Below, one piece after another: positions 1-64,000 of a stretch of 64,000 nucleotides of DNA. The first letter of the stretch is position 1, and every line of letters begins with the position of its first letter. A model generated the notes under the pieces. It was not told where the DNA came from. It worked only from the letters and a program-made list of their open reading frames with translations, and did not search any database. The stretch is taken from positions 447,501 to 511,500 of the forward strand of contig NZ_FZQA01000002.1 of the NCBI RefSeq assembly GCF_900199215.1. The letters run 5' to 3'. The stretch is from Amphiplicatus metriothermophilus. GTDB taxonomy: Bacteria; Pseudomonadota; Alphaproteobacteria; Caulobacterales; Parvularculaceae. The position numbers and the translations under genes were made by a program.

Positions 1-227
1 ACTCCATGTTCGGCCTCGCCGGCGCGGTGTGGACGCGCGATCTCGACAAGGCGAATGCGGTGAGCGCGCGGCTCAGGGCCGGTACGGTGTGGGTCAATTG
101 CTACAACATCGTCGATCCGGCCGCGCCTTTCGGCGGCTTCAAGATGTCCGGCGTCGGCCGCGAACTCGGCGAGGAGGCGCTCAACGCCTATACCGAAACC
201 AAAACCGTCACCATACGGAATGGATAA
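1..227 (+). CDS. Aldehyde dehydrogenase, C-terminal fragment (5' end outside window)
   Basis: Only the last ~75 codons are present; the reading frame is open to the first base, so the gene starts outside the window. The fragment carries the C-terminal hallmarks of NAD(P)-dependent aldehyde dehydrogenases (ALDH superfamily): a [10 protein letters not shown] strand, the WVNCYN segment, the [15 protein letters not shown] oligomerisation and cofactor-loop motif, and a terminal [10 protein letters not shown]. The catalytic Cys/Glu domain is not visible, so substrate cannot be read. It ends 27 bases from the convergent biotin carboxylase gene. Next to an AtuD/AtuC-like set it could oxidise a terpenoid or branched aldehyde to the acid, but that is inference from position only. 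Confidence 0.9.
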
Positions 228-254
228 GGACGTTGTAATCTCTCCTCATCGATC

Positions 255-2261
255 TCAGTCCTGCGCCGGCGCCAGGCGGGCCAGCACGGCGCGGATCGCC
301 ACCTGATCGCCGACCGAGGCGGACAAGGTCTCGACTACGCCGTCGCGCGGCGCGGCGAGGCGGTGCTCCATCTTCATCGCCTCGACGGCGATGAGCGTCT
401 GGCCTTTCTTCACCGCGTCGCCGGGTTTCACCAAAACGCTGGCGACCACGCCCGCCATCGGCGCGCGCACCTCGTTCCCGCCGCCCGCCTGCGCGCCCGC
501 CGGCGCATGGGTCATGTCGGCGAAGGTGCGCGCGGGCCCCGCGCCCTTGAGGTGCAGGCGCGCGCCTTCGCGCGCAAACCGCGCGCAACGAACGGCGCCG
601 TCGACCCGGTAACGGATGCGTCCGTCTTCGATCGCCAGCGCTTCGACGGACGCTTGCCCGTCTCCCAGAAAGCCCGTGACGCGCGGGCCGTCGATGATCG
701 CCCGCGCCTCGATAATTTCATCCCCATGCTGAAGTTTCAGCGGAAAAGCCGTCGGGCCGCGCGAATTCCACCCGGCAAGCGGATCATCAAGGCGCCAGTC
801 CGCCAGCGTCGCGGCGGCGAGCGCGATATCGAGCGCGGAGACCGGCGCCGGCGCAGGCGCGAGCCGGTCGAGCGCGCGCTCGATATAGCCGACGTCGGCT
901 TCGCCTTTCGCGAAAGCCTCGTCGCGCAGCAGGCCCGCGAGAAACGGCGCGTTCGTCGTCACGCCCAGAATGACGGCGTCGTCAAGCGCGGCCGCGAGCC
1001 GCAGGCGCGCTTCGTCTCGCGTGCGCCCATGCGCGACGAGTTTCGCGATCAGCGGGTCGTAATGCGGCGAGACGGCGTCGCCGGCTTCGACGCCTGCATC
1101 GACGCGCAAGAACGCATTCGAATCAGAAGAAGCCTCGCGGCGAGCGGTCGGCCCGCCATCACAGGACGGAAGATCGAAACATGCGAGCCGGCCCGTCTGC
1201 GGCAGGAATCCCTTCGCCGGATCCTCAGCGTAAAGACGGGCTTCAATCGCCCATCCGTCGAGACGGACGTCCTCCTGGCCGAATGGCAAGGGGCACCCTT
1301 CCGCAATGTCGAGCTGCAACGCGACGAGATCAAGCCCGGTCACAAGCTCCGTGACCGGATGCTCCACCTGAAGGCGCGTATTCATTTCCAGAAAATAGAA
1401 GGACTGCGTCGACGGCTCGAACAGAAACTCCACGGTGCCGGCGTTGCGGTAGCCGACGGCGCGGGCGGCCTCGACCGCGGCCGCGCCCATCGCCGCACGG
1501 GTTTCAGGACCGACGACTGGCGACGGCGCCTCCTCGATCACCTTCTGGCGTCGGCGCTGGAGCGAGCAGTCGCGCTCGCCGAGATGAACCGCATTTCCGT
1601 GCGCGTCGGCGAGAACCTGAATCTCCACATGGCGCGCGCCGACGACAAGCTTCTCCAGCAAGAGGCGCCCGTCGCCGAAGGCGCTTTCGGCTTCCTTGCG
1701 CGCGCCAGCAAGCGCGTCCTCAAGCTCCTCCGGTCCCTGAACGACGCGCATCCCCCGCCCGCCTCCGCCCGCGGCGGCCTTGACCATGACGGGATAGCCG
1801 ATTTTGTCCGCCTCCGTCCGAAAACGCGCCGGCGACTGGTCCGCGCCGTCATAGCCGGGCGCGCAAGGCACGCCCGCCGCGCTCATGCGCCGGCGCGCTT
1901 CGGCCTTGTCGCCCATCGCGGCGATTGCCGAAGCCGGCGGGCCGACGAAAGCGATCCCGGCCTTTTCGCACGCTTCGGCGAAAGCGGCGCGCTCGGACAG
2001 GAAGCCGTAGCCGGGATGGATCGCGTCGGCGCCGACTTTCTTCGCCGCGGCGATGATCGCCTCGATGTCGAGATAGCTCTGCGCCGGCGCTGGCGGGCCG
2101 ATGAAGATCGCCTCGTCGGCCCGTTTCACGTGAAGCGCGTCTTCGTCCGCGGCCGAATAGACGGCGACGGCGCGGATTCCCCGCGCCTTCGCCGTCCTGA
2201 TGATGCGGCAGGCGATCTCGCCCCGATTGGCGATGAGAAGGGCGCGGATGGGCTTCAGCAT
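255..2261 (-). CDS. Acyl-CoA carboxylase, biotin carboxylase/biotin carrier (alpha) subunit; geranyl- or 3-methylcrotonyl-CoA type
   Basis: 668 aa from the ATG at 2261, which gives the canonical MLKPIRALLIANRGEIACRI start; an in-frame ATG ten codons upstream lies in a repeat and is not favoured. Order: biotin carboxylase N-domain (1-110), ATP-grasp domain with the glycine-rich KAAAGGGGRGMR loop, carboxylase C-domain, a linker, and a C-terminal biotinyl domain with VEAMKMEHRL, Lys630 being the biotinylation site. It would carboxylate biotin with ATP and bicarbonate and hand it to the carboxyltransferase encoded at 3789-5402. Length and architecture fit the alpha subunits of methylcrotonyl-, geranyl- or propionyl-CoA carboxylases. 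The AtuD- and AtuC-like neighbours favour AtuF, but a LiuD/MccA role is equally compatible with this protein alone. Confidence 0.92.
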   Translation of the reverse strand: MLKPIRALLIANRGEIACRIIRTAKARGIRAVAVYSAADEDALHVKRADEAIFIGPPAPAQSYLDIEAIIAAAKKVGADAIHPGYGFLSERAAFAEACEKAGIAFVGPPASAIAAMGDKAEARRRMSAAGVPCAPGYDGADQSPARFRTEADKIGYPVMVKAAAGGGGRGMRVVQGPEELEDALAGARKEAESAFGDGRLLLEKLVVGARHVEIQVLADAHGNAVHLGERDCSLQRRRQKVIEEAPSPVVGPETRAAMGAAAVEAARAVGYRNAGTVEFLFEPSTQSFYFLEMNTRLQVEHPVTELVTGLDLVALQLDIAEGCPLPFGQEDVRLDGWAIEARLYAEDPAKGFLPQTGRLACFDLPSCDGGPTARREASSDSNAFLRVDAGVEAGDAVSPHYDPLIAKLVAHGRTRDEARLRLAAALDDAVILGVTTNAPFLAGLLRDEAFAKGEADVGYIERALDRLAPAPAPVSALDIALAAATLADWRLDDPLAGWNSRGPTAFPLKLQHGDEIIEARAIIDGPRVTGFLGDGQASVEALAIEDGRIRYRVDGAVRCARFAREGARLHLKGAGPARTFADMTHAPAGAQAGGGNEVRAPMAGVVASVLVKPGDAVKKGQTLIAVEAMKMEHRLAAPRDGVVETLSASVGDQVAIRAVLARLAPAQD
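2122..2137. other. Near-match to parS inside the biotin carboxylase gene
   Basis: CGTTTCACGTGAAGCG matches the 16-bp parS consensus at 13 positions and keeps the full GTTTCACGTGAA core. It lies in coding sequence, 295 bp from the perfect parS at 2432. It may be a weak ParB site or a coincidence of codons. Confidence 0.3.
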
Positions 2262-2266
2262 GGCTT

Positions 2267-2422
2267 CGTCATCCCGGACGCGCCGCAGCACGCAGTGTTG
2301 CGGCGCCGATCCGCGATCTTGCGCCGCGCTCGTTTATCCCGCTGACTCGCTTGCTTTCCGGCCTGCGCCCGATCCCGGGTCTGTGTTGCGGCGCTTCCCG
2401 CCGCAACGCGCCCGGGATGACG
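2267..2422. repeat. Palindromic intergenic repeat, copy 1
   Basis: The segment is bounded by exact 11-bp inverted ends, CGTCATCCCGG (2267-2277) and CCGGGATGACG (2412-2422), and contains internal hairpins such as GCGGCGC...GCCGC. It fills most of the gap between the carboxylase and dehydrogenase genes. Two related elements at 3714-3764 and 5627-5731 share the CGTC(A)TCCCGG start, and copies 1 and 2 share the stretch CCCGGACGCGCCGCAGCA. This is the usual look of dispersed REP-like intergenic elements of alphaproteobacteria. Confidence 0.7.
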
Positions 2423-2431
2423 TCCAAGCGA

Positions 2432-2447
2432 TGTTTCACGTGAAACA
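2432..2447. other. parS: parS chromosome-partition site (ParB binding)
   Basis: TGTTTCACGTGAAACA is a perfect 16-bp palindrome and equals the widely conserved parS consensus bound by ParB/Spo0J. The flanking A and T extend the symmetry to 18 bp (2431-2448). It lies between genes, just outside palindromic repeat copy 1. Perfect parS sites are rare in genomes and cluster near the replication origin of chromosomes or secondary replicons; parAB itself is not in this window. Confidence 0.85.
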
Positions 2448-2510
2448 TTCCCGCTACGGACGAATCCCGGCGAATGCGATCCCTTCATTGGCGAGGAACG
2501 CCTCATCCTC

Positions 2511-3692
2511 TCACTCTCTGTTCGTCTTGCCGGGGAGAATCCCCATATATTTGCAGATGATGGAGAGCATCACCTCGTCGGCGCCGGCGCCGATGGAGGC
2601 GAGCCGCCCGTCGCGATATGAGCGGGAGATCGGCGTCTCCTCCATATAGCCCATGCCGCCCCAATATTGCAGGCAGGAGTCGTTGACCTCGCGCAGAAGC
2701 CGGCCGGCCTTGAGCTTCGCCATCGACGCCTTGAGCGTCACGTCCTCGCCCGCGACCATCTGCTCGACGCACTCCCAGGCGAGCGCGCGCAGCGCCTCGA
2801 CCTCGGTCATCAGCTCGGCCATGCGGAAATGGACGACCTGATTGTCGAGGATCGACTTGCCGAACGCCTTGCGCTGGCGGGCGTAGTCGATGGTCGACTC
2901 GATCGTCTTCCTCATGCCGACGAGGCCGGAAAGCGCCCCCCACAGGCGCTCCTCCTGGAACTGGAGCATCTGATACATGAAGCCCGCACCCTCCTCGCCG
3001 ATGCGGTAGCGCTGAGGCGCGCGCACGTCCTCGAAGAAGAACTGCGCCGTGTCGGAGCTTCTCATGCCGAGCTTCTTGAGCTTGCGGGCGATCTCGATCC
3101 CCGGGCGGAGTTTTCCCTTGTCGTCGCGCAAAGGCAGGCAGATGAGGGTCTTGTTCCGATGCGGCGCGTCGTCGGAGGTGTTGGCGAGCAGGCACATCCA
3201 GTCGGCCTGGGTCCCGTTCGTCGTCCACATCTTGCCGCCGTTGACGACGTAATCCTCGCCGTCCTTCCGCGCCGTCGTCTTGATGGAGGCGACGTCGGAG
3301 CCCGCGCCCGTCTCCGATACCCCGAGACAGGCGACGTAATCGCCGCTGATCGACGGGCGCAGGAAATCCTCTTTCGCCGCGTCGGAGCCGAAGCGCGCAA
3401 GCGCCGGCGTCGCCATGTCGGTCTGCACGCCGATCGCCATGGGAATGGCGCCGCAATTGATATGGCCGAGGGTTTCCGCGACGACCGCCCCGTAGGACCA
3501 GTCCAGCCCGAGCCCGCCATATTCGACCGGCTTGGTCACGCCGAGAAGTCCGAGCTCGCCCAGCCCCTTGAACACCTCATGGGCGGGAAAGATTTCCGCT
3601 TCTTCCCACTCATCGACATACGGATTGATCTCCGCGTCGATGAATCGCTTGAGCGTATCGCGAAGCTGCTCGTGTTCAGGGGTGAGGTTCAT
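2511..3692 (-). CDS. Acyl-CoA dehydrogenase, citronellyl-CoA (AtuD)/isovaleryl-CoA-like
   Basis: 393 aa FAD flavoenzyme that would introduce an alpha-beta double bond into a branched acyl-CoA. Visible are the N-terminal helical domain, the FAD signatures GVSETGAGSD (124-133) and KMWTTNGTQADW (154-165), and a C-terminal helical domain. The usual MCAD-type catalytic Glu near the C-terminus is replaced (IGAGADEVM). Instead Glu248 in QFQEERLWG aligns with the helix-G base used by isovaleryl-CoA and long-chain dehydrogenases. The AIPMAIGVQTDMATPALARF and SSDTAQ segments remind me of AtuD from acyclic-terpene degradation. A good AAGGAAG ribosome site precedes the ATG. It sits between the two carboxylase subunit genes, as in liu/atu-type clusters. 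Substrate is not settled. Confidence 0.9.
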   Translation of the reverse strand: MNLTPEHEQLRDTLKRFIDAEINPYVDEWEEAEIFPAHEVFKGLGELGLLGVTKPVEYGGLGLDWSYGAVVAETLGHINCGAIPMAIGVQTDMATPALARFGSDAAKEDFLRPSISGDYVACLGVSETGAGSDVASIKTTARKDGEDYVVNGGKMWTTNGTQADWMCLLANTSDDAPHRNKTLICLPLRDDKGKLRPGIEIARKLKKLGMRSSDTAQFFFEDVRAPQRYRIGEEGAGFMYQMLQFQEERLWGALSGLVGMRKTIESTIDYARQRKAFGKSILDNQVVHFRMAELMTEVEALRALAWECVEQMVAGEDVTLKASMAKLKAGRLLREVNDSCLQYWGGMGYMEETPISRSYRDGRLASIGAGADEVMLSIICKYMGILPGKTNRE

Positions 3693-3713
3693 TGTTCAGC
3701 TTCCTTGGGTTGC

Positions 3714-3764
3714 ATCGTCCCGGACGCGCCGCAGCATTGCATGCTGCTGCGCGCACGGGATGAC
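3714..3764. repeat. Palindromic intergenic repeat, copy 2 (short)
   Basis: A short relative of copy 1: it shares CCCGGACGCGCCGCAGCA and ends in CGGGATGACGG. The core CAGCA...TGCTG folds into a hairpin. It occupies the whole space between the carboxyltransferase stop and the dehydrogenase start, so transcripts of the cluster will carry it as a stem-loop. Confidence 0.6.
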
Positions 3765-3788
3765 GGCCGTCGAGGGGATTGCCAATCA

Positions 3789-5402
3789 TCACATCCTCGC
3801 CACGCCGAAGGTGTTGGGCCGCAGGCGGCGCGCTTCGGCTTCCGCGACCGTGTCGAGGCAGAAAGCAAGAACCTTGCGCGAATCGCGCGGGTCGATGAGC
3901 CCGTCGTCCCACAGACGCGCGGTTGCGAACAAAGCCGTCGACTCGCGGTCGTAAGTCTCGACGATCTGCTTCGCCATGGCGTCGAGGAAAGCCTCGTTCG
4001 GCTCTTCGCCTTTCCGGCGCGCGCCTTCCTCGGCGACGATGCGCATGGTCTTGGCCGCCTGCTCGCCGCCCATCACGGCGATGCGGTTGTTGGGCCAGGC
4101 GAAGATGAAACGCGGATCGAAGGCCCGCCCGCACATCCCGTAATTGCCCGCTCCGAAGCTCGCGCCGATATGCAGCGTCAGCTTCGGCGCGGTCATGTTG
4201 GTCACCGCCTGGATCATCTTGCTGCCATGCTTGACGATGCCGCGCTGCTCGGCGTCGGTTCCGACGAGATAGCCCGTCGTGTTCTGAAGAAAGACGACCG
4301 GCGCGCCCGCCTGACACATGAGCTGGATGAACTGGGCGGCCTTGGCCGCGCCGTCGGCGTCGATGGGCCCGTTATTGCCGATGATCCCGACGCCGTGGCC
4401 GGCGATCTCCGCCTGGACGCAGACCGTCGCCGCGCCGTAGCCCGCCTTGAAATCGAGAAAGTCCGAGCCGTCGACGACGCGCGCGATCACTTCGCGCACG
4501 TCATAGGGAACGCGGTAGTCCGCGGGGACGACGCCGAGGATCTCCTCCGGGTCGTAGGCCGGCTCGCGGAACGTCCGCGCGCGGCCGGGCGCGTCGCGGC
4601 TCCACTGGAGCTTGGCGACGATCTCGCGCGCGATGCGGACGCCGTCCGCGTCGTTCTCGGCCATGTATTCGGCGGTGCCGGAGACGTGATAGTGCATCTC
4701 CGCCCCGCCGAGCTCTTCGTCGGTCGCGATCTCGCCGGTGGCGGCCTTCAGAAGCGGCGGGCCGGCGAGAAACACTTTCGTGCGGCCCCTCACCGCGACC
4801 ACATAGTCCGACAGCCCCGTCTGATAGGCGCCGCCGGCCGTCGACGATCCGTGCACCACGGAAATGACTGGGCAGCCCGCAGCCGACAGCCGCGCGAGAT
4901 TGGCGAAGGTGCGCCCGCCGGCGACGAACATCTCCGCCTGGCGGAAGAGATTCGCCCCCGCGCTTTCGATGAGCTGGATGAAGGGCAGCTTGTTCTCCAG
5001 CGCGATCGCCTGGGCGCGTAGCGCCTTCTCGACGCCCATGGGCGTGGCCGCCCCGCCCTTGATGCCGCTGTCGGAAGCCGAGACGAGGCAGCGCGCGCCC
5101 GCGACGAAGCCGATCCCGGCGACGCCGCCGCCGGAAACGTTCGCCTCTCCGTCGTCGTCATGCATCTTATGGCCGCAGAGGGTCGACAGCTCGAGAAACG
5201 GCGCGCCGCGGTCGAGGATGAGCGCGAGCCGTTCGCGCGGCAGAAGCTGTCCGCGCTTTTCGAATTTCGGCCGGGCGCGGTTCGACGCCTCGACGATCCG
5301 CCGCTCGAGCGCGCGGAATTCCTCGATGAGCTTCAGGTGCGCCGCGCGATTGGCCGCGAAGCTCTCCGCGCGCGGATCGATCTGGCTTTCAAAGACCGGC
5401 AT
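3789..5402 (-). CDS. Acyl-CoA carboxylase, carboxyltransferase (beta) subunit; AtuC/MccB family
   Basis: 537 aa, typical size for beta subunits of methylcrotonyl- and geranyl-CoA carboxylases. N- and C-terminal crotonase-like carboxyltransferase halves are visible: the first with ESAGANL and HGSSTAGGAYQTGLSDY, the second with GIIGNNGPID, FLQNTTGYLVG and GASFGAGNYGMCGRAF, whose glycine-rich turns form the oxyanion holes for biotin and acyl-CoA. It transfers carboxylate from the biotin of the alpha subunit (255-2261). The SDYVVAVRGRTKVFLAGPPLL segment and the N-terminus look more like geranyl-CoA carboxylase AtuC than MCC as I remember them, but this is recall, not alignment. AAAAGGAGG lies 4 bases before the ATG. 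It is first in the three-gene run; no methylglutaconyl-CoA hydratase or HMG-CoA lyase is present here. Confidence 0.9.
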   Translation of the reverse strand: MPVFESQIDPRAESFAANRAAHLKLIEEFRALERRIVEASNRARPKFEKRGQLLPRERLALILDRGAPFLELSTLCGHKMHDDDGEANVSGGGVAGIGFVAGARCLVSASDSGIKGGAATPMGVEKALRAQAIALENKLPFIQLIESAGANLFRQAEMFVAGGRTFANLARLSAAGCPVISVVHGSSTAGGAYQTGLSDYVVAVRGRTKVFLAGPPLLKAATGEIATDEELGGAEMHYHVSGTAEYMAENDADGVRIAREIVAKLQWSRDAPGRARTFREPAYDPEEILGVVPADYRVPYDVREVIARVVDGSDFLDFKAGYGAATVCVQAEIAGHGVGIIGNNGPIDADGAAKAAQFIQLMCQAGAPVVFLQNTTGYLVGTDAEQRGIVKHGSKMIQAVTNMTAPKLTLHIGASFGAGNYGMCGRAFDPRFIFAWPNNRIAVMGGEQAAKTMRIVAEEGARRKGEEPNEAFLDAMAKQIVETYDRESTALFATARLWDDGLIDPRDSRKVLAFCLDTVAEAEARRLRPNTFGVARM

Positions 5403-5756
5403 GAGCCTCCTTTTCTCTGGCCTTCGGGCGCCGCGTTCGGCCCCATGGCAATGCGCGCCCCGCCCCAGGTCAAGCGCGAGGCGCAGTCCATCCTACCCCC
5501 GGCGCGAAAGGCGGGGATAACTATCCACGTTTTATCCCCGTTTTCGGGGATGGATCGAAAAAATAGCGGAAATTCAGATTGTTATCGTTCGCCTTGCACG
5601 GGGCGCGATCACGCCGAAGACCCCGCCGTCATCCCGGCCGGAGCGCAGCGGAGAGCCGGGATCCAGGATCGATCGCCCCGGCGGCGGCGCAAATTCCGGG
5701 CTTGATCCCGACCGCCCGGCGCAGCATGACGGCGCGTCCGTAGTCTGCGCAATCCG
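5403..5756. other. 354-bp intergenic region with nested inverted repeats and REP copy 3
   Basis: No convincing gene. At 5513-5539 GGGGATAA is repeated inverted as TTATCCCC around CTATCCACG, and an overlapping stem CCCCG-TTTT-CGGGG lies at 5536-5549, followed by an A-rich stretch. These could be a regulatory site or attenuator for the carboxyltransferase gene that begins at 5402. The part from 5627 to 5731 is a REP-like repeat. The remainder shows nothing I recognise. Confidence 0.4.
5627..5731. repeat. Palindromic intergenic repeat, copy 3
   Basis: It starts CGTCATCCCGG and closes with ATGACG. An internal stem pairs TCCCGGC with GCCGGGA, and a second reads GGGCTTGATCCCG. The GAGCGCAGCGGAGAGCCGGGATCC run is the familiar alphaproteobacterial intergenic repeat. 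It lies directly downstream of the dihydrolipoyl dehydrogenase stop codon. Confidence 0.6.
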
Positions 5757-7184
5757 TCAAATATGCACCACCCGTCCAAACGCATCGAGCGCTGATTCGT
5801 GCATCATCTCCGAGAGCGTCGGGTGCGGAAAGACGGCGTGGAAGAGGTCTTCCTCGGTCGCCTCCAGCGTGCGGGCGACGCCGAAGCCCTGGATGAGCTC
5901 GGTCACCTCCGCGCCGATCATGTGAGCGCCGAGAAGCTCGCCGGTCTTGTCGTCGAACACCGTCTTGACGAGGCCTTCAGGCTCGCCCAGCGCGATCGCC
6001 TTGCCGTTGCCGACGAAGGGAAAGCGCCCGACGCGCACCTTGTAACCCTTCTCCTTCGCTTCGGCCTCAGTGAGGCCGACGGAGGCGACCTGCGGATTCG
6101 AATAGGTGCAGCCCGGCACTTTCGAGACGTCGAGCGGATGAACGGTGTTGAGCCCCGCGATCTTCTCGACGCAGATCACGCCCTCATGGCTCGCCTTGTG
6201 CGCCAGCCAGGGCGGGCCGACGAGATCGCCGATGGCGTACAGGCCCTTGACGCCCGTCTCCAGCCACTCGTTGACCACGACATGGCCCTTCTCGACCTTG
6301 ACGCCGAGCTCTTCGAGGCCGAGGCCATCCGTGTTCCCCGTGATGCCGATGGCGACGATGACGCGGTCGGCTTCGACCTTTTCGGTCTTGCCGTCCTTCT
6401 TCTTCACCGCGGCGATCGCGCTTTGCTTGTTCTTCTCGAGCTTTTCGACCGTCGCGCCGGTGAGGATGGTCATGCCCTGCTTTTTGAACTGCTTTTCGGC
6501 GAATTTGGAGATTTCCTCGTCCTCCGCCGGCAGGATGCGGTCGAGCATCTCCACCACGGTCACTTCGGCGCCGAGGGAGCGGTAGAAGCTCGCGAACTCG
6601 ATGCCGATGGCCCCGGAGCCGACCACCAGCAGCCGCTTGGGCATCGCGTCGGGAACCATCGCCTCCTTCGCGGTCCACACGAACTTGCCGTCGGGCTCGA
6701 GCCCGGCCTTAGGCAGGGTGCGCGCGCGCGCGCCGGTGGCGAGAATGACGTGTCTGGCGCGCACGGTTTCCTCGCCGCCGTTCTTCGTCTTGACCTTGAC
6801 GAGGGGCGCGCCCGCGCCGTTCGTCGATTTGGCGAGGCGCGCGGCGCCGTCGATCACCTGGATCTTGTTCTTCTTCATGAGCCCGCCGACGCCCTTGGAG
6901 AGCTGGCCGGCGACCTTGCGCGAGCGCTCGACGACCGCCTCGAGGTCGAAGCCGACATTCTCCGCTTTCAGGCCGAACGCCTTGGCGTGCTGGAAATAGC
7001 CGTAGATCTCGGCGGTGCGCAGGAGCGCCTTCGTGGGAATGCACCCCCAGTTGAGGCAGACCCCGCCCAGATGCTCGCGCTCGACGATGACGGTCTTGAG
7101 GCCGAGCTGGCTCGCCCGGATCGCGGCCACATAACCGCCGGGCCCCGCCCCGATCACGCAAACGTCGCAAGCGATTTCCGCCAT
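5757..7184 (-). CDS. lpdA: Dihydrolipoyl dehydrogenase (E3)
   Basis: 475 aa. Class I flavoprotein disulfide reductase that reoxidises lipoamide in pyruvate or 2-oxoacid dehydrogenase complexes. It has the N-terminal FAD fold GAGPGGYVAA, the redox disulfide CLNWGC (Cys43/Cys48), the NAD fold VVGSGAIGIEFASFY, and the C-terminal HAVFPHPTLSEMM with the His-Glu pair that completes the partner active site. The ATG is preceded by AAGGAGA. No E1 or E2 gene is adjacent on this side; the neighbour upstream is a divergent haloalkane dehalogenase with a 107-bp shared promoter region. It could equally serve a branched-chain 2-oxoacid complex, in line with the branched acyl-CoA genes nearby, but nothing in the sequence decides this. 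Confidence 0.95.
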   Translation of the reverse strand: MAEIACDVCVIGAGPGGYVAAIRASQLGLKTVIVEREHLGGVCLNWGCIPTKALLRTAEIYGYFQHAKAFGLKAENVGFDLEAVVERSRKVAGQLSKGVGGLMKKNKIQVIDGAARLAKSTNGAGAPLVKVKTKNGGEETVRARHVILATGARARTLPKAGLEPDGKFVWTAKEAMVPDAMPKRLLVVGSGAIGIEFASFYRSLGAEVTVVEMLDRILPAEDEEISKFAEKQFKKQGMTILTGATVEKLEKNKQSAIAAVKKKDGKTEKVEADRVIVAIGITGNTDGLGLEELGVKVEKGHVVVNEWLETGVKGLYAIGDLVGPPWLAHKASHEGVICVEKIAGLNTVHPLDVSKVPGCTYSNPQVASVGLTEAEAKEKGYKVRVGRFPFVGNGKAIALGEPEGLVKTVFDDKTGELLGAHMIGAEVTELIQGFGVARTLEATEEDLFHAVFPHPTLSEMMHESALDAFGRVVHI

Positions 7185-7291
7185 GGCTTCTGTCTCCTTC
7201 GTGATCGAAAAGCTGCGGCCGGGCGTTGGCCGCGCCGGAATTCGGCGCGACTATAGCGGGGCGGCCGCGGAATGAAAGACGGGAGGAGACC

Positions 7292-8230
7292 ATGACGATC
7301 AAGGCGTTGCGCACCCCTGAGGCGCGTTTCGAGAATCTGCCGGGCTGGCCCTACCAGCCGCGCTATGTCGACGACCTGCCCGGCTATGAGGGTCTGAGAA
7401 TGCATTATGTCGACGTCGCGCCGGAAGATGGGCCGAAGGACGGGCCGGTCTTTCTGTGCATCCACGGCGAGCCGACCTGGGCCTATCTCTTCCGCAAGAT
7501 GATCCCGGTCTTCGTCGAGGCCGGCGGACGCGCCGTCGCCGTCGACATGTTCGGCTTCGGGCGCTCCGACAAGCCGGCGGACGACGAGACGTACACCTAT
7601 CATTTTCACCGCAACGCGCTGCTCGCCTTCGTCGAACGGCTGGACCTCAAGGACGTATGCCTCGTCGTGCAGGACTGGGGCGGGGTGCTGGGCCTCACCC
7701 TGCCGATGGAGGCGCCGGCGCGCTATACGCGGCTCATCGTCATGAACACCGGCCTGCCCGCGGGCGAGGAGGCCCCGGAAGGCTTCGCCATGTGGCGGGC
7801 TTTCAATCGCTCGCAGCCCGATCTCGACGTTGCGGGCCTGATGAAGCGCGCGACGCCCATTCTTTCCGACGAGGAAGCCGCGGCCTACGCCGCGCCCTTC
7901 CCCGACCAGTCCTACAAGGGCGGCGTCCGGCGCTTTCCCGAGCTCGTCATGCTGAAGGAGAAAGGCGCGGCGGACCTGACGCCGCTGTCCAAGGAAGGCG
8001 TCGAGACGTCGCTCCGGGCGCGGAAGTTCTGGTTGGAGGAATGGGCCGGCGAGTCCTTCATGGCGATCGGGATGCAGGACCCGGTGCTCGGCCCGCCCGC
8101 CATGCACGCGCTCAGAAAGTTCATCCGCGGCTGCCCCGAGCCGATGGAGGTCGCCGAGGGCGGCCATTTCGTGCAGGAATGGGGCGCGCCGATCGCCAGG
8201 GAGGCGCTGAAAAGGTTCGCCCTGGCGTGA
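7292..8230 (+). CDS. Haloalkane dehalogenase, subfamily I (DhlA/DhmA-like)
   Basis: 312 aa alpha/beta hydrolase that would hydrolyse carbon-halogen bonds of haloalkanes to alcohol plus halide. Start chosen at the ATG at 7292 behind GGGAGGAG. The subfamily I catalytic set is legible: nucleophile Asp128 in VVQDWGG, adjacent halide-binding Trp129, HGEPTW (Glu60, oxyanion/halide region), catalytic acid Asp263 in GMQDPV, and base His292 in EGGHFVQEWG. The spacing agrees closely with DhlA (Asp124/Asp260/His289). Residues ~155-225 form the cap domain that sets substrate range; Trp168 is a candidate second halide ligand. Cytoplasmic, no signal peptide. The gene stands alone, and no haloacid dehalogenase or alcohol dehydrogenase follows it. 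Natural substrate unknown. Confidence 0.9.
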   Translation: MTIKALRTPEARFENLPGWPYQPRYVDDLPGYEGLRMHYVDVAPEDGPKDGPVFLCIHGEPTWAYLFRKMIPVFVEAGGRAVAVDMFGFGRSDKPADDETYTYHFHRNALLAFVERLDLKDVCLVVQDWGGVLGLTLPMEAPARYTRLIVMNTGLPAGEEAPEGFAMWRAFNRSQPDLDVAGLMKRATPILSDEEAAAYAAPFPDQSYKGGVRRFPELVMLKEKGAADLTPLSKEGVETSLRARKFWLEEWAGESFMAIGMQDPVLGPPAMHALRKFIRGCPEPMEVAEGGHFVQEWGAPIAREALKRFALA

Positions 8231-8271
8231 CGGATCGCAGCCCCGCCGCGTCCGCCGCGCGCGCAACGAGC

Positions 8272-8772
8272 TTAGCGGGCTCGCTCGAACGTCAACACGA
8301 GATCGTCCGGATGCGAATCAGCATCCGGCGCGTTCGTGCCGCGAAATCTCAGCTCCTCGCCAAGCCCTTGATAGATGAGCGCGGCCGGGACGCGCGGATT
8401 GGGCTCGATGAGGCGAAACTCCGCCCGCTCGCCGTCCGCCGACACGAGGTGATAGGCGAGCGGCGCGTCTTCCTCCCATACGGAATAATCCGCGTTGAAA
8501 TGCTTGAAGCGCAGATAGATTCCGTCCTCCTCGGCGCTGATGATGACAAGCTCGGCGACGATGAACCGCTCGCCCTGCGTCCAGCGGAAGGCGGCGACCT
8601 TCGTGCCCGCCGCCGCCGGCGACCACCATTCCTCCGCGCCGGCGGCCTCGCCCGTTCCGCGCCACTGGCCTGTCATGAAATCAAGCGCGGCGAGATCGTC
8701 CGCCTGCGCCGCGCCGATCCAGCACGCCAGCGCCGCAAGCCCCGCCGCCATCCTTTTCAGCAATCCGCCCAT
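8272..8772 (-). CDS. DUF6265-type secreted protein
   Basis: 166 aa with a clear Sec signal peptide (basic start, hydrophobic core, cleavage near AQA-DDLAALDF). The mature part shows LDFMTGQWRGTGE, EEWWSP and a lipocalin-like pattern of short beta strands, which I associate with the DUF6265 family of small periplasmic proteins of unknown function. It is convergent with the dehalogenase and lies 27 bases downstream of the amidase gene on the same strand, so it is probably co-transcribed with it. No catalytic residues can be assigned. Confidence 0.75.
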   Translation of the reverse strand: MGGLLKRMAAGLAALACWIGAAQADDLAALDFMTGQWRGTGEAAGAEEWWSPAAAGTKVAAFRWTQGERFIVAELVIISAEEDGIYLRFKHFNADYSVWEEDAPLAYHLVSADGERAEFRLIEPNPRVPAALIYQGLGEELRFRGTNAPDADSHPDDLVLTFERAR

Positions 8773-8799
8773 CGCCGCTTCTCCTTGTTCGCCCCGTCT

Positions 8800-10425
8800 T
8801 TATTCCATTTTCCGCCGCATGGCCACGGCGATTTCGGGGAGCGCTTCGGCGCTCGGCAGATAGGCCGGCTCGACGCGGTGCTTCGTGCGCTGCTCATAGG
8901 CGTAGCCATAGGCCAGCACCTGCGCGTCGGCGTCTTTCGCGCCGATGAAGGAAACGCCGACCGGCGCGCCGCGCGCCGCTCCCATCGGCACGGAAAGATG
9001 CGGATAGCCGGCGATGGCCGCCAGATAACCCGCCCCCGCCCAGGCCGGCCACACGTCGCCGTTGACCGGATCGATGCGGCCGGGCAGCGGGCCGGACGGC
9101 GAGACCAGGACGTCGACGCCATGCTCGGCGAGCAGCCTGTCGATACCCTCCTCCCGGGTCGCGCGCTGAATGGCGGCGCGCGCCTCCAGATATTCCGGCT
9201 CCTCCAGTCCGCCGCGCGCCGCCGAAGATTCGAACAGCGACTGGTCGAACAGCGCCAGCTCGACGTCCGCATGTTCTTCGTTGAAAGCGATGAGCGCGTC
9301 GAGATCGCGGGTCGCGACGCCGGGCGCGGCTGCGGCGAGATAGTCGTTGATCGTCGCCTTGAATTCATATTCGAGAACGGCGCGCGCCTTGCCCCAGAAA
9401 TCTTCCGTCGCCGGCTCAAAATTCTCGATCTCGACGAGCTCCGCCCCGGCGGCTTTCATGTCTTCAAGCGCGGCGTCGAAGAGCGCAATCACGTCCGCGT
9501 TTTGGCCCTGAGCGAAACGGGCGACGCCGATGCGCGCGCCCTGAAGCGCGTCCTCGTCGAGCGCCGCGACGTAATCGGTTCTCGCTTCGCCCGTCGCCAT
9601 CGCGTTCAGCATCATCGCCGCGCCTGCGACGGTCTTGGCCATCGGTCCGGCCGTATCCTGCGAGAACGAGATCGGCACGATATATTCCTGCGAGACGAGG
9701 CCGACGGTCGGCTTGAAGCCCACGATCCCGTTGACCGTAGACGGACAGATGACCGAGCCGTTGGTCTCCGTGCCGACCGCGCCCGCAGCCAGAGACGCGG
9801 CCACAGCGACGGCAGAACCGGAGCTCGATCCGCAGGGATTGCGGTCGAGCATATGCGGATTCCTGACCTGCCCGCCCAGCGCCGACCAGCCGCTCATGGA
9901 GTCGTTGGAGCGAAAATTCGCCCACTGACTTAGGTTCGTCTTTCCAAGGATCACCGCGCCAGACGCGCGCAGGCCTGCGACGAGCGGGGAATCGCGGCCG
10001 GCGACATTGTCCTTGAGCGCCAGCGCGCCGGCGGTCGTCGGCACAGGATCGAGGGACTCGATATTGTCCTTGAGAAGGATCGGAACGCCGTCGAGCGGGC
10101 CGAGCGCGGCGCCAGCCGCCCGGCGCGCATCCGATGCGCGCGCGTCCTTGAGCGCGTTCGGATTGAGCGCCAGCACGCTTTGCAAGGCCGGCCCCGCCCA
10201 GTCCACGCGCTCGATGCGGGCAACATACGCTTCAACGAGCGCCTCCGACGTGGTCTCGCCCGCGGCCAGCGCGGCGGCGATTTCCGGCAGCGTTTTGGCG
10301 ATGACTCCTTCCGGCGCGTAGTCGGCCGCCTGTTCCGCGCTTTCCGCAGGCGACGCCTCTTCTACTCTCGGCGAACAGGCGGCGATGGCGGCCGCCGGCA
10401 GCATGGCGATGATCCAGCGTTTCAT
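8800..10425 (-). CDS. Amidase-signature family lipoprotein
   Basis: 541 aa from the ATG at 10425. The N-terminus is a lipoprotein signal with lipobox AAIAAC (Cys17), so the enzyme should be anchored in the cell envelope. The amidase signature is present: Lys119 in GVPILLKDNI, the cis-Ser in NPCGSSSGSAVA (200-207) and the nucleophilic Ser224 in TETNGSVICPST. This Ser-cisSer-Lys triad hydrolyses amide bonds of small amides, peptides or acylated amines; substrate is not predictable. The longer reading frame adds 22 residues upstream that lack signal character. The relation to GatA-type amidotransferases is only structural, since no GatB/GatC genes are nearby. Confidence 0.9.
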   Translation of the reverse strand: MKRWIIAMLPAAAIAACSPRVEEASPAESAEQAADYAPEGVIAKTLPEIAAALAAGETTSEALVEAYVARIERVDWAGPALQSVLALNPNALKDARASDARRAAGAALGPLDGVPILLKDNIESLDPVPTTAGALALKDNVAGRDSPLVAGLRASGAVILGKTNLSQWANFRSNDSMSGWSALGGQVRNPHMLDRNPCGSSSGSAVAVAASLAAGAVGTETNGSVICPSTVNGIVGFKPTVGLVSQEYIVPISFSQDTAGPMAKTVAGAAMMLNAMATGEARTDYVAALDEDALQGARIGVARFAQGQNADVIALFDAALEDMKAAGAELVEIENFEPATEDFWGKARAVLEYEFKATINDYLAAAAPGVATRDLDALIAFNEEHADVELALFDQSLFESSAARGGLEEPEYLEARAAIQRATREEGIDRLLAEHGVDVLVSPSGPLPGRIDPVNGDVWPAWAGAGYLAAIAGYPHLSVPMGAARGAPVGVSFIGAKDADAQVLAYGYAYEQRTKHRVEPAYLPSAEALPEIAVAMRRKME

Positions 10426-10701
10426 GAGCAAGCCCTCCGTTCTTTTCCGCAATCTCGCCTTTTCGGCATCGTCCTGACTGGAGCGCCCCACGCGGCAGGC
10501 TCCGTCCCCTCAGCGCGGCAATATACACGGGCGCGACGCCCTGTCGCCCCCTGGGAAGACGAACAGGTCGAGGCGGAGCGAAACGAACCTTGATGCGCAA
10601 AACCGCGACCCGCAGCAGGCGGCGAGGCCGTTAGCTGCTAATTGCGCCTGACAGCCGCCGGGGCCGCCGCTTGCCGGAACCTGCAAGCCGGCCAGGCGTG
10701 A

Positions 10702-12195
10702 TCAGGCGGGCGCTTTTACGGGACAATATGTCTTGAGATAGGCCTCGTGCGCCGGCAGGCTTTCGACCGTTCGCGCGACGTTGCCTTCCACATGGGCCAA
10801 AAAGCGCGCCAGCTCCTCTTCGGACATCACGTCTGCAACGGGATGATATGTCTTCGGCAGCAGCCCCTGTCCCAGCATCACCTGCGTCCAGGAGTTCTCG
10901 GCGAACAGCTCGTCATTCGCTTTGAAGGCGCGCCCGGTTTGGGAAAATAGCCGCATGCGATGTTTCAAGCCGTCGGGAATATCCATATTGCGGCAGTGAC
11001 GCCAGAACTCCGTGTCCGTCCTGTTCGTCAGATGATAGTGCAGGATGATGAAGTCTCGAATATGCTCCAGCTCGTAGAAAGTCTGTTTATTGAACTCCGT
11101 CACGTCGGACGGCTCGACGTCGCCGTGCGGAAACATCTGCATCAGCCTTATCACCGAGCGCTGGATCAGATGGATGCTCGTCGATTCCAGAGGCTCGATA
11201 AAACCGCTGGACAACCCGATGGAGACGCAATTGCGATGCCAATGGGCGCGCCGCGCGCCGGCGCGAAAGCGGATGACGCGGGGCTCCGTCAAGATCTCGC
11301 CTTCAATGCTGGAAAGGAGACGCTCCCGCGCTTCATCCTCGCTCATGTAGCGGCTGCAGAAGACAATGCCGTTTCCGGTGCGGTGCTGCAGCGGGATCCG
11401 CCATTGCCAGCCAGCCTCATGCGCGATCGATCTGGTGTAAGGAACCGGCGGGCGCGTTGACTTCGTCTGCACGGCGATCGCCCGATCGCACGGCAGCCAA
11501 TGGGTCCAGTCGTCATAGCCCACGCCGAGCGTCTCGCCGATCAAAAGAGCGCGGAAGCCGGAGCAATCCAGAAAGAGATCGCCTTCAAGGGCGGTTCCGC
11601 CCTCGAGGACCAGCGCCTGAAGATCGCCGTTCTCTTTGCGCCGAACGCCGCAAATGCGCCCCTCCTTTCGGACGACCCCGTGCTCCTCGGCGATATTGCG
11701 CAGAAAAGCGGCGTAGGCGGTCGAATCTAGATGAAAGGCGTAATTGAGCCCGAGATCGGGCAAATGTGCGAACCGCTCCCGCTCCGCCGCGACGAGCTCC
11801 AGGCAATAGTCGCCGAAATCCCTCGCGATCCCCATTTCCCGGCCGCGGCGCCAGAAGTGCGCGAAGCCGGCCGTCCAGTGATCCTTGCCCGTCACGCCGA
11901 AGGAATGAATGTAACGATGACCAAGGTCCGTCCAGTTTTCGAAAGCGATGCCGAGCTTGAACGTTCCGCCTACAGCGCTCATGAACTTCGCTTCGTCGAT
12001 GCCCAGCAACCGGTTATAGGTCACCAGCGTCGGGATCGTCGCTTCTCCGACCCCGACCGTTGCGATCGCGTCAGACTCGACGAGCGTTACGTCGACGATC
12101 TTGCCGAGCGTTTTGCCGATCGCCGCAGCCGCCATCCACCCTGCGGTTCCGCCGCCGGCGATAATCACTTTCTTGCGCGGGCGAGATTGACTCAT
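10702..12195 (-). CDS. Tryptophan-halogenase-family flavoprotein (intact motifs)
   Basis: 497 aa FAD-dependent protein of the tryptophan halogenase family. It has GGGTAGWMAAAAIG for FAD at the N-terminus, Lys80 in GGTFKLGIAFENW (position of the lysine that guides HOCl in PrnA, Lys79), the signature W263-x-W265-x-I267-P268, and Glu337 in GFIEPLESTSIH (PrnA Glu346 region). All elements needed for halogenation are therefore present. However, members found beside TonB receptors and SapC in carbohydrate loci have no proven substrate. It is last in the run TBDR, halogenase-like, SapC, halogenase-like on the minus strand. A free cytoplasmic flavin reductase would be needed; none is nearby. Confidence 0.88.
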   Translation of the reverse strand: MSQSRPRKKVIIAGGGTAGWMAAAAIGKTLGKIVDVTLVESDAIATVGVGEATIPTLVTYNRLLGIDEAKFMSAVGGTFKLGIAFENWTDLGHRYIHSFGVTGKDHWTAGFAHFWRRGREMGIARDFGDYCLELVAAERERFAHLPDLGLNYAFHLDSTAYAAFLRNIAEEHGVVRKEGRICGVRRKENGDLQALVLEGGTALEGDLFLDCSGFRALLIGETLGVGYDDWTHWLPCDRAIAVQTKSTRPPVPYTRSIAHEAGWQWRIPLQHRTGNGIVFCSRYMSEDEARERLLSSIEGEILTEPRVIRFRAGARRAHWHRNCVSIGLSSGFIEPLESTSIHLIQRSVIRLMQMFPHGDVEPSDVTEFNKQTFYELEHIRDFIILHYHLTNRTDTEFWRHCRNMDIPDGLKHRMRLFSQTGRAFKANDELFAENSWTQVMLGQGLLPKTYHPVADVMSEEELARFLAHVEGNVARTVESLPAHEAYLKTYCPVKAPA

Positions 12196-12340
12196 CTGGG
12201 CGTCGCCTGTTCAGCCGGTTCAGCAGGAATGCGCGAGCTTGCCGGGCGGCCTTGCGCGTAATCGGCGCGAACGGATCGGATTTCTCGCGCCGGCGTTGCG
12301 AACCGGATCGCCTCGCGCTTGCCGCATGCGAGCCTCGATA

Positions 12341-13066
12341 TCATGTCTCAAGCCGCGCATTGCGCCGATCGATCAACGAACGGAACTGGGAGAGCGAAGC
12401 GACGGCCATATAGATTGGTTGCAGATTTCCTGCAGCCTGAAGCCGGCCCAGCGCCGATGCGTCAAGGCCATAGAGCGCCTCCTCTGCGATGGTGTAATAG
12501 CCTGAAAGACGGCCTGTCGTCCCGTCATTCAGGGTTATGTCAAGCGTGAACGGTTCTATGAGCGAGAACTCTTCGAGCATCGCCGAAAAACCGGCGATGG
12601 ACTGCTCGCCGTCATGCGCTTCCGCAAGAATGCCGAGCATTTCTTTCAGATAGGGCGAGTGTCCGCCATGCTCCATAAAGATCCGTACGCCATCCGTCTC
12701 GCTTACGCGCGGATGGTCGAGATCGATATGGGCTTCCGCCCGCCTGCCCTCGCCCTCGCCCTCGACGGACGAAAACCCGATCAGAAAAGGTCGCATGCGC
12801 ATGGCGAGCGGCACATAGGGCGCGTCCCATACATCGCCCTTGAGAAAGAGATTCTCGCCCTCTTCGAAGCCGAACAGCGCCAGCGGCCGAAAGCAGGCGA
12901 GATTCGGATCCTTCGTGAAAATGATCGGATAATGCGCCTGCACATTGCGGAGCTCGCGGGGAAATACCGGGCATGACATGACGGCGTCGCCGAAAGCCTC
13001 GCCGCGCTCCGTTCGGATGCGCAGATTCGCGTGATCGACATTATTCAGTTGCACATGCCTGGCCAT
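12341..13066 (-). CDS. SapC family protein
   Basis: 241 aa, no signal peptide or membrane segment. It has the SapC family pattern (PF07277): MARHVQLNNVDHANLRI, the FPRELRNVQAHYPIIF block, FGFEEGENLFL near residue 65, and a C-terminal helical part. The name goes back to an S-layer/surface antigen presentation gene of Campylobacter, but in alphaproteobacteria and Alteromonadales these genes accompany TonB receptors and tryptophan-halogenase-like genes, and their role is unknown. It begins 17 bases after the upstream halogenase-like gene, so it is surely co-transcribed. Confidence 0.85.
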   Translation of the reverse strand: MARHVQLNNVDHANLRIRTERGEAFGDAVMSCPVFPRELRNVQAHYPIIFTKDPNLACFRPLALFGFEEGENLFLKGDVWDAPYVPLAMRMRPFLIGFSSVEGEGEGRRAEAHIDLDHPRVSETDGVRIFMEHGGHSPYLKEMLGILAEAHDGEQSIAGFSAMLEEFSLIEPFTLDITLNDGTTGRLSGYYTIAEEALYGLDASALGRLQAAGNLQPIYMAVASLSQFRSLIDRRNARLET

Positions 13067-13083
13067 GTTTTCGCCTGTCTCGT

Positions 13084-14643
13084 CTAAACGCGCATCAAGC
13101 CATTCGTTAATGCATGATCTATCAATTCGCGATTTGACGGCAATCCGCCGAGAAATTTCTCGCCTCGCGCAGCGATTTCGCTCAGATGGCGCGCGACGCG
13201 CCGCGGATCGTCCTTCCGCCGCCGCAGCGGCCTTCGCGCCGTCTCAAACCCCATGCCGTACAACACGAAGGCGTAGCTCGCGGCCGGGAATATCTCCAGC
13301 GCGTCGGTGAAGTCCTCGCGCGACGGCGGATCGAATCTCCATTGCTCCAGGAGGCCGGCGAGACGCGCCGGCCATGTCTCGCGCTCGGCGTGAGCGCGCC
13401 AGTAATCTTCCGCGCGGCGGCTCAGCGCGTAATGCAGCTTCAGAAAATCGACGATGCGCTCCCAACGATAGGCGAAGCGCGCATTGAACCTCTCCGCGGC
13501 GCGCTGCATCATTGTTCTGCGCGCGGGCAGCGTGTCGCTGATCATCCTCGCCGAGAGCTCGACCATGACGATCGCCGAGGCTTCAAGCGGTTCGACAAAA
13601 CCCTGCGCCATGCCGACCGCTACGACGTTCCTGACCCATGGCGTCTCGCGGTATGCGGAAGAAAACCTGATCAGGCGCGCATCCTCCGCGTTGGCGCCGC
13701 TGGGCGGCGAGACGCGGCGAAGATAGGACGCGAGTTCCGCGCGCGCATCTTCCTCGCTTTCGCAGCCGGACGCGTATACGTATCCCACGCCTCGGCGTGA
13801 TTGCAACGCGATGTCCCATATCCAGCCCGCGCCCATCGCGGTTCCGGTCGTTTGCGAGGCGATCGGCGCGTTTTCATCCATATAGGGAACATGAAGAGCC
13901 AGGGCGCGGTCATTAAAAAGAATGTGCGATACATCCTTCGCTTTCACGCCAAGGGCGTCGCCTATCAACAGCGCTCTCGATCCGGTGCAATCAATATAAA
14001 GATCGCTTTGGAGAGCGCCATGCCTCCGCGTATTCAGGGTTCTTACGAACCCCGCCTCGTCCGTTTCGACGCCGACCACGTCGTCCGGGACGACGCGCAC
14101 GCCAAGTCGGCGCACGCAATGTTCGCGCAAGAGGTTCGCGAATGCGGGCGCATCGAGATGGTAGGCGTAATTGACGACCGCCGCATATTCAGGGGTCGTC
14201 TTTTGTTTCGGCGCTTTGCCCGCAAGACACAGCGCCGCCTGACAGCCGATCGCCTGGGCGAACGGCGCGCCCGCCGGCGCCGCGCGCCATAACGCCAACA
14301 TATCGACCTCGTCCGGGCCGGGAGGCGGATCGAAGGGATGAAAGTACGAATCGCCAGACGAGCCGTCGCGCCAGCCGTCGAATCTGGTGCCCTGTTTGAA
14401 ACTGGCGTTGCAGCGCCGGATGAATTCCGTCTCGCGGATTCCGATCCGCCGCAAGGTGTCGCGAATGCTGGGCCAGGTCCCCTCTCCCACGCCGATAATC
14501 GGGATATTCGGCGATTCGACGACCGTGACCTCAAGGCCCTCTTCAGAATGGGCGCAATGCTCCGCCGCGATGACGGCGGCGGTCAGCCAACCGGCCGCGC
14601 CGCCGCCGACGATCATGACGCTTTTTACGACCTCGTCCGTCAC
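13084..14643 (-). CDS. Tryptophan-halogenase-family flavoprotein with altered WxWxIP motif
   Basis: 519 aa, paralogous to the product of 10702-12195. The FAD fold (GGGAAGWLTAAVIA), the halogenase lysine (Lys83 in CNASFKQGTRFDGW) and Glu354 in GFVEPLEASAI are kept. The diagnostic WxWxIP signature reads W274-I-W276-D-I278-A279, so its proline is replaced by alanine, and the Ser after the active-site Glu (PLEST in the paralogue) is Ala. The motif is thought to keep the enzyme from acting as a monooxygenase, so loss of the proline may mean changed chemistry or a non-halogenating role. It lies between the TonB receptor and SapC genes in the beta-glucan locus. Confidence 0.87.
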   Translation of the reverse strand: MTDEVVKSVMIVGGGAAGWLTAAVIAAEHCAHSEEGLEVTVVESPNIPIIGVGEGTWPSIRDTLRRIGIRETEFIRRCNASFKQGTRFDGWRDGSSGDSYFHPFDPPPGPDEVDMLALWRAAPAGAPFAQAIGCQAALCLAGKAPKQKTTPEYAAVVNYAYHLDAPAFANLLREHCVRRLGVRVVPDDVVGVETDEAGFVRTLNTRRHGALQSDLYIDCTGSRALLIGDALGVKAKDVSHILFNDRALALHVPYMDENAPIASQTTGTAMGAGWIWDIALQSRRGVGYVYASGCESEEDARAELASYLRRVSPPSGANAEDARLIRFSSAYRETPWVRNVVAVGMAQGFVEPLEASAIVMVELSARMISDTLPARRTMMQRAAERFNARFAYRWERIVDFLKLHYALSRRAEDYWRAHAERETWPARLAGLLEQWRFDPPSREDFTDALEIFPAASYAFVLYGMGFETARRPLRRRKDDPRRVARHLSEIAARGEKFLGGLPSNRELIDHALTNGLMRV

Positions 14644-14784
14644 TTATCTGACTTCCGCGGTTTCCCGAGATCCGCAGCCTGAAGGGAAGATACCACGCTC
14701 GCGCTAATCCGCGAGCGTGGCGCCTTGATCCCGCCCGGCCGGGGTTCGAAGCGCGCCGGAGGAAAACGCGCTTCGAGAATCCGG

Positions 14785-17700
14785 CTAAAACGTGTAACGG
14801 ACGCCGAAGTTGTATCTCGGTCCTGTCTGGGTCGCAAAGTTGATGTAAGCAGGCGACCGACCGACGACGCGCCCGGTCTCGTTCAAGACGTTGATGCCTT
14901 CTACAAAGACCGTGATTTTCTTGCTCACGTCATAGCTCGCGCTGAAATCGAGCTGTCCGAAGTCTTCGACAAAAAGAGGATTATTCGGCGTGCCGCTTAC
15001 GCCAATCGTCGACGAAAGGAATTTGCCGCGCCAGTTATAAGCGATGCGCGCCTGCAGGCCGTTCTTGTCGTAGAAGCCGATCAGATTGTAGGAGTCGCTG
15101 AGGCCGGTGAGCGCGAACTGCGGATCTCCGCTGGAGGGCACCTGCAGCTTGTCGAACGTCACGTCCCCGTTGACGATCGTGTAATTCGCGATCAGACCGA
15201 ACCCCGTCTCGCCGAATATATGCTGGATCGCAAACTCCCAGCCGTGGAGCTCTGCGGCTCTCTGGTTGATCGGCGTCGCGATGTCGAAAGTCAGCAGCGG
15301 ATCCTCGCCGGGCACGCCGAAGATGTTTCCGGTGAAGTTCCCGTTGCTGTCGAGCCCGGTTATTTCAAACGTCGAAGGATCGGCGTTCTCGAATATCCAC
15401 TGGCGAATGGCCGCAAGGTCCTGATCCGAACCAAGCGCGGCGACGGCCGCATTCCAACGAGCGCCGCCGACCGGCGTGTACACTTCAAAGGGCGTTTGCG
15501 TAACGACGCCGGAGCCGATGAAGTTCTTTACGTCTTTATAGAAAAAACCGACGGATAGGTATGACCCTTCCTTGTAATACCATTCAGCAGACAGATCTAT
15601 ATTGTTCGACAGAAACGGCTTCAGGTCCGTGTTTCCGTTCGTTCCATTGCCTCCATTGATGCGAAAGAGCTGACTAACGGTCAGCCCGCCGGCGATGTCG
15701 CCATAGCCGGGCCGTGTGAGCGTCTTGCTGTAGGAAGCCCGAAGCTTCACATCTTCGAGCGGATCTATCTGGAAATCCACCGCCGGCAGGAAATAGTCGT
15801 AGCCGCCGGTAAATTCCTGAACGACGACGTTGTTGGGGTCGGTAAGACCGATGAGAACGAACTCGTTCGCTGCGACCCACTGCGCGCCCGAAGGCGCGGT
15901 CACCTGGGACGGGGAGACGACGTTGGTCGTTTCATAGCGGACGCCGGCGATGATCTGCGCCGGCATGTCGCCGACGTGAAAGTCCGAGACGACATCAAGA
16001 AAACCAGCCCAGCTTTCCTCTTCGATGCGGCGATCGATCAGAAAATCGTCCGACCGGCAGACGCCGTCTCCGCCGCATGCGTTGAAGAACGGCGGCCCGT
16101 CGCTGTCGATGATCTCGATCATTCTGTCGAAGTCAAAGACAAGAAAATCCTGCTGAGTCAGCTTATATCCGCTGAATTGGTCGAAATTGCTCGCCAGATC
16201 GACGCGGCGGAATATGTCGTCCGGCAAATCGGCGGCCGTGCCGACGCCGCCCCATGTATCTCGCTGCGCGTTGGCGAAAGCCGAGCGAACCCGGTTCTTC
16301 GTGTAGGTCGCCCCGAAATCGACGCTGGACACGATCGAGCTGTCGAAATCATACGAACCTTTGAACTGAACCTGATCGATTTCGGTTCGTATGAAGCTAT
16401 TGGAGAATACGGACCCCGTCGCAATCATGCGCGCAGGGTCAATATCCGTAAACGGATCCTGGAAGCCAAGCGTGAGAACTGGAATCTCATTCTCGAAATT
16501 GACGCCCTGGCTGCGCAGCTGGAAGTCTGCGGTTGAAACCACCGAGCTCGTTCCGAACGGGCTGTTCTGACCGCTCTCTGCGCTCGACATGTGAAAGTCG
16601 ACATTGAAACTCAACCGCTCCGTCGCGTCCCACGCGACATTCGCGCCGAACGATTTATTCTCGCTCTTTGAGCCGTCGCGACCGCCCCCCATAGACAGAT
16701 CGCTTCCGGCGTCGCCGAAATCTTCGTTGTAAAAGATCGGATCGGCGATCGGTCCGTCTGTCCAGGCGCTCGTCGTATTGCCGTGATTGAACCAGACCGA
16801 CAGATCGGCCCTGCGCGCGTCGATCTCATTGCGCGTATAGAAGTAGTCGAACGTCGCAGTGAGATTGTCTGCCGGCCGGAATTGCAGCGCCAGCTGTCCG
16901 TTAATCCGCTCGCGGTCGAAGCTGGCGAGCTGGTAATTGATGTTTTGCGGAACCGAATAAATATCGTTCGGACCAGGCCTGTTCGTCACTTGCGTGTCGT
17001 TCGGCGGCTGGGGAAGCGTTCCCCAATCATTCTCCGAGCCCAGAAAAGCGCCGCGCCAGCCGCTGGTCGTGCCGACCTGGGCCTGACCGGATTCGCGATC
17101 CTGGTAGCTGCCGGCGATCAACACGCCGATTTTGCCCTCCGCAAAGGTGTTGGAGAAGATGCCGGAAATCTCCGGCGTCACGGTCTGTTCCGCCAGAGTC
17201 GTCACCGACTTGTCGAGAACGGCCTTCGCGCCAAGGGAGAACCGCAAGCCCGGCATGTCTAACGGCCGCGCGGTTAGGATGTTCAGCGTCGAGCCGATGC
17301 CGCCCGTCGGGATGGCGGCGCGGCCGGTTTTGTAGACGGTGACGCCCGCGATGCCTTCCGCGGCGATGTTGCCGAAATCGAAACTGCGAGAGGACGGCGC
17401 GCCGCCCGTCAGGAACGCCGAGGGCATCTGACGCCCGTTCAGGAGAACCAGGTTGAAATCGGGGCCGAAACCGCGAACCGTCACCTGGCTGCCCTCTCCC
17501 AGAGAGCGATTGATCGACACTCCGGTTATCCGCTGAAGGGATTCGGCCAGATTCGTATCCGGGAACTTGCCGATATCCTCCGCCGTGATGGCGTCGACGA
17601 CGCCGCGGGATTCGCGTTTCACATCCATCGAAGCCTGCAGGCTCTGGCGGATCCCCGTAACGATGATCACGTCTTCGTTGGTGGCGCCGTCGTCGTCGAG

Positions 17701-17808
17701 CGCGTCCTGCGCGCATACGGGCTGCGCAAGCGCGAAGGCGGACGCGCCGCCCAGAAGCGAGGCCGACAGCCGCGCGCGCATCTTGTTTCGCTTGTTTCTC
17801 ATGTTCAC
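14785..17808 (-). CDS. TonB-dependent outer-membrane receptor of the beta-glucan locus
   Basis: 1007 aa. A signal peptide ends around residue 33 (ALAQPVCAQDA). A TonB box-like segment EDVIIVTGIRQSL follows, then the plug domain (SRGVVDAITAEDIGKFPDTNLAESLQRITGV, QVTVRGFGPDFNLVLLNGRQ) and a long beta-barrel ending in YNFGVRYTF with the terminal aromatic required for BamA insertion. Plug wording is that of the TIGR01782 receptors used for oligosaccharide uptake in Caulobacter-like bacteria. It follows the GH16 gene by 27 bases, so the likely cargo is the beta-glucan oligosaccharides released by that lipoprotein. Cargo is inferred from context only. Confidence 0.93.
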   Translation of the reverse strand: MNMRNKRNKMRARLSASLLGGASAFALAQPVCAQDALDDDGATNEDVIIVTGIRQSLQASMDVKRESRGVVDAITAEDIGKFPDTNLAESLQRITGVSINRSLGEGSQVTVRGFGPDFNLVLLNGRQMPSAFLTGGAPSSRSFDFGNIAAEGIAGVTVYKTGRAAIPTGGIGSTLNILTARPLDMPGLRFSLGAKAVLDKSVTTLAEQTVTPEISGIFSNTFAEGKIGVLIAGSYQDRESGQAQVGTTSGWRGAFLGSENDWGTLPQPPNDTQVTNRPGPNDIYSVPQNINYQLASFDRERINGQLALQFRPADNLTATFDYFYTRNEIDARRADLSVWFNHGNTTSAWTDGPIADPIFYNEDFGDAGSDLSMGGGRDGSKSENKSFGANVAWDATERLSFNVDFHMSSAESGQNSPFGTSSVVSTADFQLRSQGVNFENEIPVLTLGFQDPFTDIDPARMIATGSVFSNSFIRTEIDQVQFKGSYDFDSSIVSSVDFGATYTKNRVRSAFANAQRDTWGGVGTAADLPDDIFRRVDLASNFDQFSGYKLTQQDFLVFDFDRMIEIIDSDGPPFFNACGGDGVCRSDDFLIDRRIEEESWAGFLDVVSDFHVGDMPAQIIAGVRYETTNVVSPSQVTAPSGAQWVAANEFVLIGLTDPNNVVVQEFTGGYDYFLPAVDFQIDPLEDVKLRASYSKTLTRPGYGDIAGGLTVSQLFRINGGNGTNGNTDLKPFLSNNIDLSAEWYYKEGSYLSVGFFYKDVKNFIGSGVVTQTPFEVYTPVGGARWNAAVAALGSDQDLAAIRQWIFENADPSTFEITGLDSNGNFTGNIFGVPGEDPLLTFDIATPINQRAAELHGWEFAIQHIFGETGFGLIANYTIVNGDVTFDKLQVPSSGDPQFALTGLSDSYNLIGFYDKNGLQARIAYNWRGKFLSSTIGVSGTPNNPLFVEDFGQLDFSASYDVSKKITVFVEGINVLNETGRVVGRSPAYINFATQTGPRYNFGVRYTF

Positions 17809-17835
17809 CCTCCCGGATTTATATGCTTAATCGCG

Positions 17836-18858
17836 TTACAGCTGATCTTTCTCCCACGGACCTTGAGGCTCGCCAGACCATTCCTGTTTCGAAAGACACG
17901 CCAGCCCTGTTTCGATATCGTCCGTACACTGCTCGACACGAACCCAGTCGACGAGCATCTCGGCCGGAAACGCCGCGTCGTCGAAGCCGCCTTGGTTCGA
18001 TTTTTCGGGCAGATTTCCGCCCACAGCGAGATTCAGGATCAGGTAAAACGGCTGGTCGAACGGCGCGAAAGGTCTGCCTTTCGCCTTCAGCGAGGCCGTA
18101 TGCCAATCATCGCTCTTAAGTCGCATGAATATTTTGCCGTCGACGAACCATTGAATGACGCCCTCGCCCCATTCGAGCGTAAAGACATGCCATTCGTTCG
18201 CCGGCCCCTCGACCTTGGTCTTGTCGGTTTTCAGGTGCAGATAGGTGTTTTCCGGCGCCAGGCCGCCGAAATGCAGCGCCCCCGACGAGCGCCGCTCGAC
18301 GCCGCCGACGCATTCCGCGCACGGCGTCTCAAGATTGACGGCTTCCATGATGTCGATCTCGCCGGACAGCGGCCACGGCCCATAAAAATCATCGGCGGGC
18401 ATCATCCAGAACGCCGGCCACGCCCCCTGCCCCGCCGGCAGCTTTATGCGCGCCGAAAATCGTCCATACCTCCAGGACGCCAGGCCGCGCGTCATGATCT
18501 TGCCGGAAGTATAGGCGCGGGTCGCCTCTCCTTGGCGAGCGTCTTTATGATGCGAAGGATAGAGCGGCCCTGTGTAGACTTCAGGCCTCGCCCTCAGCTT
18601 CAGGACGCCGCCTTCGACGCTGATGTTCTCCGGTCGGTCGGTATAGCATTGGCGCTCATTGTTGCCCCCGCCCCAGCACGAAACTTCGGCCCGCCATTTC
18701 GTGCGATCGAGCGTATCTCCGTCGAAATCATCAGACCAAACCGTTTCCCAGCGCGGCGGCTCTGATTTCGCGCCGCATGCGGCGAGACCGGCGCCTAGCA
18801 GCGCCGGCGCTAAAACCGCCAAAACCGGTCTGACGCAGAAAAGGAATGTACCGGTCAA
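17836..18858 (-). CDS. GH16 family endo-beta-glucanase (laminarinase-like) lipoprotein
   Basis: 340 aa from a TTG start at 18858. The first ATG of the frame lies 47 codons further up in sequence without signal character, whereas the TTG has GGGAGGGG five bases upstream and opens directly into a lipoprotein signal with lipobox GLAAC (Cys28). The catalytic motif is GEIDIMEA: nucleophile Glu167, Asp169, acid/base Glu172, the E-x-D-x-x-E form of laminarinases and related GH16 enzymes. Surrounding YGRFSARIKLPAGQGAWPAFWMMP and the C-terminal DWVRV strand complete the jelly roll. Expected to cut beta-1,3(-1,4)-glucan at the cell surface and feed the TonB receptor encoded next. A 21-bp-period direct repeat lies 73-102 bp upstream. 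Confidence 0.9.
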   Translation of the reverse strand: MTGTFLFCVRPVLAVLAPALLGAGLAACGAKSEPPRWETVWSDDFDGDTLDRTKWRAEVSCWGGGNNERQCYTDRPENISVEGGVLKLRARPEVYTGPLYPSHHKDARQGEATRAYTSGKIMTRGLASWRYGRFSARIKLPAGQGAWPAFWMMPADDFYGPWPLSGEIDIMEAVNLETPCAECVGGVERRSSGALHFGGLAPENTYLHLKTDKTKVEGPANEWHVFTLEWGEGVIQWFVDGKIFMRLKSDDWHTASLKAKGRPFAPFDQPFYLILNLAVGGNLPEKSNQGGFDDAAFPAEMLVDWVRVEQCTDDIETGLACLSKQEWSGEPQGPWEKDQL

Positions 18859-18929
18859 CGGCGCCCCTCCCGAAATTCCTTCTTCTTTGATGCGAAGATG
18901 AAACCGCCCCGGCGCCGCCTCAATTCTCA

Positions 18930-18971
18930 TGCGGCGAGTGGGAAGGTTGGTGCGGCGGATGGGAAGGCGAA
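18930..18971. promoter_or_regulatory. Direct repeat, 21-bp period, upstream of GH16 (candidate LytTR site)
   Basis: GCGGCGAGT (18931-18939) and GCGGCGGAT (18952-18960) recur with exactly 21-bp period, and the similarity continues into GGGAAGG. The same 9-mer occurs twice with the same period before the GH3 gene (21392-21421), at nearly the same distance from its start. LytTR regulators bind two direct repeats about one or two helical turns apart, and a LytTR regulator gene is in this locus. Confidence 0.5.
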
Positions 18972-19051
18972 TCGCCGCGAGGTGAGTATTGCGGCGCAAT
19001 AAACGCGCCCTGAGAGCGCGCCTGCCGGCCGATCATCGCTCCGCGCGGCGA

Positions 19052-21313
19052 TCAAACGCGATAATTTAAAGAAGTCGTCAGCGTCGCCGCCGAGGAGCCG
19101 CCGACGAAGAAGTCGAACGTCCCAGGTTCGACCACATATTCTCCACGCTGGTTATAGAATCCCAGTTCTTCTTTTGTCAGCGAGAATGTAATGCGCCTGC
19201 TTTCTCCCGGGCGGAGCTCGATCTTCCGGAAGCCTTTCAGCTCGCGAACCGGCCGGCTGACGCTCGCCGTGCGATCGCGCATGTAAAGCTGGACCGTTTC
19301 CTCGCCGGCGACTTGTCCATCATTCCTGACGCGTACCGATATTTCGATATTCTCGCCACGCTGGCGAACGCTAAGCCTGGAATAGCTGAACGTCGTATAG
19401 CTGAGGCCGTGACCGAACGGATAAAGAGGCGCGTTCGATTCATCAATGTAATGCGACCAGAAGACCTCTTCTCTCGGCCCTGGCCGGCCTGTGTTGAGAT
19501 GGTTGTAATAGATGGGAATCTGGCCGCCTGCGCGCGGGAACGTCATCGGCAGCTTGCCGCTCGGGTTGTACGCGCCGGTCAGAACATTGGTGATCGCCGT
19601 TCCCGCTTCGTGACCCAGATGCCACGCCTGCACGATCGCCGGCACATTCTCCGCCGCCCAGGAGAGGACTAGAGGCCTGCCGCTCATCACCACAAGGATG
19701 ACGTTCTGATTCGCCTCGCAGACCGCTTCGAGAAGATCCTGCTGCACGCCCGGGAATCCGAGATGCGCGCGGCTTCGTCCCTCGCCGGATTGCATCGCGT
19801 CCTCGCCCAGCACGATGACGACTTTGTCCGCCCGCCCGGCGGCCTCGACGGCGGCGTCGAAACCGCTGCGGTCAGACGTGTTGACCAAGACTTCGTCGGC
19901 GAAGTTCGCCTGCCCGACCTCAAGCGCGGCGCCTTCTTCATACTCGAAATCGACGCCCGCGGCTTCGAATGCTTCGCGCACCGAAACCGCCGAACCGAAT
20001 TCGGCCTGCGCGCGCCAATTCCCGAGCGGCGTATCCTTGTCCGCGGCGAGCGCGCCGATGAGCGCAATGCTGTCATGCGCTCGAAGCGGCAGAATCTCGC
20101 CTTCGTTTTTAAGAAGCACGATCGAGCGTTCGGCGATCTTCAGCGCCAGCTCCCGGTGCGCGGGCTCTGACAACGCCTTCTTTTCACGCGCGGCGTCCAG
20201 ATAACGGTACGGATCATCAAATAGTCCGAGCTCGAATTTCACGCGCAGAACGCGCCGCACGGCGTCGTCGATCATCTCCATCGGCGCGGCGCCGTCTGCG
20301 GCCAGACCCTCCAGATAGCGCTTGTAGATATCGCTCTCCATGTCCACGTCGGACCCGGCGAGAATGGCGAGACGCGCCGCCTCGCGCGCGTCGGGGGCGA
20401 AACCGTGTGCGATCATTTCGAGACCTGAACTCCAGTCGGAAACGATGAATCCGTCAAAGCCCCACGCGCCCTTGAGGATATCGCGCTGCAACCATCTGTC
20501 GCCGGTCGCCGGGACGCCGTTTAGCGTGTTGAAGGAATTCATGACGACGCGCGCATTCGCGCGCTCGATCGCTTTGCGGAACGGCGGCAGCACGACGTTA
20601 AAGAGCGTGACGGTTCCGATATCGGCCGCATTGTAGTCTTTTCCGGATTCTGCGAATCCATAGGCGGCGAAGTGCTTGAGCGTCGCCGCGATCGTGTCGG
20701 GGGCGGCCAGATCCTCTCCCTGAAAACCGCGCACGCGGACCACGGCGATTTCAGCGCCCAGAAAAGGATCTTCGCCCGCGCCCTCCATCACGCGCCCCCA
20801 CCGCGGATCGCGCGAGATGTCGACCATCGGGGCGAAGGTCCAGTTGAGGCCTTGCGCCGAGGCCTCAATCGCCGCGATGCGCGCGCTTTTCTCAATGAGG
20901 GCGAGATCCCAGCTCGCCGCCTCCGCAAGCGGAATAGGAAAGGCGGTTTTGTGCCCGTGGATGACGTCGTAGCCAAACAGCATCGGGATGCCCAGGCGCG
21001 AGTCTTCCACCGCGATCTTCTGGATCTCGCGCACGTCTTCGACGCCGATCACGTTCAACATCGAGCCGATCAGGCCGGATTTGACGAACTCGACCTTGCG
21101 GCGCTGCGTTTCATCCTGCGGCGCCGGCCCGGTCACGTCGCCGGGATCAGAGTACAAGACGAGCTGCCCGACTTTCTCCGCGAGGGTCATCTGCGCAAGC
21201 AGCGTTTCGATGCGCGCGTCGATCGCGTCGGCCTCGGCTCCGCGCGCTGCGGCCGCGAGACACATGAGCGCCGCCCCGATCGCCAATCCAGGGCGTTTTG
21301 CAAGGGTTTTCAC
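19052..21313 (-). CDS. GH3 family periplasmic beta-glucosidase (BglX-like)
   Basis: 753 aa from a GTG at 21313 preceded by GGGAGGA; the ATG 47 codons upstream precedes sequence with no signal peptide, while the GTG gives a standard one (RPGLAIGAALMCLAAAARGAEA). GH3 N-domain with the KHF triad region TLKHFAAYG and the nucleophile Asp293 in FIVSDWSSG; C-domain with GEDAMQSGEGRSRA; C-terminal fibronectin-III-like domain ending VGGSSAATLTTSL. It would remove glucose from beta-glucan oligosaccharides imported by the TonB receptor, in the periplasm. The gene lies downstream of the LytTR regulator gene, and its 137-bp upstream region holds the second copy of the direct-repeat element. Confidence 0.93.
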   Translation of the reverse strand: MKTLAKRPGLAIGAALMCLAAAARGAEADAIDARIETLLAQMTLAEKVGQLVLYSDPGDVTGPAPQDETQRRKVEFVKSGLIGSMLNVIGVEDVREIQKIAVEDSRLGIPMLFGYDVIHGHKTAFPIPLAEAASWDLALIEKSARIAAIEASAQGLNWTFAPMVDISRDPRWGRVMEGAGEDPFLGAEIAVVRVRGFQGEDLAAPDTIAATLKHFAAYGFAESGKDYNAADIGTVTLFNVVLPPFRKAIERANARVVMNSFNTLNGVPATGDRWLQRDILKGAWGFDGFIVSDWSSGLEMIAHGFAPDAREAARLAILAGSDVDMESDIYKRYLEGLAADGAAPMEMIDDAVRRVLRVKFELGLFDDPYRYLDAAREKKALSEPAHRELALKIAERSIVLLKNEGEILPLRAHDSIALIGALAADKDTPLGNWRAQAEFGSAVSVREAFEAAGVDFEYEEGAALEVGQANFADEVLVNTSDRSGFDAAVEAAGRADKVVIVLGEDAMQSGEGRSRAHLGFPGVQQDLLEAVCEANQNVILVVMSGRPLVLSWAAENVPAIVQAWHLGHEAGTAITNVLTGAYNPSGKLPMTFPRAGGQIPIYYNHLNTGRPGPREEVFWSHYIDESNAPLYPFGHGLSYTTFSYSRLSVRQRGENIEISVRVRNDGQVAGEETVQLYMRDRTASVSRPVRELKGFRKIELRPGESRRITFSLTKEELGFYNQRGEYVVEPGTFDFFVGGSSAATLTTSLNYRV

Positions 21314-21391
21314 GTTCCCATCCTCCCAGACGCCGTCAGCGCGAATTTGGAAGGTTATCCCGAATCGTCCCGGTCGAGCGCAACGCGCCGC

Positions 21392-21421
21392 GCGGCGGAT
21401 CGTCCGATTCCTGCGGCGGAT
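21392..21421. promoter_or_regulatory. Direct repeat, 21-bp period, upstream of GH3 (candidate LytTR site)
   Basis: The identical 9-mer GCGGCGGAT is found at 21392-21400 and 21413-21421, a 21-bp period. The element is 79-108 bp upstream of the GH3 GTG start, matching the 73-102 bp of the related element before GH16. On the coding strand the consensus reads ATCCGCCGC-N12-ATCCGCCGC. Confidence 0.55.
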
Positions 21422-21450
21422 AGGATTGCGCGGCGCGAAAGCGGCGATGC

Positions 21451-22206
21451 TCACAGGCCCGACGTCAGCGCCTGGACGACGTCGCGGTACGATCGGCTCG
21501 TGCGCACGCTCGCGTCGTCGCTCATATGGATGAGAGCCTCGCCCTTGGGCAACAACGTGATCTCCCGAATATGCGAGGCGGCGACGATCGCAGACCGGTG
21601 CACGCGCGCAAAATGCGCCGCGGGCAGTTCAGACTCGAGCGCCTTGATCGTGACTCGCACCGTGACTTCGCGCTCCCCTGCGAGATGGAGCAATGAATAA
21701 TCGCCCGCCGCTTCCACCCAGATTATCTCGGCATGAGGGATGAAATAGAGCTTGCCCGCATCCTTGATCTTCAAAACGCTCGCGTCGTCAGCCGGCGCCG
21801 TTTGCGCGACCCTTATTGGCGCGCCCGATTCCCGCTCACGGATGAAGCGGCGCAGGCGACTCGCCTTTTCGACCGCCTTTTGCACGCGCAAGGGATCAAG
21901 CGGCTTGAGAATGTAGTCGATCGCATCAACGCCGAACGCCTCGACCGCATACTCCGGATGGGCGGTCGCGAAGATCACCAGCGGGCGCGGTTCGACCGTG
22001 ATCCGCCCGCAAGCGTCGACGCCGGTCAGATCCGGCATTTCAATGTCGAGAACGACAAGGTCGACGCCGCCGTCGTTGATGGCGTCAAGGGCTTCGCGAA
22101 CCGACTGGCACGCGGCGACGAGCTCGATCTCGCCCGTATCGCGCAGCAGAGACGCCATCAGTTCAAGGGCGGGCGGCTCGTCATCGCATATGACCGTCTT
22201 GAGCAT
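21451..22206 (-). CDS. LytTR family response regulator
   Basis: 251 aa from the ATG at 22206 with GAGGAG six bases upstream; longer in-frame extensions overlap the divergent kinase gene and are discarded. Receiver domain 1-120 with acidic pocket CDDE (8-10) and phospho-acceptor Asp54 in LVVLDIEMPDLTG, Lys in YILKPLDP. A C-terminal LytTR DNA-binding domain (about 150-250) shows IIWVEAAGDYSLLHL and FARVHRSAIV. Divergent from the LytS-type kinase by 102 bp, making a cognate pair. It stands directly before GH3, so it probably controls the glucan genes downstream, possibly through the direct repeats at 18930-18971 and 21392-21421. Confidence 0.93.
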   Translation of the reverse strand: MLKTVICDDEPPALELMASLLRDTGEIELVAACQSVREALDAINDGGVDLVVLDIEMPDLTGVDACGRITVEPRPLVIFATAHPEYAVEAFGVDAIDYILKPLDPLRVQKAVEKASRLRRFIRERESGAPIRVAQTAPADDASVLKIKDAGKLYFIPHAEIIWVEAAGDYSLLHLAGEREVTVRVTIKALESELPAAHFARVHRSAIVAASHIREITLLPKGEALIHMSDDASVRTSRSYRDVVQALTSGL

Positions 22207-22308
22207 CCGATCTCCTCGCGGGAGGCGTCGCCGGGACATTTCTCTTTCGTCCCGCCGCTTGACGGCCGCCGCAATTTGGCGCCCCGTACCGACTTTGGAG
22301 CCGCCACA

Positions 22309-23472
22309 ATGAAGCAGACGCCTGACGCCACGTCCAGCGCCACGCCCTTCTCCAAATTGCCGGGTTATTGGACCTTCCAGCTCGGAGGCTGGCTGGGCTT
22401 CGCCGCATTCAGCTACGTCACCCTCACGATCTGGTATAATCCTGGCGAGTTGATTCCCGCCATTCACACCGTGCTTCAGGCCCTATTGGGCATTGCGGTC
22501 AGCCATCCGCTGCGTTGGGTCGCAAAAGCCGTATGGGACGCGAAGATCTGGCTGCGCATTCTCGTCAACGGCGTCGCGATTATCGCCGCTTCGCTTGCAT
22601 GGACGGCGTTGCGACTCGGCGCGTTCACGTGGATGTCGGGCGAAATCATCAGCATGGACGACTGGGGCGGATGGATCTTCGGATCGTTCACTGTCATGGC
22701 CTCCTGGGCGTTTTGCTATCATGCCCTGAAATACTACCGGCAATGGATCGAACAACGCGAATTGGCGCTCGAGGCGCAAAAGTCGGCTTTGGAAGCGCAG
22801 GCGATCGCCCAGCAGGAGAGCATCCGGCGGCTTCATGCGGAAAACCTGGCGCGCGAATCGAAGCTGCGCAGCTTGAAATATCAGTTAAATCCGCATTTTT
22901 TCTTCAACGCGCTGAACTCCGTCGCTTCGCTCGTGCAGAAGGACAACAAGCAGGGCGCAACCGAAATGCTTGCGCGAATCGGTGCGTTCCTGCGCGCGTC
23001 GCTCGACGAAGACGACGCGCTGCAACACACGCTTCGCGACGAAATCGACATTCTCAACCAGTATCTCGGCATCGAAAAAGTGCGTTTCGGCGACCGCCTC
23101 AACGTCGAATTCAATGTCGATGAAGATGCGCAATCGGTGGAGATACCGAATCTCCTTTTGCAGCCATTATTCGAAAACAGCATCAAACACGCCGTCGGCC
23201 GAAGCCTTTCGCCGACCCTGATCCGGCTCGATGCGCGCCGGCGCGGCGAGCGTCTTGAGATAATCGTGACGGATAACGGACCGGGCAAGCCGACCGCATC
23301 CAACGGCGCGGCGGAACGCTCTCCGGGCATCGGACTGCATAACGTCAGACAGCGGCTTCAATCAGTATACGGCGACGATTTTGAGTTTTCGGTCAGTCAG
23401 GACCGAACGTCGGGATTCGAAGTGCTGATCCGTCTGCCTTGCGGCGCGCCGGGTCATCGCCCGTTCTCATAA
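22309..23472 (+). CDS. LytS/YehU-type sensor histidine kinase
   Basis: 387 aa starting at the ATG at 22309 (TTGGAG upstream). Four hydrophobic segments between residues ~18 and 140 form a membrane sensor without a large periplasmic loop. A coiled-coil stretch (IEQRELALEAQKSALEAQAI) leads to the His_kinase domain (PF06580) with phospho-acceptor His196 in LNPHFFFNALNS. The HATPase domain has the N box LLLQPLFENSIKHAV and G boxes DNGPGKP and GIGLHNVRQRL. This architecture pairs with LytTR regulators, here the divergent gene at 21451-22206. The inducing signal, presumably glucan-derived, cannot be read from the sequence. Confidence 0.92.
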   Translation: MKQTPDATSSATPFSKLPGYWTFQLGGWLGFAAFSYVTLTIWYNPGELIPAIHTVLQALLGIAVSHPLRWVAKAVWDAKIWLRILVNGVAIIAASLAWTALRLGAFTWMSGEIISMDDWGGWIFGSFTVMASWAFCYHALKYYRQWIEQRELALEAQKSALEAQAIAQQESIRRLHAENLARESKLRSLKYQLNPHFFFNALNSVASLVQKDNKQGATEMLARIGAFLRASLDEDDALQHTLRDEIDILNQYLGIEKVRFGDRLNVEFNVDEDAQSVEIPNLLLQPLFENSIKHAVGRSLSPTLIRLDARRRGERLEIIVTDNGPGKPTASNGAAERSPGIGLHNVRQRLQSVYGDDFEFSVSQDRTSGFEVLIRLPCGAPGHRPFS

Positions 23473-23630
23473 GCCTTCGAGAAGACGGCCCGTTCGGACC
23501 GCCGCGGCGTCCGGGTGTTGTGAATTCAGTCGCCATGGTCCGGCGATCATCTCTGTCTGCGGCAGGCTGGTGACGATGACAATCCTCTCTCTGACCCGAG
23601 GGCGTGTCGGGCGCGCGCGACGACGAGGCC

Positions 23631-24257
23631 TTACGACCCCGACAACTTCTCCGCAGCGGGGCCGCCTCGATCGACGCGGGCGCGCCGCTGACGCATGGAG
23701 TCGGCGAGATCGGCCAGATCGATCAGACTCAACCTCACCCGCGCGATCGGCAGCAGGATGCCGTTCTCAAAAGCAAGATGCTGCTTGATCTGCTCGGCGA
23801 ACCGGTTGAGCCGGGCGCGCATCGCCGCGTCGATAGAAGCGCCGGCGCGGATGGCGCGCAGGTCTTCGATGATCCGGTCTAGCTCGGCTTCCTCCCACTG
23901 ATGTTCGCCCATGATCTTCGCGATCGCCTCGTCGATGCCGTCTTCAGGAAGACATCGCGCCTTGAGGAGCGGAAACAGGCTCAGCTCTTCATCTGCGATA
24001 TGAAGCCTGTATTCGCTTTCGAGAAACCGGATGATCGCCTCGATTTCGGCGGAATCGCATTCGCCTTCCGCCGTCATGGAAAGCAGCGAGCTGACTGCGC
24101 GCTGGCGGTAATGTTCGGCGAAAATGAAATCGAGCGGTCGATCGAGAAGATGAAGCGGCGCAGGCTCGATTGTCATGAAGCCGCCCCAGCCCGGTTCCGC
24201 CGGCAAAGAGGCGCAGGGCGGCGCGCCGCCTGGCGAATTCCTGTCGTCGCCGATCAT
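23631..24257 (-). CDS. Hemerythrin HHE-domain protein
   Basis: 208 aa from the ATG at 24257, which has GGGAGGCG upstream. A four-helix HHE domain spans about residues 30-190 with the di-iron ligand pattern: His in FIFAEHYRQR, His and Glu in YRLHIADEE, His and Glu in MGEHQWEEAE, and His and Glu in IKQHLAFENGILLP. Such proteins bind oxygen or NO or repair iron centres (RIC/YtfE-like), although the N-terminal ScdA-type domain with its cysteine pair is absent here. It lies 10 bases behind the outer-membrane channel gene at the end of the nar gene run, which favours a link to nitrate/NO metabolism. Exact role unknown. Confidence 0.85.
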   Translation of the reverse strand: MIGDDRNSPGGAPPCASLPAEPGWGGFMTIEPAPLHLLDRPLDFIFAEHYRQRAVSSLLSMTAEGECDSAEIEAIIRFLESEYRLHIADEELSLFPLLKARCLPEDGIDEAIAKIMGEHQWEEAELDRIIEDLRAIRAGASIDAAMRARLNRFAEQIKQHLAFENGILLPIARVRLSLIDLADLADSMRQRRARVDRGGPAAEKLSGS

Positions 24258-24267
24258 GTTCGCCTCC

Positions 24268-25542
24268 CTAATACTGGAACCGAAGCGACGTCCAGACGAT
24301 GCTCCGGTCCGCCGGGCCGAAATCGCCGCCGTCGAAGACGGCGCCAGAAAGCTCCGCTGACCAATGTTTTGTAATCGCAATCATGAGCCCGGCGTCCAGT
24401 TCGCGCCCGAAATCGAGCTCGCCGCTCTCGGACTCAAAATCATGCGCGGTCACGAACAAGTTTGCCTTGTGAAGGAACGTCGGCGCAGGAAGCCTAAGCG
24501 AGAGCGTCGCGTAAACATCTTCGATCCCCTGCGCAGGCGTAACCAGAAAGGCGTCGGCCAGTCCCTGAAACTTGTGCAGCGTCGCAAGCGGGGTGGAAAA
24601 TCCGATCGCGCCGTTTCCGCCGAGACTCTCATAACCGACGATTGCAGCTACAGATCGAAGAGCGAAGGTCGCCTCGCCGTGCAGGTAAGATTCGCGATAA
24701 TTGAACGGATTGCGCGCATGGTCCCTTTGGGACGCATATTCTGCGACGAATGAAAAATGCGCGCCGGCGGTCTCGTCGATCTCAATTTTGTTGGCGTAGC
24801 GCCCGCCCCAGGTCGCAGAAGAATTGACCGGGCTGTTCTCCAGGTCGAGCAACAACCCATAGGCGGATACGACCCCAAGACGTCCGGCGTCGTAGCTCGC
24901 CGCGAACACATGACTGTCCCCCTCGAATTCGCCGAATGGATGGTCGTCGCCGAAGACGCGATGCACGCGCCGGATATGCAGATAGTCGAACGACAGCCCC
25001 TTGACCGGCGTGACGAAAAGGCGCGCGGCGTCAAACGTCTGCTGGTTCTGCCGAAAGTCGACTGCGCCCAGGAAACGCTGATTGAGAAGATTGAACCGCT
25101 GCCGCCCGAACCTTATCTCCGCGCCGTCGATCCCGCTGAAAACAACCTCGGCCCGATTTATCTCAGTCGCCGCCGGATCGGCGACGATGGGAAACTGCGT
25201 GCGTCCATTCACCATAGAGTTAAATCGATCATCGCCAAGAACCGCGACATTCTCGAACTCGACAAGCGCCCGGATTCCGGCGACCACCCCTGTCTCGTAG
25301 CCGAACCGCGTACGTATCGTGTTCGCAATCGCACGCCGATCGAAGCCGTCCGTATCGTTTGTTTCGAAACGATAACGCACGTCGATTATCGGTTTGCCGG
25401 AGAGTATCGCTGCGATGACGGGGCTGCGCTGTTCGTCCGGCGTCGACTCGGCGGCCACGGCGCCGGCGAAGAGACCTGCTGCGAATGCGGCCGTTTTAAG
25501 GGCGACTCGCAACGCTCGCGCCTGGCGAGAACGACGGTCCAT
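24268..25542 (-). CDS. Outer-membrane beta-barrel channel, alginate-export family (putative)
   Basis: 424 aa with a signal peptide (ALKTAAFAAGLFAGAVAAES). The mature protein is a string of amphipathic strands: DVRYRFE, NTIRTRFGYETG, INRAEVVFSG, IRFGRQRFNLLNQRF, ending SIVWTSLRFQY with a terminal aromatic, like the alginate-export/AlgE-type 18-strand porins. In many denitrifiers such a protein follows nar genes and is taken for a nitrate or nitrite porin; there is no direct evidence for that here. It starts 4 bases after the narI stop, so it is co-transcribed with the nitrate reductase genes. Confidence 0.8.
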   Translation of the reverse strand: MDRRSRQARALRVALKTAAFAAGLFAGAVAAESTPDEQRSPVIAAILSGKPIIDVRYRFETNDTDGFDRRAIANTIRTRFGYETGVVAGIRALVEFENVAVLGDDRFNSMVNGRTQFPIVADPAATEINRAEVVFSGIDGAEIRFGRQRFNLLNQRFLGAVDFRQNQQTFDAARLFVTPVKGLSFDYLHIRRVHRVFGDDHPFGEFEGDSHVFAASYDAGRLGVVSAYGLLLDLENSPVNSSATWGGRYANKIEIDETAGAHFSFVAEYASQRDHARNPFNYRESYLHGEATFALRSVAAIVGYESLGGNGAIGFSTPLATLHKFQGLADAFLVTPAQGIEDVYATLSLRLPAPTFLHKANLFVTAHDFESESGELDFGRELDAGLMIAITKHWSAELSGAVFDGGDFGPADRSIVWTSLRFQY

Positions 25543-25546
25543 GACT

Positions 25547-26263
25547 TTACTCCGCAGGCAAGCGGCGGGCCGCGCCGCCCTTTCTCGTGCGCACGATCTG
25601 ATAGCCGCGGCGGCCGAGGTACCAGACCGGCGCGCTCAGGATGTGGACGAGTCGCGTGAAGGGAAAAACCAGAAAGATCGTCAGACCCAGAAACAGATGC
25701 GCTTTGAAAATGGGATGAGCGTCCGCCACGAGGTCGGCAGCCCCGCCCCTGAATGTGACGATGCGCTGAGCCCACTCCATAAACTTCACCATTTCATGCC
25801 CGTCGAGGTGCCGCAGGGACACGAATATCGTCGACATGCCGAGGATGAGCTGCACGTAGAGAAGCAGAAGAATGGCGATGTCGCCGAAACTTGAGGTCTT
25901 GCGGATGCGTGCGTCGAACAGACGGCGATGGATCAGCATCGTCGCGCCGATGAAACAGACCACGCCCGCCAATCCGCCCACGACGATCGCAAGGATCTGC
26001 TTCGCGCCGTGCGATATGCCGAGCGCGTCGAAAACCCATATCGGCGTCAGAAGACCGACGAAATGCCCCAGAAAGATAATAAGAATGCCGACATGGAACA
26101 GGACGCTGCCGATCATGAGCTGCCTGCGGCGCAAAAGCTGGCTCGATCCGGATCGCCAGGAATACTGTCCATGCTCGAATCGCAAAATGCTTCCCACCAT
26201 GAACACGGAGAGACAGACGTAGGGATAAAAGCCGAAGAGAAATTCGTTGAGAAACTGCGTCAT
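25547..26263 (-). CDS. narI: Respiratory nitrate reductase gamma subunit (cytochrome b)
   Basis: 238 aa from the ATG at 26263 (AGGAGG seven bases upstream), overlapping narJ by 4 bases. Five transmembrane helices, with paired histidines for two b hemes: His in FRFEHGQYSW and HVGILIIFLGH on the periplasmic side, and HPIFKAHLFLGL and RLVHILSAP near the C-terminus. It oxidises quinol at the membrane and passes electrons to NarH. The longer frame upstream would run into narJ and is not used. Gene order narG-H-J-I is canonical. Confidence 0.96.
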   Translation of the reverse strand: MTQFLNEFLFGFYPYVCLSVFMVGSILRFEHGQYSWRSGSSQLLRRRQLMIGSVLFHVGILIIFLGHFVGLLTPIWVFDALGISHGAKQILAIVVGGLAGVVCFIGATMLIHRRLFDARIRKTSSFGDIAILLLLYVQLILGMSTIFVSLRHLDGHEMVKFMEWAQRIVTFRGGAADLVADAHPIFKAHLFLGLTIFLVFPFTRLVHILSAPVWYLGRRGYQIVRTRKGGAARRLPAE

Positions 26264-26976
26264 CTCGCGTCCTCCTGACGGCGGGAAGGCTGCATCATCG
26301 CTTCGCCGCGATGCATCCGTGCAAGGACTTCCCGCGTCGCCGGACATCCATCTTCCGATGACGGACCGAAGGTCACCGCCGCCTCCTCCCAGGCCTCGTC
26401 GAGCGCCGCCAGATCGCGCGGGTCGTCGTCCGGCGCGCGGCGAAGCTCTTCGAGATCTTTAGGGCGCGGCGCATTCTCGGCGATCTGTTCGAGCGCGATA
26501 AAAACCGTCGCATAAGGGCTTTTCCGCCGCATAAGACGTTCCTTCAGCGCAACGATCACCGCAATGGGCTCGGCCAGCAGCGCGCGCGCCTCCCCGATCG
26601 GCCGCGTCGACAGAAACTCGAGAAACAACGGAATATAATCGGGAAGCTCATTCGCAGCGATTTCAAGGCCGGCGCGCTCATAAAGGGCTCTGAGGTCCAC
26701 CATCGCTTGGCCGCGATCGCGGGATTCCCCGTGCACATGCTCGAACAAATGCAGAGACAGCGAGCGCGTGCGGTCGAACAGGAACACATAGCGTTCCTGC
26801 AGCTCGTACAGGTCGAGCGACTCCAGCTCGTCGATCAACCGGTCAAGCCGATTTAACGCCCAGATGGGCGCCAGCCTTTCGTCATGAATTATAGCGCGAA
26901 TATCCTCCGCCGCCTCTCTAATTTCCGCTGTCGGATAAGCGAGCAAAGCGCTCAGGGCCTTGAAGGTGTTGGTCAT
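26260..26976 (-). CDS. narJ: Nitrate reductase molybdenum cofactor assembly chaperone
   Basis: 238 aa, TorD/NarJ family: FKALSALLAYPT at the N-terminus and LYELQERYVFLFDRTRSLSLHLFEHVHGESRDRGQAMVDL, the diagnostic central block. It is a cytoplasmic chaperone needed to insert Mo-bisMGD and the FS0 cluster into NarG and to attach NarGH to NarI; not part of the final enzyme. It overlaps narI by 4 bases and follows narH after 9 bases. Confidence 0.96.
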   Translation of the reverse strand: MTNTFKALSALLAYPTAEIREAAEDIRAIIHDERLAPIWALNRLDRLIDELESLDLYELQERYVFLFDRTRSLSLHLFEHVHGESRDRGQAMVDLRALYERAGLEIAANELPDYIPLFLEFLSTRPIGEARALLAEPIAVIVALKERLMRRKSPYATVFIALEQIAENAPRPKDLEELRRAPDDDPRDLAALDEAWEEAAVTFGPSSEDGCPATREVLARMHRGEAMMQPSRRQEDAR

Positions 26977-26985
26977 CGCAGCCTC

Positions 26986-28503
26986 CTACGCCGTTTCTTT
27001 CTGGCCGGTTTTGGCGAACAGGCCCGTCCACTGGATGGCGCGCTTGGGCTCGCCGCACCCCTCGCCGAAGCTGAAACCACATTCCCCGCGCAGGTTATAT
27101 GCGTCCTCGGCGTATTCGCGGTGCGTCGTCGGAATGACGAAGCGGTCCTCATAATTGGCGATCGCCATCAGCCTGTACATTTCGTCGATCTCGCCCCCTG
27201 TCATGCCGACTTTCGCTGGAATGGACTCGTCAGGCGCGCCCTCATATGACTTGGAGCGCATATAGGCGCGCATGGCGATAAGCTTTTCGAGCGCCTGCGC
27301 GACGGGCTCCTCGTCGCCGGCCGTCAGCATGTTGGCGAGATATTTGAGCGGAATGCGCAGATCGCGCACTCTCGGCATGTCGCCCCTTTCGCCGAAAGCG
27401 CCAGCCTGCGCCATGGACTGGATCGGCGACAGGGGCGGCACATACCACACCATCGGCAGGGTGCGATATTCCGGGTGCAGCGGAAAGGCGATCTTCCATT
27501 CCATCGCCATCTTCCAGATGGGCGAGCGGCGGGCGGCGTCGATCCAGGCCTGCGGCACGCCGTCGGCGAGCGCCTGCGCGGCGATCTCCGGATCATTCGG
27601 ATCGAGAAAGACATCGAGATGGCTTTGATAAAGGTCGGTTGGTTTTTCGACGCTGGCGGCCTCTTCGATCCTGTCCGCATCATAAAGGACGACGCCGATA
27701 TAACGGATGCGCCCGACGCATGTCTCCGAGCACACCGTCGGCTGACCCGCTTCAAGACGCGGATAGCAGAGCGTACACTTCTCGGATTTGCCGGATCGCC
27801 AGTTATAATAAATCTTCTTATACGGACAGCCCGAAACGCACATGCGCCAGCCTCGGCACTTGTTCTGATCGATCAGAACGACGCCGTCCTCCTCGCGCTT
27901 GTAGATCGCGCCTGAGGGACACACTGCGACGCAGGCGGGATTAAGGCAATGCTCGCACAATCTCGGCAGATACATCATGAAAGTGTTCTCGAACTGGCCG
28001 TAGATTTCCTTCTCGACCTTTTCGAAATTGTAATCCTTTGAACGCTTGGAGAATTCTCCGCCGAGAATCTCCTCCCAGTTCGGTCCTTTGCTCACCTTCT
28101 CCATGCGCTCGCCGGTGACGAGAGAGCGCGGACGCGCGGTAGGCGCCGCCCTCATCTCCGGCGCCTTTTGCAGATGCTCGTAATCGAAGGTGAAAGGTTC
28201 GTAGTAGTCGTCGATTTCCGGAAGATCGGGATTGGCGAAGATCTTCGACAGAACGGCGAGCTTGCCCCCCATTTTCGGTTCAAGCTTGCCGCTCTTCTTC
28301 CGTACCCAACCGCCGTTCCAGCGCCCTTGATTCTCCCAATCATCCGGGTAACCAACGCCCGGTTTCGATTCGACATTGTTAAACCAGGCGTATTCAACGC
28401 CTTCGCGGCTCGTCCACACGTTTTTGCAGGTAACGGAGCAGGTGTGACAGCCGATGCATTTGTCGAGATTGAGCACCATGCTCAGTTGCGCGCGAATCTT
28501 CAT
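26986..28503 (-). CDS. narH: Respiratory nitrate reductase beta subunit (iron-sulfur)
   Basis: 505 aa, normal length. Four cysteine groups for one [3Fe-4S] and three [4Fe-4S] clusters are complete: CIGCHTCSVTC (near residue 20), CEHCLNPACVAVC, CRGWRMCVSGC (with the Trp that marks the 3Fe cluster) and CTLCYPRL...CSETC. It carries electrons from NarI hemes to NarG. Start ATG overlaps the narG stop by 4 bases (ATGA), implying translational coupling. The C-terminus is nearest to narJ. Confidence 0.97.
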   Translation of the reverse strand: MKIRAQLSMVLNLDKCIGCHTCSVTCKNVWTSREGVEYAWFNNVESKPGVGYPDDWENQGRWNGGWVRKKSGKLEPKMGGKLAVLSKIFANPDLPEIDDYYEPFTFDYEHLQKAPEMRAAPTARPRSLVTGERMEKVSKGPNWEEILGGEFSKRSKDYNFEKVEKEIYGQFENTFMMYLPRLCEHCLNPACVAVCPSGAIYKREEDGVVLIDQNKCRGWRMCVSGCPYKKIYYNWRSGKSEKCTLCYPRLEAGQPTVCSETCVGRIRYIGVVLYDADRIEEAASVEKPTDLYQSHLDVFLDPNDPEIAAQALADGVPQAWIDAARRSPIWKMAMEWKIAFPLHPEYRTLPMVWYVPPLSPIQSMAQAGAFGERGDMPRVRDLRIPLKYLANMLTAGDEEPVAQALEKLIAMRAYMRSKSYEGAPDESIPAKVGMTGGEIDEMYRLMAIANYEDRFVIPTTHREYAEDAYNLRGECGFSFGEGCGEPKRAIQWTGLFAKTGQKETA

Positions 28504-31500
28504 TCCGCCGCCTCCATATGCGGTTTCGCCGGTTCGTCCATCCAGTCGACATTCTTCATTTTCCGGACAACAACAAATTCGTCCCGGTTCGAACCGACAG
28601 TGCCATAATAGTTAAATCCATAGGAAAGTTGCGCATATCCGCCGATCATATGCGTCGGCTTCAGCACAGCGCGCGTCACCGAATTGTGGATGCCGCCGCG
28701 CTGGCCGGTGATCTCCGATCCCGGCACGTTCACCACCTTCTCCTGCGCGTGATACATCAGCATCATCCCAGGCTTGACCCGTTGCGAGACGACGGCGCGC
28801 GCGGTCAGCGCGCCGTTCAGATTGTAGGCCTCGATCCAGTCATTATCCTCGATTCCGGCCTTTCTCGCATCGTCTTCATTAATCCACACGATGGGACCGC
28901 CGCGCGAAAGGGTGAGCATAAGAAGATTATCCGTGTAAGTAGAATGTATGCCCCATTTCTGATGCGGCGTGATGAAGTTGAGAACAATTTCCTTCTCGCC
29001 GTTCGAGCGTTCGGCCAGCATAGGCTTGATGGTTTTGGTATCGATAGGCGGTCGATAGACGCAAAAACCTTCGCCGAAGGCGCGCATCCACAGATGATCC
29101 TGATAAAGCTGCTGGCGCCCTGTCAGCGTGCGCCAGGGGATCAGTTCATGAACGTTAGTGTAGCCGGCGTTGTAGCAGACCTTCTCCGATTCGATTCCCG
29201 ACCAAATGGGCGAAGAGATGATCTTGCGCGGCTGGGCGACGATGTCGCGGAAGCGGATCTTCTCGTCCTCTTTCGGGACGGCGAGATGCGCATGCGTGCG
29301 CCCCGTCGCCTTTCCAAGCGCCTCCCAGGCCTTCACTGCGACCTCGCCGTTCGTCTCCGGGGCGAGCATCAGCACGACTTCCGTCGCATCAATGTCGCTC
29401 TCGATACGCGGCAGCCCTTTGGTCGGCCCTTCCTCGGTCACCTCGCCGTTGAGGCACCTGAGCGCCTCGACTTCATGTTCCGTGTTCCAGCTGATGCCCT
29501 TGCCGCCGTTGCCGATCTGCGTCATCAGCGGCCCTAGCGCGGTGAAGCGTTTGTAGAGATTTGGATAGTCGCGCTCGACCACGGCAATCTGCGGCATGGT
29601 CCTGCCGGGTGCGGGCTCGATCTCGCCTCGCTTCCAGTCCCTCACGTCCGTCGCCTGCGCGATCTCGCCCGGCGTGTCGTGCAGAATGGGCGTGAGCACC
29701 ACATCCTCCTCCACGCCCAGAACTTCCGGCGCAACGCGAGAGAACGCCTCCGCGATTCCTTTGAAAATCGCCCAGTCCGTACGGCTTTCCCATAACGGAT
29801 CGACCGCCGCCGTAAGCGGATGAATGAAAGGATGCATGTCGGAAGTGTTGAGATCGTGCTTCTCATACCATGTCGCAGTCGGCAACACGATGTCCGAGTA
29901 GACGCATGTCGTCGACATGCGGAAGTCGAGCGTCACGAGAAGGTCGAGTTTTCCTTCCGGCGCTTCGTCGCGCCAAACAACCTCCTCGGGCTTCTGGCCG
30001 CCTGTTTCTCCCAGATCCTTGCCTTGCACGCCATGCGACGCGCCGACGAGATGCTTGAGAAAATATTCATGGCCCTTGCCGGATGCGCCTAGCAAATTCG
30101 AGCGCCACACAAAAAGATTGCGCGGCCAGTTTATAGGATTGTCGGGGTCGTCGCAGGATAGCCTCAACGCGCCTGACTTGAGTTCTCGAACAACATAGTC
30201 CTTAGCGTCGAGATCCGCTTTCCTTGCCTCGCGCGCGACTTCGAGAGGATTGCGTTCGAGCTGAGGGGCGGAAGGAAGCCAGCCCATGCGCTCGGCACGG
30301 GCGTTGAAGTCGATGAGCGCCCCGCTCCAGCGTCCCTGCGGCGCGAGCGGGGATAGAATTTCCTTTACGTCAAGCGTTTCATAACGCCACTGATCCGTAT
30401 GCGCATAGAAGAACGAAGTCGAGTTCATCTGGCGCGGTGGCCTAGCCCAGTCGAGCGCGAAAGCGAGCGGCAGCCAGCCTGTCTGGGGCCGAAGCTTCTC
30501 CTGTCCGACGTAATGCGACCATCCGCCTCCAGACTGGCCGACGCAGCCGCACATCGCCAGCAGGTTGATAATGCCGCGATAATTCATGTCCATGTGGTAC
30601 CAGTGATTAAGGCCGGCCCCGAGAATGACCATGGACTTGCCGTTCGTGACCTCTGCGTTTCGGGCGAACTCGCGCGCGACCATGATCGCCTGCTCGCGCG
30701 CAACGCCGGTGATCTTCTCCTGCCATGCAGGCGTATACGGAACGTTGTCGTCGTAGGATTTTGCGACGTTCGCCCCGCCGAGCCCGCGGTCGACTCCATA
30801 ATTGGCGAGAAAAAGATCGAATACCGTGGCGACGAGCGTTTCGCCGTCTTTCAGCGCCATGCGCCGGGCCGGAACGCGTCGCTCCAGAATCTCCGGATGC
30901 TCCACATGCTCGAAATACTCGTGCGCGCGGCCGCCAAAATAGGGGAAGGCGACATCGACGGCCTCGTCGCGCGCGTCGATCAGCGAAAGGCGGGGGCGCA
31001 GGGGCGCGCCGTCGCCGGCCTTTTCTTCAAGATTCCATTTTCCTTGTTCGCCCCAACGGAAGCCGATGGAACCGCGCGGCGCAGCGACGCGCCCTGTCGC
31101 CTCATCAATGACGACGGTCTTCCACTCTGCGTTATTCGTCTCGCCGAGCGCGTCGTCGAAGTCCGATGCGCGCACGAATCGGCCCGGAACCAGCCGGCCG
31201 TCCTTCTTCTCAAGCCGCACCAGCATCGGCATGTCGGTGTATCGGCGCGCATAATCCTGAAAATAGGGAACCTGCCGATCGATATAAAACTCCTTGAGGA
31301 CGACATGGCCCAGCGCCAGCGCAAGGGCGGAGTCCGTGCCCTGCTTCGGCGACAGCCAGATATCGGCGAACTTGGACGCTTCGGAATAATCCGGCGACAC
31401 GACGACGCTCTTTGCCCCTTTGTAACGCACCTCCGTATAGAAATGAGCGTCCGGCGTGCGCGTCTGCGGCACGTTCGAGCCCCAGAGAATCAGAAAACCT

Positions 31501-32237
31501 GAATTGTACCAGTCGGCGCTCTCTGGAACGTCCGTCTGCTCGCCCCATGTCTGCGGCGAAGAAGGCGGCAGGTCGCAATACCAGTCATAGAAGCTCATGC
31601 AGACGCCGCCGAGCAGGGACAGATAACGCGATCCCGCCGCGTAGGAGATCATCGACATGGCCGGAATGGGCGAAAAGCCGATGACCCGGTCGGGACCGTA
31701 TTTTTTCGCCGTATAAGCGTTCGCCGCCGCGATGATCTCGTTCGCCTCGTTCCAGTTTGCGCGCACGAAACCGCCGAGGCCGCGCTTTTTCACATAGGCG
31801 GCGCGCGTTTCGGGGTTTTCGACGATCGACGCCCACGCGGCGACGGGGGTCAGGGTCGCGCGCGCCGCGCGCCAGGCTTTCAGGAGTTGCGAACGGATAA
31901 GCGGAAATTTCAGCCGGTTGCCGGAATAGAGATACCAGCTGTAGCTCGCGCCGCGCGAACAGCCGCGCGGCTCATGATTGGGCAGATCGGGACGCGTGCG
32001 GGGGTAGTCCGTCTGCTGAGTCTCCCAGGTGACGATGCCGCCCTTGACGTAAATCTTCCACGAGCAGGAGCCGGTGCAGTTCACCCCGTGCGTCGAGCGC
32101 ACGATCTTGTCGTGCTGCCAGCGCTTGCGATAGGCGTCCTCCCAAGAGCGGTCTTCCCTCGTGACGACGCCATGCCCGCCGGAAAACGAGCCTGCGCGAT
32201 TCTTGAAGAAGGTCAGCCGGTTCAGGATGTGGCTCAT
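28500..32237 (-). CDS. narG: Respiratory nitrate reductase alpha subunit (Mo-bisMGD catalytic)
   Basis: 1245 aa, full length. The N-terminus carries the FS0 iron-sulfur motif with a histidine ligand (STHGVNCTGSCSWKIYV, later PRGCSRGASYSW) and no functional Tat signal, so the catalytic site faces the cytoplasm as in NarG rather than NapA. The Mo-ligand region YDWYCDLPPSSPQTWGEQTDVPESADWY contains the active-site Asp. It reduces nitrate to nitrite with quinol electrons delivered by NarI/NarH. It overlaps narK and narH by 4 bases at each end, so narKGHJI is one transcription unit. Confidence 0.97.
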   Translation of the reverse strand: MSHILNRLTFFKNRAGSFSGGHGVVTREDRSWEDAYRKRWQHDKIVRSTHGVNCTGSCSWKIYVKGGIVTWETQQTDYPRTRPDLPNHEPRGCSRGASYSWYLYSGNRLKFPLIRSQLLKAWRAARATLTPVAAWASIVENPETRAAYVKKRGLGGFVRANWNEANEIIAAANAYTAKKYGPDRVIGFSPIPAMSMISYAAGSRYLSLLGGVCMSFYDWYCDLPPSSPQTWGEQTDVPESADWYNSGFLILWGSNVPQTRTPDAHFYTEVRYKGAKSVVVSPDYSEASKFADIWLSPKQGTDSALALALGHVVLKEFYIDRQVPYFQDYARRYTDMPMLVRLEKKDGRLVPGRFVRASDFDDALGETNNAEWKTVVIDEATGRVAAPRGSIGFRWGEQGKWNLEEKAGDGAPLRPRLSLIDARDEAVDVAFPYFGGRAHEYFEHVEHPEILERRVPARRMALKDGETLVATVFDLFLANYGVDRGLGGANVAKSYDDNVPYTPAWQEKITGVAREQAIMVAREFARNAEVTNGKSMVILGAGLNHWYHMDMNYRGIINLLAMCGCVGQSGGGWSHYVGQEKLRPQTGWLPLAFALDWARPPRQMNSTSFFYAHTDQWRYETLDVKEILSPLAPQGRWSGALIDFNARAERMGWLPSAPQLERNPLEVAREARKADLDAKDYVVRELKSGALRLSCDDPDNPINWPRNLFVWRSNLLGASGKGHEYFLKHLVGASHGVQGKDLGETGGQKPEEVVWRDEAPEGKLDLLVTLDFRMSTTCVYSDIVLPTATWYEKHDLNTSDMHPFIHPLTAAVDPLWESRTDWAIFKGIAEAFSRVAPEVLGVEEDVVLTPILHDTPGEIAQATDVRDWKRGEIEPAPGRTMPQIAVVERDYPNLYKRFTALGPLMTQIGNGGKGISWNTEHEVEALRCLNGEVTEEGPTKGLPRIESDIDATEVVLMLAPETNGEVAVKAWEALGKATGRTHAHLAVPKEDEKIRFRDIVAQPRKIISSPIWSGIESEKVCYNAGYTNVHELIPWRTLTGRQQLYQDHLWMRAFGEGFCVYRPPIDTKTIKPMLAERSNGEKEIVLNFITPHQKWGIHSTYTDNLLMLTLSRGGPIVWINEDDARKAGIEDNDWIEAYNLNGALTARAVVSQRVKPGMMLMYHAQEKVVNVPGSEITGQRGGIHNSVTRAVLKPTHMIGGYAQLSYGFNYYGTVGSNRDEFVVVRKMKNVDWMDEPAKPHMEAAE

Positions 32238-34987
32238 GCGGTTCCTCCCTGGGGCGTCGAGAGCGCGACGCCAGTCGACCTTGCGCGGCTGCGTTCGATG
32301 TCATGCAGAAGGCCGCCTTTTCGCGCGTAGAAGAACCATGTCGCGGCGGCGCAAACGGCGTAAAATAGGAGAAAGCCCCACAATGCTGCGGCGGGCCCGC
32401 CGGTCATCGAGATCGACGTGCCGTAGGCCTTCGGGATGAAGAACGCGCCATAAGCGGCGATGGCGGCGGTGAAGCCGATGATCGCAGCGGATTCCTTCTC
32501 AGCCTGGCGCATCTGCTCCTGCGGCGAGAGATGCGGCATCAGGCGCGGCGTTTCCTCGCGCATGATGACCGGGATCATCTGGAAGGTCGACGCGTTGCCC
32601 ACGCCGCTGGCGAAGAAGAGCAGCATGAACATGGCGAAGAAGCCCCAGAACGCGCCCGGTTGATGCTTGACGTCGAGGAAGTAAAGAACGCCCGCCGCGC
32701 CGAGCATCATAAGGACGAACACCCAGAAAGTGACTCGCGCGCCGCCCCAGCGATCGGCGACCCAGCCGGTCATGGAGCGCGACAACGCGCCGACAAGCGG
32801 GCCGAGAAACGCAAACTGCAGCGCGTTCCTTTCCGGAAATTCCAGATTGATCAGCAGCGGAAAGCCGGCCGAGTAGCCGATGAATGAACCGAAGGTTCCT
32901 GTATAAAGCAGGCACATGATCCAGTTGTGCCGACGGGTGAAGATGATCGACTGCTCGGCGAAGGACGCTTTCGCCGAGGCGATGTCGTTCATGCCGAGCC
33001 AGGCCGCCGCCGTCGCGACGAGCAGAAACGGAACCCAGATGAAACCTGCATTTTGCAGCCAAAGCCGCTCGCCCTCAGAGGTGATCTGCGGATCGCCGCC
33101 AATCGCGCCGAAAACGCCCGCGGTAATGGCCAAGGGCACGACGAACTGCATGGCGCTGACGCCCAGGTTGCCGAGACCGGCGTTGAGCGCGAGCGCGTTG
33201 CCCTTCTCGGCTTTCGGGAAGAAGAAGCTGATGTTCGCCATGGATGAAGAGAAATTGCCGCCGCCGAGGCCGCACAGAAGCGCCAGCACGACGAAGATTA
33301 CATAAGGCGTATCCGGGTTTTGCACCGCGTAGCCGATGCCGAAAGCGGGGACGAGAAGGGAGGCCGTCGTCAAGGTCGTCCACAGCCGGCCGCCGAAAAT
33401 CGGGACCATGAAGGAATAGAAAATCCTCAACGTCGCGCCGGACAGCCCCGGCAGCGCCGCCAGCCAGAACAGCTGATCGGTCGCGTAGTCGAAACCGATC
33501 GCCGGCAGCTTTGCGACGACGACGCTCCAGACCATCCACACCGCGAAAGCGAGGAACAGCGCGGGGATCGAGATCCAGAGATTGCGGTTGGCGATGCGCC
33601 TGCCCTTCTCGCGCCAGAACGTCTCGTCTTCGGGGCGCCAGTCTTCAAGTACGGGACCGATCGCCCTGCCGCGCTCGGGCGTATGGATCTCCTGCATCTC
33701 GGGGAATTGCGGCAGCGCCTCGAGCTCCGGCCCAAGCGCCTGACGCTCCATGCGCAGGACCGCCATATGCATCCATATGAGCGCCGTCGCCACGATGGCG
33801 AAGAGAAGCATGAAGCAGCTCGTCCAGATGCCGGTAAGATCGTTCATGACGCCGAACAGAATCGGCAGAACGAACCCGCCGAGGCCGCCGATCATGCCGA
33901 CGAGGCCGCCGACCGCGCCCACATGCTCCGGATAATAGACCGGAATATGCTTGTAGACCGCCGCCTTTCCGAGCGACATGAAGAAGCCGAGCACGAAGAT
34001 GAGCACGATGAAGGGAACGAGTCCCATCTCCGTCGAAAACGCGATCGGTCCCTCGATGCCGTGAATGATGTAATCCGTCTTCGGATAAGAGAGCATGAAC
34101 AGCGCGACGATCGAGGCGCCGAACGTCCAGTACATTACTTTGCGAGGCCCGTGCGCGTCCGATAGATGACCGCCATAGATGCGGAAAAGGCTCGCCGGGA
34201 TCGAATAGAACGCAGCGATCATGCCCGCTTGCTTGACGTCGAGTCCATAAACGCCCACGAGATAGCGCGGCAGCCACAGGGCGAGCGCTACGAAAGCGCC
34301 GAACACGAAGAAATAGTAGAGCGAAAACCGCCAGACCTGCAGATTGGCCAGCGGTTTGAACTGCTCGGCGAAACTTCTGGGCTTCGCGCCCGCCTCTCGT
34401 CGCGCCGCGCGTTCGGGATCGTCCTTCGCAAAAAGCCAGAAGGCGACGGCGATCACCGCAAGCGCTCCGGCCCAAACCTGGGCGACCGTCTCCCATCCGT
34501 ACGCCACCATCACGAAGGGCGCGGCGAACTTCGTCACCGCCGCGCCGACATTACCCGCGCCGAATATGCCGAGCGCAGTTCCCTGCTTCTCGGTCGGAAA
34601 CCACTTCGACACATAGGCGACGCCCACCGCGAATGATCCGCCCGCAAGACCAACCCCCAGCGCGGCGAGAAGAAACTGCGGATAGGTCTCGGCAAGCGTC
34701 AAAAGCGCGGTCGCGATGGCCGCCGACAACATCACCATCGTATAGACGATCCGCCCGCCATGCTGATCGGCCCAGATTCCGAGAATTAGCCGGGATAGAG
34801 AACCCGTCAGGATCGGCGTGCCGATGAGCAGGCCGAACTGCGTTTCGCTCAACCCCAGATCTTCTTTGATTTGCAAGCCGATGATCGAAAAGATGGTCCA
34901 CACGGCGAAGCATGCCGTGAAAGCGAATGTGCTGAGCCACAGCGCACGCCGCTGCTCGCCTGTCGAAACATGCGCAAGGTTTTTCAA
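32234..34987 (-). CDS. narK: NarK1-NarK2 fused nitrate/nitrite transporter
   Basis: 917 aa from a proposed TTG start at 34987, which opens right before the first membrane domain (LKNLAHVSTGEQRRALWLSTFAF). The only upstream ATG (35224) adds 79 basic residues without homology and would place the FNR box inside the gene. Two complete 12-helix MFS domains of the NNP family are joined head to tail: domain 1 with GIFGAGNVGAAVTKFAAPF, domain 2 from about residue 465 with LNAGLGNLGVSAMQF. Such fusions (Paracoccus type) combine a nitrate/proton symporter with a nitrate/nitrite antiporter. First gene of the nar operon; overlaps narG by 4 bases. The divergent regulator and FNR-type box at 35211 probably control it. 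Confidence 0.93.
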   Translation of the reverse strand: MKNLAHVSTGEQRRALWLSTFAFTACFAVWTIFSIIGLQIKEDLGLSETQFGLLIGTPILTGSLSRLILGIWADQHGGRIVYTMVMLSAAIATALLTLAETYPQFLLAALGVGLAGGSFAVGVAYVSKWFPTEKQGTALGIFGAGNVGAAVTKFAAPFVMVAYGWETVAQVWAGALAVIAVAFWLFAKDDPERAARREAGAKPRSFAEQFKPLANLQVWRFSLYYFFVFGAFVALALWLPRYLVGVYGLDVKQAGMIAAFYSIPASLFRIYGGHLSDAHGPRKVMYWTFGASIVALFMLSYPKTDYIIHGIEGPIAFSTEMGLVPFIVLIFVLGFFMSLGKAAVYKHIPVYYPEHVGAVGGLVGMIGGLGGFVLPILFGVMNDLTGIWTSCFMLLFAIVATALIWMHMAVLRMERQALGPELEALPQFPEMQEIHTPERGRAIGPVLEDWRPEDETFWREKGRRIANRNLWISIPALFLAFAVWMVWSVVVAKLPAIGFDYATDQLFWLAALPGLSGATLRIFYSFMVPIFGGRLWTTLTTASLLVPAFGIGYAVQNPDTPYVIFVVLALLCGLGGGNFSSSMANISFFFPKAEKGNALALNAGLGNLGVSAMQFVVPLAITAGVFGAIGGDPQITSEGERLWLQNAGFIWVPFLLVATAAAWLGMNDIASAKASFAEQSIIFTRRHNWIMCLLYTGTFGSFIGYSAGFPLLINLEFPERNALQFAFLGPLVGALSRSMTGWVADRWGGARVTFWVFVLMMLGAAGVLYFLDVKHQPGAFWGFFAMFMLLFFASGVGNASTFQMIPVIMREETPRLMPHLSPQEQMRQAEKESAAIIGFTAAIAAYGAFFIPKAYGTSISMTGGPAAALWGFLLFYAVCAAATWFFYARKGGLLHDIERSRARSTGVALSTPQGGTA

Positions 34988-35210
34988 GGTCCGCCCCGAC
35001 TTGCGATCGGCAGAAAGCGATCTCTGGATGCCTGACAACGACCTGATAGTCCGTACGGGACGCGCGCGCCGCAAGCCGGCGCGACGCGAAAATCGCAACG
35101 GAATCGAAGAAACAAGCCCGGCCGCGCGCGATTTCGCCCGGGCGATTGATGGACGTCGATTGAGGGCGTTATTTATGCGCGCGCCGAATTGACCTGGCGA
35201 CCGATTTCGC

Positions 35211-35224
35211 TTGACAATAATCAA
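35211..35224. promoter_or_regulatory. FNR/NNR-type box between narK and the crp/fnr gene
   Basis: TTGACAATAATCAA differs from the FNR consensus TTGAT-N4-ATCAA at one position. It lies 58 bp before the ATG of the divergent FNR-type regulator and 224 bp before the proposed narK start. The regulator at 35282 has the E-x-x-S-R recognition helix that reads exactly these half-sites. Confidence 0.7.
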
Positions 35225-35281
35225 GTCCAGAGACGAAGAATCGAGACCCTATCCTGCGCCCCCAACTCGCCGGAGACCCGC

Positions 35282-35974
35282 ATGCGCGACAACGACAAGC
35301 AGACGGTTCGCGGCCTCAGGCTGTTTTCAGGGATGGAAGAGGCCCATTTTGAGACGTTGCTCACTGGTTCGTATCTTCAGCGTTTCCCGGCTTCCGTTAT
35401 TCTGTTTTCCGAAACCGACCCGACTGATTTTCTGCATGTGCTCATCGAAGGGCAGGTCGAGCTTTTCGCCTCTGCGAACAACCGCGAAGGAACGATGACC
35501 CTGATCCGGCCGGTGGCGACATTCGTGCTCGCCTCCGCGCTTCTCGACAGCCCTTATCACCTCTCCGCCCGAACGCTGGCTCCTTCCCGCATTTTGATGA
35601 TTCCCTCCCGGAACGTCCGCGACGCGATGGAGCAGGACGCGAGTTTCTCCCAAATGGCGGTGCTCGAGCTCGCCGGCTGCTATCACGGTGTCGTGCGCGC
35701 CTATAAGAATCTCAAACTGCGCTCGGCGGTCGAGCGCCTCGCGAACTATCTGCTCGTCCAGAACGCCCGGCAGGGCGGCGAAGGCCGGTTCACCATACCG
35801 GTTGAAAAGCGCGTGCTCGCCTCGATGCTCGGCATGACGCCGGAAAACCTCTCGCGCGCCTTCGCCACGCTCAAACCTTATGGCGTGCGGGTCAGCGGGG
35901 CGGACGTCCGGCTCGACAATATCAAGGATCTCGAAACGCTAGCGAAACCCTCTCGTCTGATCGATCTGCGGTAA
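35282..35974 (+). CDS. Crp/Fnr family regulator without iron-sulfur cysteines (NNR/DNR/NarR-like)
   Basis: 230 aa from the ATG at 35282. N-terminal cyclic-nucleotide-binding fold (LFSGMEEAHFETLL, LIEGQVELF, RTLAPSRILMIPS), dimerisation helix, and a C-terminal winged helix with recognition helix MTPENLSRAF. Glu188, Ser191 and Arg192 form the E-x-x-S-R triad of FNR-like proteins that recognise TTGAT/ATCAA. FNR's cysteine cluster is missing (one Cys, at 133), so it is not a direct oxygen sensor of the FNR kind. The setting next to narK and NO-defence genes suggests NarR (nitrate/nitrite) or NNR/DNR (NO, heme). It is followed after 13 bases by the CMD-family gene, probably one operon. Confidence 0.88.
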   Translation: MRDNDKQTVRGLRLFSGMEEAHFETLLTGSYLQRFPASVILFSETDPTDFLHVLIEGQVELFASANNREGTMTLIRPVATFVLASALLDSPYHLSARTLAPSRILMIPSRNVRDAMEQDASFSQMAVLELAGCYHGVVRAYKNLKLRSAVERLANYLLVQNARQGGEGRFTIPVEKRVLASMLGMTPENLSRAFATLKPYGVRVSGADVRLDNIKDLETLAKPSRLIDLR

Positions 35975-35987
35975 CAAGGAGGCTCAA

Positions 35988-36326
35988 GTGGTGAAAAAGG
36001 CTTCGCTGCCCGCCGCCGCGGGGGACGTCGCGCAGAACTATCCGGAGCTTTGGAGCGCTTACGCCGCGCTCGGCGAAGCGGCGGCGAAGGCGGGCCCCCT
36101 TGACGCCCGCGCCTGTCGCCTCGTCAAGCTCGGCCTCGCGATCGGCGCAGGTTCGGAAGGCGCGGTGCACAGCCATGTCCGCCGGGCGCTTGACGAAGGC
36201 TTCAGCCCGGAAGAGCTTAAACAGGCCGCGCTCCTCGCGGTCACAACGCTCGGCTTTCCCCGCGCCGTCGCCGCTTTGAGCTGGGTCGAAGATGTCACGT
36301 CGCCCGTCCCGGCCGAGGCGCGATGA
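35988..36326 (+). CDS. Carboxymuconolactone decarboxylase (AhpD-like) family protein without CxxC
   Basis: 112 aa with a GTG start; a second in-frame GTG follows at once and sits at a better distance from the AAGGAGG at 35977. The alpha-helical CMD fold is visible (DARACRLVKLGLAIGAGSEGAVHSHVRRALDEGFSPEELKQAALLAVTTLGFP). The AhpD redox pair is absent: the segment that normally holds C-x-x-C reads SEGAVHSH, so peroxidase-linked thiol chemistry is unlikely; the His could still take part in a proton relay. Co-transcribed with the FNR-type regulator, and overlapping the convergent nnrS gene by 32 bases. Function unknown. Confidence 0.83.
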   Translation: MVKKASLPAAAGDVAQNYPELWSAYAALGEAAAKAGPLDARACRLVKLGLAIGAGSEGAVHSHVRRALDEGFSPEELKQAALLAVTTLGFPRAVAALSWVEDVTSPVPAEAR

Positions 36327-37488
36327 GATAACGTCCGTATACGATGGCGAAGAGCAGAAACGCCGCGCTCCACAGGCCGCTGGAGGCTCCAACCGCCAAT
36401 GCATACTCGACGGGCAGGAACGGCGCCGCGACGCGCAGCGCAGCGCCGAGATTGACGAGCGCATAAATTAAGACCGTCCAGCCGTCGGCGACGAGCGGGC
36501 GGCCCGTATGGCCGCGCGTCGCGCGCGTCATCACCGCGAGAGTCATCACGCCGGCCGCTCCGGCGGCGAGCGCATGGAGCGCCGCCATCGGCGGAACGGC
36601 GCCCGGCGCCAGAGCGGACAGACCCAGCATCAGGAAGCTCGCCGGCAGCCAGAGATAGCCGACGTGAAGGATCGTCACGAGCGGCTCGGCGAAGGTCCGC
36701 AGGCCTCCCCACTGGGAAAGCCGGAGGAGATGGGCGACGCCCGCAACAACCAGGAGAATCCCCGTAAGCGGCCCGAACGGCGCGACCGTCCAGACCGCCA
36801 TGGCCGCGCCAGCCAGCGCGAGCGCGACACTGTCGATCGCCCCGACGCCGGCCTTTATCGGCGCGCGCCCGGTTCTGGCGAGCCAGTTGCGCGTGAAGCT
36901 CGGCGTGATCCGCCCCCCGATCAGCGCAAGCAGCATCGCGACCCCGGCGAGGCCCCAGCGATAGCCGAGGCCCGTCTGCGCGCCCGACAACTGCTCCCCG
37001 TGCCAGATAATATCGCCGGCGGCGAACAGCGTCAGCAGCGCGCAGACCGGCAGATTGCGCCAGTTCCTGCCGGCGACGATCTCGCGCCATACGAAGAAGC
37101 TAACGCCGAGAAGAAAGGCGACGTCGATCGCGGCGGCGGCCCATAAGCCGAACGCGCCGGACATGGCGACGGCGATCCGGCCCGCAAGCCAGATCAGCAA
37201 GCTCCCGGCGAGCGGGGCGCCGACGACGGGCATTCGCCCCGTCCAGTTCGGCACGGCGGTCGTGAGAAACCCCGCAATGACGGCGGCGAGATAGCCGTAG
37301 ACCATCTCGTGGCCGTGCCAGGCGAAAGGACCGTAGGCGCCGCCGACCTCGAACCGGCCGCCAAGCGCCGCCGCCGTGACGACAGGCAGAAGGCCGGCGA
37401 GGAGCGCGCCCGCGAGGAAGAACGGCCGAAAGCCGAAACTGAATAGCGCCGGCCCGGCGTATGCGCGGATTTTTTCAACGGATGGCAT
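36295..37488 (-). CDS. nnrS: NnrS family heme/copper membrane protein
   Basis: 397 aa with about twelve hydrophobic helices and the NnrS features FSFGFRPFFLAGAL at the N-terminus, FAWHGHEMVYGYLAAVIAGFLTTAVPNWTG (conserved His pair) and GGRITPSFTRNWL in the middle. NnrS proteins protect against nitrosative stress and are usually controlled by NO-responsive regulators (NNR, NsrR). The location beside nar, trHb and nsrR fits. It overlaps the 3' end of the CMD-family gene on the opposite strand. Confidence 0.93.
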   Translation of the reverse strand: MPSVEKIRAYAGPALFSFGFRPFFLAGALLAGLLPVVTAAALGGRFEVGGAYGPFAWHGHEMVYGYLAAVIAGFLTTAVPNWTGRMPVVGAPLAGSLLIWLAGRIAVAMSGAFGLWAAAAIDVAFLLGVSFFVWREIVAGRNWRNLPVCALLTLFAAGDIIWHGEQLSGAQTGLGYRWGLAGVAMLLALIGGRITPSFTRNWLARTGRAPIKAGVGAIDSVALALAGAAMAVWTVAPFGPLTGILLVVAGVAHLLRLSQWGGLRTFAEPLVTILHVGYLWLPASFLMLGLSALAPGAVPPMAALHALAAGAAGVMTLAVMTRATRGHTGRPLVADGWTVLIYALVNLGAALRVAAPFLPVEYALAVGASSGLWSAAFLLFAIVYGRYLIAPRPGRAT

Positions 37489-37585
37489 TACGCCCCTCTA
37501 CCCTTGCCGGATGCAGACTGCATCGGGAAGCTGCGGCGCGCTGACGCCCGGGATATACTCGCCGAGCAGCCCCAGAGATCGCGCA

Positions 37586-38212
37586 ATGGCGCAGCCGCCC
37601 GACACCATCCTGCGCGCCTCGCCGGAAGAAGCCGAAGCGATTCGCCGCGCCATACGATCTGCGCGTTGGGTCGACACGCCTTACGGCGCCTATCGCCCAG
37701 CCAGAGCCGCCGATGCGGAAGCGCTCCATGCCCTACTTTCCGATCCGCGCGTCAGCGGCCCGCTCTACACCATTCCCAAGCCCGTACATGCCGACTGGAT
37801 TGCGCAATGGATCGACGCTCATGCCGCTGAAGCGGCGCGCGGCGAAGGCCTCTTGATGGTCGCACGCGACCGCGAAAGCGCGCTTTCCGGCTTCGTCGAT
37901 CTTCATGTCTGGCCCGAGCGCGCTTCGGCCGAATTTGGCGGCGGCATTCGCGCCGATCTTCAGTCGGCCTCGCTGGGTTCGTGCGGGGCGGCCGCCCTCT
38001 TCTTCTGGCTTTTCGAGACGATTGGCATACGGCTGATCGCCATGACGAACGCGCTCGACAATATCCGCACGTCGCGGCTGCTTGCGCATCTTGGCTTTAC
38101 ACGGGGCGCCGACAGGATTTGCATCACAGCCGAAGGCGCTCGCCGCCCGTCCATGTATTGGGAGCTGCGGCGTAAGGACTGGCGTGCAACTTTCGATCAT
38201 AACCCGCCCTAG
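37586..38212 (+). CDS. GNAT family N-acetyltransferase
   Basis: 208 aa from the ATG at 37586; an earlier ATG at 37511 lies only 22 bases from the divergent nnrS start and has no ribosome site. RimJ/RimL-like acetyltransferase pattern: YRPARAADAEALHALLSDPRV, FVDLHVWPERASAEFGGGI, the acetyl-CoA-binding turn replaced by LQSASLGSCGAAALFFWLFE, and LIAMTNALDNIRTSRLLAHLGF. It would acetylate an amine of a protein or small molecule; target unknown. No obvious link to nitrogen oxide metabolism. It overlaps the 3' end of the following convergent gene by 4 bases. Confidence 0.82.
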   Translation: MAQPPDTILRASPEEAEAIRRAIRSARWVDTPYGAYRPARAADAEALHALLSDPRVSGPLYTIPKPVHADWIAQWIDAHAAEAARGEGLLMVARDRESALSGFVDLHVWPERASAEFGGGIRADLQSASLGSCGAAALFFWLFETIGIRLIAMTNALDNIRTSRLLAHLGFTRGADRICITAEGARRPSMYWELRRKDWRATFDHNPP

Positions 38213-38682
38213 AAAAGAATGCCGTGCGCGCCAAGCACGGCGGCGCCTATCGTCACGAGACTGACGATCAGCAAACAAAAATGGAAACGCTGTATCAACA
38301 TGAAAGTCGATTCCGGCGCTGCAGCGGCGCGGCGGCGGAACCACGCGTGAAGAAACAGAGGTTCGGCGACGAAAAGAACGAAAGCGAAGAGGGCCCACAC
38401 GAGCGTCATCGCATGCATCCACCAATATCCGGGATCGAGAAACCGGCCCCAGGCGTCGTAGCGATGCGTGATGTAAAAACCGGTGAGCCCCGCCAGAGTC
38501 ACCGACAGCTTCGCCTGAGAGGAGAACCGCCTCTCCACCGCCTCGAACAGGGCGACGCGGCGCTCCGGCTCGGCCAGACGCGCGATCGCAGGCAGAATCA
38601 CCGCCGTCGCCATGAACACCCCGCCGATCCAGTGCACGACGGCGAGAACGTGAAGCCCGCGGGCGATCGCAATGTCTGTCAT
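38209..38682 (-). CDS. CopD-like small integral membrane protein
   Basis: 157 aa with four transmembrane helices: residues ~7-32, 58-80, 88-112 and 130-155. The first helix, ARGLHVLAVVHWIGGVFMATAVILP, contains two His in the pattern of CopD/DUF2269-type proteins, and HAMTLVWALFAF and RFHFCLL add further His. Bound heme or copper is conceivable. It lies 19 bases behind the truncated haemoglobin gene, so it belongs to the NsrR-linked unit. Family call is tentative. Confidence 0.65.
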   Translation of the reverse strand: MTDIAIARGLHVLAVVHWIGGVFMATAVILPAIARLAEPERRVALFEAVERRFSSQAKLSVTLAGLTGFYITHRYDAWGRFLDPGYWWMHAMTLVWALFAFVLFVAEPLFLHAWFRRRAAAAPESTFMLIQRFHFCLLIVSLVTIGAAVLGAHGILF

Positions 38683-38701
38683 GGCGTTTCATCCGTGCAC
38701 A

Positions 38702-39160
38702 TTATTTTTCGGACGCTGTCGCGGCGCGGCGGAAACGCTCGCCCTTGCGCAGCATGACGCCGCTGAAGCCGGCCACGCCAAGCTCGAGGCTCTCGGCGAT
38801 GCGCTGCGCGCGAACGATGAAATGCGCCGCTGCGGCGGGCGGGCAGACCTCCGCCGCAGTCGCTCGGAAGAGCGTCAGCCAGCGGTCGAAATGCGCCGCG
38901 TCGACCGGCAGAAGCATGTGCTTTTCCATCGGCCGGCCGTGATACCGGCCAGTCATCAGCGCCACCGACGACCAGAACGCGCACATGCGCTGAAGATGTC
39001 CATCCCAGTCGTCGATGCGCGCATCGAAAACGGGACCGAGCAGCGGATCGGCCCTGACCTTGTCGTAAAAACGCCGCACGAGCCGGCCGATCATCGCTTC
39101 GTCGATGCCGGTTTCATGCGCGATTCTGGCTGCGGCCTCGTCGCGTCTGGCGCCGATCAT
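38702..39160 (-). CDS. Group III truncated haemoglobin
   Basis: 152 aa. Group III (P-type) trHb sequence: LVRRFYDKVRADPLLGPVFDARIDDWDGHLQRMCAFWSSV, LMTGRYHGRPMEKHMLLPVDAAHFDRWLTLF. The B-helix FY, the WDGHL block and the His residues that furnish the proximal heme ligand are all present. In Campylobacter the orthologue is induced by nitrosative stress and supports NO dioxygenation or oxygen handling. Its promoter region contains a perfect TATAAT -10 element overlapping the NsrR-like operator at 39223-39243, so derepression by NO is likely. Confidence 0.9.
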   Translation of the reverse strand: MIGARRDEAAARIAHETGIDEAMIGRLVRRFYDKVRADPLLGPVFDARIDDWDGHLQRMCAFWSSVALMTGRYHGRPMEKHMLLPVDAAHFDRWLTLFRATAAEVCPPAAAAHFIVRAQRIAESLELGVAGFSGVMLRKGERFRRAATASEK

Positions 39161-39196
39161 GTTCGAAGTTCACTCCTCTTTTCGTCCGTCTCGGTC

Positions 39197-39225
39197 TTCA
39201 CAGGCGGCGTGTAGCGCATTATAGA
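39197..39225 (+). promoter_or_regulatory. Predicted promoter of the ORF62-DUF454-nsrR unit
   Basis: TTCACA (39197-39202), a 17-bp spacer and TATAGA (39220-39225). On the opposite strand TATAAT (39223-39218) is a perfect -10 for the haemoglobin gene; its -35 is weak. Both -10 elements touch the palindrome at 39223-39243, as expected for repression. Confidence 0.5.
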
Positions 39226-39243
39226 TGTATTGTAAATACATCT
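39223..39243. promoter_or_regulatory. NsrR-like operator, perfect 21-bp palindrome
   Basis: Arms AGATGTATT and AATACATCT are exact reverse complements around GTA. This reproduces the NsrR consensus (two AAGATGYATTT half-sites in inverted order separated by one base). It lies between the divergent truncated-haemoglobin gene and the small-ORF/DUF454/nsrR genes, and an NsrR gene with its three cysteines is 650 bp away. Confidence 0.8.
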
Positions 39244-39263
39244 TATCTGCGAGCGAGACGACG

Positions 39264-39452
39264 ATGCCTTTCCTTTTCAAAACATGGTCGGCGACGCCTG
39301 ACGGGCGAGGCGCGCAGACGGAGATGCATCCGACAGTCGCGCCGCCCGCGCATGAACAGCGGCCGCTGGAATTCGCCCCCTTGCTGGACGGCCTGTTGTT
39401 GGAGGCGGCCCTTTGCGCCTGCGCCTGCTCGAGCGAAAAGACGAACGAATGA
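39264..39452 (+). CDS. 62-aa hypothetical protein with Cys-Ala-Cys-Ala-Cys motif
   Basis: Not a family I recognise. The frame begins at ATG 39264 behind GAGCGAGACG, just downstream of the NsrR-like operator, and its stop codon overlaps the start of the DUF454 gene as ATGA, an arrangement that supports real translation. The product has no signal peptide. Near its C-terminus ALCACACSSE gives three cysteines at alternating positions, a potential metal- or Fe-S-binding or thiol site. The middle is rich in Pro and His (HPTVAPPAHEQRP). It may be a nitrosative-stress or metal-handling micro-protein; this is inference from position. Confidence 0.55.
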   Translation: MPFLFKTWSATPDGRGAQTEMHPTVAPPAHEQRPLEFAPLLDGLLLEAALCACACSSEKTNE

Positions 39453-39811
39453 ATGCGCGACCTTTATGGCTGTTGCTCGGTTTCGGATGCCTCGCCGCCG
39501 GCGCGGCGGGCGCCGTGCTGCCGCTTGTGCCGACGACCCCGTTTCTTCTTCTGGCGGCCTTCGCCTTCGCGCGATCCTCGCCGCGGCTTCACGACTGGCT
39601 GCTCGCCCACCCCCATTTCGGGCCGTTGATCGACAACTGGCGCCGGCATGGCGCGATCGGACGACGCGCGAAGATTCTTGCGGTCGCCGTCATGGCGTTC
39701 GCTTTCGCGTTCAGCATTGCGCTCGGCGCGGGCGCATGGCCCCTCGTCCTTCAGGCGCTTGTGCTGGGCGGGGCGGCCCTGTTCGTGCTCACCCGGCCAG
39801 ATGCGCCCTGA
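39449..39811 (+). CDS. DUF454 (YbaN) family inner-membrane protein
   Basis: 120 aa starting at ATG 39449 inside the stop of the preceding small gene. Typical DUF454 sequence: WLLLGFGCLAAGAAGAVLPLVPTTPFLLLAAFAFARSSPRLHDWLLAHPHFGPLIDNWRRHGAIGRRAK, followed by a third hydrophobic stretch with AFAFAFSIALGAG. Members occur widely beside heme, iron and NO-related genes, but function is unknown. Probably transcribed with nsrR, which starts 76 bases downstream. Confidence 0.88.
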   Translation: MNARPLWLLLGFGCLAAGAAGAVLPLVPTTPFLLLAAFAFARSSPRLHDWLLAHPHFGPLIDNWRRHGAIGRRAKILAVAVMAFAFAFSIALGAGAWPLVLQALVLGGAALFVLTRPDAP

Positions 39812-39887
39812 TCCGGCCGCGCCCGCGCCGTGCTTGCCAAAAGCTTACCTCAGGATACTCCTTTAGCCTTCACAAACGGACACAACC

Positions 39888-40331
39888 ATGCGACTGACCC
39901 TGTTCACCGATTATGCGCTGCGGGTGCTGATGTATCTCGGCCTCAAGCGCGACGAACTCGCCACCATCCGGGAAGTCGCGGCGCATTACCGCATATCGGA
40001 AAATCATCTCATGAAGGTCGTTCACCAGCTCGGAAAGGACGGCTTCGTGACCACCGTGCGGGGCCGCCAGGGCGGGCTCGCCCTCGCCCGGGCGCCGAAA
40101 GACATCAATATCGGCGACGTGGTCAGACGCTATGAAGACGATCTGCGGCTGGTCGAGTGTTTCGACCGCAAGACCAACACCTGTCCCATCGCCGGCGCCT
40201 GCGCGTTGACGGGCGTTTTCCACGACGCCCTCGCCGCATTCCTCAAGGCGCTCGACCGCAAGACGCTCGCGGACGTCCTGAAACGCAGCCCGGCGATCGG
40301 CGCCCGTCTTGGCATTGCGCAGCAGGCATGA
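39888..40331 (+). CDS. nsrR: NsrR-type Rrf2 family NO-sensing repressor
   Basis: 147 aa. Rrf2 winged helix at the N-terminus (MRLTLFTDYALRVLMYLGL, SENHLMKVVHQLGKDGFVTTVRGRQGGLALA) and three cysteines, Cys91, Cys99 and Cys105, in ECFDRKTNTCPIAGAC, the [4Fe-4S] ligands in NsrR; the loss of the cluster by NO lifts repression. The spacing of the last two (six) is as in known NsrR proteins. A consensus operator lies 645 bp upstream in front of its own probable operon, so autoregulation is expected. IscR is excluded by the different cysteine pattern. Confidence 0.93.
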   Translation: MRLTLFTDYALRVLMYLGLKRDELATIREVAAHYRISENHLMKVVHQLGKDGFVTTVRGRQGGLALARAPKDINIGDVVRRYEDDLRLVECFDRKTNTCPIAGACALTGVFHDALAAFLKALDRKTLADVLKRSPAIGARLGIAQQA

Positions 40332-40418
40332 TGCGTGTTTAGCCGCTTTCCGCCTGCGGCGGGATGCTCCGCCAACCCGCCGACGCATTTTCACAGCGGC
40401 GCCAGGCGAACGCCATGC

Positions 40419-40805
40419 TCAAAAAGCGCCGACAACGCGGCGCAGCCTCTCGCGCGCCTGGTCGGCGATTTTCTCAAGCGAAGGATTGCCGATGATCGCC
40501 ATCGCAGCCGTCGGATCGATCGCCGCGATTTCGACGCCGTCATTTTGGAGCTCGCGCAGAACAATGTTGCACGGAAGCATGACGCCTACCCTTTCTTCCG
40601 CCTTCAGCGCTTGATGAGCAAGCTTAGGATTGCAGGCGCCGAGGATTACATATCGCGGAAACTCGACGTTGAGTTTTGCTTTCAGCGTCTGACTGACGTC
40701 GATTTCTGAAAGCACGCCGAATCCCTCAGCGGCGAGGGACTCGATCATTTTCGCTTTCGCTTCATCAAACGGCGCATCTACGATTTTTGCGATGTAATAT
40801 TTCAT
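40419..40805 (-). CDS. DUF302 domain protein
   Basis: 128 aa, cytoplasmic, one DUF302 domain: FDEAKAKMIESLAAEGFGVLSEIDVSQTLKAKL, YVILGACNPKLAHQALKAEERVGVMLPCNIVLRELQNDGVEIAAIDP. Two conserved cysteines (in GACNP and LPCN) are retained. DUF302 proteins often accompany sulfide:quinone oxidoreductases and related thiol or heme genes, with unproven function. Last gene of the six-gene operon, 39 bases behind the SQR gene. It could bind a persulfide or metal with its cysteines, which is conjecture. Confidence 0.9.
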   Translation of the reverse strand: MKYYIAKIVDAPFDEAKAKMIESLAAEGFGVLSEIDVSQTLKAKLNVEFPRYVILGACNPKLAHQALKAEERVGVMLPCNIVLRELQNDGVEIAAIDPTAAMAIIGNPSLEKIADQARERLRRVVGAF

Positions 40806-40844
40806 GGCGGCCTCTTTCGTTTCTGCATGAACGGCGAATCGCGC

Positions 40845-42116
40845 TTACCCTTTCAGCTTGTGAACGCCCATCAGATTCAGAACTGCTTTTTCATATATCG
40901 GTTCAGGGTTTCCGCGGCGAACTTTTCGCAAAAAATATTTCTCAAATGCGCCCTTCGCCATGTGAACCCACTTTCCTTGCGCTGACCAATTGACATTACG
41001 CGGCGGGATCTGCGGCATGGCGACGAAAGCGACGCCGCCGTCCCCGAAATCGGCGAGGCAAACCGCGTTCCATGTCGCTTCGTTTTCAGGGGAGCGTCCT
41101 TCGATCAGCGCTGCGATATTCTTCGCCGTCGCTGCGACCATCGATTCGATCATGAAGCCGGTTTTCGGCACGCCGACCGGGACCGGCGTCTTTCCAACCG
41201 GGGGAATGGCCACGCACACCCCGACCGAAAAGACGTTTGTAAACGTTTCATTTTGCTGATGCTTGTCGACGAGCACGAATCCGCGGGGATTGACGAGGCC
41301 GTCGATATCGCGCACCGCCTCCACCCCCCGGAACGCCGGCAGAATCATCGCATAATGGAAATCCAATTCATGGCTTGCAACGATGCCGCCGTCGGAGCCG
41401 ATCTCTTCAACGCTCATCCTGTCGCGCTCGACCTTGGCGATTCTGGCGTTGACGATCCATTTGATATGCCGGTCACGCAGCTCCGACTCCATGAGGCTTT
41501 TCGTGTCGCCTACGCCGTCAAGTCCGAGGTGGCCAATGTAAGGTTCGCTGGTGATGAAAGTCATGGGAACCCTATCGCGAATCTTACGACGTCTAAGCTC
41601 CGTATCAAGAATGAAAGCGAATTCATAGGCTGGACCAAAGCATGACGCGCCTTGAGATGCGCCGACGACGACCGGTCCCGGATTTTTAACGAACGCATCA
41701 AACGCTTCGCCGGCCCTGGCGGCATGTTCGGTCGTGCAAATCGATTGCGTAAATCCTTTCGGACCCAATCCCTCGATTTCGTCGAAGGCGAGTTCCGGCC
41801 CCGTCGCGATGACGAGATAATCGTAATCGAGCATCTCGCCGTCGCTTAAAACAATCCTATTCTCCGAGGGGTTCACCTTCGCCGCGGCCTTATGAATGAA
41901 ATCGATTTCTTTCCGCTTCATGGGAGTCTCAAGCGGAATCTGAATGTCCTCCGGCTTGCGCCAGCCCACGGCGACCCATGGATTAGAGGGCGTGAACTGG
42001 AATGACGACCTGTCAGAGACAAGCATCACCCGATCCGACTTCCGCGCCTCCTTGCGCATTTCGTAAGCCATCATCACCCCGCCGAGGCCGCCGCCTAAGA
42101 TTGCTATCGTCGCCAT
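40845..42116 (-). CDS. sqr: Sulfide:quinone oxidoreductase-like flavoprotein
   Basis: 423 aa. FAD-binding GGGLGGVMMAYEM at the N-terminus, LVIATGPEL, and PKTGFMIESM near 317-326. Three cysteines stand where SQR has them: Cys127 (SICTTEHA), Cys159 (GASQGASCFGPAYEF) and Cys353 (NAVCLADFG), the same 32-residue first spacing and a similar overall span as in Acidithiobacillus SQR (128/160/356). Cys127/159-type residues and FAD oxidise sulfide to polysulfide or persulfide and pass electrons to quinone. A C-terminal amphipathic region (MAKGAFEKYFLRKVRRG) suits membrane attachment. NDH-2 and flavocytochrome c relatives lack this cysteine set. Fifth gene of the operon divergent from the BigR/SqrR-like repressor. 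Confidence 0.88.
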   Translation of the reverse strand: MATIAILGGGLGGVMMAYEMRKEARKSDRVMLVSDRSSFQFTPSNPWVAVGWRKPEDIQIPLETPMKRKEIDFIHKAAAKVNPSENRIVLSDGEMLDYDYLVIATGPELAFDEIEGLGPKGFTQSICTTEHAARAGEAFDAFVKNPGPVVVGASQGASCFGPAYEFAFILDTELRRRKIRDRVPMTFITSEPYIGHLGLDGVGDTKSLMESELRDRHIKWIVNARIAKVERDRMSVEEIGSDGGIVASHELDFHYAMILPAFRGVEAVRDIDGLVNPRGFVLVDKHQQNETFTNVFSVGVCVAIPPVGKTPVPVGVPKTGFMIESMVAATAKNIAALIEGRSPENEATWNAVCLADFGDGGVAFVAMPQIPPRNVNWSAQGKWVHMAKGAFEKYFLRKVRRGNPEPIYEKAVLNLMGVHKLKG

Positions 42117-42140
42117 GGTCTTGTCCCTCTCCGAACCTGT

Positions 42141-43553
42141 CTAGAAGCTACGGCGCACCGCGAAAAATATATTTGTATTATCTGTAAGCTGACTAAATAA
42201 AACGTCTTTACGTGGACCATAGAATAAATTCCCGCCGGCCTCCACAAGCCAGTCATCGGTCAGCTTGTAGCTTGCGCGCAGACGCAAATGACCGTCGTCC
42301 TGATTTGGACTCCAGAAATTGAACGCGCTCAAGGTCAGGTTCTGATTCAACGCGAGCTTGGTCAGTCTCATGGTCAGGAGGTGGCGCGTCCACGGCTCGG
42401 AGGAAGCATCGACCGGCAGGGCGGACAGGAATGCATTATGATCCGACCTTACTTGCGCATAATACTGGAAGCCGACCGTGAACTCGCTCGCCGCCTCGCG
42501 CTCAAAACCCACAAGAAGTCGGAGGTCGCTGTTCGGGAGCAGAGGGTCGTCGCCATCCGAATCGTCGCGGGAAAAATAACGGCCGATCTCAGCGGTCAGA
42601 ATGCCGCCCAGAAACGGACCGCGCAGACTCGCTCCCACAACGGCAAGGCGCGGAAAAACGAATTCGCCTTCCGGCGACAGGCCGTTCGGCGCCTTGAAAT
42701 AGCCGATATAACCGTAAACGGCACTCTCGAACGCTCCGATATTACGAAAGATTCTTCCCGCGAATTCGTCGTCTCTGAACCATTCGTCAGGCGTTAAAGA
42801 GTCAAGGATGAAACCCTTTCCTACAACGCGGTCACCGAGCGGATTGAAATAGGAAAGCCTTGACCCGTCTATGAAGCGGTCTGCATCGAAACGCGGCGTA
42901 TAGACAATATCGAGATTGGCGAGATCATGGAAAAAAGAAACGCGGATCGCGTCCGAAGGCGCCTTCAGATACTCGTCATCGCGTCCGATGAAGAAAGATC
43001 TGAAATCCTTTGGAAACAGATCATTGATGAAAATGAGATCGCCGACGCCCCAGGTGAGAATTTGACGACCTGCTTTCATGTCGACGAAATCGAGCGGACG
43101 CCAAACGATGTTCGCTTCACGAAGATCAAAAGCGCCCTCGCCGGCCTCAAGATCAGGCTCTCGCCGATCATCGACCTCGTCATATACGGCGTCTCCGACG
43201 AAGCGCAGAACCAGATCGCCCGGACGCCACTCGGACTCCAGGCGAAGCCGCGTCTCTGCAATCGTGAATGCTCCCTCGTTCGGGTCCTCCTGCAACCGCG
43301 GTCCGACGCGCGCTTCCACAAAACCTGCGATCTCGCCGAATATGGCCGGCCGCGAGCCCTCGTTTCGCCATGCCCGCGCTTCCTTTTCGGCCGGTTCGCC
43401 GCCAAGACCGGCCGGCAAGGCTGGCTCCTCGGCAGGTTGTTCCTTCTTCTTCTCTTCAGGCTCGGCGAGTCCAGTCGGCAGAGGCGGTTCTTGCGCTACG
43501 GACGGCGCGACGAGAGCGAGCGTCAGAGCAAGGTATAGAGCGCGCAGAAACAT
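42141..43553 (-). CDS. DUF1302-like outer-membrane beta-barrel protein
   Basis: 470 aa with a signal peptide (LYLALTLALVAPSVAQ). A low-complexity Pro/Glu/Lys linker follows (about residues 22-62) in which the pentad LP-T/A-GL appears twice (LPTGL, LPAGL). The remainder is a barrel: FGEIAGFVEARVG, ETRLRLESEWRPGDLVLRFVGDAVYD, the DUF1302-like FDLREANIVWRPLDFVDMKAGRQILTWGVGDLIFINDLF, and a terminal FFAVRRSF. Genes of this kind commonly sit with a LolA-like protein and an MMPL exporter, as here, and may form the outer-membrane end of a lipid or hydrophobe route. Confidence 0.82.
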   Translation of the reverse strand: MFLRALYLALTLALVAPSVAQEPPLPTGLAEPEEKKKEQPAEEPALPAGLGGEPAEKEARAWRNEGSRPAIFGEIAGFVEARVGPRLQEDPNEGAFTIAETRLRLESEWRPGDLVLRFVGDAVYDEVDDRREPDLEAGEGAFDLREANIVWRPLDFVDMKAGRQILTWGVGDLIFINDLFPKDFRSFFIGRDDEYLKAPSDAIRVSFFHDLANLDIVYTPRFDADRFIDGSRLSYFNPLGDRVVGKGFILDSLTPDEWFRDDEFAGRIFRNIGAFESAVYGYIGYFKAPNGLSPEGEFVFPRLAVVGASLRGPFLGGILTAEIGRYFSRDDSDGDDPLLPNSDLRLLVGFEREAASEFTVGFQYYAQVRSDHNAFLSALPVDASSEPWTRHLLTMRLTKLALNQNLTLSAFNFWSPNQDDGHLRLRASYKLTDDWLVEAGGNLFYGPRKDVLFSQLTDNTNIFFAVRRSF

Positions 43554-43556
43554 CGC

Positions 43557-44360
43557 TTATCGCAGATGCTCGCGCGGCGGCGTGCGCAAATACCGTTCTG
43601 AAAAAATATCCATCGGCAGTCCGATGTCGTAATCGACCGCGCGGTAGACCATTGTAGTCACGCCGCCGATATTACGGTCTTCCATGCGCGATTCGACGAC
43701 AGTCGGATGACCCTCGACATCCTCGACACGCAACGCCGAATAAGTTCTGTAGACTTCGCCGTATTGATCATAGTATTCAGTCTTGACAGGTATAAATGTA
43801 GACTTGTGTATCCAATTTTTATACTTTGAAAACTCGACAGCATCCGGCTTCTTCGGAGCGCTTTCGATCACGTAGTAATTTTCGGTCTCCTCAACGAGAA
43901 TGTGCGTATCTTCTTCGGGGCTCCGGCCCGAGACATCCTCGTAGAAGAAGTGAGATCCGACGAAGCTCGTTCGCTCGTCGCTCGCCGCAATGCGCTTCAC
44001 GAGGTCAAGCGCAGGAAGATAAAGCCAGCGGTCGTCGTCTGAGCCGACGTGCTTCCACACCAGGAAAGCGGTGCGATTCACGTCCGCGGGTCTGGAGAAA
44101 TAAACGTAAAAGCGCTGCTCGCCGTTATCGAGGTCATCGACGTCGGCCCGCAGGATCACGAATTCCCTCGTGCGTTTGCGCCCCTGCGCGTCCGCGATGG
44201 TCATCGAAACTGTGGCCTTGCCGTCTGCTCCCTGGTAATAAGCCGCCGCGCTTGCCTTATTGACGATCGCCTGGGCGGAAATATCGGTTTCGGCGGACGC
44301 AGGAACGACCGCAACTGCTAGCGCAAGCGCGCCGGCCAACCTAGTTCGCATGGCGGACAT
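43557..44360 (-). CDS. LolA-like outer-membrane lipoprotein-sorting protein
   Basis: 267 aa from the ATG at 44360, which has AAGGAGAG six bases upstream and lies inside the last codons of the MMPL gene (20-base overlap). A signal peptide (LAGALALAVAVVPASA) directs it to the periplasm. The fold is that of the LolA-like family PF17131: SMTIADAQGRKRTREFVILRAD, RFYVYFSRPADVNRTAFLVWKH, DDRWLYLPALDLVKRIAASDERTSFVGSHFFYEDV. It would shuttle a lipophilic molecule through the periplasm between the RND pump and the barrel protein. Only 3 bases separate it from the barrel gene. Confidence 0.88.
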   Translation of the reverse strand: MSAMRTRLAGALALAVAVVPASAETDISAQAIVNKASAAAYYQGADGKATVSMTIADAQGRKRTREFVILRADVDDLDNGEQRFYVYFSRPADVNRTAFLVWKHVGSDDDRWLYLPALDLVKRIAASDERTSFVGSHFFYEDVSGRSPEEDTHILVEETENYYVIESAPKKPDAVEFSKYKNWIHKSTFIPVKTEYYDQYGEVYRTYSALRVEDVEGHPTVVESRMEDRNIGGVTTMVYRAVDYDIGLPMDIFSERYLRTPPREHLR

Positions 44361-47007
44361 AAAACTCTCCTTTTCCAGACTTTTTTCGAAACAGGGTCTT
44401 TTCGAACAGCGTAATGATCGCCGGCAAAGCAAGCAGGCTCGTCGCGCCGGCTAGCAACAGGATCGCTGATATGAATATGCCGACAGTCTGATACGGCACG
44501 AGCGGCGCAAGCAGAAGCGGCAGAAAGCCTACGCCGATGACAATTACGTTGCGCATAATCGCCCGAGCGGGCTCCCCGAATGTCATAGACGCGGTTTCGC
44601 GCCATGTCCCCAGTCGCTCGAAGATTTGTCGACTGCGCGCATTAAAGTGAATCGCATAATCAACTGCGAGGCCGAGACTGAGCGCTGACAACACGGCCAC
44701 AGGCATGTCATAGTCTTTTCCGATAAGGCCAATGACTCCGTATATCATGGCGATCGTCACTGTTAGCGGCGCCATTGACACAAGCCCCCACCAGAACGAA
44801 CGGAACAAAAATGTCATCAGGATAAGGACGATGAGAAAACTGCCAAGAAAGGCTGTCAACATTCCCCATACCATCTTCTTCTGCCAAATGACGTTGATGT
44901 AAGTGAGGCCGAACCAGTCGTGTTTCAATGCAACCGGCGCAGGGTTCGCAGCCATATAGGCGTCGACTTCCTCGATGACCTGGTTCATATCGATATTGTC
45001 GCCGCTCTTGAGCTGCAGCCAAATGTTCGCCTTGCGGAAATCGGGCGTCACGAGCTTGAAAAGATCCTGCGGTCGATGGCTGTTCTGATATGTAATGAGC
45101 GTTTGCGCCACGGCGCTCGCGCTGTCGGGAATGCGGAAGGCCGACTTCTCTCCGAGGAGAAGCTCCCGATGCACTGTCTTGACGATATCAGGAAGCGCGT
45201 TCGTTTTTCCAACAACCCCTTTCTCTTCGAGATGCGCCTGAAGGCCTTCGATAAATCGAAGCATGTCCGGGCGCTTGAAGATGTCGGCCGTCTGACGCGC
45301 CTGATCCAGAGCGAGAAGCACGTCGTCCCATTCGTACCATTGCGCATCGTCGCCAGCCGCCTCCCGCGCTTCGAGAGCCTGTTCTTCCAGCGTGGCGAGG
45401 AAAAGCTCGGACGAGTCGGCTTGCTCGAAAGCTTCAGGGATGCGCGCCGCCGTCGCTGCGGCGGCATCGGTGTCAAGCGCTTCGATCAGCCGACGGGTCT
45501 CTGCCGCCAGCGCAGCGAGTGTTTCAGCGCCAGCGGCGGGCTCCAACGTCAAATAGGCCATGTAGGTTCCGGCGAAACGCTCGTTGAGCGTCCTGTCCGC
45601 AACGCGGATCTGATGATCCGGCGCAAACCATTTCACGGGATTGTCGTTTATGCGGATCTGCGAAACGCCGTATAAGGAGACGGCAAGAGCGACGATGAGC
45701 ATAGATACGATCGCTTTTGGCCGCTCGACAGCAAAATCCCCCACGCCATGTAGAAATCTAGCGAGCAGTCCCCGAGCCTCCCGGCTTTCCGAAGCCGCCC
45801 CTTTGGCGCCGAATTTCTCCAGCGCTTTTTTCGGCATGAGCATCACATAAGCTGGAATGAGCGTGATGGTGAACAGCCACGCCAAGAATACTCCTATTGA
45901 AACGAACACGCCGAAGACCTGAACCGGCGGAATGGGCGTGAAGGCGAGCGAGGCGAAGCCGGCGCATGTCGTCAAGGTCGTGAACAACATCGGCCGCCAC
46001 AATTCGCTCATCACATGGAATATCGTTTGCCGCCGATCCTTGTATTGCGGGTAGCGGTCATAGAAGTCCGACAGAATGTGTACTGCATCGAGCACGGCGA
46101 TCGGCATCACAAAGATCGGAATCATCGAGCTCATGATATGAACGGTGTTGCCGGTCGCGACGAGAAGTCCCATGGCGCCGATCACGGAAATCATTGCAAC
46201 CAGCATCGGCGATACGATCAGGCCCACATTGCGGAAGAAGAGCCACATGAGAATGAAGATGAGCAGCATCGCCGCCGGAGCGGAGATCGCCATCTGCCGG
46301 AACATCTCCACTCCGAACTGATCCTGCGCGATCGGAAGACCCGTAATGTAATACTCTGCGCCGGTTTCAAAATCGGCGATCTTCTCACGCAGGGCGCGCG
46401 CGACTCGGTAGCTTGCATCTTTCGAGGTAATGGGAATGTAAAGCGCGAGCGCTTTCCCGTCGCCGGAGACAAGGGTGTCCTTCAGTGTGGGGATGCGCTC
46501 GGCGCGCGCGCGCACGGCGCGTGCTTCTTCGTCCGTTTCAGGCGGGCGCGGCATCAGCCAGTCGAAACTTACTGAGCCGAGCCCCGCCTGCTCGATATTA
46601 TCGACGGTCGATGGCGCGATTATGTCGACGCCGATAACGCCGACCGTCGCACCGTCATCTTCCCAGCGGATGGTCTTGGCGAATTCGGTAAGCGCGTAAA
46701 CATCGCTTAACGTTCGCGCCGTGAAGACTCCATCTGCAGTCGTCTGGTCTACGACGCCGACGACAATGAGGTCATGCAGCGTGAACTCGTCCTTCATCGC
46801 GTTATGATAAACGCGCACCGGCTCGTCCTCGCCGAGCATATTCTCAGGATCGGTGTCGATCTTGAGCGGCTGAAGAAATGAGAAGGTTTCCGGCGCGAGC
46901 GTTGGCGCGGCGATGAGCGCAACCATCAACGCGGCGAAGACGCCGGCGAGCTGCATCATCAGTGCCGGGCGGTTCGTCGCCAGTTCCGTTAGGAAGGGCG
47001 TTCTCAC
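44341..47007 (-). CDS. MMPL/RND superfamily exporter
   Basis: 888 aa with the RND layout: a first transmembrane helix, a periplasmic domain of ~200 residues, a bundle of five or six helices (AAMLLIFILMWLFFRNVGLIVSPMLVAM, IMSSMIPIFVMPIAVLDAVHILSDFYDRY), then a second copy of loop plus bundle ending GATSLLALPAIITLFEKTLFRKK. The conserved Asp in IAVLDAVHIL and ALSLGLAVDYAIHFNARSRQIF mark the proton-relay helices of MMPL/HpnN-like transporters, which move lipids such as hopanoids or mycolates. Substrate unknown. Second gene of the SQR operon. Confidence 0.9.
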   Translation of the reverse strand: MRTPFLTELATNRPALMMQLAGVFAALMVALIAAPTLAPETFSFLQPLKIDTDPENMLGEDEPVRVYHNAMKDEFTLHDLIVVGVVDQTTADGVFTARTLSDVYALTEFAKTIRWEDDGATVGVIGVDIIAPSTVDNIEQAGLGSVSFDWLMPRPPETDEEARAVRARAERIPTLKDTLVSGDGKALALYIPITSKDASYRVARALREKIADFETGAEYYITGLPIAQDQFGVEMFRQMAISAPAAMLLIFILMWLFFRNVGLIVSPMLVAMISVIGAMGLLVATGNTVHIMSSMIPIFVMPIAVLDAVHILSDFYDRYPQYKDRRQTIFHVMSELWRPMLFTTLTTCAGFASLAFTPIPPVQVFGVFVSIGVFLAWLFTITLIPAYVMLMPKKALEKFGAKGAASESREARGLLARFLHGVGDFAVERPKAIVSMLIVALAVSLYGVSQIRINDNPVKWFAPDHQIRVADRTLNERFAGTYMAYLTLEPAAGAETLAALAAETRRLIEALDTDAAAATAARIPEAFEQADSSELFLATLEEQALEAREAAGDDAQWYEWDDVLLALDQARQTADIFKRPDMLRFIEGLQAHLEEKGVVGKTNALPDIVKTVHRELLLGEKSAFRIPDSASAVAQTLITYQNSHRPQDLFKLVTPDFRKANIWLQLKSGDNIDMNQVIEEVDAYMAANPAPVALKHDWFGLTYINVIWQKKMVWGMLTAFLGSFLIVLILMTFLFRSFWWGLVSMAPLTVTIAMIYGVIGLIGKDYDMPVAVLSALSLGLAVDYAIHFNARSRQIFERLGTWRETASMTFGEPARAIMRNVIVIGVGFLPLLLAPLVPYQTVGIFISAILLLAGATSLLALPAIITLFEKTLFRKKSGKGEFYVRHAN

Positions 47008-47046
47008 AGCGGCGTGGCCTTTCCAGTATGCCTGGTCGACAGTCGG

Positions 47047-47250
47047 TTACTTAAAGGCGGGACCGGGTCTGAAGCCGAGCGCCTTGAAAATTCTGGCCGC
47101 CGGGCAAAACCCGGTAAACGCGGCCTGCAACATGTTAAGACCGGCGAAAGCCGTCAGAGCGAGCCAGTAAGGGTGCGCCCACAGTCCCAAAAACAGGCTC
47201 GTGAGGATGAGCGCGCCGGCGAAAGCGAAAACCATGCGGTCGATATTCAT
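47047..47250 (-). CDS. DUF2892 (YgaP-type) small membrane protein
   Basis: 67 aa from the ATG at 47250 (GAGGAG upstream). Two transmembrane helices with MNIDRMVFAFAGALILTSLFLG and WLALTAFAGLNMLQAAFTGFCPAARIFKALGF, the DUF2892 signature FTGFCP-x-x-x-I with its single Cys. In YgaP the same membrane module follows a rhodanese domain that binds persulfide sulfur. DUF2892 genes are regular members of BigR- and SqrR-controlled sulfide operons. First gene of the operon, behind the predicted promoter at 47369-47397. Confidence 0.9.
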   Translation of the reverse strand: MNIDRMVFAFAGALILTSLFLGLWAHPYWLALTAFAGLNMLQAAFTGFCPAARIFKALGFRPGPAFK

Positions 47251-47360
47251 TGTCGCGCTCCTCTGTTTCCTTTCCGCTTTGCATTCTCTAAACCTCCTCG
47301 CGCAGGCCACGCCTTGCGCTGACTCAAACCACGGCGCGCGGCCGTCCGCTCGCTGCGGGC

Positions 47361-47397
47361 TTGAACTATTTATATATTCGAATGTATGAATGTTCAA
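47361..47397. promoter_or_regulatory. Divergent promoter/operator of the BigR-like repressor and the SQR operon
   Basis: An inverted repeat TTGAAC (47361-47366) ... GTTCAA (47392-47397) encloses an imperfect 16-bp palindrome, ATATATTCGAATGTAT (47372-47387, one mismatched pair). On the minus strand TTGAAC (47397-47392), 17 bases and TATAAA (47374-47369) form a good sigma-70 promoter for the SQR operon with the palindrome in its spacer, ideal for repression. Confidence 0.6.
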
Positions 47398-47698
47398 GAT
47401 GGCGCCCCTTGAGAAAATGACTCAAAACGCCGAGGCTGCTTCCGAGCTGCTCAAGGCGATCGCGAGCCCCTCGAGGCTCCTGCTGCTTTGCGCGCTCGCC
47501 GAGGGTGAGAAATCCGTTTCGGAGCTTACCGAAACCCTCGGCATGCGGCAGGCCACGGTCTCCCAGCACCTCGCCCGCTTGCGGCAGGAGGGCCTAGTGG
47601 CTACACGCCGAGACGCCCAGTCGGTCTATTACCGTATCGCGGATAGGACGGCCCACGAGATCATCGGCATTCTCTATCGACGTTTTTGCGAACCCTGA
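47390..47698 (+). CDS. ArsR family repressor, BigR/SqrR/YgaV-type persulfide sensor
   Basis: 102 aa. Winged-helix ArsR protein: ELLKAIASPSRLLLLCALAEGEKSVSELTETLGMRQATVSQHLARLRQEGLVATRRDAQSVYYRIAD. Two cysteines, Cys34 in LLLLC and Cys100 in RRFC, are 66 residues apart, the same spacing as the sulfide/persulfide-sensing pair of BigR (42/108) and SqrR (41/107), where a disulfide or tetrasulfide link releases DNA. The metal-binding CxC of ArsR is absent. The longest ATG is annotated because it best fits family length; ATGs at 47399 and 47417 are alternatives, and 47417 suits the promoter better. It should repress the divergent SQR operon. Confidence 0.88.
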   Translation: MFKMAPLEKMTQNAEAASELLKAIASPSRLLLLCALAEGEKSVSELTETLGMRQATVSQHLARLRQEGLVATRRDAQSVYYRIADRTAHEIIGILYRRFCEP

Positions 47699-47789
47699 TA
47701 GCGCACGCCGTCTGCGGCTGCGCCCGAAATAGGCGCTTTTGAACCGCGCCGGGTTTGGCGGAGGCTCCAATCTTTGAGAGGATGGAGCC

Positions 47790-48115
47790 ATGGATACAGA
47801 AAGAAGGCTGCCGAGATATTCGGCTGAGATCCGCGACCGTGCGGTGCGCATGGTCCTTGATCATGAGAACGACTACGGGTCCCGCCGGGCGGCGATATCC
47901 TCGATCGCGGAGAAGATCGGCTGCACGTCGGAGACGCTGCGGCGTTGGGTGAAGACGTCGGAGCGCAACGGCGCCGCGGCGACGACTGGCGGGGATGCGA
48001 ACGCGCGGCTCAAAGCGCTGGAGCGGGAGAACCGGGAGCTCCGGCAGGCCAATGAGATACTCCGCAAGGCCTCTGCTTATTTTGCCCAGGCGGAGCTCGA
48101 CCGCCGGTTCAAGCC

Positions 48116-48119
<4 letters not shown>
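47790..48119 (+). CDS. IS3-family transposase OrfA
   Basis: 109 aa with a helix-turn-helix (RYSAEIRDRAVRMVLDHENDYGSRRAAISSIAEKIGCTSETLRRWVKTSE) followed by a leucine-zipper-like helix (LKALERENRELRQANEILRKASAYFAQAELDRR), as in IS3/IS911 OrfA. Binds the terminal repeats and, in intact elements, is fused to OrfB by -1 frameshifting. Its stop codon overlaps a start codon for OrfB (ATGA at 48116). Confidence 0.93.
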
Positions 48120-49013
<894 letters not shown>

Positions 49014-49055
49014 GACTCACAATCAATCGCCTCCGCCAAACCCGGGGCGGTTCAG

Positions 49056-49131
<76 letters not shown>

Positions 49132-49519
49132 CCCCTGCCCGTTTCGCGCGAAGCGCGTCAGGCATGGAGCGCGGCTTATAGCGAGGCGCGCGGGGCTTGT
49201 CCATAATCGGGGCGGGCGGCGGCGCGATCCGGGCATGCGAGCCGGCGCCGGCGCGTGTTATGGAGACTGCGACTCGAGGGTCAAAACTCAATTATCGCGC
49301 GGGCTGCGATGGAGGCGAAAATGACCGGCTGGCAGGAGGAAAGCGAAGCGCGTGGCGGGGCCTACGGTCGAGCTTTCCGACGAACCGGCCGATCATTTTC
49401 GCCCCGCCCGGCAGGGCGCTCCCGCTTTCGCGCCGAATGCGGCGCGAAAGCGGGGCGTCGCGGCCGCGGAATAATCGCATTTTGACCCTAGCGCGCCCGC
49501 GCATTCCTGAACCCATGCG
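49132..49519. other. 388-bp intergenic region with a strong 15-bp hairpin
   Basis: No gene is convincing here. The region precedes both tRNA-Phe (minus) and the LuxR-type regulator (plus). It holds a perfect stem of 15 bp at 49421-49454 and a smaller GC hairpin just before it (CGCCC-GGCA-GGGCG). The 49260-49340 part, with AAAACTCAATTATCGCGC, is the least GC-rich and may hold a promoter, but I can define no clear -35/-10 pair. Confidence 0.4.
49421..49454. repeat. Perfect 15-bp stem-loop
   Basis: CCCGCTTTCGCGCCG (49421-49435) and its exact complement (49440-49454) flank the loop AATG. No T-run follows on either strand, so it is not a classical terminator. It ends 65 bp before the response regulator start and might be an operator or a 5'-UTR structure. 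Confidence 0.7.
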
Positions 49520-50185
49520 ATGACCGAAAGCCAGCGCATCCTCATCGCCGACGATCATCCGCTGTTCCGGCTGGCGCTGAGCGAGGCGGTGCGCGCGGCC
49601 GCGCCGGGCTGCGACATATTGCAGGCGAGCACGCTCGACGAGGCGGTCGCGATCATTGAATCGCGCGGCGGGGTCGAGCTCGTGCTGCTCGACCTTCTGA
49701 TGCCCGGCGCGAACGGCTTTTCCGGCCTCATCTACTTGCGCGTTCAGCGCCCGGAGACGCCCGTGGCCATCGTCTCCGGCGTCGACGAGCCGCGCGTCGT
49801 GCGCAAGGCCCTCGCCTTCGGCGCTTCGGGCTACATCCCGAAATCGCTCGCCCCGGCGCGCATCAGCGAGGCGATCGCCGCCATTCTCGCCGGCGCGTGC
49901 TGGGCGCCGGACAACGCCGGCGCCGAGGGCGGCGAGGAGTCATCGGAGACCGATTTCGGCCGCCGGCTGGCGGGGCTGTCCGCTCAGCAGTTCAACGTGC
50001 TGCGCCTCATCGCCGAGGGCAAGCTCAACAAGGAAATCGCGCATGAGCTCAACCTCTCTATCTCCACGGTAAAGGCGCACACGACTGCGCTTCTCAAGAA
50101 GCTCGGCCTGCAGCGGCGCACCCAGATCCTCGCCGCGATGCAGACACTCGATCTTGCCGAGCATCGGCGCGGCGACGGTTTTTGA
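49520..50185 (+). CDS. LuxR-type response regulator, CrbR/ErdR-like
   Basis: 221 aa. Receiver domain with DDH acidic pocket (11-13), phospho-acceptor Asp58 in ELVLLDLLMPGANG, Thr/Ser and Lys (YIPKSL) switch residues; C-terminal GerE domain LSAQQFNVLRLIAEGKLNKEIAHELNLSISTVKAHTTALLKKL. Convergent with, and 15 bases from, the symporter-kinase gene. This pairing of a LuxR-type regulator with an SLC5-domain kinase is that of CrbS/CrbR (Vibrio) and MxtR/ErdR (Pseudomonas), which switch acetate and short-chain acid use. A palindrome at 57135 is a possible target. Confidence 0.9.
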   Translation: MTESQRILIADDHPLFRLALSEAVRAAAPGCDILQASTLDEAVAIIESRGGVELVLLDLLMPGANGFSGLIYLRVQRPETPVAIVSGVDEPRVVRKALAFGASGYIPKSLAPARISEAIAAILAGACWAPDNAGAEGGEESSETDFGRRLAGLSAQQFNVLRLIAEGKLNKEIAHELNLSISTVKAHTTALLKKLGLQRRTQILAAMQTLDLAEHRRGDGF

Positions 50186-50200
50186 CGATTTTTTTGATTC

Positions 50201-53200
50201 TCACTCGGCGGGCTCGCGCAACGCCCGCGAGGCGACCATGCCGGCGATGAGCGCGCGCAGCGCCGCCGGACGCGCCGGCTTGGCCAGAAAGCGACAGCCC
50301 GCCGCCTCCGCGCGCCGTTTCACCATGTCCGTGCTGTCCGCGGAAATGACGATGCAGGGCGCATCCTCGCCGAAGCGCGCGCGCAGCAGCGCCAGCGCGT
50401 CGAAACCGGTCTCCTCCCCGTCGAGATGATAGTCGATGAGAAGAATATCGGGCGGTCTGCCGAGCCGATCGGCCGCAACGATCCCCTCCGCGCCCGAACG
50501 CGCGGCCGCGACCTCGCAACCCCAGCCCGACAGAAGCTGGCGCATTCCTTCGAGGATGGCGGAGTCATTGTCGACGCACAGCGCGGCGAGGCCGGCGAGC
50601 GGGCCGGCTGCTGCGCCGGCCGGCCGGGGCGCGGCCTGCGCCTTCTCCCGCCCGCAGAGCGGGACAGTCACGGAAAACACCGAGCCCCTGCCCGGCGCGG
50701 AGCGCACTCCGACGGGATGATCGAGCAGCCGCGCGATGCGGTCGACGATGGCGAGGCCGATGCCCAGCCCCCGCTCGCCGCCCCCCGCCGCCGAGGGGAT
50801 GCGGCGGAACTCCTGAAAGATCTCGTTGAGGTGCTCGGCCGCGATGCCCGGTCCGGTGTCCCACACCTCGATGCGAACGCGATCGCCGGCGCGGCGCACG
50901 CCGATCGCCACCCGCCCTCTCGCCGTGTAGCGAATCGCATTGGCGAGCAGGTTCTGCACGATGCGGCGCAGATAACGCGGATCGCTCCGTACCAGGAGCG
51001 ATGTGTCATGGGCGCGCAGCGCGAGCCCCTTTTTCTGGGCCACCGGCGCGAATTCGGCCGCTAGATCGCGCAGCAGCCGACCGAGCGAGACTGTCTGAAC
51101 CGCGGGCTCGAGCCCGCCCGCGTCGAGCCGCGACAGGTCGAGCACCTCGCTCAACAGGTCCTGCACGGCGTTGAGCGCGCTGTCGAGATTGGCGATCGTC
51201 GGGTCGAGCGCGCGGTCGCGGTTCTGCTGGGCCAGCGCGCCGGCGAACAGCCGCGCGGCGTTGAGCGGCTGCAGGACATCGTGGCTGACGGCGGCGAAGA
51301 ACTTGGTCTTCGAGCGATTGGCGCGTTCGGCCTCGGCCTTGGCCTGGACGAGCGCCTCGTTGAGGCGGGTGAGCGCTTCAGTGCGCTCGGCGACGCGGCG
51401 CTCCAGCGTTTCGTTGAGGTCGCGCAGCGCGTTCTCCGCCGACACGAAATCCGTCACGTCCGTGTAGCTGGTCACGAATCCGCCGCCCGGCATGGGGTTG
51501 CCGCGAATCTCGATCACGGTCCCGTCGCGGCGGGCGCGCTGGAAGGAGTACGGCGTCGCGGCCCGCAGATGCCGCAGCCGTTTTTCAATCTCCCCATCCG
51601 GATCGGTCTCGCCGAACTCGCCGCGCGCGGCGTTATAGGCGAGCAGGTCGCGCACATGCCGGCCTTCGTAGAGAAAGTCTTCCGGATAGCTGAACAGCCT
51701 CTCATAGGCCGAGTTCCAGGCGACCAGGCGCAGATTCTTGTCTACCACCGAAATGCCGACGCTGAGATTGTCCAGCGAGGCCTGCAGAAGGTCGCGGTTG
51801 AAGCGGAAAACCCGCGCGGTCTCGTTGGCGATCGTGACGACGTCGCGCACATCCATCGCCCGACCGCCCGCCGCGGTCTGGAGCACCACTCGCGCCGAGG
51901 CCGCGCCGATCGCGCCGGCGAGCAGGCGCTCCGCGAACTGATAGGTTTCATGATCGGCGGGTGCGTCGGGCGCAGGCGTCTTCTCGGCGGCGCGAAAATA
52001 GCGCTCGAAGGCTTCCGCCGCGGCGGCATGACCGATGAATCGCCCGACGGCGGCGATCAGCCGGCCGTTGCTGACCGCAGGCGGCGACGGCGCGCCGGCG
52101 TAATCGCTCTCGAGGCTGACGAAAGCTCCGGCGATGCGGGCCAGCGCCGCGTCCTGACGCGCCGAGAGCGAGCCTGCGACATAGGCCGTCGCATTGAACA
52201 GGAGCGACCAGAACAGCCCGTGCGCGATGGGATCCCATCCCTCGAGGCCGAAGAGCGCCGTAGGCCTCAGCCACCCGATTCCCCACGGGCCGTCGACGAC
52301 AAGGCGGGGATCGCCTGCGCCCGCCGCGACGAGCGTCGGCGCGAGCAGCGTATAGGCCCAGACGGCGGCGCCGAAAACGAGCCCAGCCGCCGCGCCGCGC
52401 GGATGCCCGCCCTTCCAGTAGAGCCCCCCGATGATCGCCGGCGCGAACTGCGCGGCGAGCGCCATCGACATGAGGCCGATGGATGCGAGCTGATCGGCCC
52501 CGCCGAGAAAACGGTAATAGCCGTAAGCGAGCGCGAGGAGAAAAACGATCGACAGGCGACGGATCGTCAGCACGCGCGCGGAAAGATCCGCCCCGCTGCC
52601 GGTCAGGGTCTTGCTGCGAATGGCGAAGGGCGTGACGAGGTCGTTGCCGACCATCACCCCGAGCGCGACGGTCGCGACGATCACCATGCTCGTCGCCGCC
52701 GACAGCCCGCCGAGATAGGCGAAGACGGCGAGACCGTATTCGCCGGCCGAGAGCGGCAGGACCAGCAGATGATAACCCGAAGCCGCAGCCTCCCCGCCCG
52801 CAAGCAGGGCCGCAGCCGCGATCGGCCAGACGAACGCGCCCATTGCAATGAGATAGAGCACGTACCATTTCTGCGCGGCGCGCAAGTCCTCCGTAGACGT
52901 GTTTTCAACTACAAGCACGTGAAAGAGCCGCGGAAGGCAGATGATGCTGGTCACGCCGAGCACGATGGAGGCGAGAAAGGCGTGCCGGCCCGTCGGGCTT
53001 GCGCTTTCGAATACGCCTTCTTCCACCGCCTTGCGGACGAGATCGCCGACGCCGTCATGCAGGCTGAACAGCGCGAACGCGCCGACCGCCGCGAAGGCGG
53101 CGAGCTTGAAGACCGCCTCGAAGGCGATGGCGAGCATCAGGCCGCGATTGTGCTCCGTCGACAGCGAGCGCCGCGCGCCGAAGAGAATCGAAAAGAGCGC

Positions 53201-53707
53201 CAGAACGCCCGCCACGATCAGCGCCGTATCAGGAAGGCCGGGGCTTCCTTCCGCCGCGCCCGACAGAAGATTGAGGCTTTCCGTCACCGCCTTGAGCTGC
53301 AGCGCGATATAAGGCGTCACGCAGATGACCGCGAGAAAGGTCGCGAGAAAGGCGAGCCGGCGCGACTTGCCGTACCGGGCGGAGATGAAGTCGGCGACCG
53401 AAACGATGTTCTGGCGTTTCGAGACGACGATCAGCTTGTGCAGGAAGCCCAGAAGAAAAATGAACAGAATGATCGTGCCCACATAAGTGGGCGGAAAAAT
53501 CCAGCCCGTGGCGGCGGTCTGTTGCGTCGTGCCGTAGAGCGACCATGAAGTGCAGTAGACCGTCAGCGCGAGGCTGTAGACGATGGGCTGGCGCAGCGGC
53601 GCGCCCAGCCGATCCGCGCGCTTGTCCCCGTAATAGGCGATCAGGAACAACAGCCACAGATAGGCGACGGAAAGCCCGATCAGCATCCAGCTGCCGGTCA
53701 ACGCCAT
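50201..53707 (-). CDS. Sodium/solute symporter-sensor histidine kinase-receiver hybrid, CrbS/MxtR-like
   Basis: 1168 aa. Residues ~1-530 form an SLC5-type transporter domain with about 13 helices (LTVYCTSWSLYGTTQQTAATGW, QNIVSVADFISARYGKSRRLAFLATF). A linker and a PAS domain follow (~645-760, LDNLSVGISVVDKNLRLVAWNSAYERLF), then a coiled coil, HisKA with phospho-acceptor His809 in SHDVLQPLNAARLF, HATPase (NLLANAIRYTARG, GLGIGLAIVDRI) and a C-terminal receiver with Asp1092 in ILLIDYHLD. It likely senses or transports a small carboxylate and signals to the LuxR-type regulator encoded convergently. The gene follows the 3HB-oligomer hydrolase by 30 bases, so sensor and catabolic genes are one unit. 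Confidence 0.92.
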   Translation of the reverse strand: MALTGSWMLIGLSVAYLWLLFLIAYYGDKRADRLGAPLRQPIVYSLALTVYCTSWSLYGTTQQTAATGWIFPPTYVGTIILFIFLLGFLHKLIVVSKRQNIVSVADFISARYGKSRRLAFLATFLAVICVTPYIALQLKAVTESLNLLSGAAEGSPGLPDTALIVAGVLALFSILFGARRSLSTEHNRGLMLAIAFEAVFKLAAFAAVGAFALFSLHDGVGDLVRKAVEEGVFESASPTGRHAFLASIVLGVTSIICLPRLFHVLVVENTSTEDLRAAQKWYVLYLIAMGAFVWPIAAAALLAGGEAAASGYHLLVLPLSAGEYGLAVFAYLGGLSAATSMVIVATVALGVMVGNDLVTPFAIRSKTLTGSGADLSARVLTIRRLSIVFLLALAYGYYRFLGGADQLASIGLMSMALAAQFAPAIIGGLYWKGGHPRGAAAGLVFGAAVWAYTLLAPTLVAAGAGDPRLVVDGPWGIGWLRPTALFGLEGWDPIAHGLFWSLLFNATAYVAGSLSARQDAALARIAGAFVSLESDYAGAPSPPAVSNGRLIAAVGRFIGHAAAAEAFERYFRAAEKTPAPDAPADHETYQFAERLLAGAIGAASARVVLQTAAGGRAMDVRDVVTIANETARVFRFNRDLLQASLDNLSVGISVVDKNLRLVAWNSAYERLFSYPEDFLYEGRHVRDLLAYNAARGEFGETDPDGEIEKRLRHLRAATPYSFQRARRDGTVIEIRGNPMPGGGFVTSYTDVTDFVSAENALRDLNETLERRVAERTEALTRLNEALVQAKAEAERANRSKTKFFAAVSHDVLQPLNAARLFAGALAQQNRDRALDPTIANLDSALNAVQDLLSEVLDLSRLDAGGLEPAVQTVSLGRLLRDLAAEFAPVAQKKGLALRAHDTSLLVRSDPRYLRRIVQNLLANAIRYTARGRVAIGVRRAGDRVRIEVWDTGPGIAAEHLNEIFQEFRRIPSAAGGGERGLGIGLAIVDRIARLLDHPVGVRSAPGRGSVFSVTVPLCGREKAQAAPRPAGAAAGPLAGLAALCVDNDSAILEGMRQLLSGWGCEVAAARSGAEGIVAADRLGRPPDILLIDYHLDGEETGFDALALLRARFGEDAPCIVISADSTDMVKRRAEAAGCRFLAKPARPAALRALIAGMVASRALREPAE

Positions 53708-53737
53708 AACGACTCTTTCGGCGCGGATGCGCCGGCC

Positions 53738-55675
53738 CTATCGGGGAACGGCGATCGCGCCCTCCTCTTTTTCTATCGCGTCGCCGTCGGGCTCCGCCCG
53801 AATGGCGCCGAGATGCTCTGCGCCGAGCGGCCCCGGCCCGCGCGAAGTCTGGCGCACGACCTGGCTGGGCGGCAGCTTCGCGCCGGCGCGCAGGTGATCG
53901 AGCATCAGATCGACGCTTTTCTCGAGATAATACTGCATCGGCGCGAAGCGCGCCGCCATCTCCGGCGCCGTCAGGAAGGCGTCGAAATGCTGGCCGCGCT
54001 CGATCTCGTAATAGCGCAGCGCCGCATTGCTGCGCGCGGCGGCGACATAGGCCCGCGAGGCGTGATCGACCGGGATGAGCGCGTCCGCGCGTCCGTGGAG
54101 GATGATGGTCGGGACGGCGCGCAGATCGGCCGTGTTGAGGACTTCGTTCACGCCCTCCCGCACCCGGCTTTCGGACTCCGTCCATAACCGGCGAAAGCAC
54201 ATCGCCGCATCGAAAGCCGCGGCCGGACCGTCCCTGTAGAGAATTTCAACCCCGGCGCCGGGGGGAACGCCGCCGCTCCGGGCGGCGAGCGCCTGCTTTT
54301 CCTCCTGCGTCGGCGCGCGCTGCGTCCCGTCAGCGTCGGCGAAAGCGTAATAGGCGCCGCACAGGGCGTCGCCGGCGCCGTAGCGGCCATAGGCGTTGGC
54401 GTAGGCGACCGTCACCGCCGGCCAGATCCTGACGGCCACGGAATAATGAAAGAGCGGGTCCGTGTCCGGCGCGAAGCCGTAGGCGCGCAGGGCCGCCAGC
54501 GCGCGCTCGGCTTGGCGCTCGACCGTCGCGCCCTCGACGAGGCCGGCCTCGGCCAGCTTCGCGCACCAGCCGGCGAAAGCAGGCGCCGCCGAAGCGGAGA
54601 ACGTCGCGCCCGGCTCGTCCGCGAGCGACGGCGCAAGCGCCGCGCAGGGCGCGAGCAGATTGGCGAAAGAAGCGTAGTCGTAAAGCGGCCGGCCCGCGCC
54701 TTCGATCTCGGCGCCGTCGACGACGACCCGGCCCGGCGATGCGGGGGCGACACTCGGCTCGGAGACGACCACGCCGTCGAGAAGGCCCGTCTCGTCGGCC
54801 TCGGCCGCCATCAGCGCCGCGCGCCCGCCGTTGGAAATGCTGACGGCGAGGACGCGCGTATTCTCGCGCGTCATCTTCCTGTCGGCGAAATGGCGGTCGA
54901 GAACGGCGAGGCCGTATTCGGCGGCCGCCAGCGTCGCGCGCCCCCAGAAGCGCTCGACATTCTCGCCCGAATGGGCGTGCTTGACCGCGATCGCCCCGGA
55001 TCCGAGCGCCGCGGCGGCTTCCCGCCTTTCCGACTCGTCGAGCGCATAGAGCATTTCGGCCGGGTCGTCCGTAAGCGCCAGATCGACGTCATAGCCCTCG
55101 CCGGTCTCAAGATGGACGTAGCCTGTTCCCGTCGTCTTGTCGGTCAGCGCGACGGCGCAGCCGCGCGCCAACCCGATCGCCCCGCCCGTGCCGATCGCGC
55201 CGTAAAGCCCGCGCGAGCCAGAAGACGGGGCGACGATGAGACACGGATCATCCGCATCGAAATCATCCGGAATCAGCACCGCGACCGCGAAAGAGGTCTT
55301 CATGCCGTCGACGCGCAGGAGCGCGCGATATTCCGTCCCGGCGACCTTGAGCCTGTCCTTCGCCGGCCCGTAAAGGCGGGTGAAGCCGCCCGCTTCGGTC
55401 ACGTCGATGATGGCGCGGAAGTTGTAGTGGATCGCCTTCGAGCGCAGGGAAGCGTCCGCCGGCGGCGCGGCCGCGTTCAGTCCTTCAAGACCCAGCCCGC
55501 CGGTGAGTAGATCGTCCGCGACGCCGTCGAAATAGGCGGGCGGGCGCTCCAGCGCGACCGAGCCCAAGGATAGCGCCGGCGCGGTCGCCATCTCAGGCGC
55601 CTCGCCGGCGCAGGCCGCCATGAGCGACGCGCCCAATGCGCCGAACACCTCCCGCATCAGTCGATGGTTCCGCAT
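53738..55675 (-). CDS. 3-hydroxybutyrate oligomer hydrolase family lipoprotein
   Basis: 645 aa. The N-terminus has a lipobox, SLMAAC (Cys22), so envelope anchoring is expected. Family features of D-(-)-3-hydroxybutyrate oligomer hydrolase are seen: SKAIHYNFRAIIDVTEAGGF, LIVAPSSGSRGLYGAIGTGGAIGLARGCAVALTDKTTGTG, the nucleophile Ser281 in AVSISNGGRAAL, and a late IILHGRADALIPVDHASRAYVAAA followed by HFDAF. It cleaves linear 3HB oligomers, the products of polyhydroxybutyrate depolymerases, to monomers. It lies 12 bases behind the GntP permease gene, which could import the product. No PHB depolymerase is in the window. Confidence 0.87.
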   Translation of the reverse strand: MRNHRLMREVFGALGASLMAACAGEAPEMATAPALSLGSVALERPPAYFDGVADDLLTGGLGLEGLNAAAPPADASLRSKAIHYNFRAIIDVTEAGGFTRLYGPAKDRLKVAGTEYRALLRVDGMKTSFAVAVLIPDDFDADDPCLIVAPSSGSRGLYGAIGTGGAIGLARGCAVALTDKTTGTGYVHLETGEGYDVDLALTDDPAEMLYALDESERREAAAALGSGAIAVKHAHSGENVERFWGRATLAAAEYGLAVLDRHFADRKMTRENTRVLAVSISNGGRAALMAAEADETGLLDGVVVSEPSVAPASPGRVVVDGAEIEGAGRPLYDYASFANLLAPCAALAPSLADEPGATFSASAAPAFAGWCAKLAEAGLVEGATVERQAERALAALRAYGFAPDTDPLFHYSVAVRIWPAVTVAYANAYGRYGAGDALCGAYYAFADADGTQRAPTQEEKQALAARSGGVPPGAGVEILYRDGPAAAFDAAMCFRRLWTESESRVREGVNEVLNTADLRAVPTIILHGRADALIPVDHASRAYVAAARSNAALRYYEIERGQHFDAFLTAPEMAARFAPMQYYLEKSVDLMLDHLRAGAKLPPSQVVRQTSRGPGPLGAEHLGAIRAEPDGDAIEKEEGAIAVPR

Positions 55676-55687
55676 GTCCCTTCATCC

Positions 55688-57046
55688 CTAGAAGATTATG
55701 AATATCGCAATCGCCATGACCAGCCCGATAAGGGGCGTGATCACCGTCAGCGCCCAGACCGCGCCATAGGCCGCCTTGTGCGTCTCGCCGCAGATCGCCC
55801 GGATCGTCGTCACCACATAACCGTTATGCGGCAGCGAATCGAGCGCGCCCGAAGAGATCGCGACGACGCGATGGAGCTCGTTCGGATTGACTCCGGCGTC
55901 GAGATAATGCGGCGCGATGAGCGGCAGCGCGATGGTCTGCCCGCCCGAAGCCGAGCCCGTGAGCCCGGCGATCACCGTCACCGCGATCGCCGCGCCGATC
56001 AGCGGATCGCCCGGCAGGCTCTGCACGAAGACAAGCGCCTCCTGAAACGCGGGCGAGAGCTTGGCGATGGCGCCGAAGCCGACGACGGCGCAGGTGTTGG
56101 TGATCGCCACGACCGCGCCCGTCGCGCCGGTCGAGAACGCCGCAGGAATCTGTGCGAATTGCTTCAGGCCGATCAGCGCCGCGACGAAGGCGCCGGCGCC
56201 AAGCGCGCCGATGAGCGCGTATTTGCCGAGCGAGGCTTCCGGCATCGCGAACCCCAGAAAGTCCGGCGCGTATTCCGGATACTGAAGCAGGAGAAAGACG
56301 CCGAGCACCGCGACGAGCGGCGCGAGACTCACCAGCGGATTGGGCAGATCGCGCACGTCGCGCGGCGGGCGGTCGTTCGCCCGCGGCTCGAAGCGCTCGC
56401 CCTTCGCCGTCGCGCGGCGGATCATTCGCGACAGCCAGACGAAGCCGAACGCCGCCATGAAGATCGCGACGACGAGGCTCGTCTCCCAGGCGGCGTAGGC
56501 GGTGGTTCCCAGATATTGCATGGGAATGAGATTTTGAATCTCCGGGGAGCCGGCCGAGGTCATGGTGAAGGTCACCGAGCCGAAAGCGAGCGCGCCGGGA
56601 ATGAACCGCCGCGGCAGATCGGCCTCGCGAAACAGGCTCACCGCCATGGGGTATACGGAAAAAGCCACGATGAAGACGCTCACGCCGCCATAGGTCAGCA
56701 CCGCGCAGGCCGCCACCACAGCCGCCGCCGCGCGCCGGATTCCGAACGTCTTGACCACCCAGCGCGCCACGCTGTCGGCGGCGCCGGATACGGCCATCAC
56801 CTCGCCGAAGATCGCGCCGAGCAGGAACATGAAGAACCAGTCGGCGAAAAAGCCGGTGAAGCCGGCCATGTAGGACGTGACGAAATCCGGCGCGCCCTCG
56901 CCCGCCAGCGGCGGCATCCAGGCGACCCCGCTGGTGGCCGCCACGATCGCGGCGCATAAAGGCGCGGCGATGAGGATGTTGACCCCCCGGATGGTCAGAA
57001 AAATGAGAAGGGCGAGCCCCCCGACAAGACCGATCGCGCTAATCAT
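55688..57046 (-). CDS. GntP family permease (probable 3-hydroxybutyrate/short-chain hydroxyacid uptake)
   Basis: 452 aa with 12-13 transmembrane segments and GntP family blocks: FFMFLLGAIFGEVMAVSGAADSVARWVVKTFG, LTYGGVSVFIVAFSVYPMAVSLFREADLP, MTSAGSPEIQNLIPMQYLGTTAYAAW, ITGSASGGQTIALPLIAPHYL-like segment, SSGALDSLPHNGYVVTTI. GntP proteins carry gluconate and other hydroxyacids; the PHNGYVV ending resembles members assigned to 3-hydroxybutyrate. The downstream hydrolase makes that the best guess. First gene of a three-gene unit, divergent from a TonB receptor over 204 bp. Confidence 0.88.
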   Translation of the reverse strand: MISAIGLVGGLALLIFLTIRGVNILIAAPLCAAIVAATSGVAWMPPLAGEGAPDFVTSYMAGFTGFFADWFFMFLLGAIFGEVMAVSGAADSVARWVVKTFGIRRAAAAVVAACAVLTYGGVSVFIVAFSVYPMAVSLFREADLPRRFIPGALAFGSVTFTMTSAGSPEIQNLIPMQYLGTTAYAAWETSLVVAIFMAAFGFVWLSRMIRRATAKGERFEPRANDRPPRDVRDLPNPLVSLAPLVAVLGVFLLLQYPEYAPDFLGFAMPEASLGKYALIGALGAGAFVAALIGLKQFAQIPAAFSTGATGAVVAITNTCAVVGFGAIAKLSPAFQEALVFVQSLPGDPLIGAAIAVTVIAGLTGSASGGQTIALPLIAPHYLDAGVNPNELHRVVAISSGALDSLPHNGYVVTTIRAICGETHKAAYGAVWALTVITPLIGLVMAIAIFIIF

Positions 57047-57134
57047 CCCGTCCCTTTCGAAGGCCCCTTCTGACGCCAGGGCTCTTTTTCCGCCGCGACG
57101 GGCTCAATACTGGGCCGATCGCCTCTCGCCGCAA

Positions 57135-57152
57135 CTAAGACCAAGGTCCTAG
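57135..57152. promoter_or_regulatory. 18-bp inverted repeat between the GntP operon and the TonB receptor
   Basis: CTAAGACCAAGGTCCTAG is a palindrome with one mismatched pair (arms CTAAGACC and GGTCCTAG). It lies roughly midway, 89 bp from the GntP start and 99 bp from the TonB receptor start. A second inverted pair, CTAGCA (57149-57154) and TGCTAG (57173-57178), overlaps its edge. It is a candidate site for the CrbR/ErdR-like regulator. Confidence 0.5.
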
Positions 57153-57250
57153 CATGGCTCGACGGCGAGCGGTGCTAGCGTGTTCGTGAAGAGGGGCGTT
57201 CCGCCGAGGGCGAGACCCCTTGCGCATGTGCAACTGGAGGGGAAACGACC

Positions 57251-59626
57251 ATGTCATCTGCAAGATCCGTCATCCGCAGCCTGCTGCTGTCGGCGTCCTC
57301 GCTAAGCGCGGCGGCGATCGCGTTGCCGGCCGCGCCGGCGTTCGCGCAGAACGAAGACGCCGCAAGGGGCGATGAAATCATCGTCTCCGCCCGCCGGCGC
57401 GACGAATCGCTGAAGGACGTGCCGCTCGCCGTCACAGCCGTCAGCGGCGAGCAGCTCGAGCAGGTCGGAGCGCAGGACATCACCTATCTGACCCAGTCGA
57501 TCCCCAACACGACCCTCAAGGTCTCGCGCGGCACCAACTCGACCCTGACCGCGTTCATCCGCGGCGTCGGCCAGCAGGATCCGGTCGCCGGCTTCGAGGC
57601 GGGCGTCGGCATCTATGTCGACGACGTCTATCTCAACAGGCCGCAAAGCGCCGTGCTCGACATTTACGACGTGGAGCGCGTCGAGGTGCTGCGCGGCCCG
57701 CAAGGCACGCTTTACGGGCGCAACACGATCGGCGGCGCGCTGAAATATGTGACGCGCCGGCTCGGCGACGAGCCTTTGTTCAAGCTGCGCGCGTCAGGCG
57801 GCACGTTCGGACAGTTCGACATCATCGGCACGGTCGAGCTGCCGATCACCCAGACCTTCGCCGTTGGCGGCTCGGTCGCCTATCTCTCCCGCAACGGCTA
57901 TGGAGAAAATCTGACCACCGGCAAGGAGAACTACGACAAGGACATCCTCGCCTTCCGCGCCAGCGCCGAATATGAGAACGGCCCGGTCTCTATCCGCCTC
58001 AGCGGCGACTATCTCGACGACGATTCCAATCCAAAAGGCGGCCACCGGCTCATCCCCGGCCTTCTGACCGGCGCGCCGGTGCTCGACGACGTTTTCGATT
58101 CCCGCGGCGGCATCGAAGGCGAGAACGAAGCCGAAGCCTACGGCCTCGCGGCGCATGTCGAGATCGAGCTCAACGACCAGTGGACGCTCAAGAACATCGC
58201 CGCCTGGCGCAAGGACGACAATGTCCAGCAGATCGACTTCGACGCCCTGCCGGCGGCAGATGTCGATGTGCCCGTCATCTATGAGAACGAGCAGTTCACC
58301 GAGGAGCTTCAGCTTCTTTATGAGGGCGACGCGGTGAGCGGTGTCGCGGGCTTTTACTATATCGACGCCAACGCCTTCGACCATTTCGACGTCGTTCTCG
58401 ACGTCGTCGGCACGGCGATCTTGCTGCCCGGCCTCAACGCCAACACCCAGGGCGATATCGACACCAAGTCATGGTCCTTCTTCGCGGATCTGACCTTCGA
58501 CCTCGAACAGGCGATCGGTCTGCCCGGCGTCGAGCTTGCGGTGGGCGGGCGCTACACCAGCGACAAGCGCTCCGCGCGGGTGCTGCGCCGGACCTTCATC
58601 GGCGGCAACACCGAAGAATTCGGCGGCAGTCCGACCCTCATCGCCACCACGTCTGACTTCGACGGATCGGAGAAGTTCACCGACTTCAGCCCGCGCGTGT
58701 CGCTCGCATGGAGCCCGAACAACGATCACAACTTCTATGTGTCTTACTCGCAGGGCTTCAAGGGCGGCAGCTTCGACCCGCGCGGCCAGACCTCGCAGGT
58801 CTTCGCCAACAATCTCGACGTGGACGGCGACGGCGACGTCGATGACGACGACGTGTTCGAGTTCATGCTGTTCGAGCCCGAAACCGTCGATTCCTACGAG
58901 ATCGGCTGGAAGGCGGCTCTGTGGGGCGGGCGCGCGACCTCGAACCTCGCCGTGTTCTACGCCGATTACACAGACGTTCAGATCCCCGGCTCGCAGGGCG
59001 GGACCGATCCGACGACGGGCGCGCCGACCTTCCTGGGCGTGACCACCAACGCCGGCGGCGCGGAGTTCTTTGGCGTCGAATGGGAGGGGACGGCCCTTCT
59101 CGGCCAGGACATCTTCGGCGCGGGCGACTCCTTCTCCGTCGCCTGGGGCGGGGGCTGGATCGACGCCGAATACACCGAGTTCGTCACCGGCACGCCGCCG
59201 ACGGACATTTCCGACCTGCGCGTCATTCAGAACACGCCGGAATTTTCAGGCGCGCTGACCACGACCTACACGCATCCGCTCGGCCTGATGGGCCGCGGCG
59301 GCGAGATCGCTTTCATCACCCAGACGTCCTACAAGTCGCGCACGCATCAGTTCGAAGTGCCCAACGCCTTCCTCGATCAGGGCGGCTACGGCCTCGTGGA
59401 TGCGAGCCTCGTGTGGACGTCCGACGACGGAAAGCTGCAGATCGGCGTGCACGGCAAGAACCTGCTCGACCGCGAATATCGCATCGCGGGCTATAACTTT
59501 CTGGCCCAGAACCTCGACGGGAGCTTCGTGACTCCCTTGACGCCGACGCTCGGTCTCGAAGGCGTTCAAACCGCCTTCTACGGGCCGCCGCGCACGGTGA
59601 CCGGCACGATCCAGGTGCAGTTCTGA
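57251..59626 (+). CDS. TonB-dependent outer-membrane receptor
   Basis: 791 aa. Signal peptide ends near residue 34 (ALPAAPAFAQNED). TonB-box/plug start DEIIVSARRRDESLKDVPLAVTAVSGEQLEQVGAQDI, plug with GVGIYVDDVYLNRPQSAVLDIYDVERVEVLRGPQGTLYGRNTIGGALKY, and a barrel ending TGTIQVQF. The barrel includes an acidic loop, DVDGDGDVDDDDVFE (about residue 520), that could bind calcium. Plug wording is of the family used for siderophores, lignin-derived aromatics or oligosaccharides. It is divergent from the GntP/3HB-hydrolase genes, so cargo might be 3HB oligomers or another polymer fragment. A strong terminator follows. Confidence 0.93.
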   Translation: MSSARSVIRSLLLSASSLSAAAIALPAAPAFAQNEDAARGDEIIVSARRRDESLKDVPLAVTAVSGEQLEQVGAQDITYLTQSIPNTTLKVSRGTNSTLTAFIRGVGQQDPVAGFEAGVGIYVDDVYLNRPQSAVLDIYDVERVEVLRGPQGTLYGRNTIGGALKYVTRRLGDEPLFKLRASGGTFGQFDIIGTVELPITQTFAVGGSVAYLSRNGYGENLTTGKENYDKDILAFRASAEYENGPVSIRLSGDYLDDDSNPKGGHRLIPGLLTGAPVLDDVFDSRGGIEGENEAEAYGLAAHVEIELNDQWTLKNIAAWRKDDNVQQIDFDALPAADVDVPVIYENEQFTEELQLLYEGDAVSGVAGFYYIDANAFDHFDVVLDVVGTAILLPGLNANTQGDIDTKSWSFFADLTFDLEQAIGLPGVELAVGGRYTSDKRSARVLRRTFIGGNTEEFGGSPTLIATTSDFDGSEKFTDFSPRVSLAWSPNNDHNFYVSYSQGFKGGSFDPRGQTSQVFANNLDVDGDGDVDDDDVFEFMLFEPETVDSYEIGWKAALWGGRATSNLAVFYADYTDVQIPGSQGGTDPTTGAPTFLGVTTNAGGAEFFGVEWEGTALLGQDIFGAGDSFSVAWGGGWIDAEYTEFVTGTPPTDISDLRVIQNTPEFSGALTTTYTHPLGLMGRGGEIAFITQTSYKSRTHQFEVPNAFLDQGGYGLVDASLVWTSDDGKLQIGVHGKNLLDREYRIAGYNFLAQNLDGSFVTPLTPTLGLEGVQTAFYGPPRTVTGTIQVQF

Positions 59627-59659
59627 TTTTCAAAAGAGCCTGTTTCTCCCTCAGGCTTC

Positions 59660-60931
59660 TTATCCGGCCCCTTCGGGGGCCGGATTTTTTGCGGCGGCCC
59701 GCGCGGCTTTTTCCTCCCGCGTCAGGCGGCGCAGGAAGAACAGGGCCGCGAGAATCCCCGCCATCGGGGCAAGGGAGAGATAAAACGCCGCCTCCCCGCC
59801 GAACGCCGCGAAGGTCCGCCCGGTGATGAAAGAGCCGGTTGTGCCGCCGAGCGCCGAGAAGACGACGATGAGCCCCGCCATGCCGGCGTGGCGCTCGCGC
59901 GGCAGCGCCGAGAGGATCACCGAATTGATCGCCGGATAGATGGGGGCCATGAACAGCCCCACCAGCGGCAGGATGAACGCCGCCAGCGGCGCCGTCATCC
60001 AGGTGAGCTCCGCCGCGGGCTGAAGATCGCGCGTCAGCGGCAGGGTCAGGAGGATCAGCGCGCCCATCGCGACGACGCAGATGTTGAGAAGCGGATACCA
60101 GTCGATCCGGCGCAGCACGAAGCCGGCGCTGAGGCGGCCCGCGGCGAGCGCCGCGGCGAAGATGCTCGTCGCCTGCACGCTCATGGAATGGGGCAGATGC
60201 AGCACCTCGTTGTTGAAGGTCGGAAGCCATGTGCCGATGCCCTGCTCGATGAGCACGTAAAGAAACGCCGAAATCACGAAGACGAGCACCGCCGGCTTCC
60301 ACAACAGGGCGAGCATGGCGGCGAAATCGCCGAGAAGCCCGCCCGTCTCGCGCGAGACCGGCGCAGGGGGGAACTTCACGGCGACCAGCAAAACGACGTT
60401 CGCGACCGCGACCGCGGCGAGCAGCCAGTAAACGTCGAGCCAGCTTAGCGAGCCGGGGTCGGCAGGATCGATGAAAGCGGCGAATACCCAGTAACCGGCC
60501 AGGACCCCGACCATGAAGAACCCCTCGAGGAGATTGAGAAAGCTCGCATGTTCGTTGCTGTCGCGGGTGATGAGCCCGATGGTCGAATAGACGGAGACCT
60601 TCACCAGCGCGAAGGAGGCGCCGACCGTGAAGAACAGGAACTTCGTCATGGCGAAGCTCGGCATGAGCGGCATCAGCGCGCAGGCCGCGCCCACGGCCGC
60701 AAAACCGATGACCATCGCCCGCCGGTAGCCGAGCCTGGGCAGAAACGAGGCCACCAGAAAGGAGACCAGGGCGATCGGCAGGTCTTTAAAACCCTCGAGA
60801 ACGCTTGCAGCCTCTTTCGACGCGCCGAAGGAGGCGATCGACTGCAGGATGACCGTCCCGACGCTGTTCAGCAGCACCGCGAACAGGAAATAGGCCGAAA
60901 AGAGCGCGATGCGCACCGCAAGGACATTCAT
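59660..60931 (-). CDS. MFS permease, probable sugar transporter
   Basis: 423 aa from the ATG at 60931 (GGGAGGAACGGCGGC upstream); a further ATG at 61024 would place the LacI-type operator beside the start codon and adds 31 residues without membrane character. Twelve helices in two halves, with MFS loop marker LPRLGYRRAMVIG and relatives of the FucP/FHS sugar symporters (SNEHASFLNLLEGFFMVGVLAGYWVFA, LFMAPIYPAINSVIL). Divergent from the GH13 gene over a region holding the operator GCAATCGATTGC, so it probably imports the glucosides that the GH13 enzyme hydrolyses. The C-terminal codons coincide with the terminator of the convergent TonB gene. Confidence 0.88.
   Translation of the reverse strand: MNVLAVRIALFSAYFLFAVLLNSVGTVILQSIASFGASKEAASVLEGFKDLPIALVSFLVASFLPRLGYRRAMVIGFAAVGAACALMPLMPSFAMTKFLFFTVGASFALVKVSVYSTIGLITRDSNEHASFLNLLEGFFMVGVLAGYWVFAAFIDPADPGSLSWLDVYWLLAAVAVANVVLLVAVKFPPAPVSRETGGLLGDFAAMLALLWKPAVLVFVISAFLYVLIEQGIGTWLPTFNNEVLHLPHSMSVQATSIFAAALAAGRLSAGFVLRRIDWYPLLNICVVAMGALILLTLPLTRDLQPAAELTWMTAPLAAFILPLVGLFMAPIYPAINSVILSALPRERHAGMAGLIVVFSALGGTTGSFITGRTFAAFGGEAAFYLSLAPMAGILAALFFLRRLTREEKAARAAAKNPAPEGAG
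59662..59690 (+). terminator. Rho-independent terminator of the TonB receptor gene
   Basis: ATCCGGCCCC, tetraloop TTCG and GGGGCCGGAT form a 10-bp stem followed by a run of six T. It works on the plus strand, 36 bases after the receptor stop. The stem is also the coding sequence of the last residues (APEGAG) of the convergent MFS gene. Confidence 0.9.
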
Positions 60932-61025
60932 GGCGCCGCCGTTCCTCCCTTGTCGTCTCGTTGCGGCGCCGTCGACGCGCCGGGCCGTTGATCGGCCGGC
61001 AGTATCGTCGAAGCCGAGGCGCATG

Positions 61026-61037
61026 GCAATCGATTGC
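61026..61037. promoter_or_regulatory. LacI-type operator 1
   Basis: GCAATCGATTGC, a perfect 12-bp palindrome with central CG, followed by GCAA. It lies in the 194-bp divergent promoter region of the MFS and GH13 genes. The identical 12-mer, also followed by GCAA, occurs at 63856 past the LacI gene. Confidence 0.75.
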
Positions 61038-61125
61038 GCAAACCCCCGAGCGCGTATAAGGTTTCCCCGCCGGCCCTCTCGCGGCGCGGCGCAGGACGGG
61101 CGCGGAAAGGAAGGGAAGGAAGGTC

Positions 61126-62709
61126 ATGGCCGAATGGTGGCGGGGCGGGGTCGTTTATCAGATCTACCCGCGCAGCTTCTGCGATTCCAACGATGACGGC
61201 GTCGGCGATCTCAGGGGCGCGGCCTCAAGGCTCGACTATCTGAAGCGGCTCGGCGTGGACGGCGCGTGGCTGTCGCCCTTCTTCCGCTCGCCGATGAAGG
61301 ACTTCGGCTACGACGTTTCCGATTACCGCGACGTCGATCCGATCTTCGGTTCGCTCGAAGATTTCGACGCCCTTCTCGACCGCGCCCATCGCCTCGGCCT
61401 GAAGATCGTCATCGACCAAGTCTATTCCCACACCTCCGACCAACATCCCTGGTTCAGGGAAAGCCGGTCCTCGCGCGACAATCCGAAGGCGGACTGGTAT
61501 GTCTGGGCGGACGCAAAACCGGACGGGACGCCGCCCAACAACTGGATATCGCTGTTCGGCGGCCAGGCCTGGTCCTGGGACACGCGCCGGCGGCAATATT
61601 ACATGCACAACTTTCTGGCCGAGCAACCGGATCTGAACTTTCACAATCCGCAAGTGCGCGAGGCGATCCTCGACGTCGCCCGCTTCTGGCTCGACCGCGG
61701 CGTCGACGGATTCCGCCTCGACGTCGCGAATTTCTACTATTGCGACCGTCAGCTTCGAGACAATCCGCCAAAACGGCCTGAAGGCGGTTTCGCCCGTCCC
61801 TATCAGCACCAGCGCCACCTTTACGACCGTTCGCAGCCCGAAAACGTCGCCTTCATGGAGACGTTCCGCAAGCTCGTCGATCAGTATCCGGACCGCATGA
61901 CCGTCGCGGAGATCGGCAGCGACTCATACATCGCGCGCAGCATCGAATATACCGAGCCCGGCCGGCTGCACACCGCCTACAATTTCATGCTGCTGGAGAA
62001 CGGGCCGCTGACGGCGAAGCTCGTGCGCGACGCCCTTGAAAGCTGGACGAGCGAGACGGCCTGGCCGAGCTGGTCGTTCTCCAATCACGACGTGGTGCGC
62101 GCGCGCACCCGCTGGGGCGGCGAGGAAGCGAGCGACGCCTTCGCGCAGATGCTGATGGGCCTCCTCCTGTGCTTGCGCGGCACGATTTTCCTCTATCAGG
62201 GCGACGAGCTCGGTCTTCCGCAGGCGGACGTTCCGTTCGATAGGCTGAAGGACCCCGAAGGCATCCGCTTCTGGCCGGACAGTCTCGGCCGCGACGGCTG
62301 CCGCACGCCCATCCCGTGGCGCGCGGGCGAGCCGAACGCCGGCTTCTCGACGGTCGAGCCGTGGCTTCCCGTCGATCCCCGTCACGAGGCGCTTGCTGCG
62401 GACCGGCAGGAAAAGGATCCCGAATCCACGTTAAACAGGACGCGGGGCTTCATCGCCTTCCGCCGGGCCCATCGGGCGCTGCGCCTCGGCGCGATCGACT
62501 TTCTCGACGCGCCGGAGCCCGCGCTCGCCTTCCGCCGCGCTTACGAAAAAGAAAGCCTCCTATGCGTCTTCAATCTCGGCGGCGAGGAAGCCGCGCTTGA
62601 GACGCCGCGCGGCGGACGCGCGCTCGATTACGGCCTGCCCGGCCGGCTTGACGGCCGGCGCGCCGTTCTGCCCCCTTACGGCGGCCTCGTCATCGCGGAG
62701 GAGGACTGA
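61126..62709 (+). CDS. GH13 alpha-glucosidase (oligo-1,6-/alpha-1,4-glucosidase type)
   Basis: 527 aa, cytoplasmic (no signal). N-terminal YQIYPRSFCDSNDDGVGDLRG is typical of GH13 exo-alpha-glucosidases of proteobacteria. Catalytic set: nucleophile Asp199 in GFRLDVANFY, acid/base Glu262 in VAEIG, and stabiliser Asp322 in FSNHDVVR. Region I reads IDQVYSHTSDQH, with Ser in place of the common Asn, a variant I associate with the GH13_23 subgroup. It hydrolyses maltose, sucrose or isomaltose-type glucosides taken up by the neighbouring permease. The lacI-type regulator gene follows after 5 bases. Confidence 0.94.
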   Translation: MAEWWRGGVVYQIYPRSFCDSNDDGVGDLRGAASRLDYLKRLGVDGAWLSPFFRSPMKDFGYDVSDYRDVDPIFGSLEDFDALLDRAHRLGLKIVIDQVYSHTSDQHPWFRESRSSRDNPKADWYVWADAKPDGTPPNNWISLFGGQAWSWDTRRRQYYMHNFLAEQPDLNFHNPQVREAILDVARFWLDRGVDGFRLDVANFYYCDRQLRDNPPKRPEGGFARPYQHQRHLYDRSQPENVAFMETFRKLVDQYPDRMTVAEIGSDSYIARSIEYTEPGRLHTAYNFMLLENGPLTAKLVRDALESWTSETAWPSWSFSNHDVVRARTRWGGEEASDAFAQMLMGLLLCLRGTIFLYQGDELGLPQADVPFDRLKDPEGIRFWPDSLGRDGCRTPIPWRAGEPNAGFSTVEPWLPVDPRHEALAADRQEKDPESTLNRTRGFIAFRRAHRALRLGAIDFLDAPEPALAFRRAYEKESLLCVFNLGGEEAALETPRGGRALDYGLPGRLDGRRAVLPPYGGLVIAEED

Positions 62710-62714
62710 CCAGC

Positions 62715-63758
62715 GTGCCCCAGCCTGACGACAGCGAGGACAAACCCGTCCGCGCCCGAACCATGGCCGAGATCGCCGCGCTGGCCGGCGTCGCCGAATC
62801 GACCGTCTCCCGCGCGCTCGCCGGCAGCGAACGCGTTTCCGAAGAGACTCGCGAGCGCATCCGAAAGCTGGTGCAGGAAAGCGGCTATCGCATCAACAGC
62901 CGCGCGCGCAGCCTGCGCACGCGCCGCTCGCGCACCATCGAGGTGGTGATCGGCATATCCGAAACGAACCGGCAGCATTTCTCCGACCCGTTCTTCAGCC
63001 AGATCGTCGCCGCCATCGCTGACGCCCTCGCCGAAAACGATTACGACCTTCTGTTGTCGCGGGCCCGCCCCTGGGACGATGTCGAAGGCGCCGACGCTAT
63101 CGCCTCGAACCGCGCTGACGGCGTCATCATCATCGGCCAGGGGCGGGAGCCGGAAAAGCTTGCGGAATACGCGGCCAGCCGGCGCAACGTCGTCGTGTGG
63201 GGTGCGGACATTCCGGACAGGTCCTATCCCGTCGTGGGCAGCGACAATCTGCTCGGCGGACGTCTGGTGGCGCGCCGCCTGCTGGCGCAGGGCCGCCGGC
63301 GGCTGGTCTTTCTCGGCGACATCCGGCATGTCGAGATCGGCCTGCGCCATCGCGGCTGCATGGAGGAGATGACCTCCGCCGGCGCGGCGCCCGACCAGAC
63401 CCTCACCCTTTCCATGCCCTTCGACAGCGAGTCGGCCTATGGCGCGACGCGCGAGCTGTTCCGCGGCGGGATTTGGCACGACGCCGTCTTCGCGGCGAGC
63501 GACGTGCTCGCCGTCGCGGCGATGCAGGCGCTTTCCGATCTCGGCGTCCGCGTGCCGGAGGACGTGTCTGTGATCGGCTATGACGACATCGCGCTCGCCG
63601 CTTACGTCTCGCCGGCGCTCACCACGATCCGCCAGGACACCGTCGCGGGCGGCCGGGCCCTCGTCGAGAATCTGCTGACCCTACTCGACGGCGGCGAGGC
63701 GCGCGACGCCATCCTGCCGACCGAGCTGATCGTGCGGCGCTCCTGCGGCGGAAGCTGA
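62715..63758 (+). CDS. LacI family transcriptional repressor
   Basis: 347 aa from a GTG at 62715 with GAGGAGGAC upstream; an ATG at 62763 would leave the helix-turn-helix intact and is the alternative. HTH TMAEIAALAGVAESTVSRALAGSERVSEETRERIRKLVQESGY with hinge RINSRARSLRT, then a periplasmic-binding-protein-like effector domain (DPFFSQIVAAIADAL, VGSDNLLGGRLVARRLL, AASDVLAVAAMQALSDLGVRVPEDVSVIGYDDI). Translationally close to the GH13 gene. The palindromes at 61026 and 63856 are its likely operators; the inducer would be maltose or another alpha-glucoside. Confidence 0.93.
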   Translation: MPQPDDSEDKPVRARTMAEIAALAGVAESTVSRALAGSERVSEETRERIRKLVQESGYRINSRARSLRTRRSRTIEVVIGISETNRQHFSDPFFSQIVAAIADALAENDYDLLLSRARPWDDVEGADAIASNRADGVIIIGQGREPEKLAEYAASRRNVVVWGADIPDRSYPVVGSDNLLGGRLVARRLLAQGRRRLVFLGDIRHVEIGLRHRGCMEEMTSAGAAPDQTLTLSMPFDSESAYGATRELFRGGIWHDAVFAASDVLAVAAMQALSDLGVRVPEDVSVIGYDDIALAAYVSPALTTIRQDTVAGGRALVENLLTLLDGGEARDAILPTELIVRRSCGGS

Positions 63759-63973
63759 CGCCGGACGCACAAATCTTGCGCATTCTTGCGCAAAAATCGT
63801 TGCAACGGCGCATCACCTTCCGGATTTGATCGTAGATTTTTCGCGATCCTTTTGAGCAATCGATTGCGCAATCCGGCGGCGCGTAGCATCCTTGGCGAAG
63901 GATTAACCGGCCGGCGGCGGCGCCTGCGTCACCGCTAAGAACATCACCCGCGCCGGCACAGGAGGAGGAAACC
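63759..63973. promoter_or_regulatory. Promoter region of the gene leaving the window, with repeated TTGCGCA half-sites
   Basis: Besides the operator at 63856, two TTGCGCA motifs lie at 63777-63795 (CTTGCGCATTCTTGCGCA), the half-site that borders the operator on its right. An AGGAGGAGG ribosome site ends 5 bases before the ATG at 63974. Confidence 0.55.
63856..63867. promoter_or_regulatory. LacI-type operator 2
   Basis: Second exact copy of GCAATCGATTGC, followed by GCAATCC. It is about 105 bp before the start of the gene at 63974. Together with operator 1 it defines a small regulon around the LacI gene. Confidence 0.75.
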
Positions 63974-64000
63974 ATGAAGACTCGCGTTCCCGCACGCATC
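63974..64000 (+). CDS. Start of a gene running off the window (nine codons)
   Basis: ATG AAG ACT CGC GTT CCC GCA CGC ATC, reading MKTRVPARI, preceded by a strong AGGAGGAGG. The basic start would suit a signal peptide. In loci of this make-up (LacI, GH13, sugar MFS) the next gene is often a TonB receptor for malto-oligosaccharides, but nine residues cannot show it. Confidence 0.6.

Follow-up and report, generated by a model that had tools for sequence, protein, structure and literature searches.

A candidate sulfane-sulfur-responsive transport module: an SqrR/BigR-like repressor beside genes for an MMPL pump, a LolA-like carrier, and an outer-membrane barrel

How bacteria with a sulfide:quinone oxidoreductase (SQR) rid the inner membrane of insoluble zero-valent sulfur and bring it across the outer membrane is, to our knowledge, an open question. 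It is raised by a locus in the 64,000-base stretch of DNA analyzed here (the window), where an SQR gene stands in line with genes for a pump, a carrier, and a barrel. Seven open frames occupy positions 40419-47698, all at the places given in a preliminary description of this DNA. The ArsR gene is divergent from the genes for DUF2892, MMPL, LolA-like, DUF1302-type barrel, SQR, and DUF302 proteins, in that order.

47390 to 47698, plus strand: ArsR-family repressor, SqrR/BigR-like, with Cys34 and Cys100; alternative start ATG at 47399
47376 to 47391, unstranded: divergent-promoter match to the SqrR-type operator ATTC-N8-GAAT
47047 to 47250, minus strand: DUF2892/YgaP-like transmembrane protein with conserved Cys49
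44341 to 47007, minus strand: MMPL/RND transporter, 888 aa, with D307/H310 and D783/H787 conserved
43557 to 44360, minus strand: LolA-like periplasmic carrier (PF17131), with P. gingivalis LolA3 as the nearest solved fold
42141 to 43553, minus strand: outer-membrane beta-barrel, DUF1302-type
40845 to 42116, minus strand: SQR with Cys127/159/353
40419 to 40805, minus strand: DUF302 protein with Cys58 and Cys79
42166 to 42195, minus strand: sequence ahead of SQR that resembles a promoter by consensus alone

Pfam families matched by the window proteins are DUF302, Pyr_redox_2, LolA_like, MMPL, YgaP-like_TM, and an ArsR-type HTH. The spacing is as first described, with gaps of 3-39 bases and one overlap: from the open frame coordinates, 39 bases separate DUF2892 from MMPL, 3 the LolA-like gene from the barrel, 24 the barrel from SQR, and 39 SQR from DUF302, and MMPL and LolA-like overlap by 20 bases when the LolA-like ATG is taken at 44360. 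Promoter-like sites numbered 6 in a simple scan versus 2.5 (sd 1.4) in shuffles, and one of the six (42195-42166) directly precedes SQR, which weakens the single-transcript reading; SQR may be expressed separately. A terminator-like scan gave 7 sites, fewer than in shuffles (10.0). The six genes may be transcribed as one unit.

The ArsR residues Cys34 and Cys100 are 66 residues apart. In the best PDB match, 6o8k, which is titled "ArsR family" and which we take to be SqrR, two Cys stand opposite them in the alignment, as do the Cys pairs of 3pqj ("Biofilm growth-associated repressor") and HlyU. Spacing and alignment bear out the earlier statement that the pair is as in BigR/SqrR; in Acinetobacter baumannii BigR it is C34/C100, according to passages of PMC7315123. 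Because the protein reaches 96.8 bits with the NCBIfam BigR model NF040642, short of the cut-off of 155, we call it SqrR/BigR-like only. The divergent promoter contains an exact match to ATTC-N8-GAAT, the SqrR-type consensus taken from passages of PMC9774250. Exact operators occur at 5 of the 14 divergent ArsR loci listed (0.12 expected), four of them in the window's own close group and the fifth in Marinobacter, and at 0 of the 21 same-strand ArsR loci listed. The alignment shows both Cys kept in all 14 regulators of the divergent loci; the first is absent from planctomycete ArsRs. Cys pair and exact predicted operator together agree with the persulfide-type (SqrR/BigR-type) control proposed at the outset, which we regard as a sequence-based prediction.

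The claim that an inner-membrane pump, a periplasmic LolA-like carrier, and an outer-membrane barrel are encoded side by side holds well, for the three travel together. The pump matches the MMPL Pfam profile at E 1e-33 (117 bits, cut-off 20.5), and its D307 and D783 are found at 82 and 84 of the 84 listed loci, respectively; these conserved Asp are presumably of the proton-relay type. It is not identified as HpnN (NCBIfam TIGR03480, 79.3 bits, cut-off 751.85). Its Cys348 was considered as a sulfur site, being invariant in the first five sequences, but it is Cys in only 11/84 and was dropped. The carrier matches LolA_like (PF17131) at E 3e-57, and its predicted fold compares with LolA3 at TM 0.80/0.90; normalized to the query, TM is 0.80 to LolA3 versus ∼0.4 to classical LolA. 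The barrel was earlier labeled DUF1302-like: its predicted fold matches OprD-type and AlgE pores at Z 22, and 34 of 53 family members match DUF1302 (PF06980), whereas the window protein itself matches no Pfam family, PF06980 included. Structure alignments covered 52 of the 55 listed barrels and 35 of the 57 listed LolA-like proteins, plus those of the window. No Cys occurs after residue 30 in 28/36 LolA-like proteins and 40/53 barrels. We did not use this as a sign of adaptation, since lack of Cys is common among such proteins.

The window SQR aligns end to end at E 4e-143 with a solved SQR, which we take to be of the Acidithiobacillus ferrooxidans type, and the three catalytic Cys (127/159/353) noted before are present and included in the alignment. 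It is the sole SQR match in its genome. The DUF2892 Cys is conserved in 49/49 aligned sequences. That the usual sulfide enzymes are "replaced" here was too strong a claim, because elsewhere the genome encodes a persulfide-dioxygenase (PDO)-like protein, which scores 422 bits with the Blh model, short of the required 625; as an alternative sink for the SQR product, it counts against export. The genome also holds three rhodanese stretches elsewhere, and a SoxB model search of it gave no match.

Does this arrangement recur? The MMPL, LolA-like, and barrel genes form a distinct module with ten phylum labels among the matches listed, and recurrence of the set in such distant genomes places it beyond chance. 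Among 84 listed loci, LolA-like genes are present at 79, barrels at 68, DUF2892 at 48, ArsR at 35 (within 3 kb), DUF302 at 13, and SQR at 12 (within 6 kb); as 80 loci were picked by likeness to the window MMPL, these are shares among the matches listed and not prevalences, and the profiles were built from the same loci on which they were counted. A separate class sample of loci is less biased than this set. A binomial estimate that takes a 1% chance per genome and disregards relatedness was given no weight. At least one of ArsR, DUF2892, DUF302, and SQR occurs at 61/84 loci and none at 23/84 (11/44 with ample flanks), and the same profiles found none at 10 paralogous MMPL/LolA-like loci (0/10). 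The trio therefore occurs mostly without SQR, in part with ArsR, and for the greater part with sulfur-linked genes overall, so the early link of the trio to SQR and BigR survives in the last form, with SQR an optional partner and not an integral one. SQR accompanies the module in more than one branch and gene order, with 11 changes counted on the MMPL tree. SQR-bearing genomes number 19 of the 82 searched: in 13 SQR and module lie no more than 7 kb apart, in 4 SQR is elsewhere, and 2 are undecidable from the coordinates. Genomes with the module include those of Desulfobulbaceae and Planctomycetes that gave no SQR match. Several SQR-like FAD proteins were not counted as SQR: those at L024, L054, L086, L093, and L106 (45-122 bits), one at L040 (361 bits, 7 kb away), and an Ilyobacter FAD oxidoreductase by SelD that stands apart from the trio. 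The proteins of L054 and L093 bear a rhodanese domain.

Module neighbors include rhodanese, CoA-disulfide-reductase-rhodanese, thioredoxin, and OsmC. Rhodanese domains occur in 6/184 near genes versus at most 1/114 far genes, the near scan covering 184 of 239 genes (those of at least 700 aa and others removed by hand) and the far scan 114 of 219. L030 duplicates L025 and was removed, L119 repeats L036, L123 is taken as a repeat of L082, L128 and L129 lie outside the analysis, and one genome may be counted twice among the 82 (G022, G042). Marinobacter bryozoorum DSM 15401 (L063) carries the ArsR gene, exact site, DUF2892, trio, and DUF302.

We propose, with about even confidence for and against, that the locus is a sulfane-sulfur-responsive trans-envelope transport module whose export of a hydrophobic sulfur product or a sulfur-modified lipid eases sulfide/polysulfide stress. 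The ArsR repressor would occupy the ATTC-N8-GAAT site lying between arsR and the operon and, by analogy with SqrR, BigR, and SoxR, would release it, inducing the operon, when persulfide or polysulfide modifies its two Cys. A proton-driven MMPL pump would then extract a hydrophobic, probably sulfur-containing substrate from the inner membrane, the LolA-like protein would ferry it across the periplasm, and the barrel would let it through the outer membrane. Through their Cys, DUF2892 and DUF302 are likely to handle sulfane sulfur in bound form, and SQR, where present, would produce sulfane sulfur as an add-on. The sharper version, a widespread sulfide-induced exporter whose cargo, moved from the inner membrane to the cell surface by way of the LolA-like protein and a barrel of its own, is either zero-valent sulfur (as S8 or organic polysulfane) or a persulfidated lipid, is tentative, and we think it rather unlikely in this full form.

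The trio could instead move an ordinary lipid between the membranes, hardening the envelope against sulfide or polysulfide with no sulfur cargo. Solved-structure relatives of the pump include HpnN, NPC1, and MmpL proteins, which move lipids, sterols, and siderophores. LolA-type proteins bind hydrophobic moieties, according to published work. However, the DUF2892, DUF302, SQR, and rhodanese neighbors indicate sulfane sulfur itself, and the best 25 neighbor families per list hold one glycerol-3-phosphate acyltransferase and no recurring lipid-synthesis family, which leaves this a possible reading but not a probable one. We consider it improbable that the ArsR protein responds to oxidants or other electrophiles, that the pump provides general stress efflux for hydrophobic or thiol-reactive compounds, and that the sulfur neighbors are secondary, since the recurrent partners are sulfur-handling proteins. 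This reading gains from tributyltin derepressing E. coli ygaVP, which has a homologous regulator (in passages of PMC9774250), from an H2S-induced Azospira SQR/RND operon that can be deleted with no change in the rate of H2S oxidation (in passages of PMC5358917), and from related MMPL/LolA-like genes that answer iron or alkanes (in passages of PMC10434189 and PMC6304351).

The direction of transport might also be reversed, with barrel and carrier importing hydrophobic extracellular sulfur (S8, polysulfane) in sulfidic habitats. OprD-type pores, which the barrel fold matches, take substrates in, and the module is also present in Desulfobulbaceae and Planctomycetes whose genomes gave no SQR match; RND pumps, however, normally export. 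Polysulfide import through porins has been proposed elsewhere (passages of PMC12142623), but the pairing of the module with SQR and with a repressor of the BigR type points to disposal of surplus sulfur, and import strikes us as improbable too. If the exporter reading is true, elemental sulfur would have a trans-envelope route of its own at this locus. The conserved pump-carrier-barrel set under a predicted persulfide-type sensor supplies named genes for deletion, also in Marinobacter bryozoorum DSM 15401.

The locus resembles the BigR/SqrR operons of Xylella, Acinetobacter, and Rhodobacter and E. coli ygaVP in its homologous ArsR, 66-spaced Cys, and SqrR-type site, and its DUF2892 corresponds to the transmembrane part of YgaP. 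Unlike theirs, its operon lacks genes for PDO, rhodanese, and TauE/YeeE and carries MMPL, LolA-like, and barrel genes. RND pumps adjoining SqrR-type repressors are noted in passages of PMC12423496, likewise a sulfane-sulfur-type ArsR next to an RND-superfamily transporter; the words "MMPL" and "lipoprotein" are absent from its main text. The bacterial sterol transport system BstABC was considered as a further point of comparison. Azospira suillum Dsui_3440-3443, in the passages of PMC5358917, similarly groups SQR with an RND-type pump, is strongly expressed with H2S, and was flagged by fitness data, and expression of a DUF2892 gene outside it goes up about 10-fold; its pump has an MFP subunit and its operon one further gene of no named function, unlike the window.

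The transporter/carrier pairing itself is shared with Porphyromonas/Prevotella operons of MMPL and lipoprotein-sorting-protein genes, which rise in iron starvation (in passages of PMC10434189); LolA3 (9tp6) is the nearest solved fold to our carrier. Those operons differ in their TetR and ABC genes and iron response, and the Prevotella barrel is 24% identical; in a Prevotella nigrescens record, the MMPL and DUF1302 matches lie about 1.1 kb apart. Thalassolituus oleivorans TOL_3187, an MMPL protein that includes a LolA-like domain and is discussed alongside a possible porin, is up 42-fold on long-chain alkane, and sulfur genes are unnamed in those passages of PMC6304351. Since related transporters answer iron or alkane, the transporter type is not sulfur-specific. 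Our literature searches found no MMPL/LolA-like/barrel form under a sulfur-type sensor. Already in print are RND pumps by SqrR-type repressors, an SQR/RND operon, and related MMPL/LolA-like genes that respond to iron or to alkanes.

The seven open reading frames of the preliminary description, an ArsR regulator and six genes divergent from it, are present in the window as given, and its spacing also holds: the minus-strand genes (in order DUF2892, MMPL, LolA-like, barrel, SQR and DUF302) lie 3 to 39 bases apart, with one overlap of 20 bases. The features used in the argument are as follows.

47390, plus strand: start of the ArsR gene; 47250, minus strand: start of DUF2892, the two forming a divergent pair with a shared intergenic stretch
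47376-47391, ArsR/DUF2892 divergent intergenic region: exact ATTC-N8-GAAT, a predicted SqrR-type site
42195-42166, minus strand: promoter-like site immediately upstream of SQR (consensus match only)
47790-49013, directly behind the ArsR gene: transposase pair (domain matches; IS3-type by interpretation)
L126:1498-2400, in the genome of the same organism (G000:C15:125722-126588): persulfide-dioxygenase-like (PDO-like) protein matching the dioxygenase part of Blh

Six promoter-like sites, counted as consensus matches only, were observed against 2.5 (sd 1.4) in shuffles, and the one ahead of SQR would count against a single transcript. ATTC-N8-GAAT is the consensus reported for SqrR (PMC9774250, excerpt). 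The entire window holds two matches against 1.35 expected by chance, so the weight of the operator rests on its position. The exact site occurs upstream of ArsR at 5 of 14 divergent loci against 0.12 expected (the window and its closest relatives account for four, Marinobacter for one) and at none of 21 loci with a same-strand ArsR; locus L125 carries a second ArsR gene, and an additional exact site lies between it and SQR. Cys34 and Cys100 of the window ArsR align with Cys residues of BigR, HlyU and PDB 6o8k, and A. baumannii BigR senses through C34/C100 (excerpt of PMC7315123). Across loci, the C-terminal Cys is retained in 31/39 and the N-terminal in 23/39, and all 14 divergently placed ArsRs keep both. 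Planctomycete ArsRs (L080, L088, L090, L091, L098, L101 and others) do not have the first sensing Cys, and their signal may therefore differ from that of the window type. The C-terminus of these proteins has a closely spaced Cys pair, possibly a different sensor. Loci L038, L040 and L041 gave no ArsR match within 3 kb, and a Crp/Fnr-type regulator lies ahead of DUF2892 there. L073 and L089, both Thermodesulfobacteriota, have a SAM hydroxide adenosyltransferase gene directly upstream of ArsR.

The window MMPL matches the MMPL/RND superfamily profile and scores far below the cut-off of the HpnN model. Among its residues, D307/H310 and D783/H787 are almost invariant across the 84 relatives, and 8 or 9 of 9 paralogs share them; many further residues are near-invariant in the module MMPLs only, which thus form a distinct group. 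By profile, the LolA-like protein falls in PF17131 (E 3e-57). The closest solved fold to its predicted model (pLDDT 86.5) is that of P. gingivalis LolA3 (TM 0.80/0.90), with classical LolA reaching a query-normalised TM of only about 0.4. For the barrel (predicted model, pLDDT 88), Foldseek matches are porins and AlgE; against OprD-type and AlgE pores the model scores Z about 22. A DUF1302 match is seen in 34 of 53 family members, but the window barrel has none.

A scan of named genomes gave at least 80 loci, of which 79, together with the window and L024-L027, make up an 84-locus set (L030 left out as a duplicate). By profile, LolA-like was matched at 79, the barrel at 68, DUF2892 at 48, ArsR within 3 kb at 35, DUF302 at 13 and SQR at 12; one or more of the last four lies near the module at 61. 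Among the 44 loci with ample flanks, the corresponding counts are 44, 41, 32, 19, 5 and 5, with 33 having any of the four. Identical profiles found none of the four at ten paralogous loci drawn from the same family (one of them within the genus), where LolA-like was matched at 10, MMPL at 9 and the barrel at 1. In an even sample of the class, the barrel occurs in 8/385 genomes, accompanied by MMPL, LolA-like and DUF2892 in all eight, ArsR in six and SQR in two (the window and L125, 2.5 kb from the module). These counts indicate a unit of the MMPL/LolA-like/barrel trio plus DUF2892, often with ArsR, in which SQR is optional.

Over its full length, the window SQR aligns with the best-matching solved SQR (E 4e-143); it has the three catalytic Cys claimed for it (Cys127/159/353) and is the sole such match in its 3.16 Mb genome. 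Its proposed place in the operon stands in part: SQR adjoins the trio here and at other loci, but most carriers show no match to it. It lies behind the barrel in the window, L026, L029 and L031, divergent with DUF2892 behind in Methylococcaceae (L045, L058) and Porticoccus (L059), and directly ahead of MMPL in Desulfobulbus (L083); counting also L042, truncated at a contig end, and L049, at a distance of 6.5 kb, SQR is near the module at 14/84 loci, and adjacency changes 11 times on a quick MMPL tree. SQR was matched in 19 of 82 carrier genomes (15/49 + 4/33), by coordinates within 7 kb of the module in 13 (including L042, split over two contigs), elsewhere in four (G045, G052, G075, G118) and ambiguously placed in two (G057, G071). 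The other 63 have no match, which shows that the module can do without this SQR; because some of the genomes are related, the counts are not fully independent. Further neighbours include rhodanese (L027), CoA-disulfide-reductase-type proteins with a rhodanese domain (L054, L093), OsmC (L065), thioredoxin (L062, L065) and a metallo-beta-lactamase-fold protein (L042). Rhodanese domains are modestly enriched (6/184 near genes vs at most 1/114 far genes), and thioredoxin is not (3/99 in one near set vs 2/114). DUF302 is found in sox clusters (PMC11034169, PMC5037610, both in part).

By record label, the full trio occurs in Pseudomonadota, Planctomycetota, Thermodesulfobacteriota, Hydrogenedentota, Bdellovibrionota, Myxococcota, Omnitrophota, Verrucomicrobiota, Fusobacteriota and one Thermoplasmatota record, most carriers being metagenome bins, for which this assignment could be mistaken; profile searches did not find the barrel in Kiritimatiellota, Nitrospirota or Chloroflexota loci. 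On an Ilyobacter plasmid, the trio is 40-47% identical to that of the window; selD, yedF and a DUF3343 gene lie near it (L024:5408-7321). A close LolA-like homologue (65-73% identical) occurs in 3 of 40 relatives and in none of eight other members of the genus, some with incomplete genomes (one weak match, G006). G+C is about 0.55-0.59 over the cluster (40 to 47 kb) and about 0.60-0.71 in the flanks, which, with the adjoining IS3-type transposase pair, suggests horizontal arrival. Beside the operon, 36295-40331 encodes NnrS, a bacterial globin, DUF454 and an Rrf2 regulator (RirA/NsrR-like, three Cys), possibly an NO or Fe-S stress cluster.

Persulfide-type control and envelope transport by the module are well supported by the anatomy of genes and predicted proteins. 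A sulfur-containing substrate is suggested by the neighbouring genes, and the PDO-like protein (422 bits to the Blh model, below its cut-off of 625) would offer the SQR product an intracellular fate, so that it need not leave the cell. For these reasons, we give about even chances to a sulfane-sulfur-responsive trans-envelope module exporting a hydrophobic sulfur product or sulfur-modified lipid. In literature on MMPL, LolA-like and DUF1302 together or with sulfide, seen partly as excerpts and with subscription journals thinly covered, we did not find this module under a sulfur-type sensor. Related transporters appear under iron starvation (PMC10434189) and during alkane growth (PMC6304351), as excerpted. 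Already known, from the portions available, are the action of sulfane-sulfur ArsR regulators on RND efflux pump genes (PMC12423496) and an SQR/RND operon that is induced with H2S and whose deletion leaves the oxidation rate unaltered (PMC5358917).
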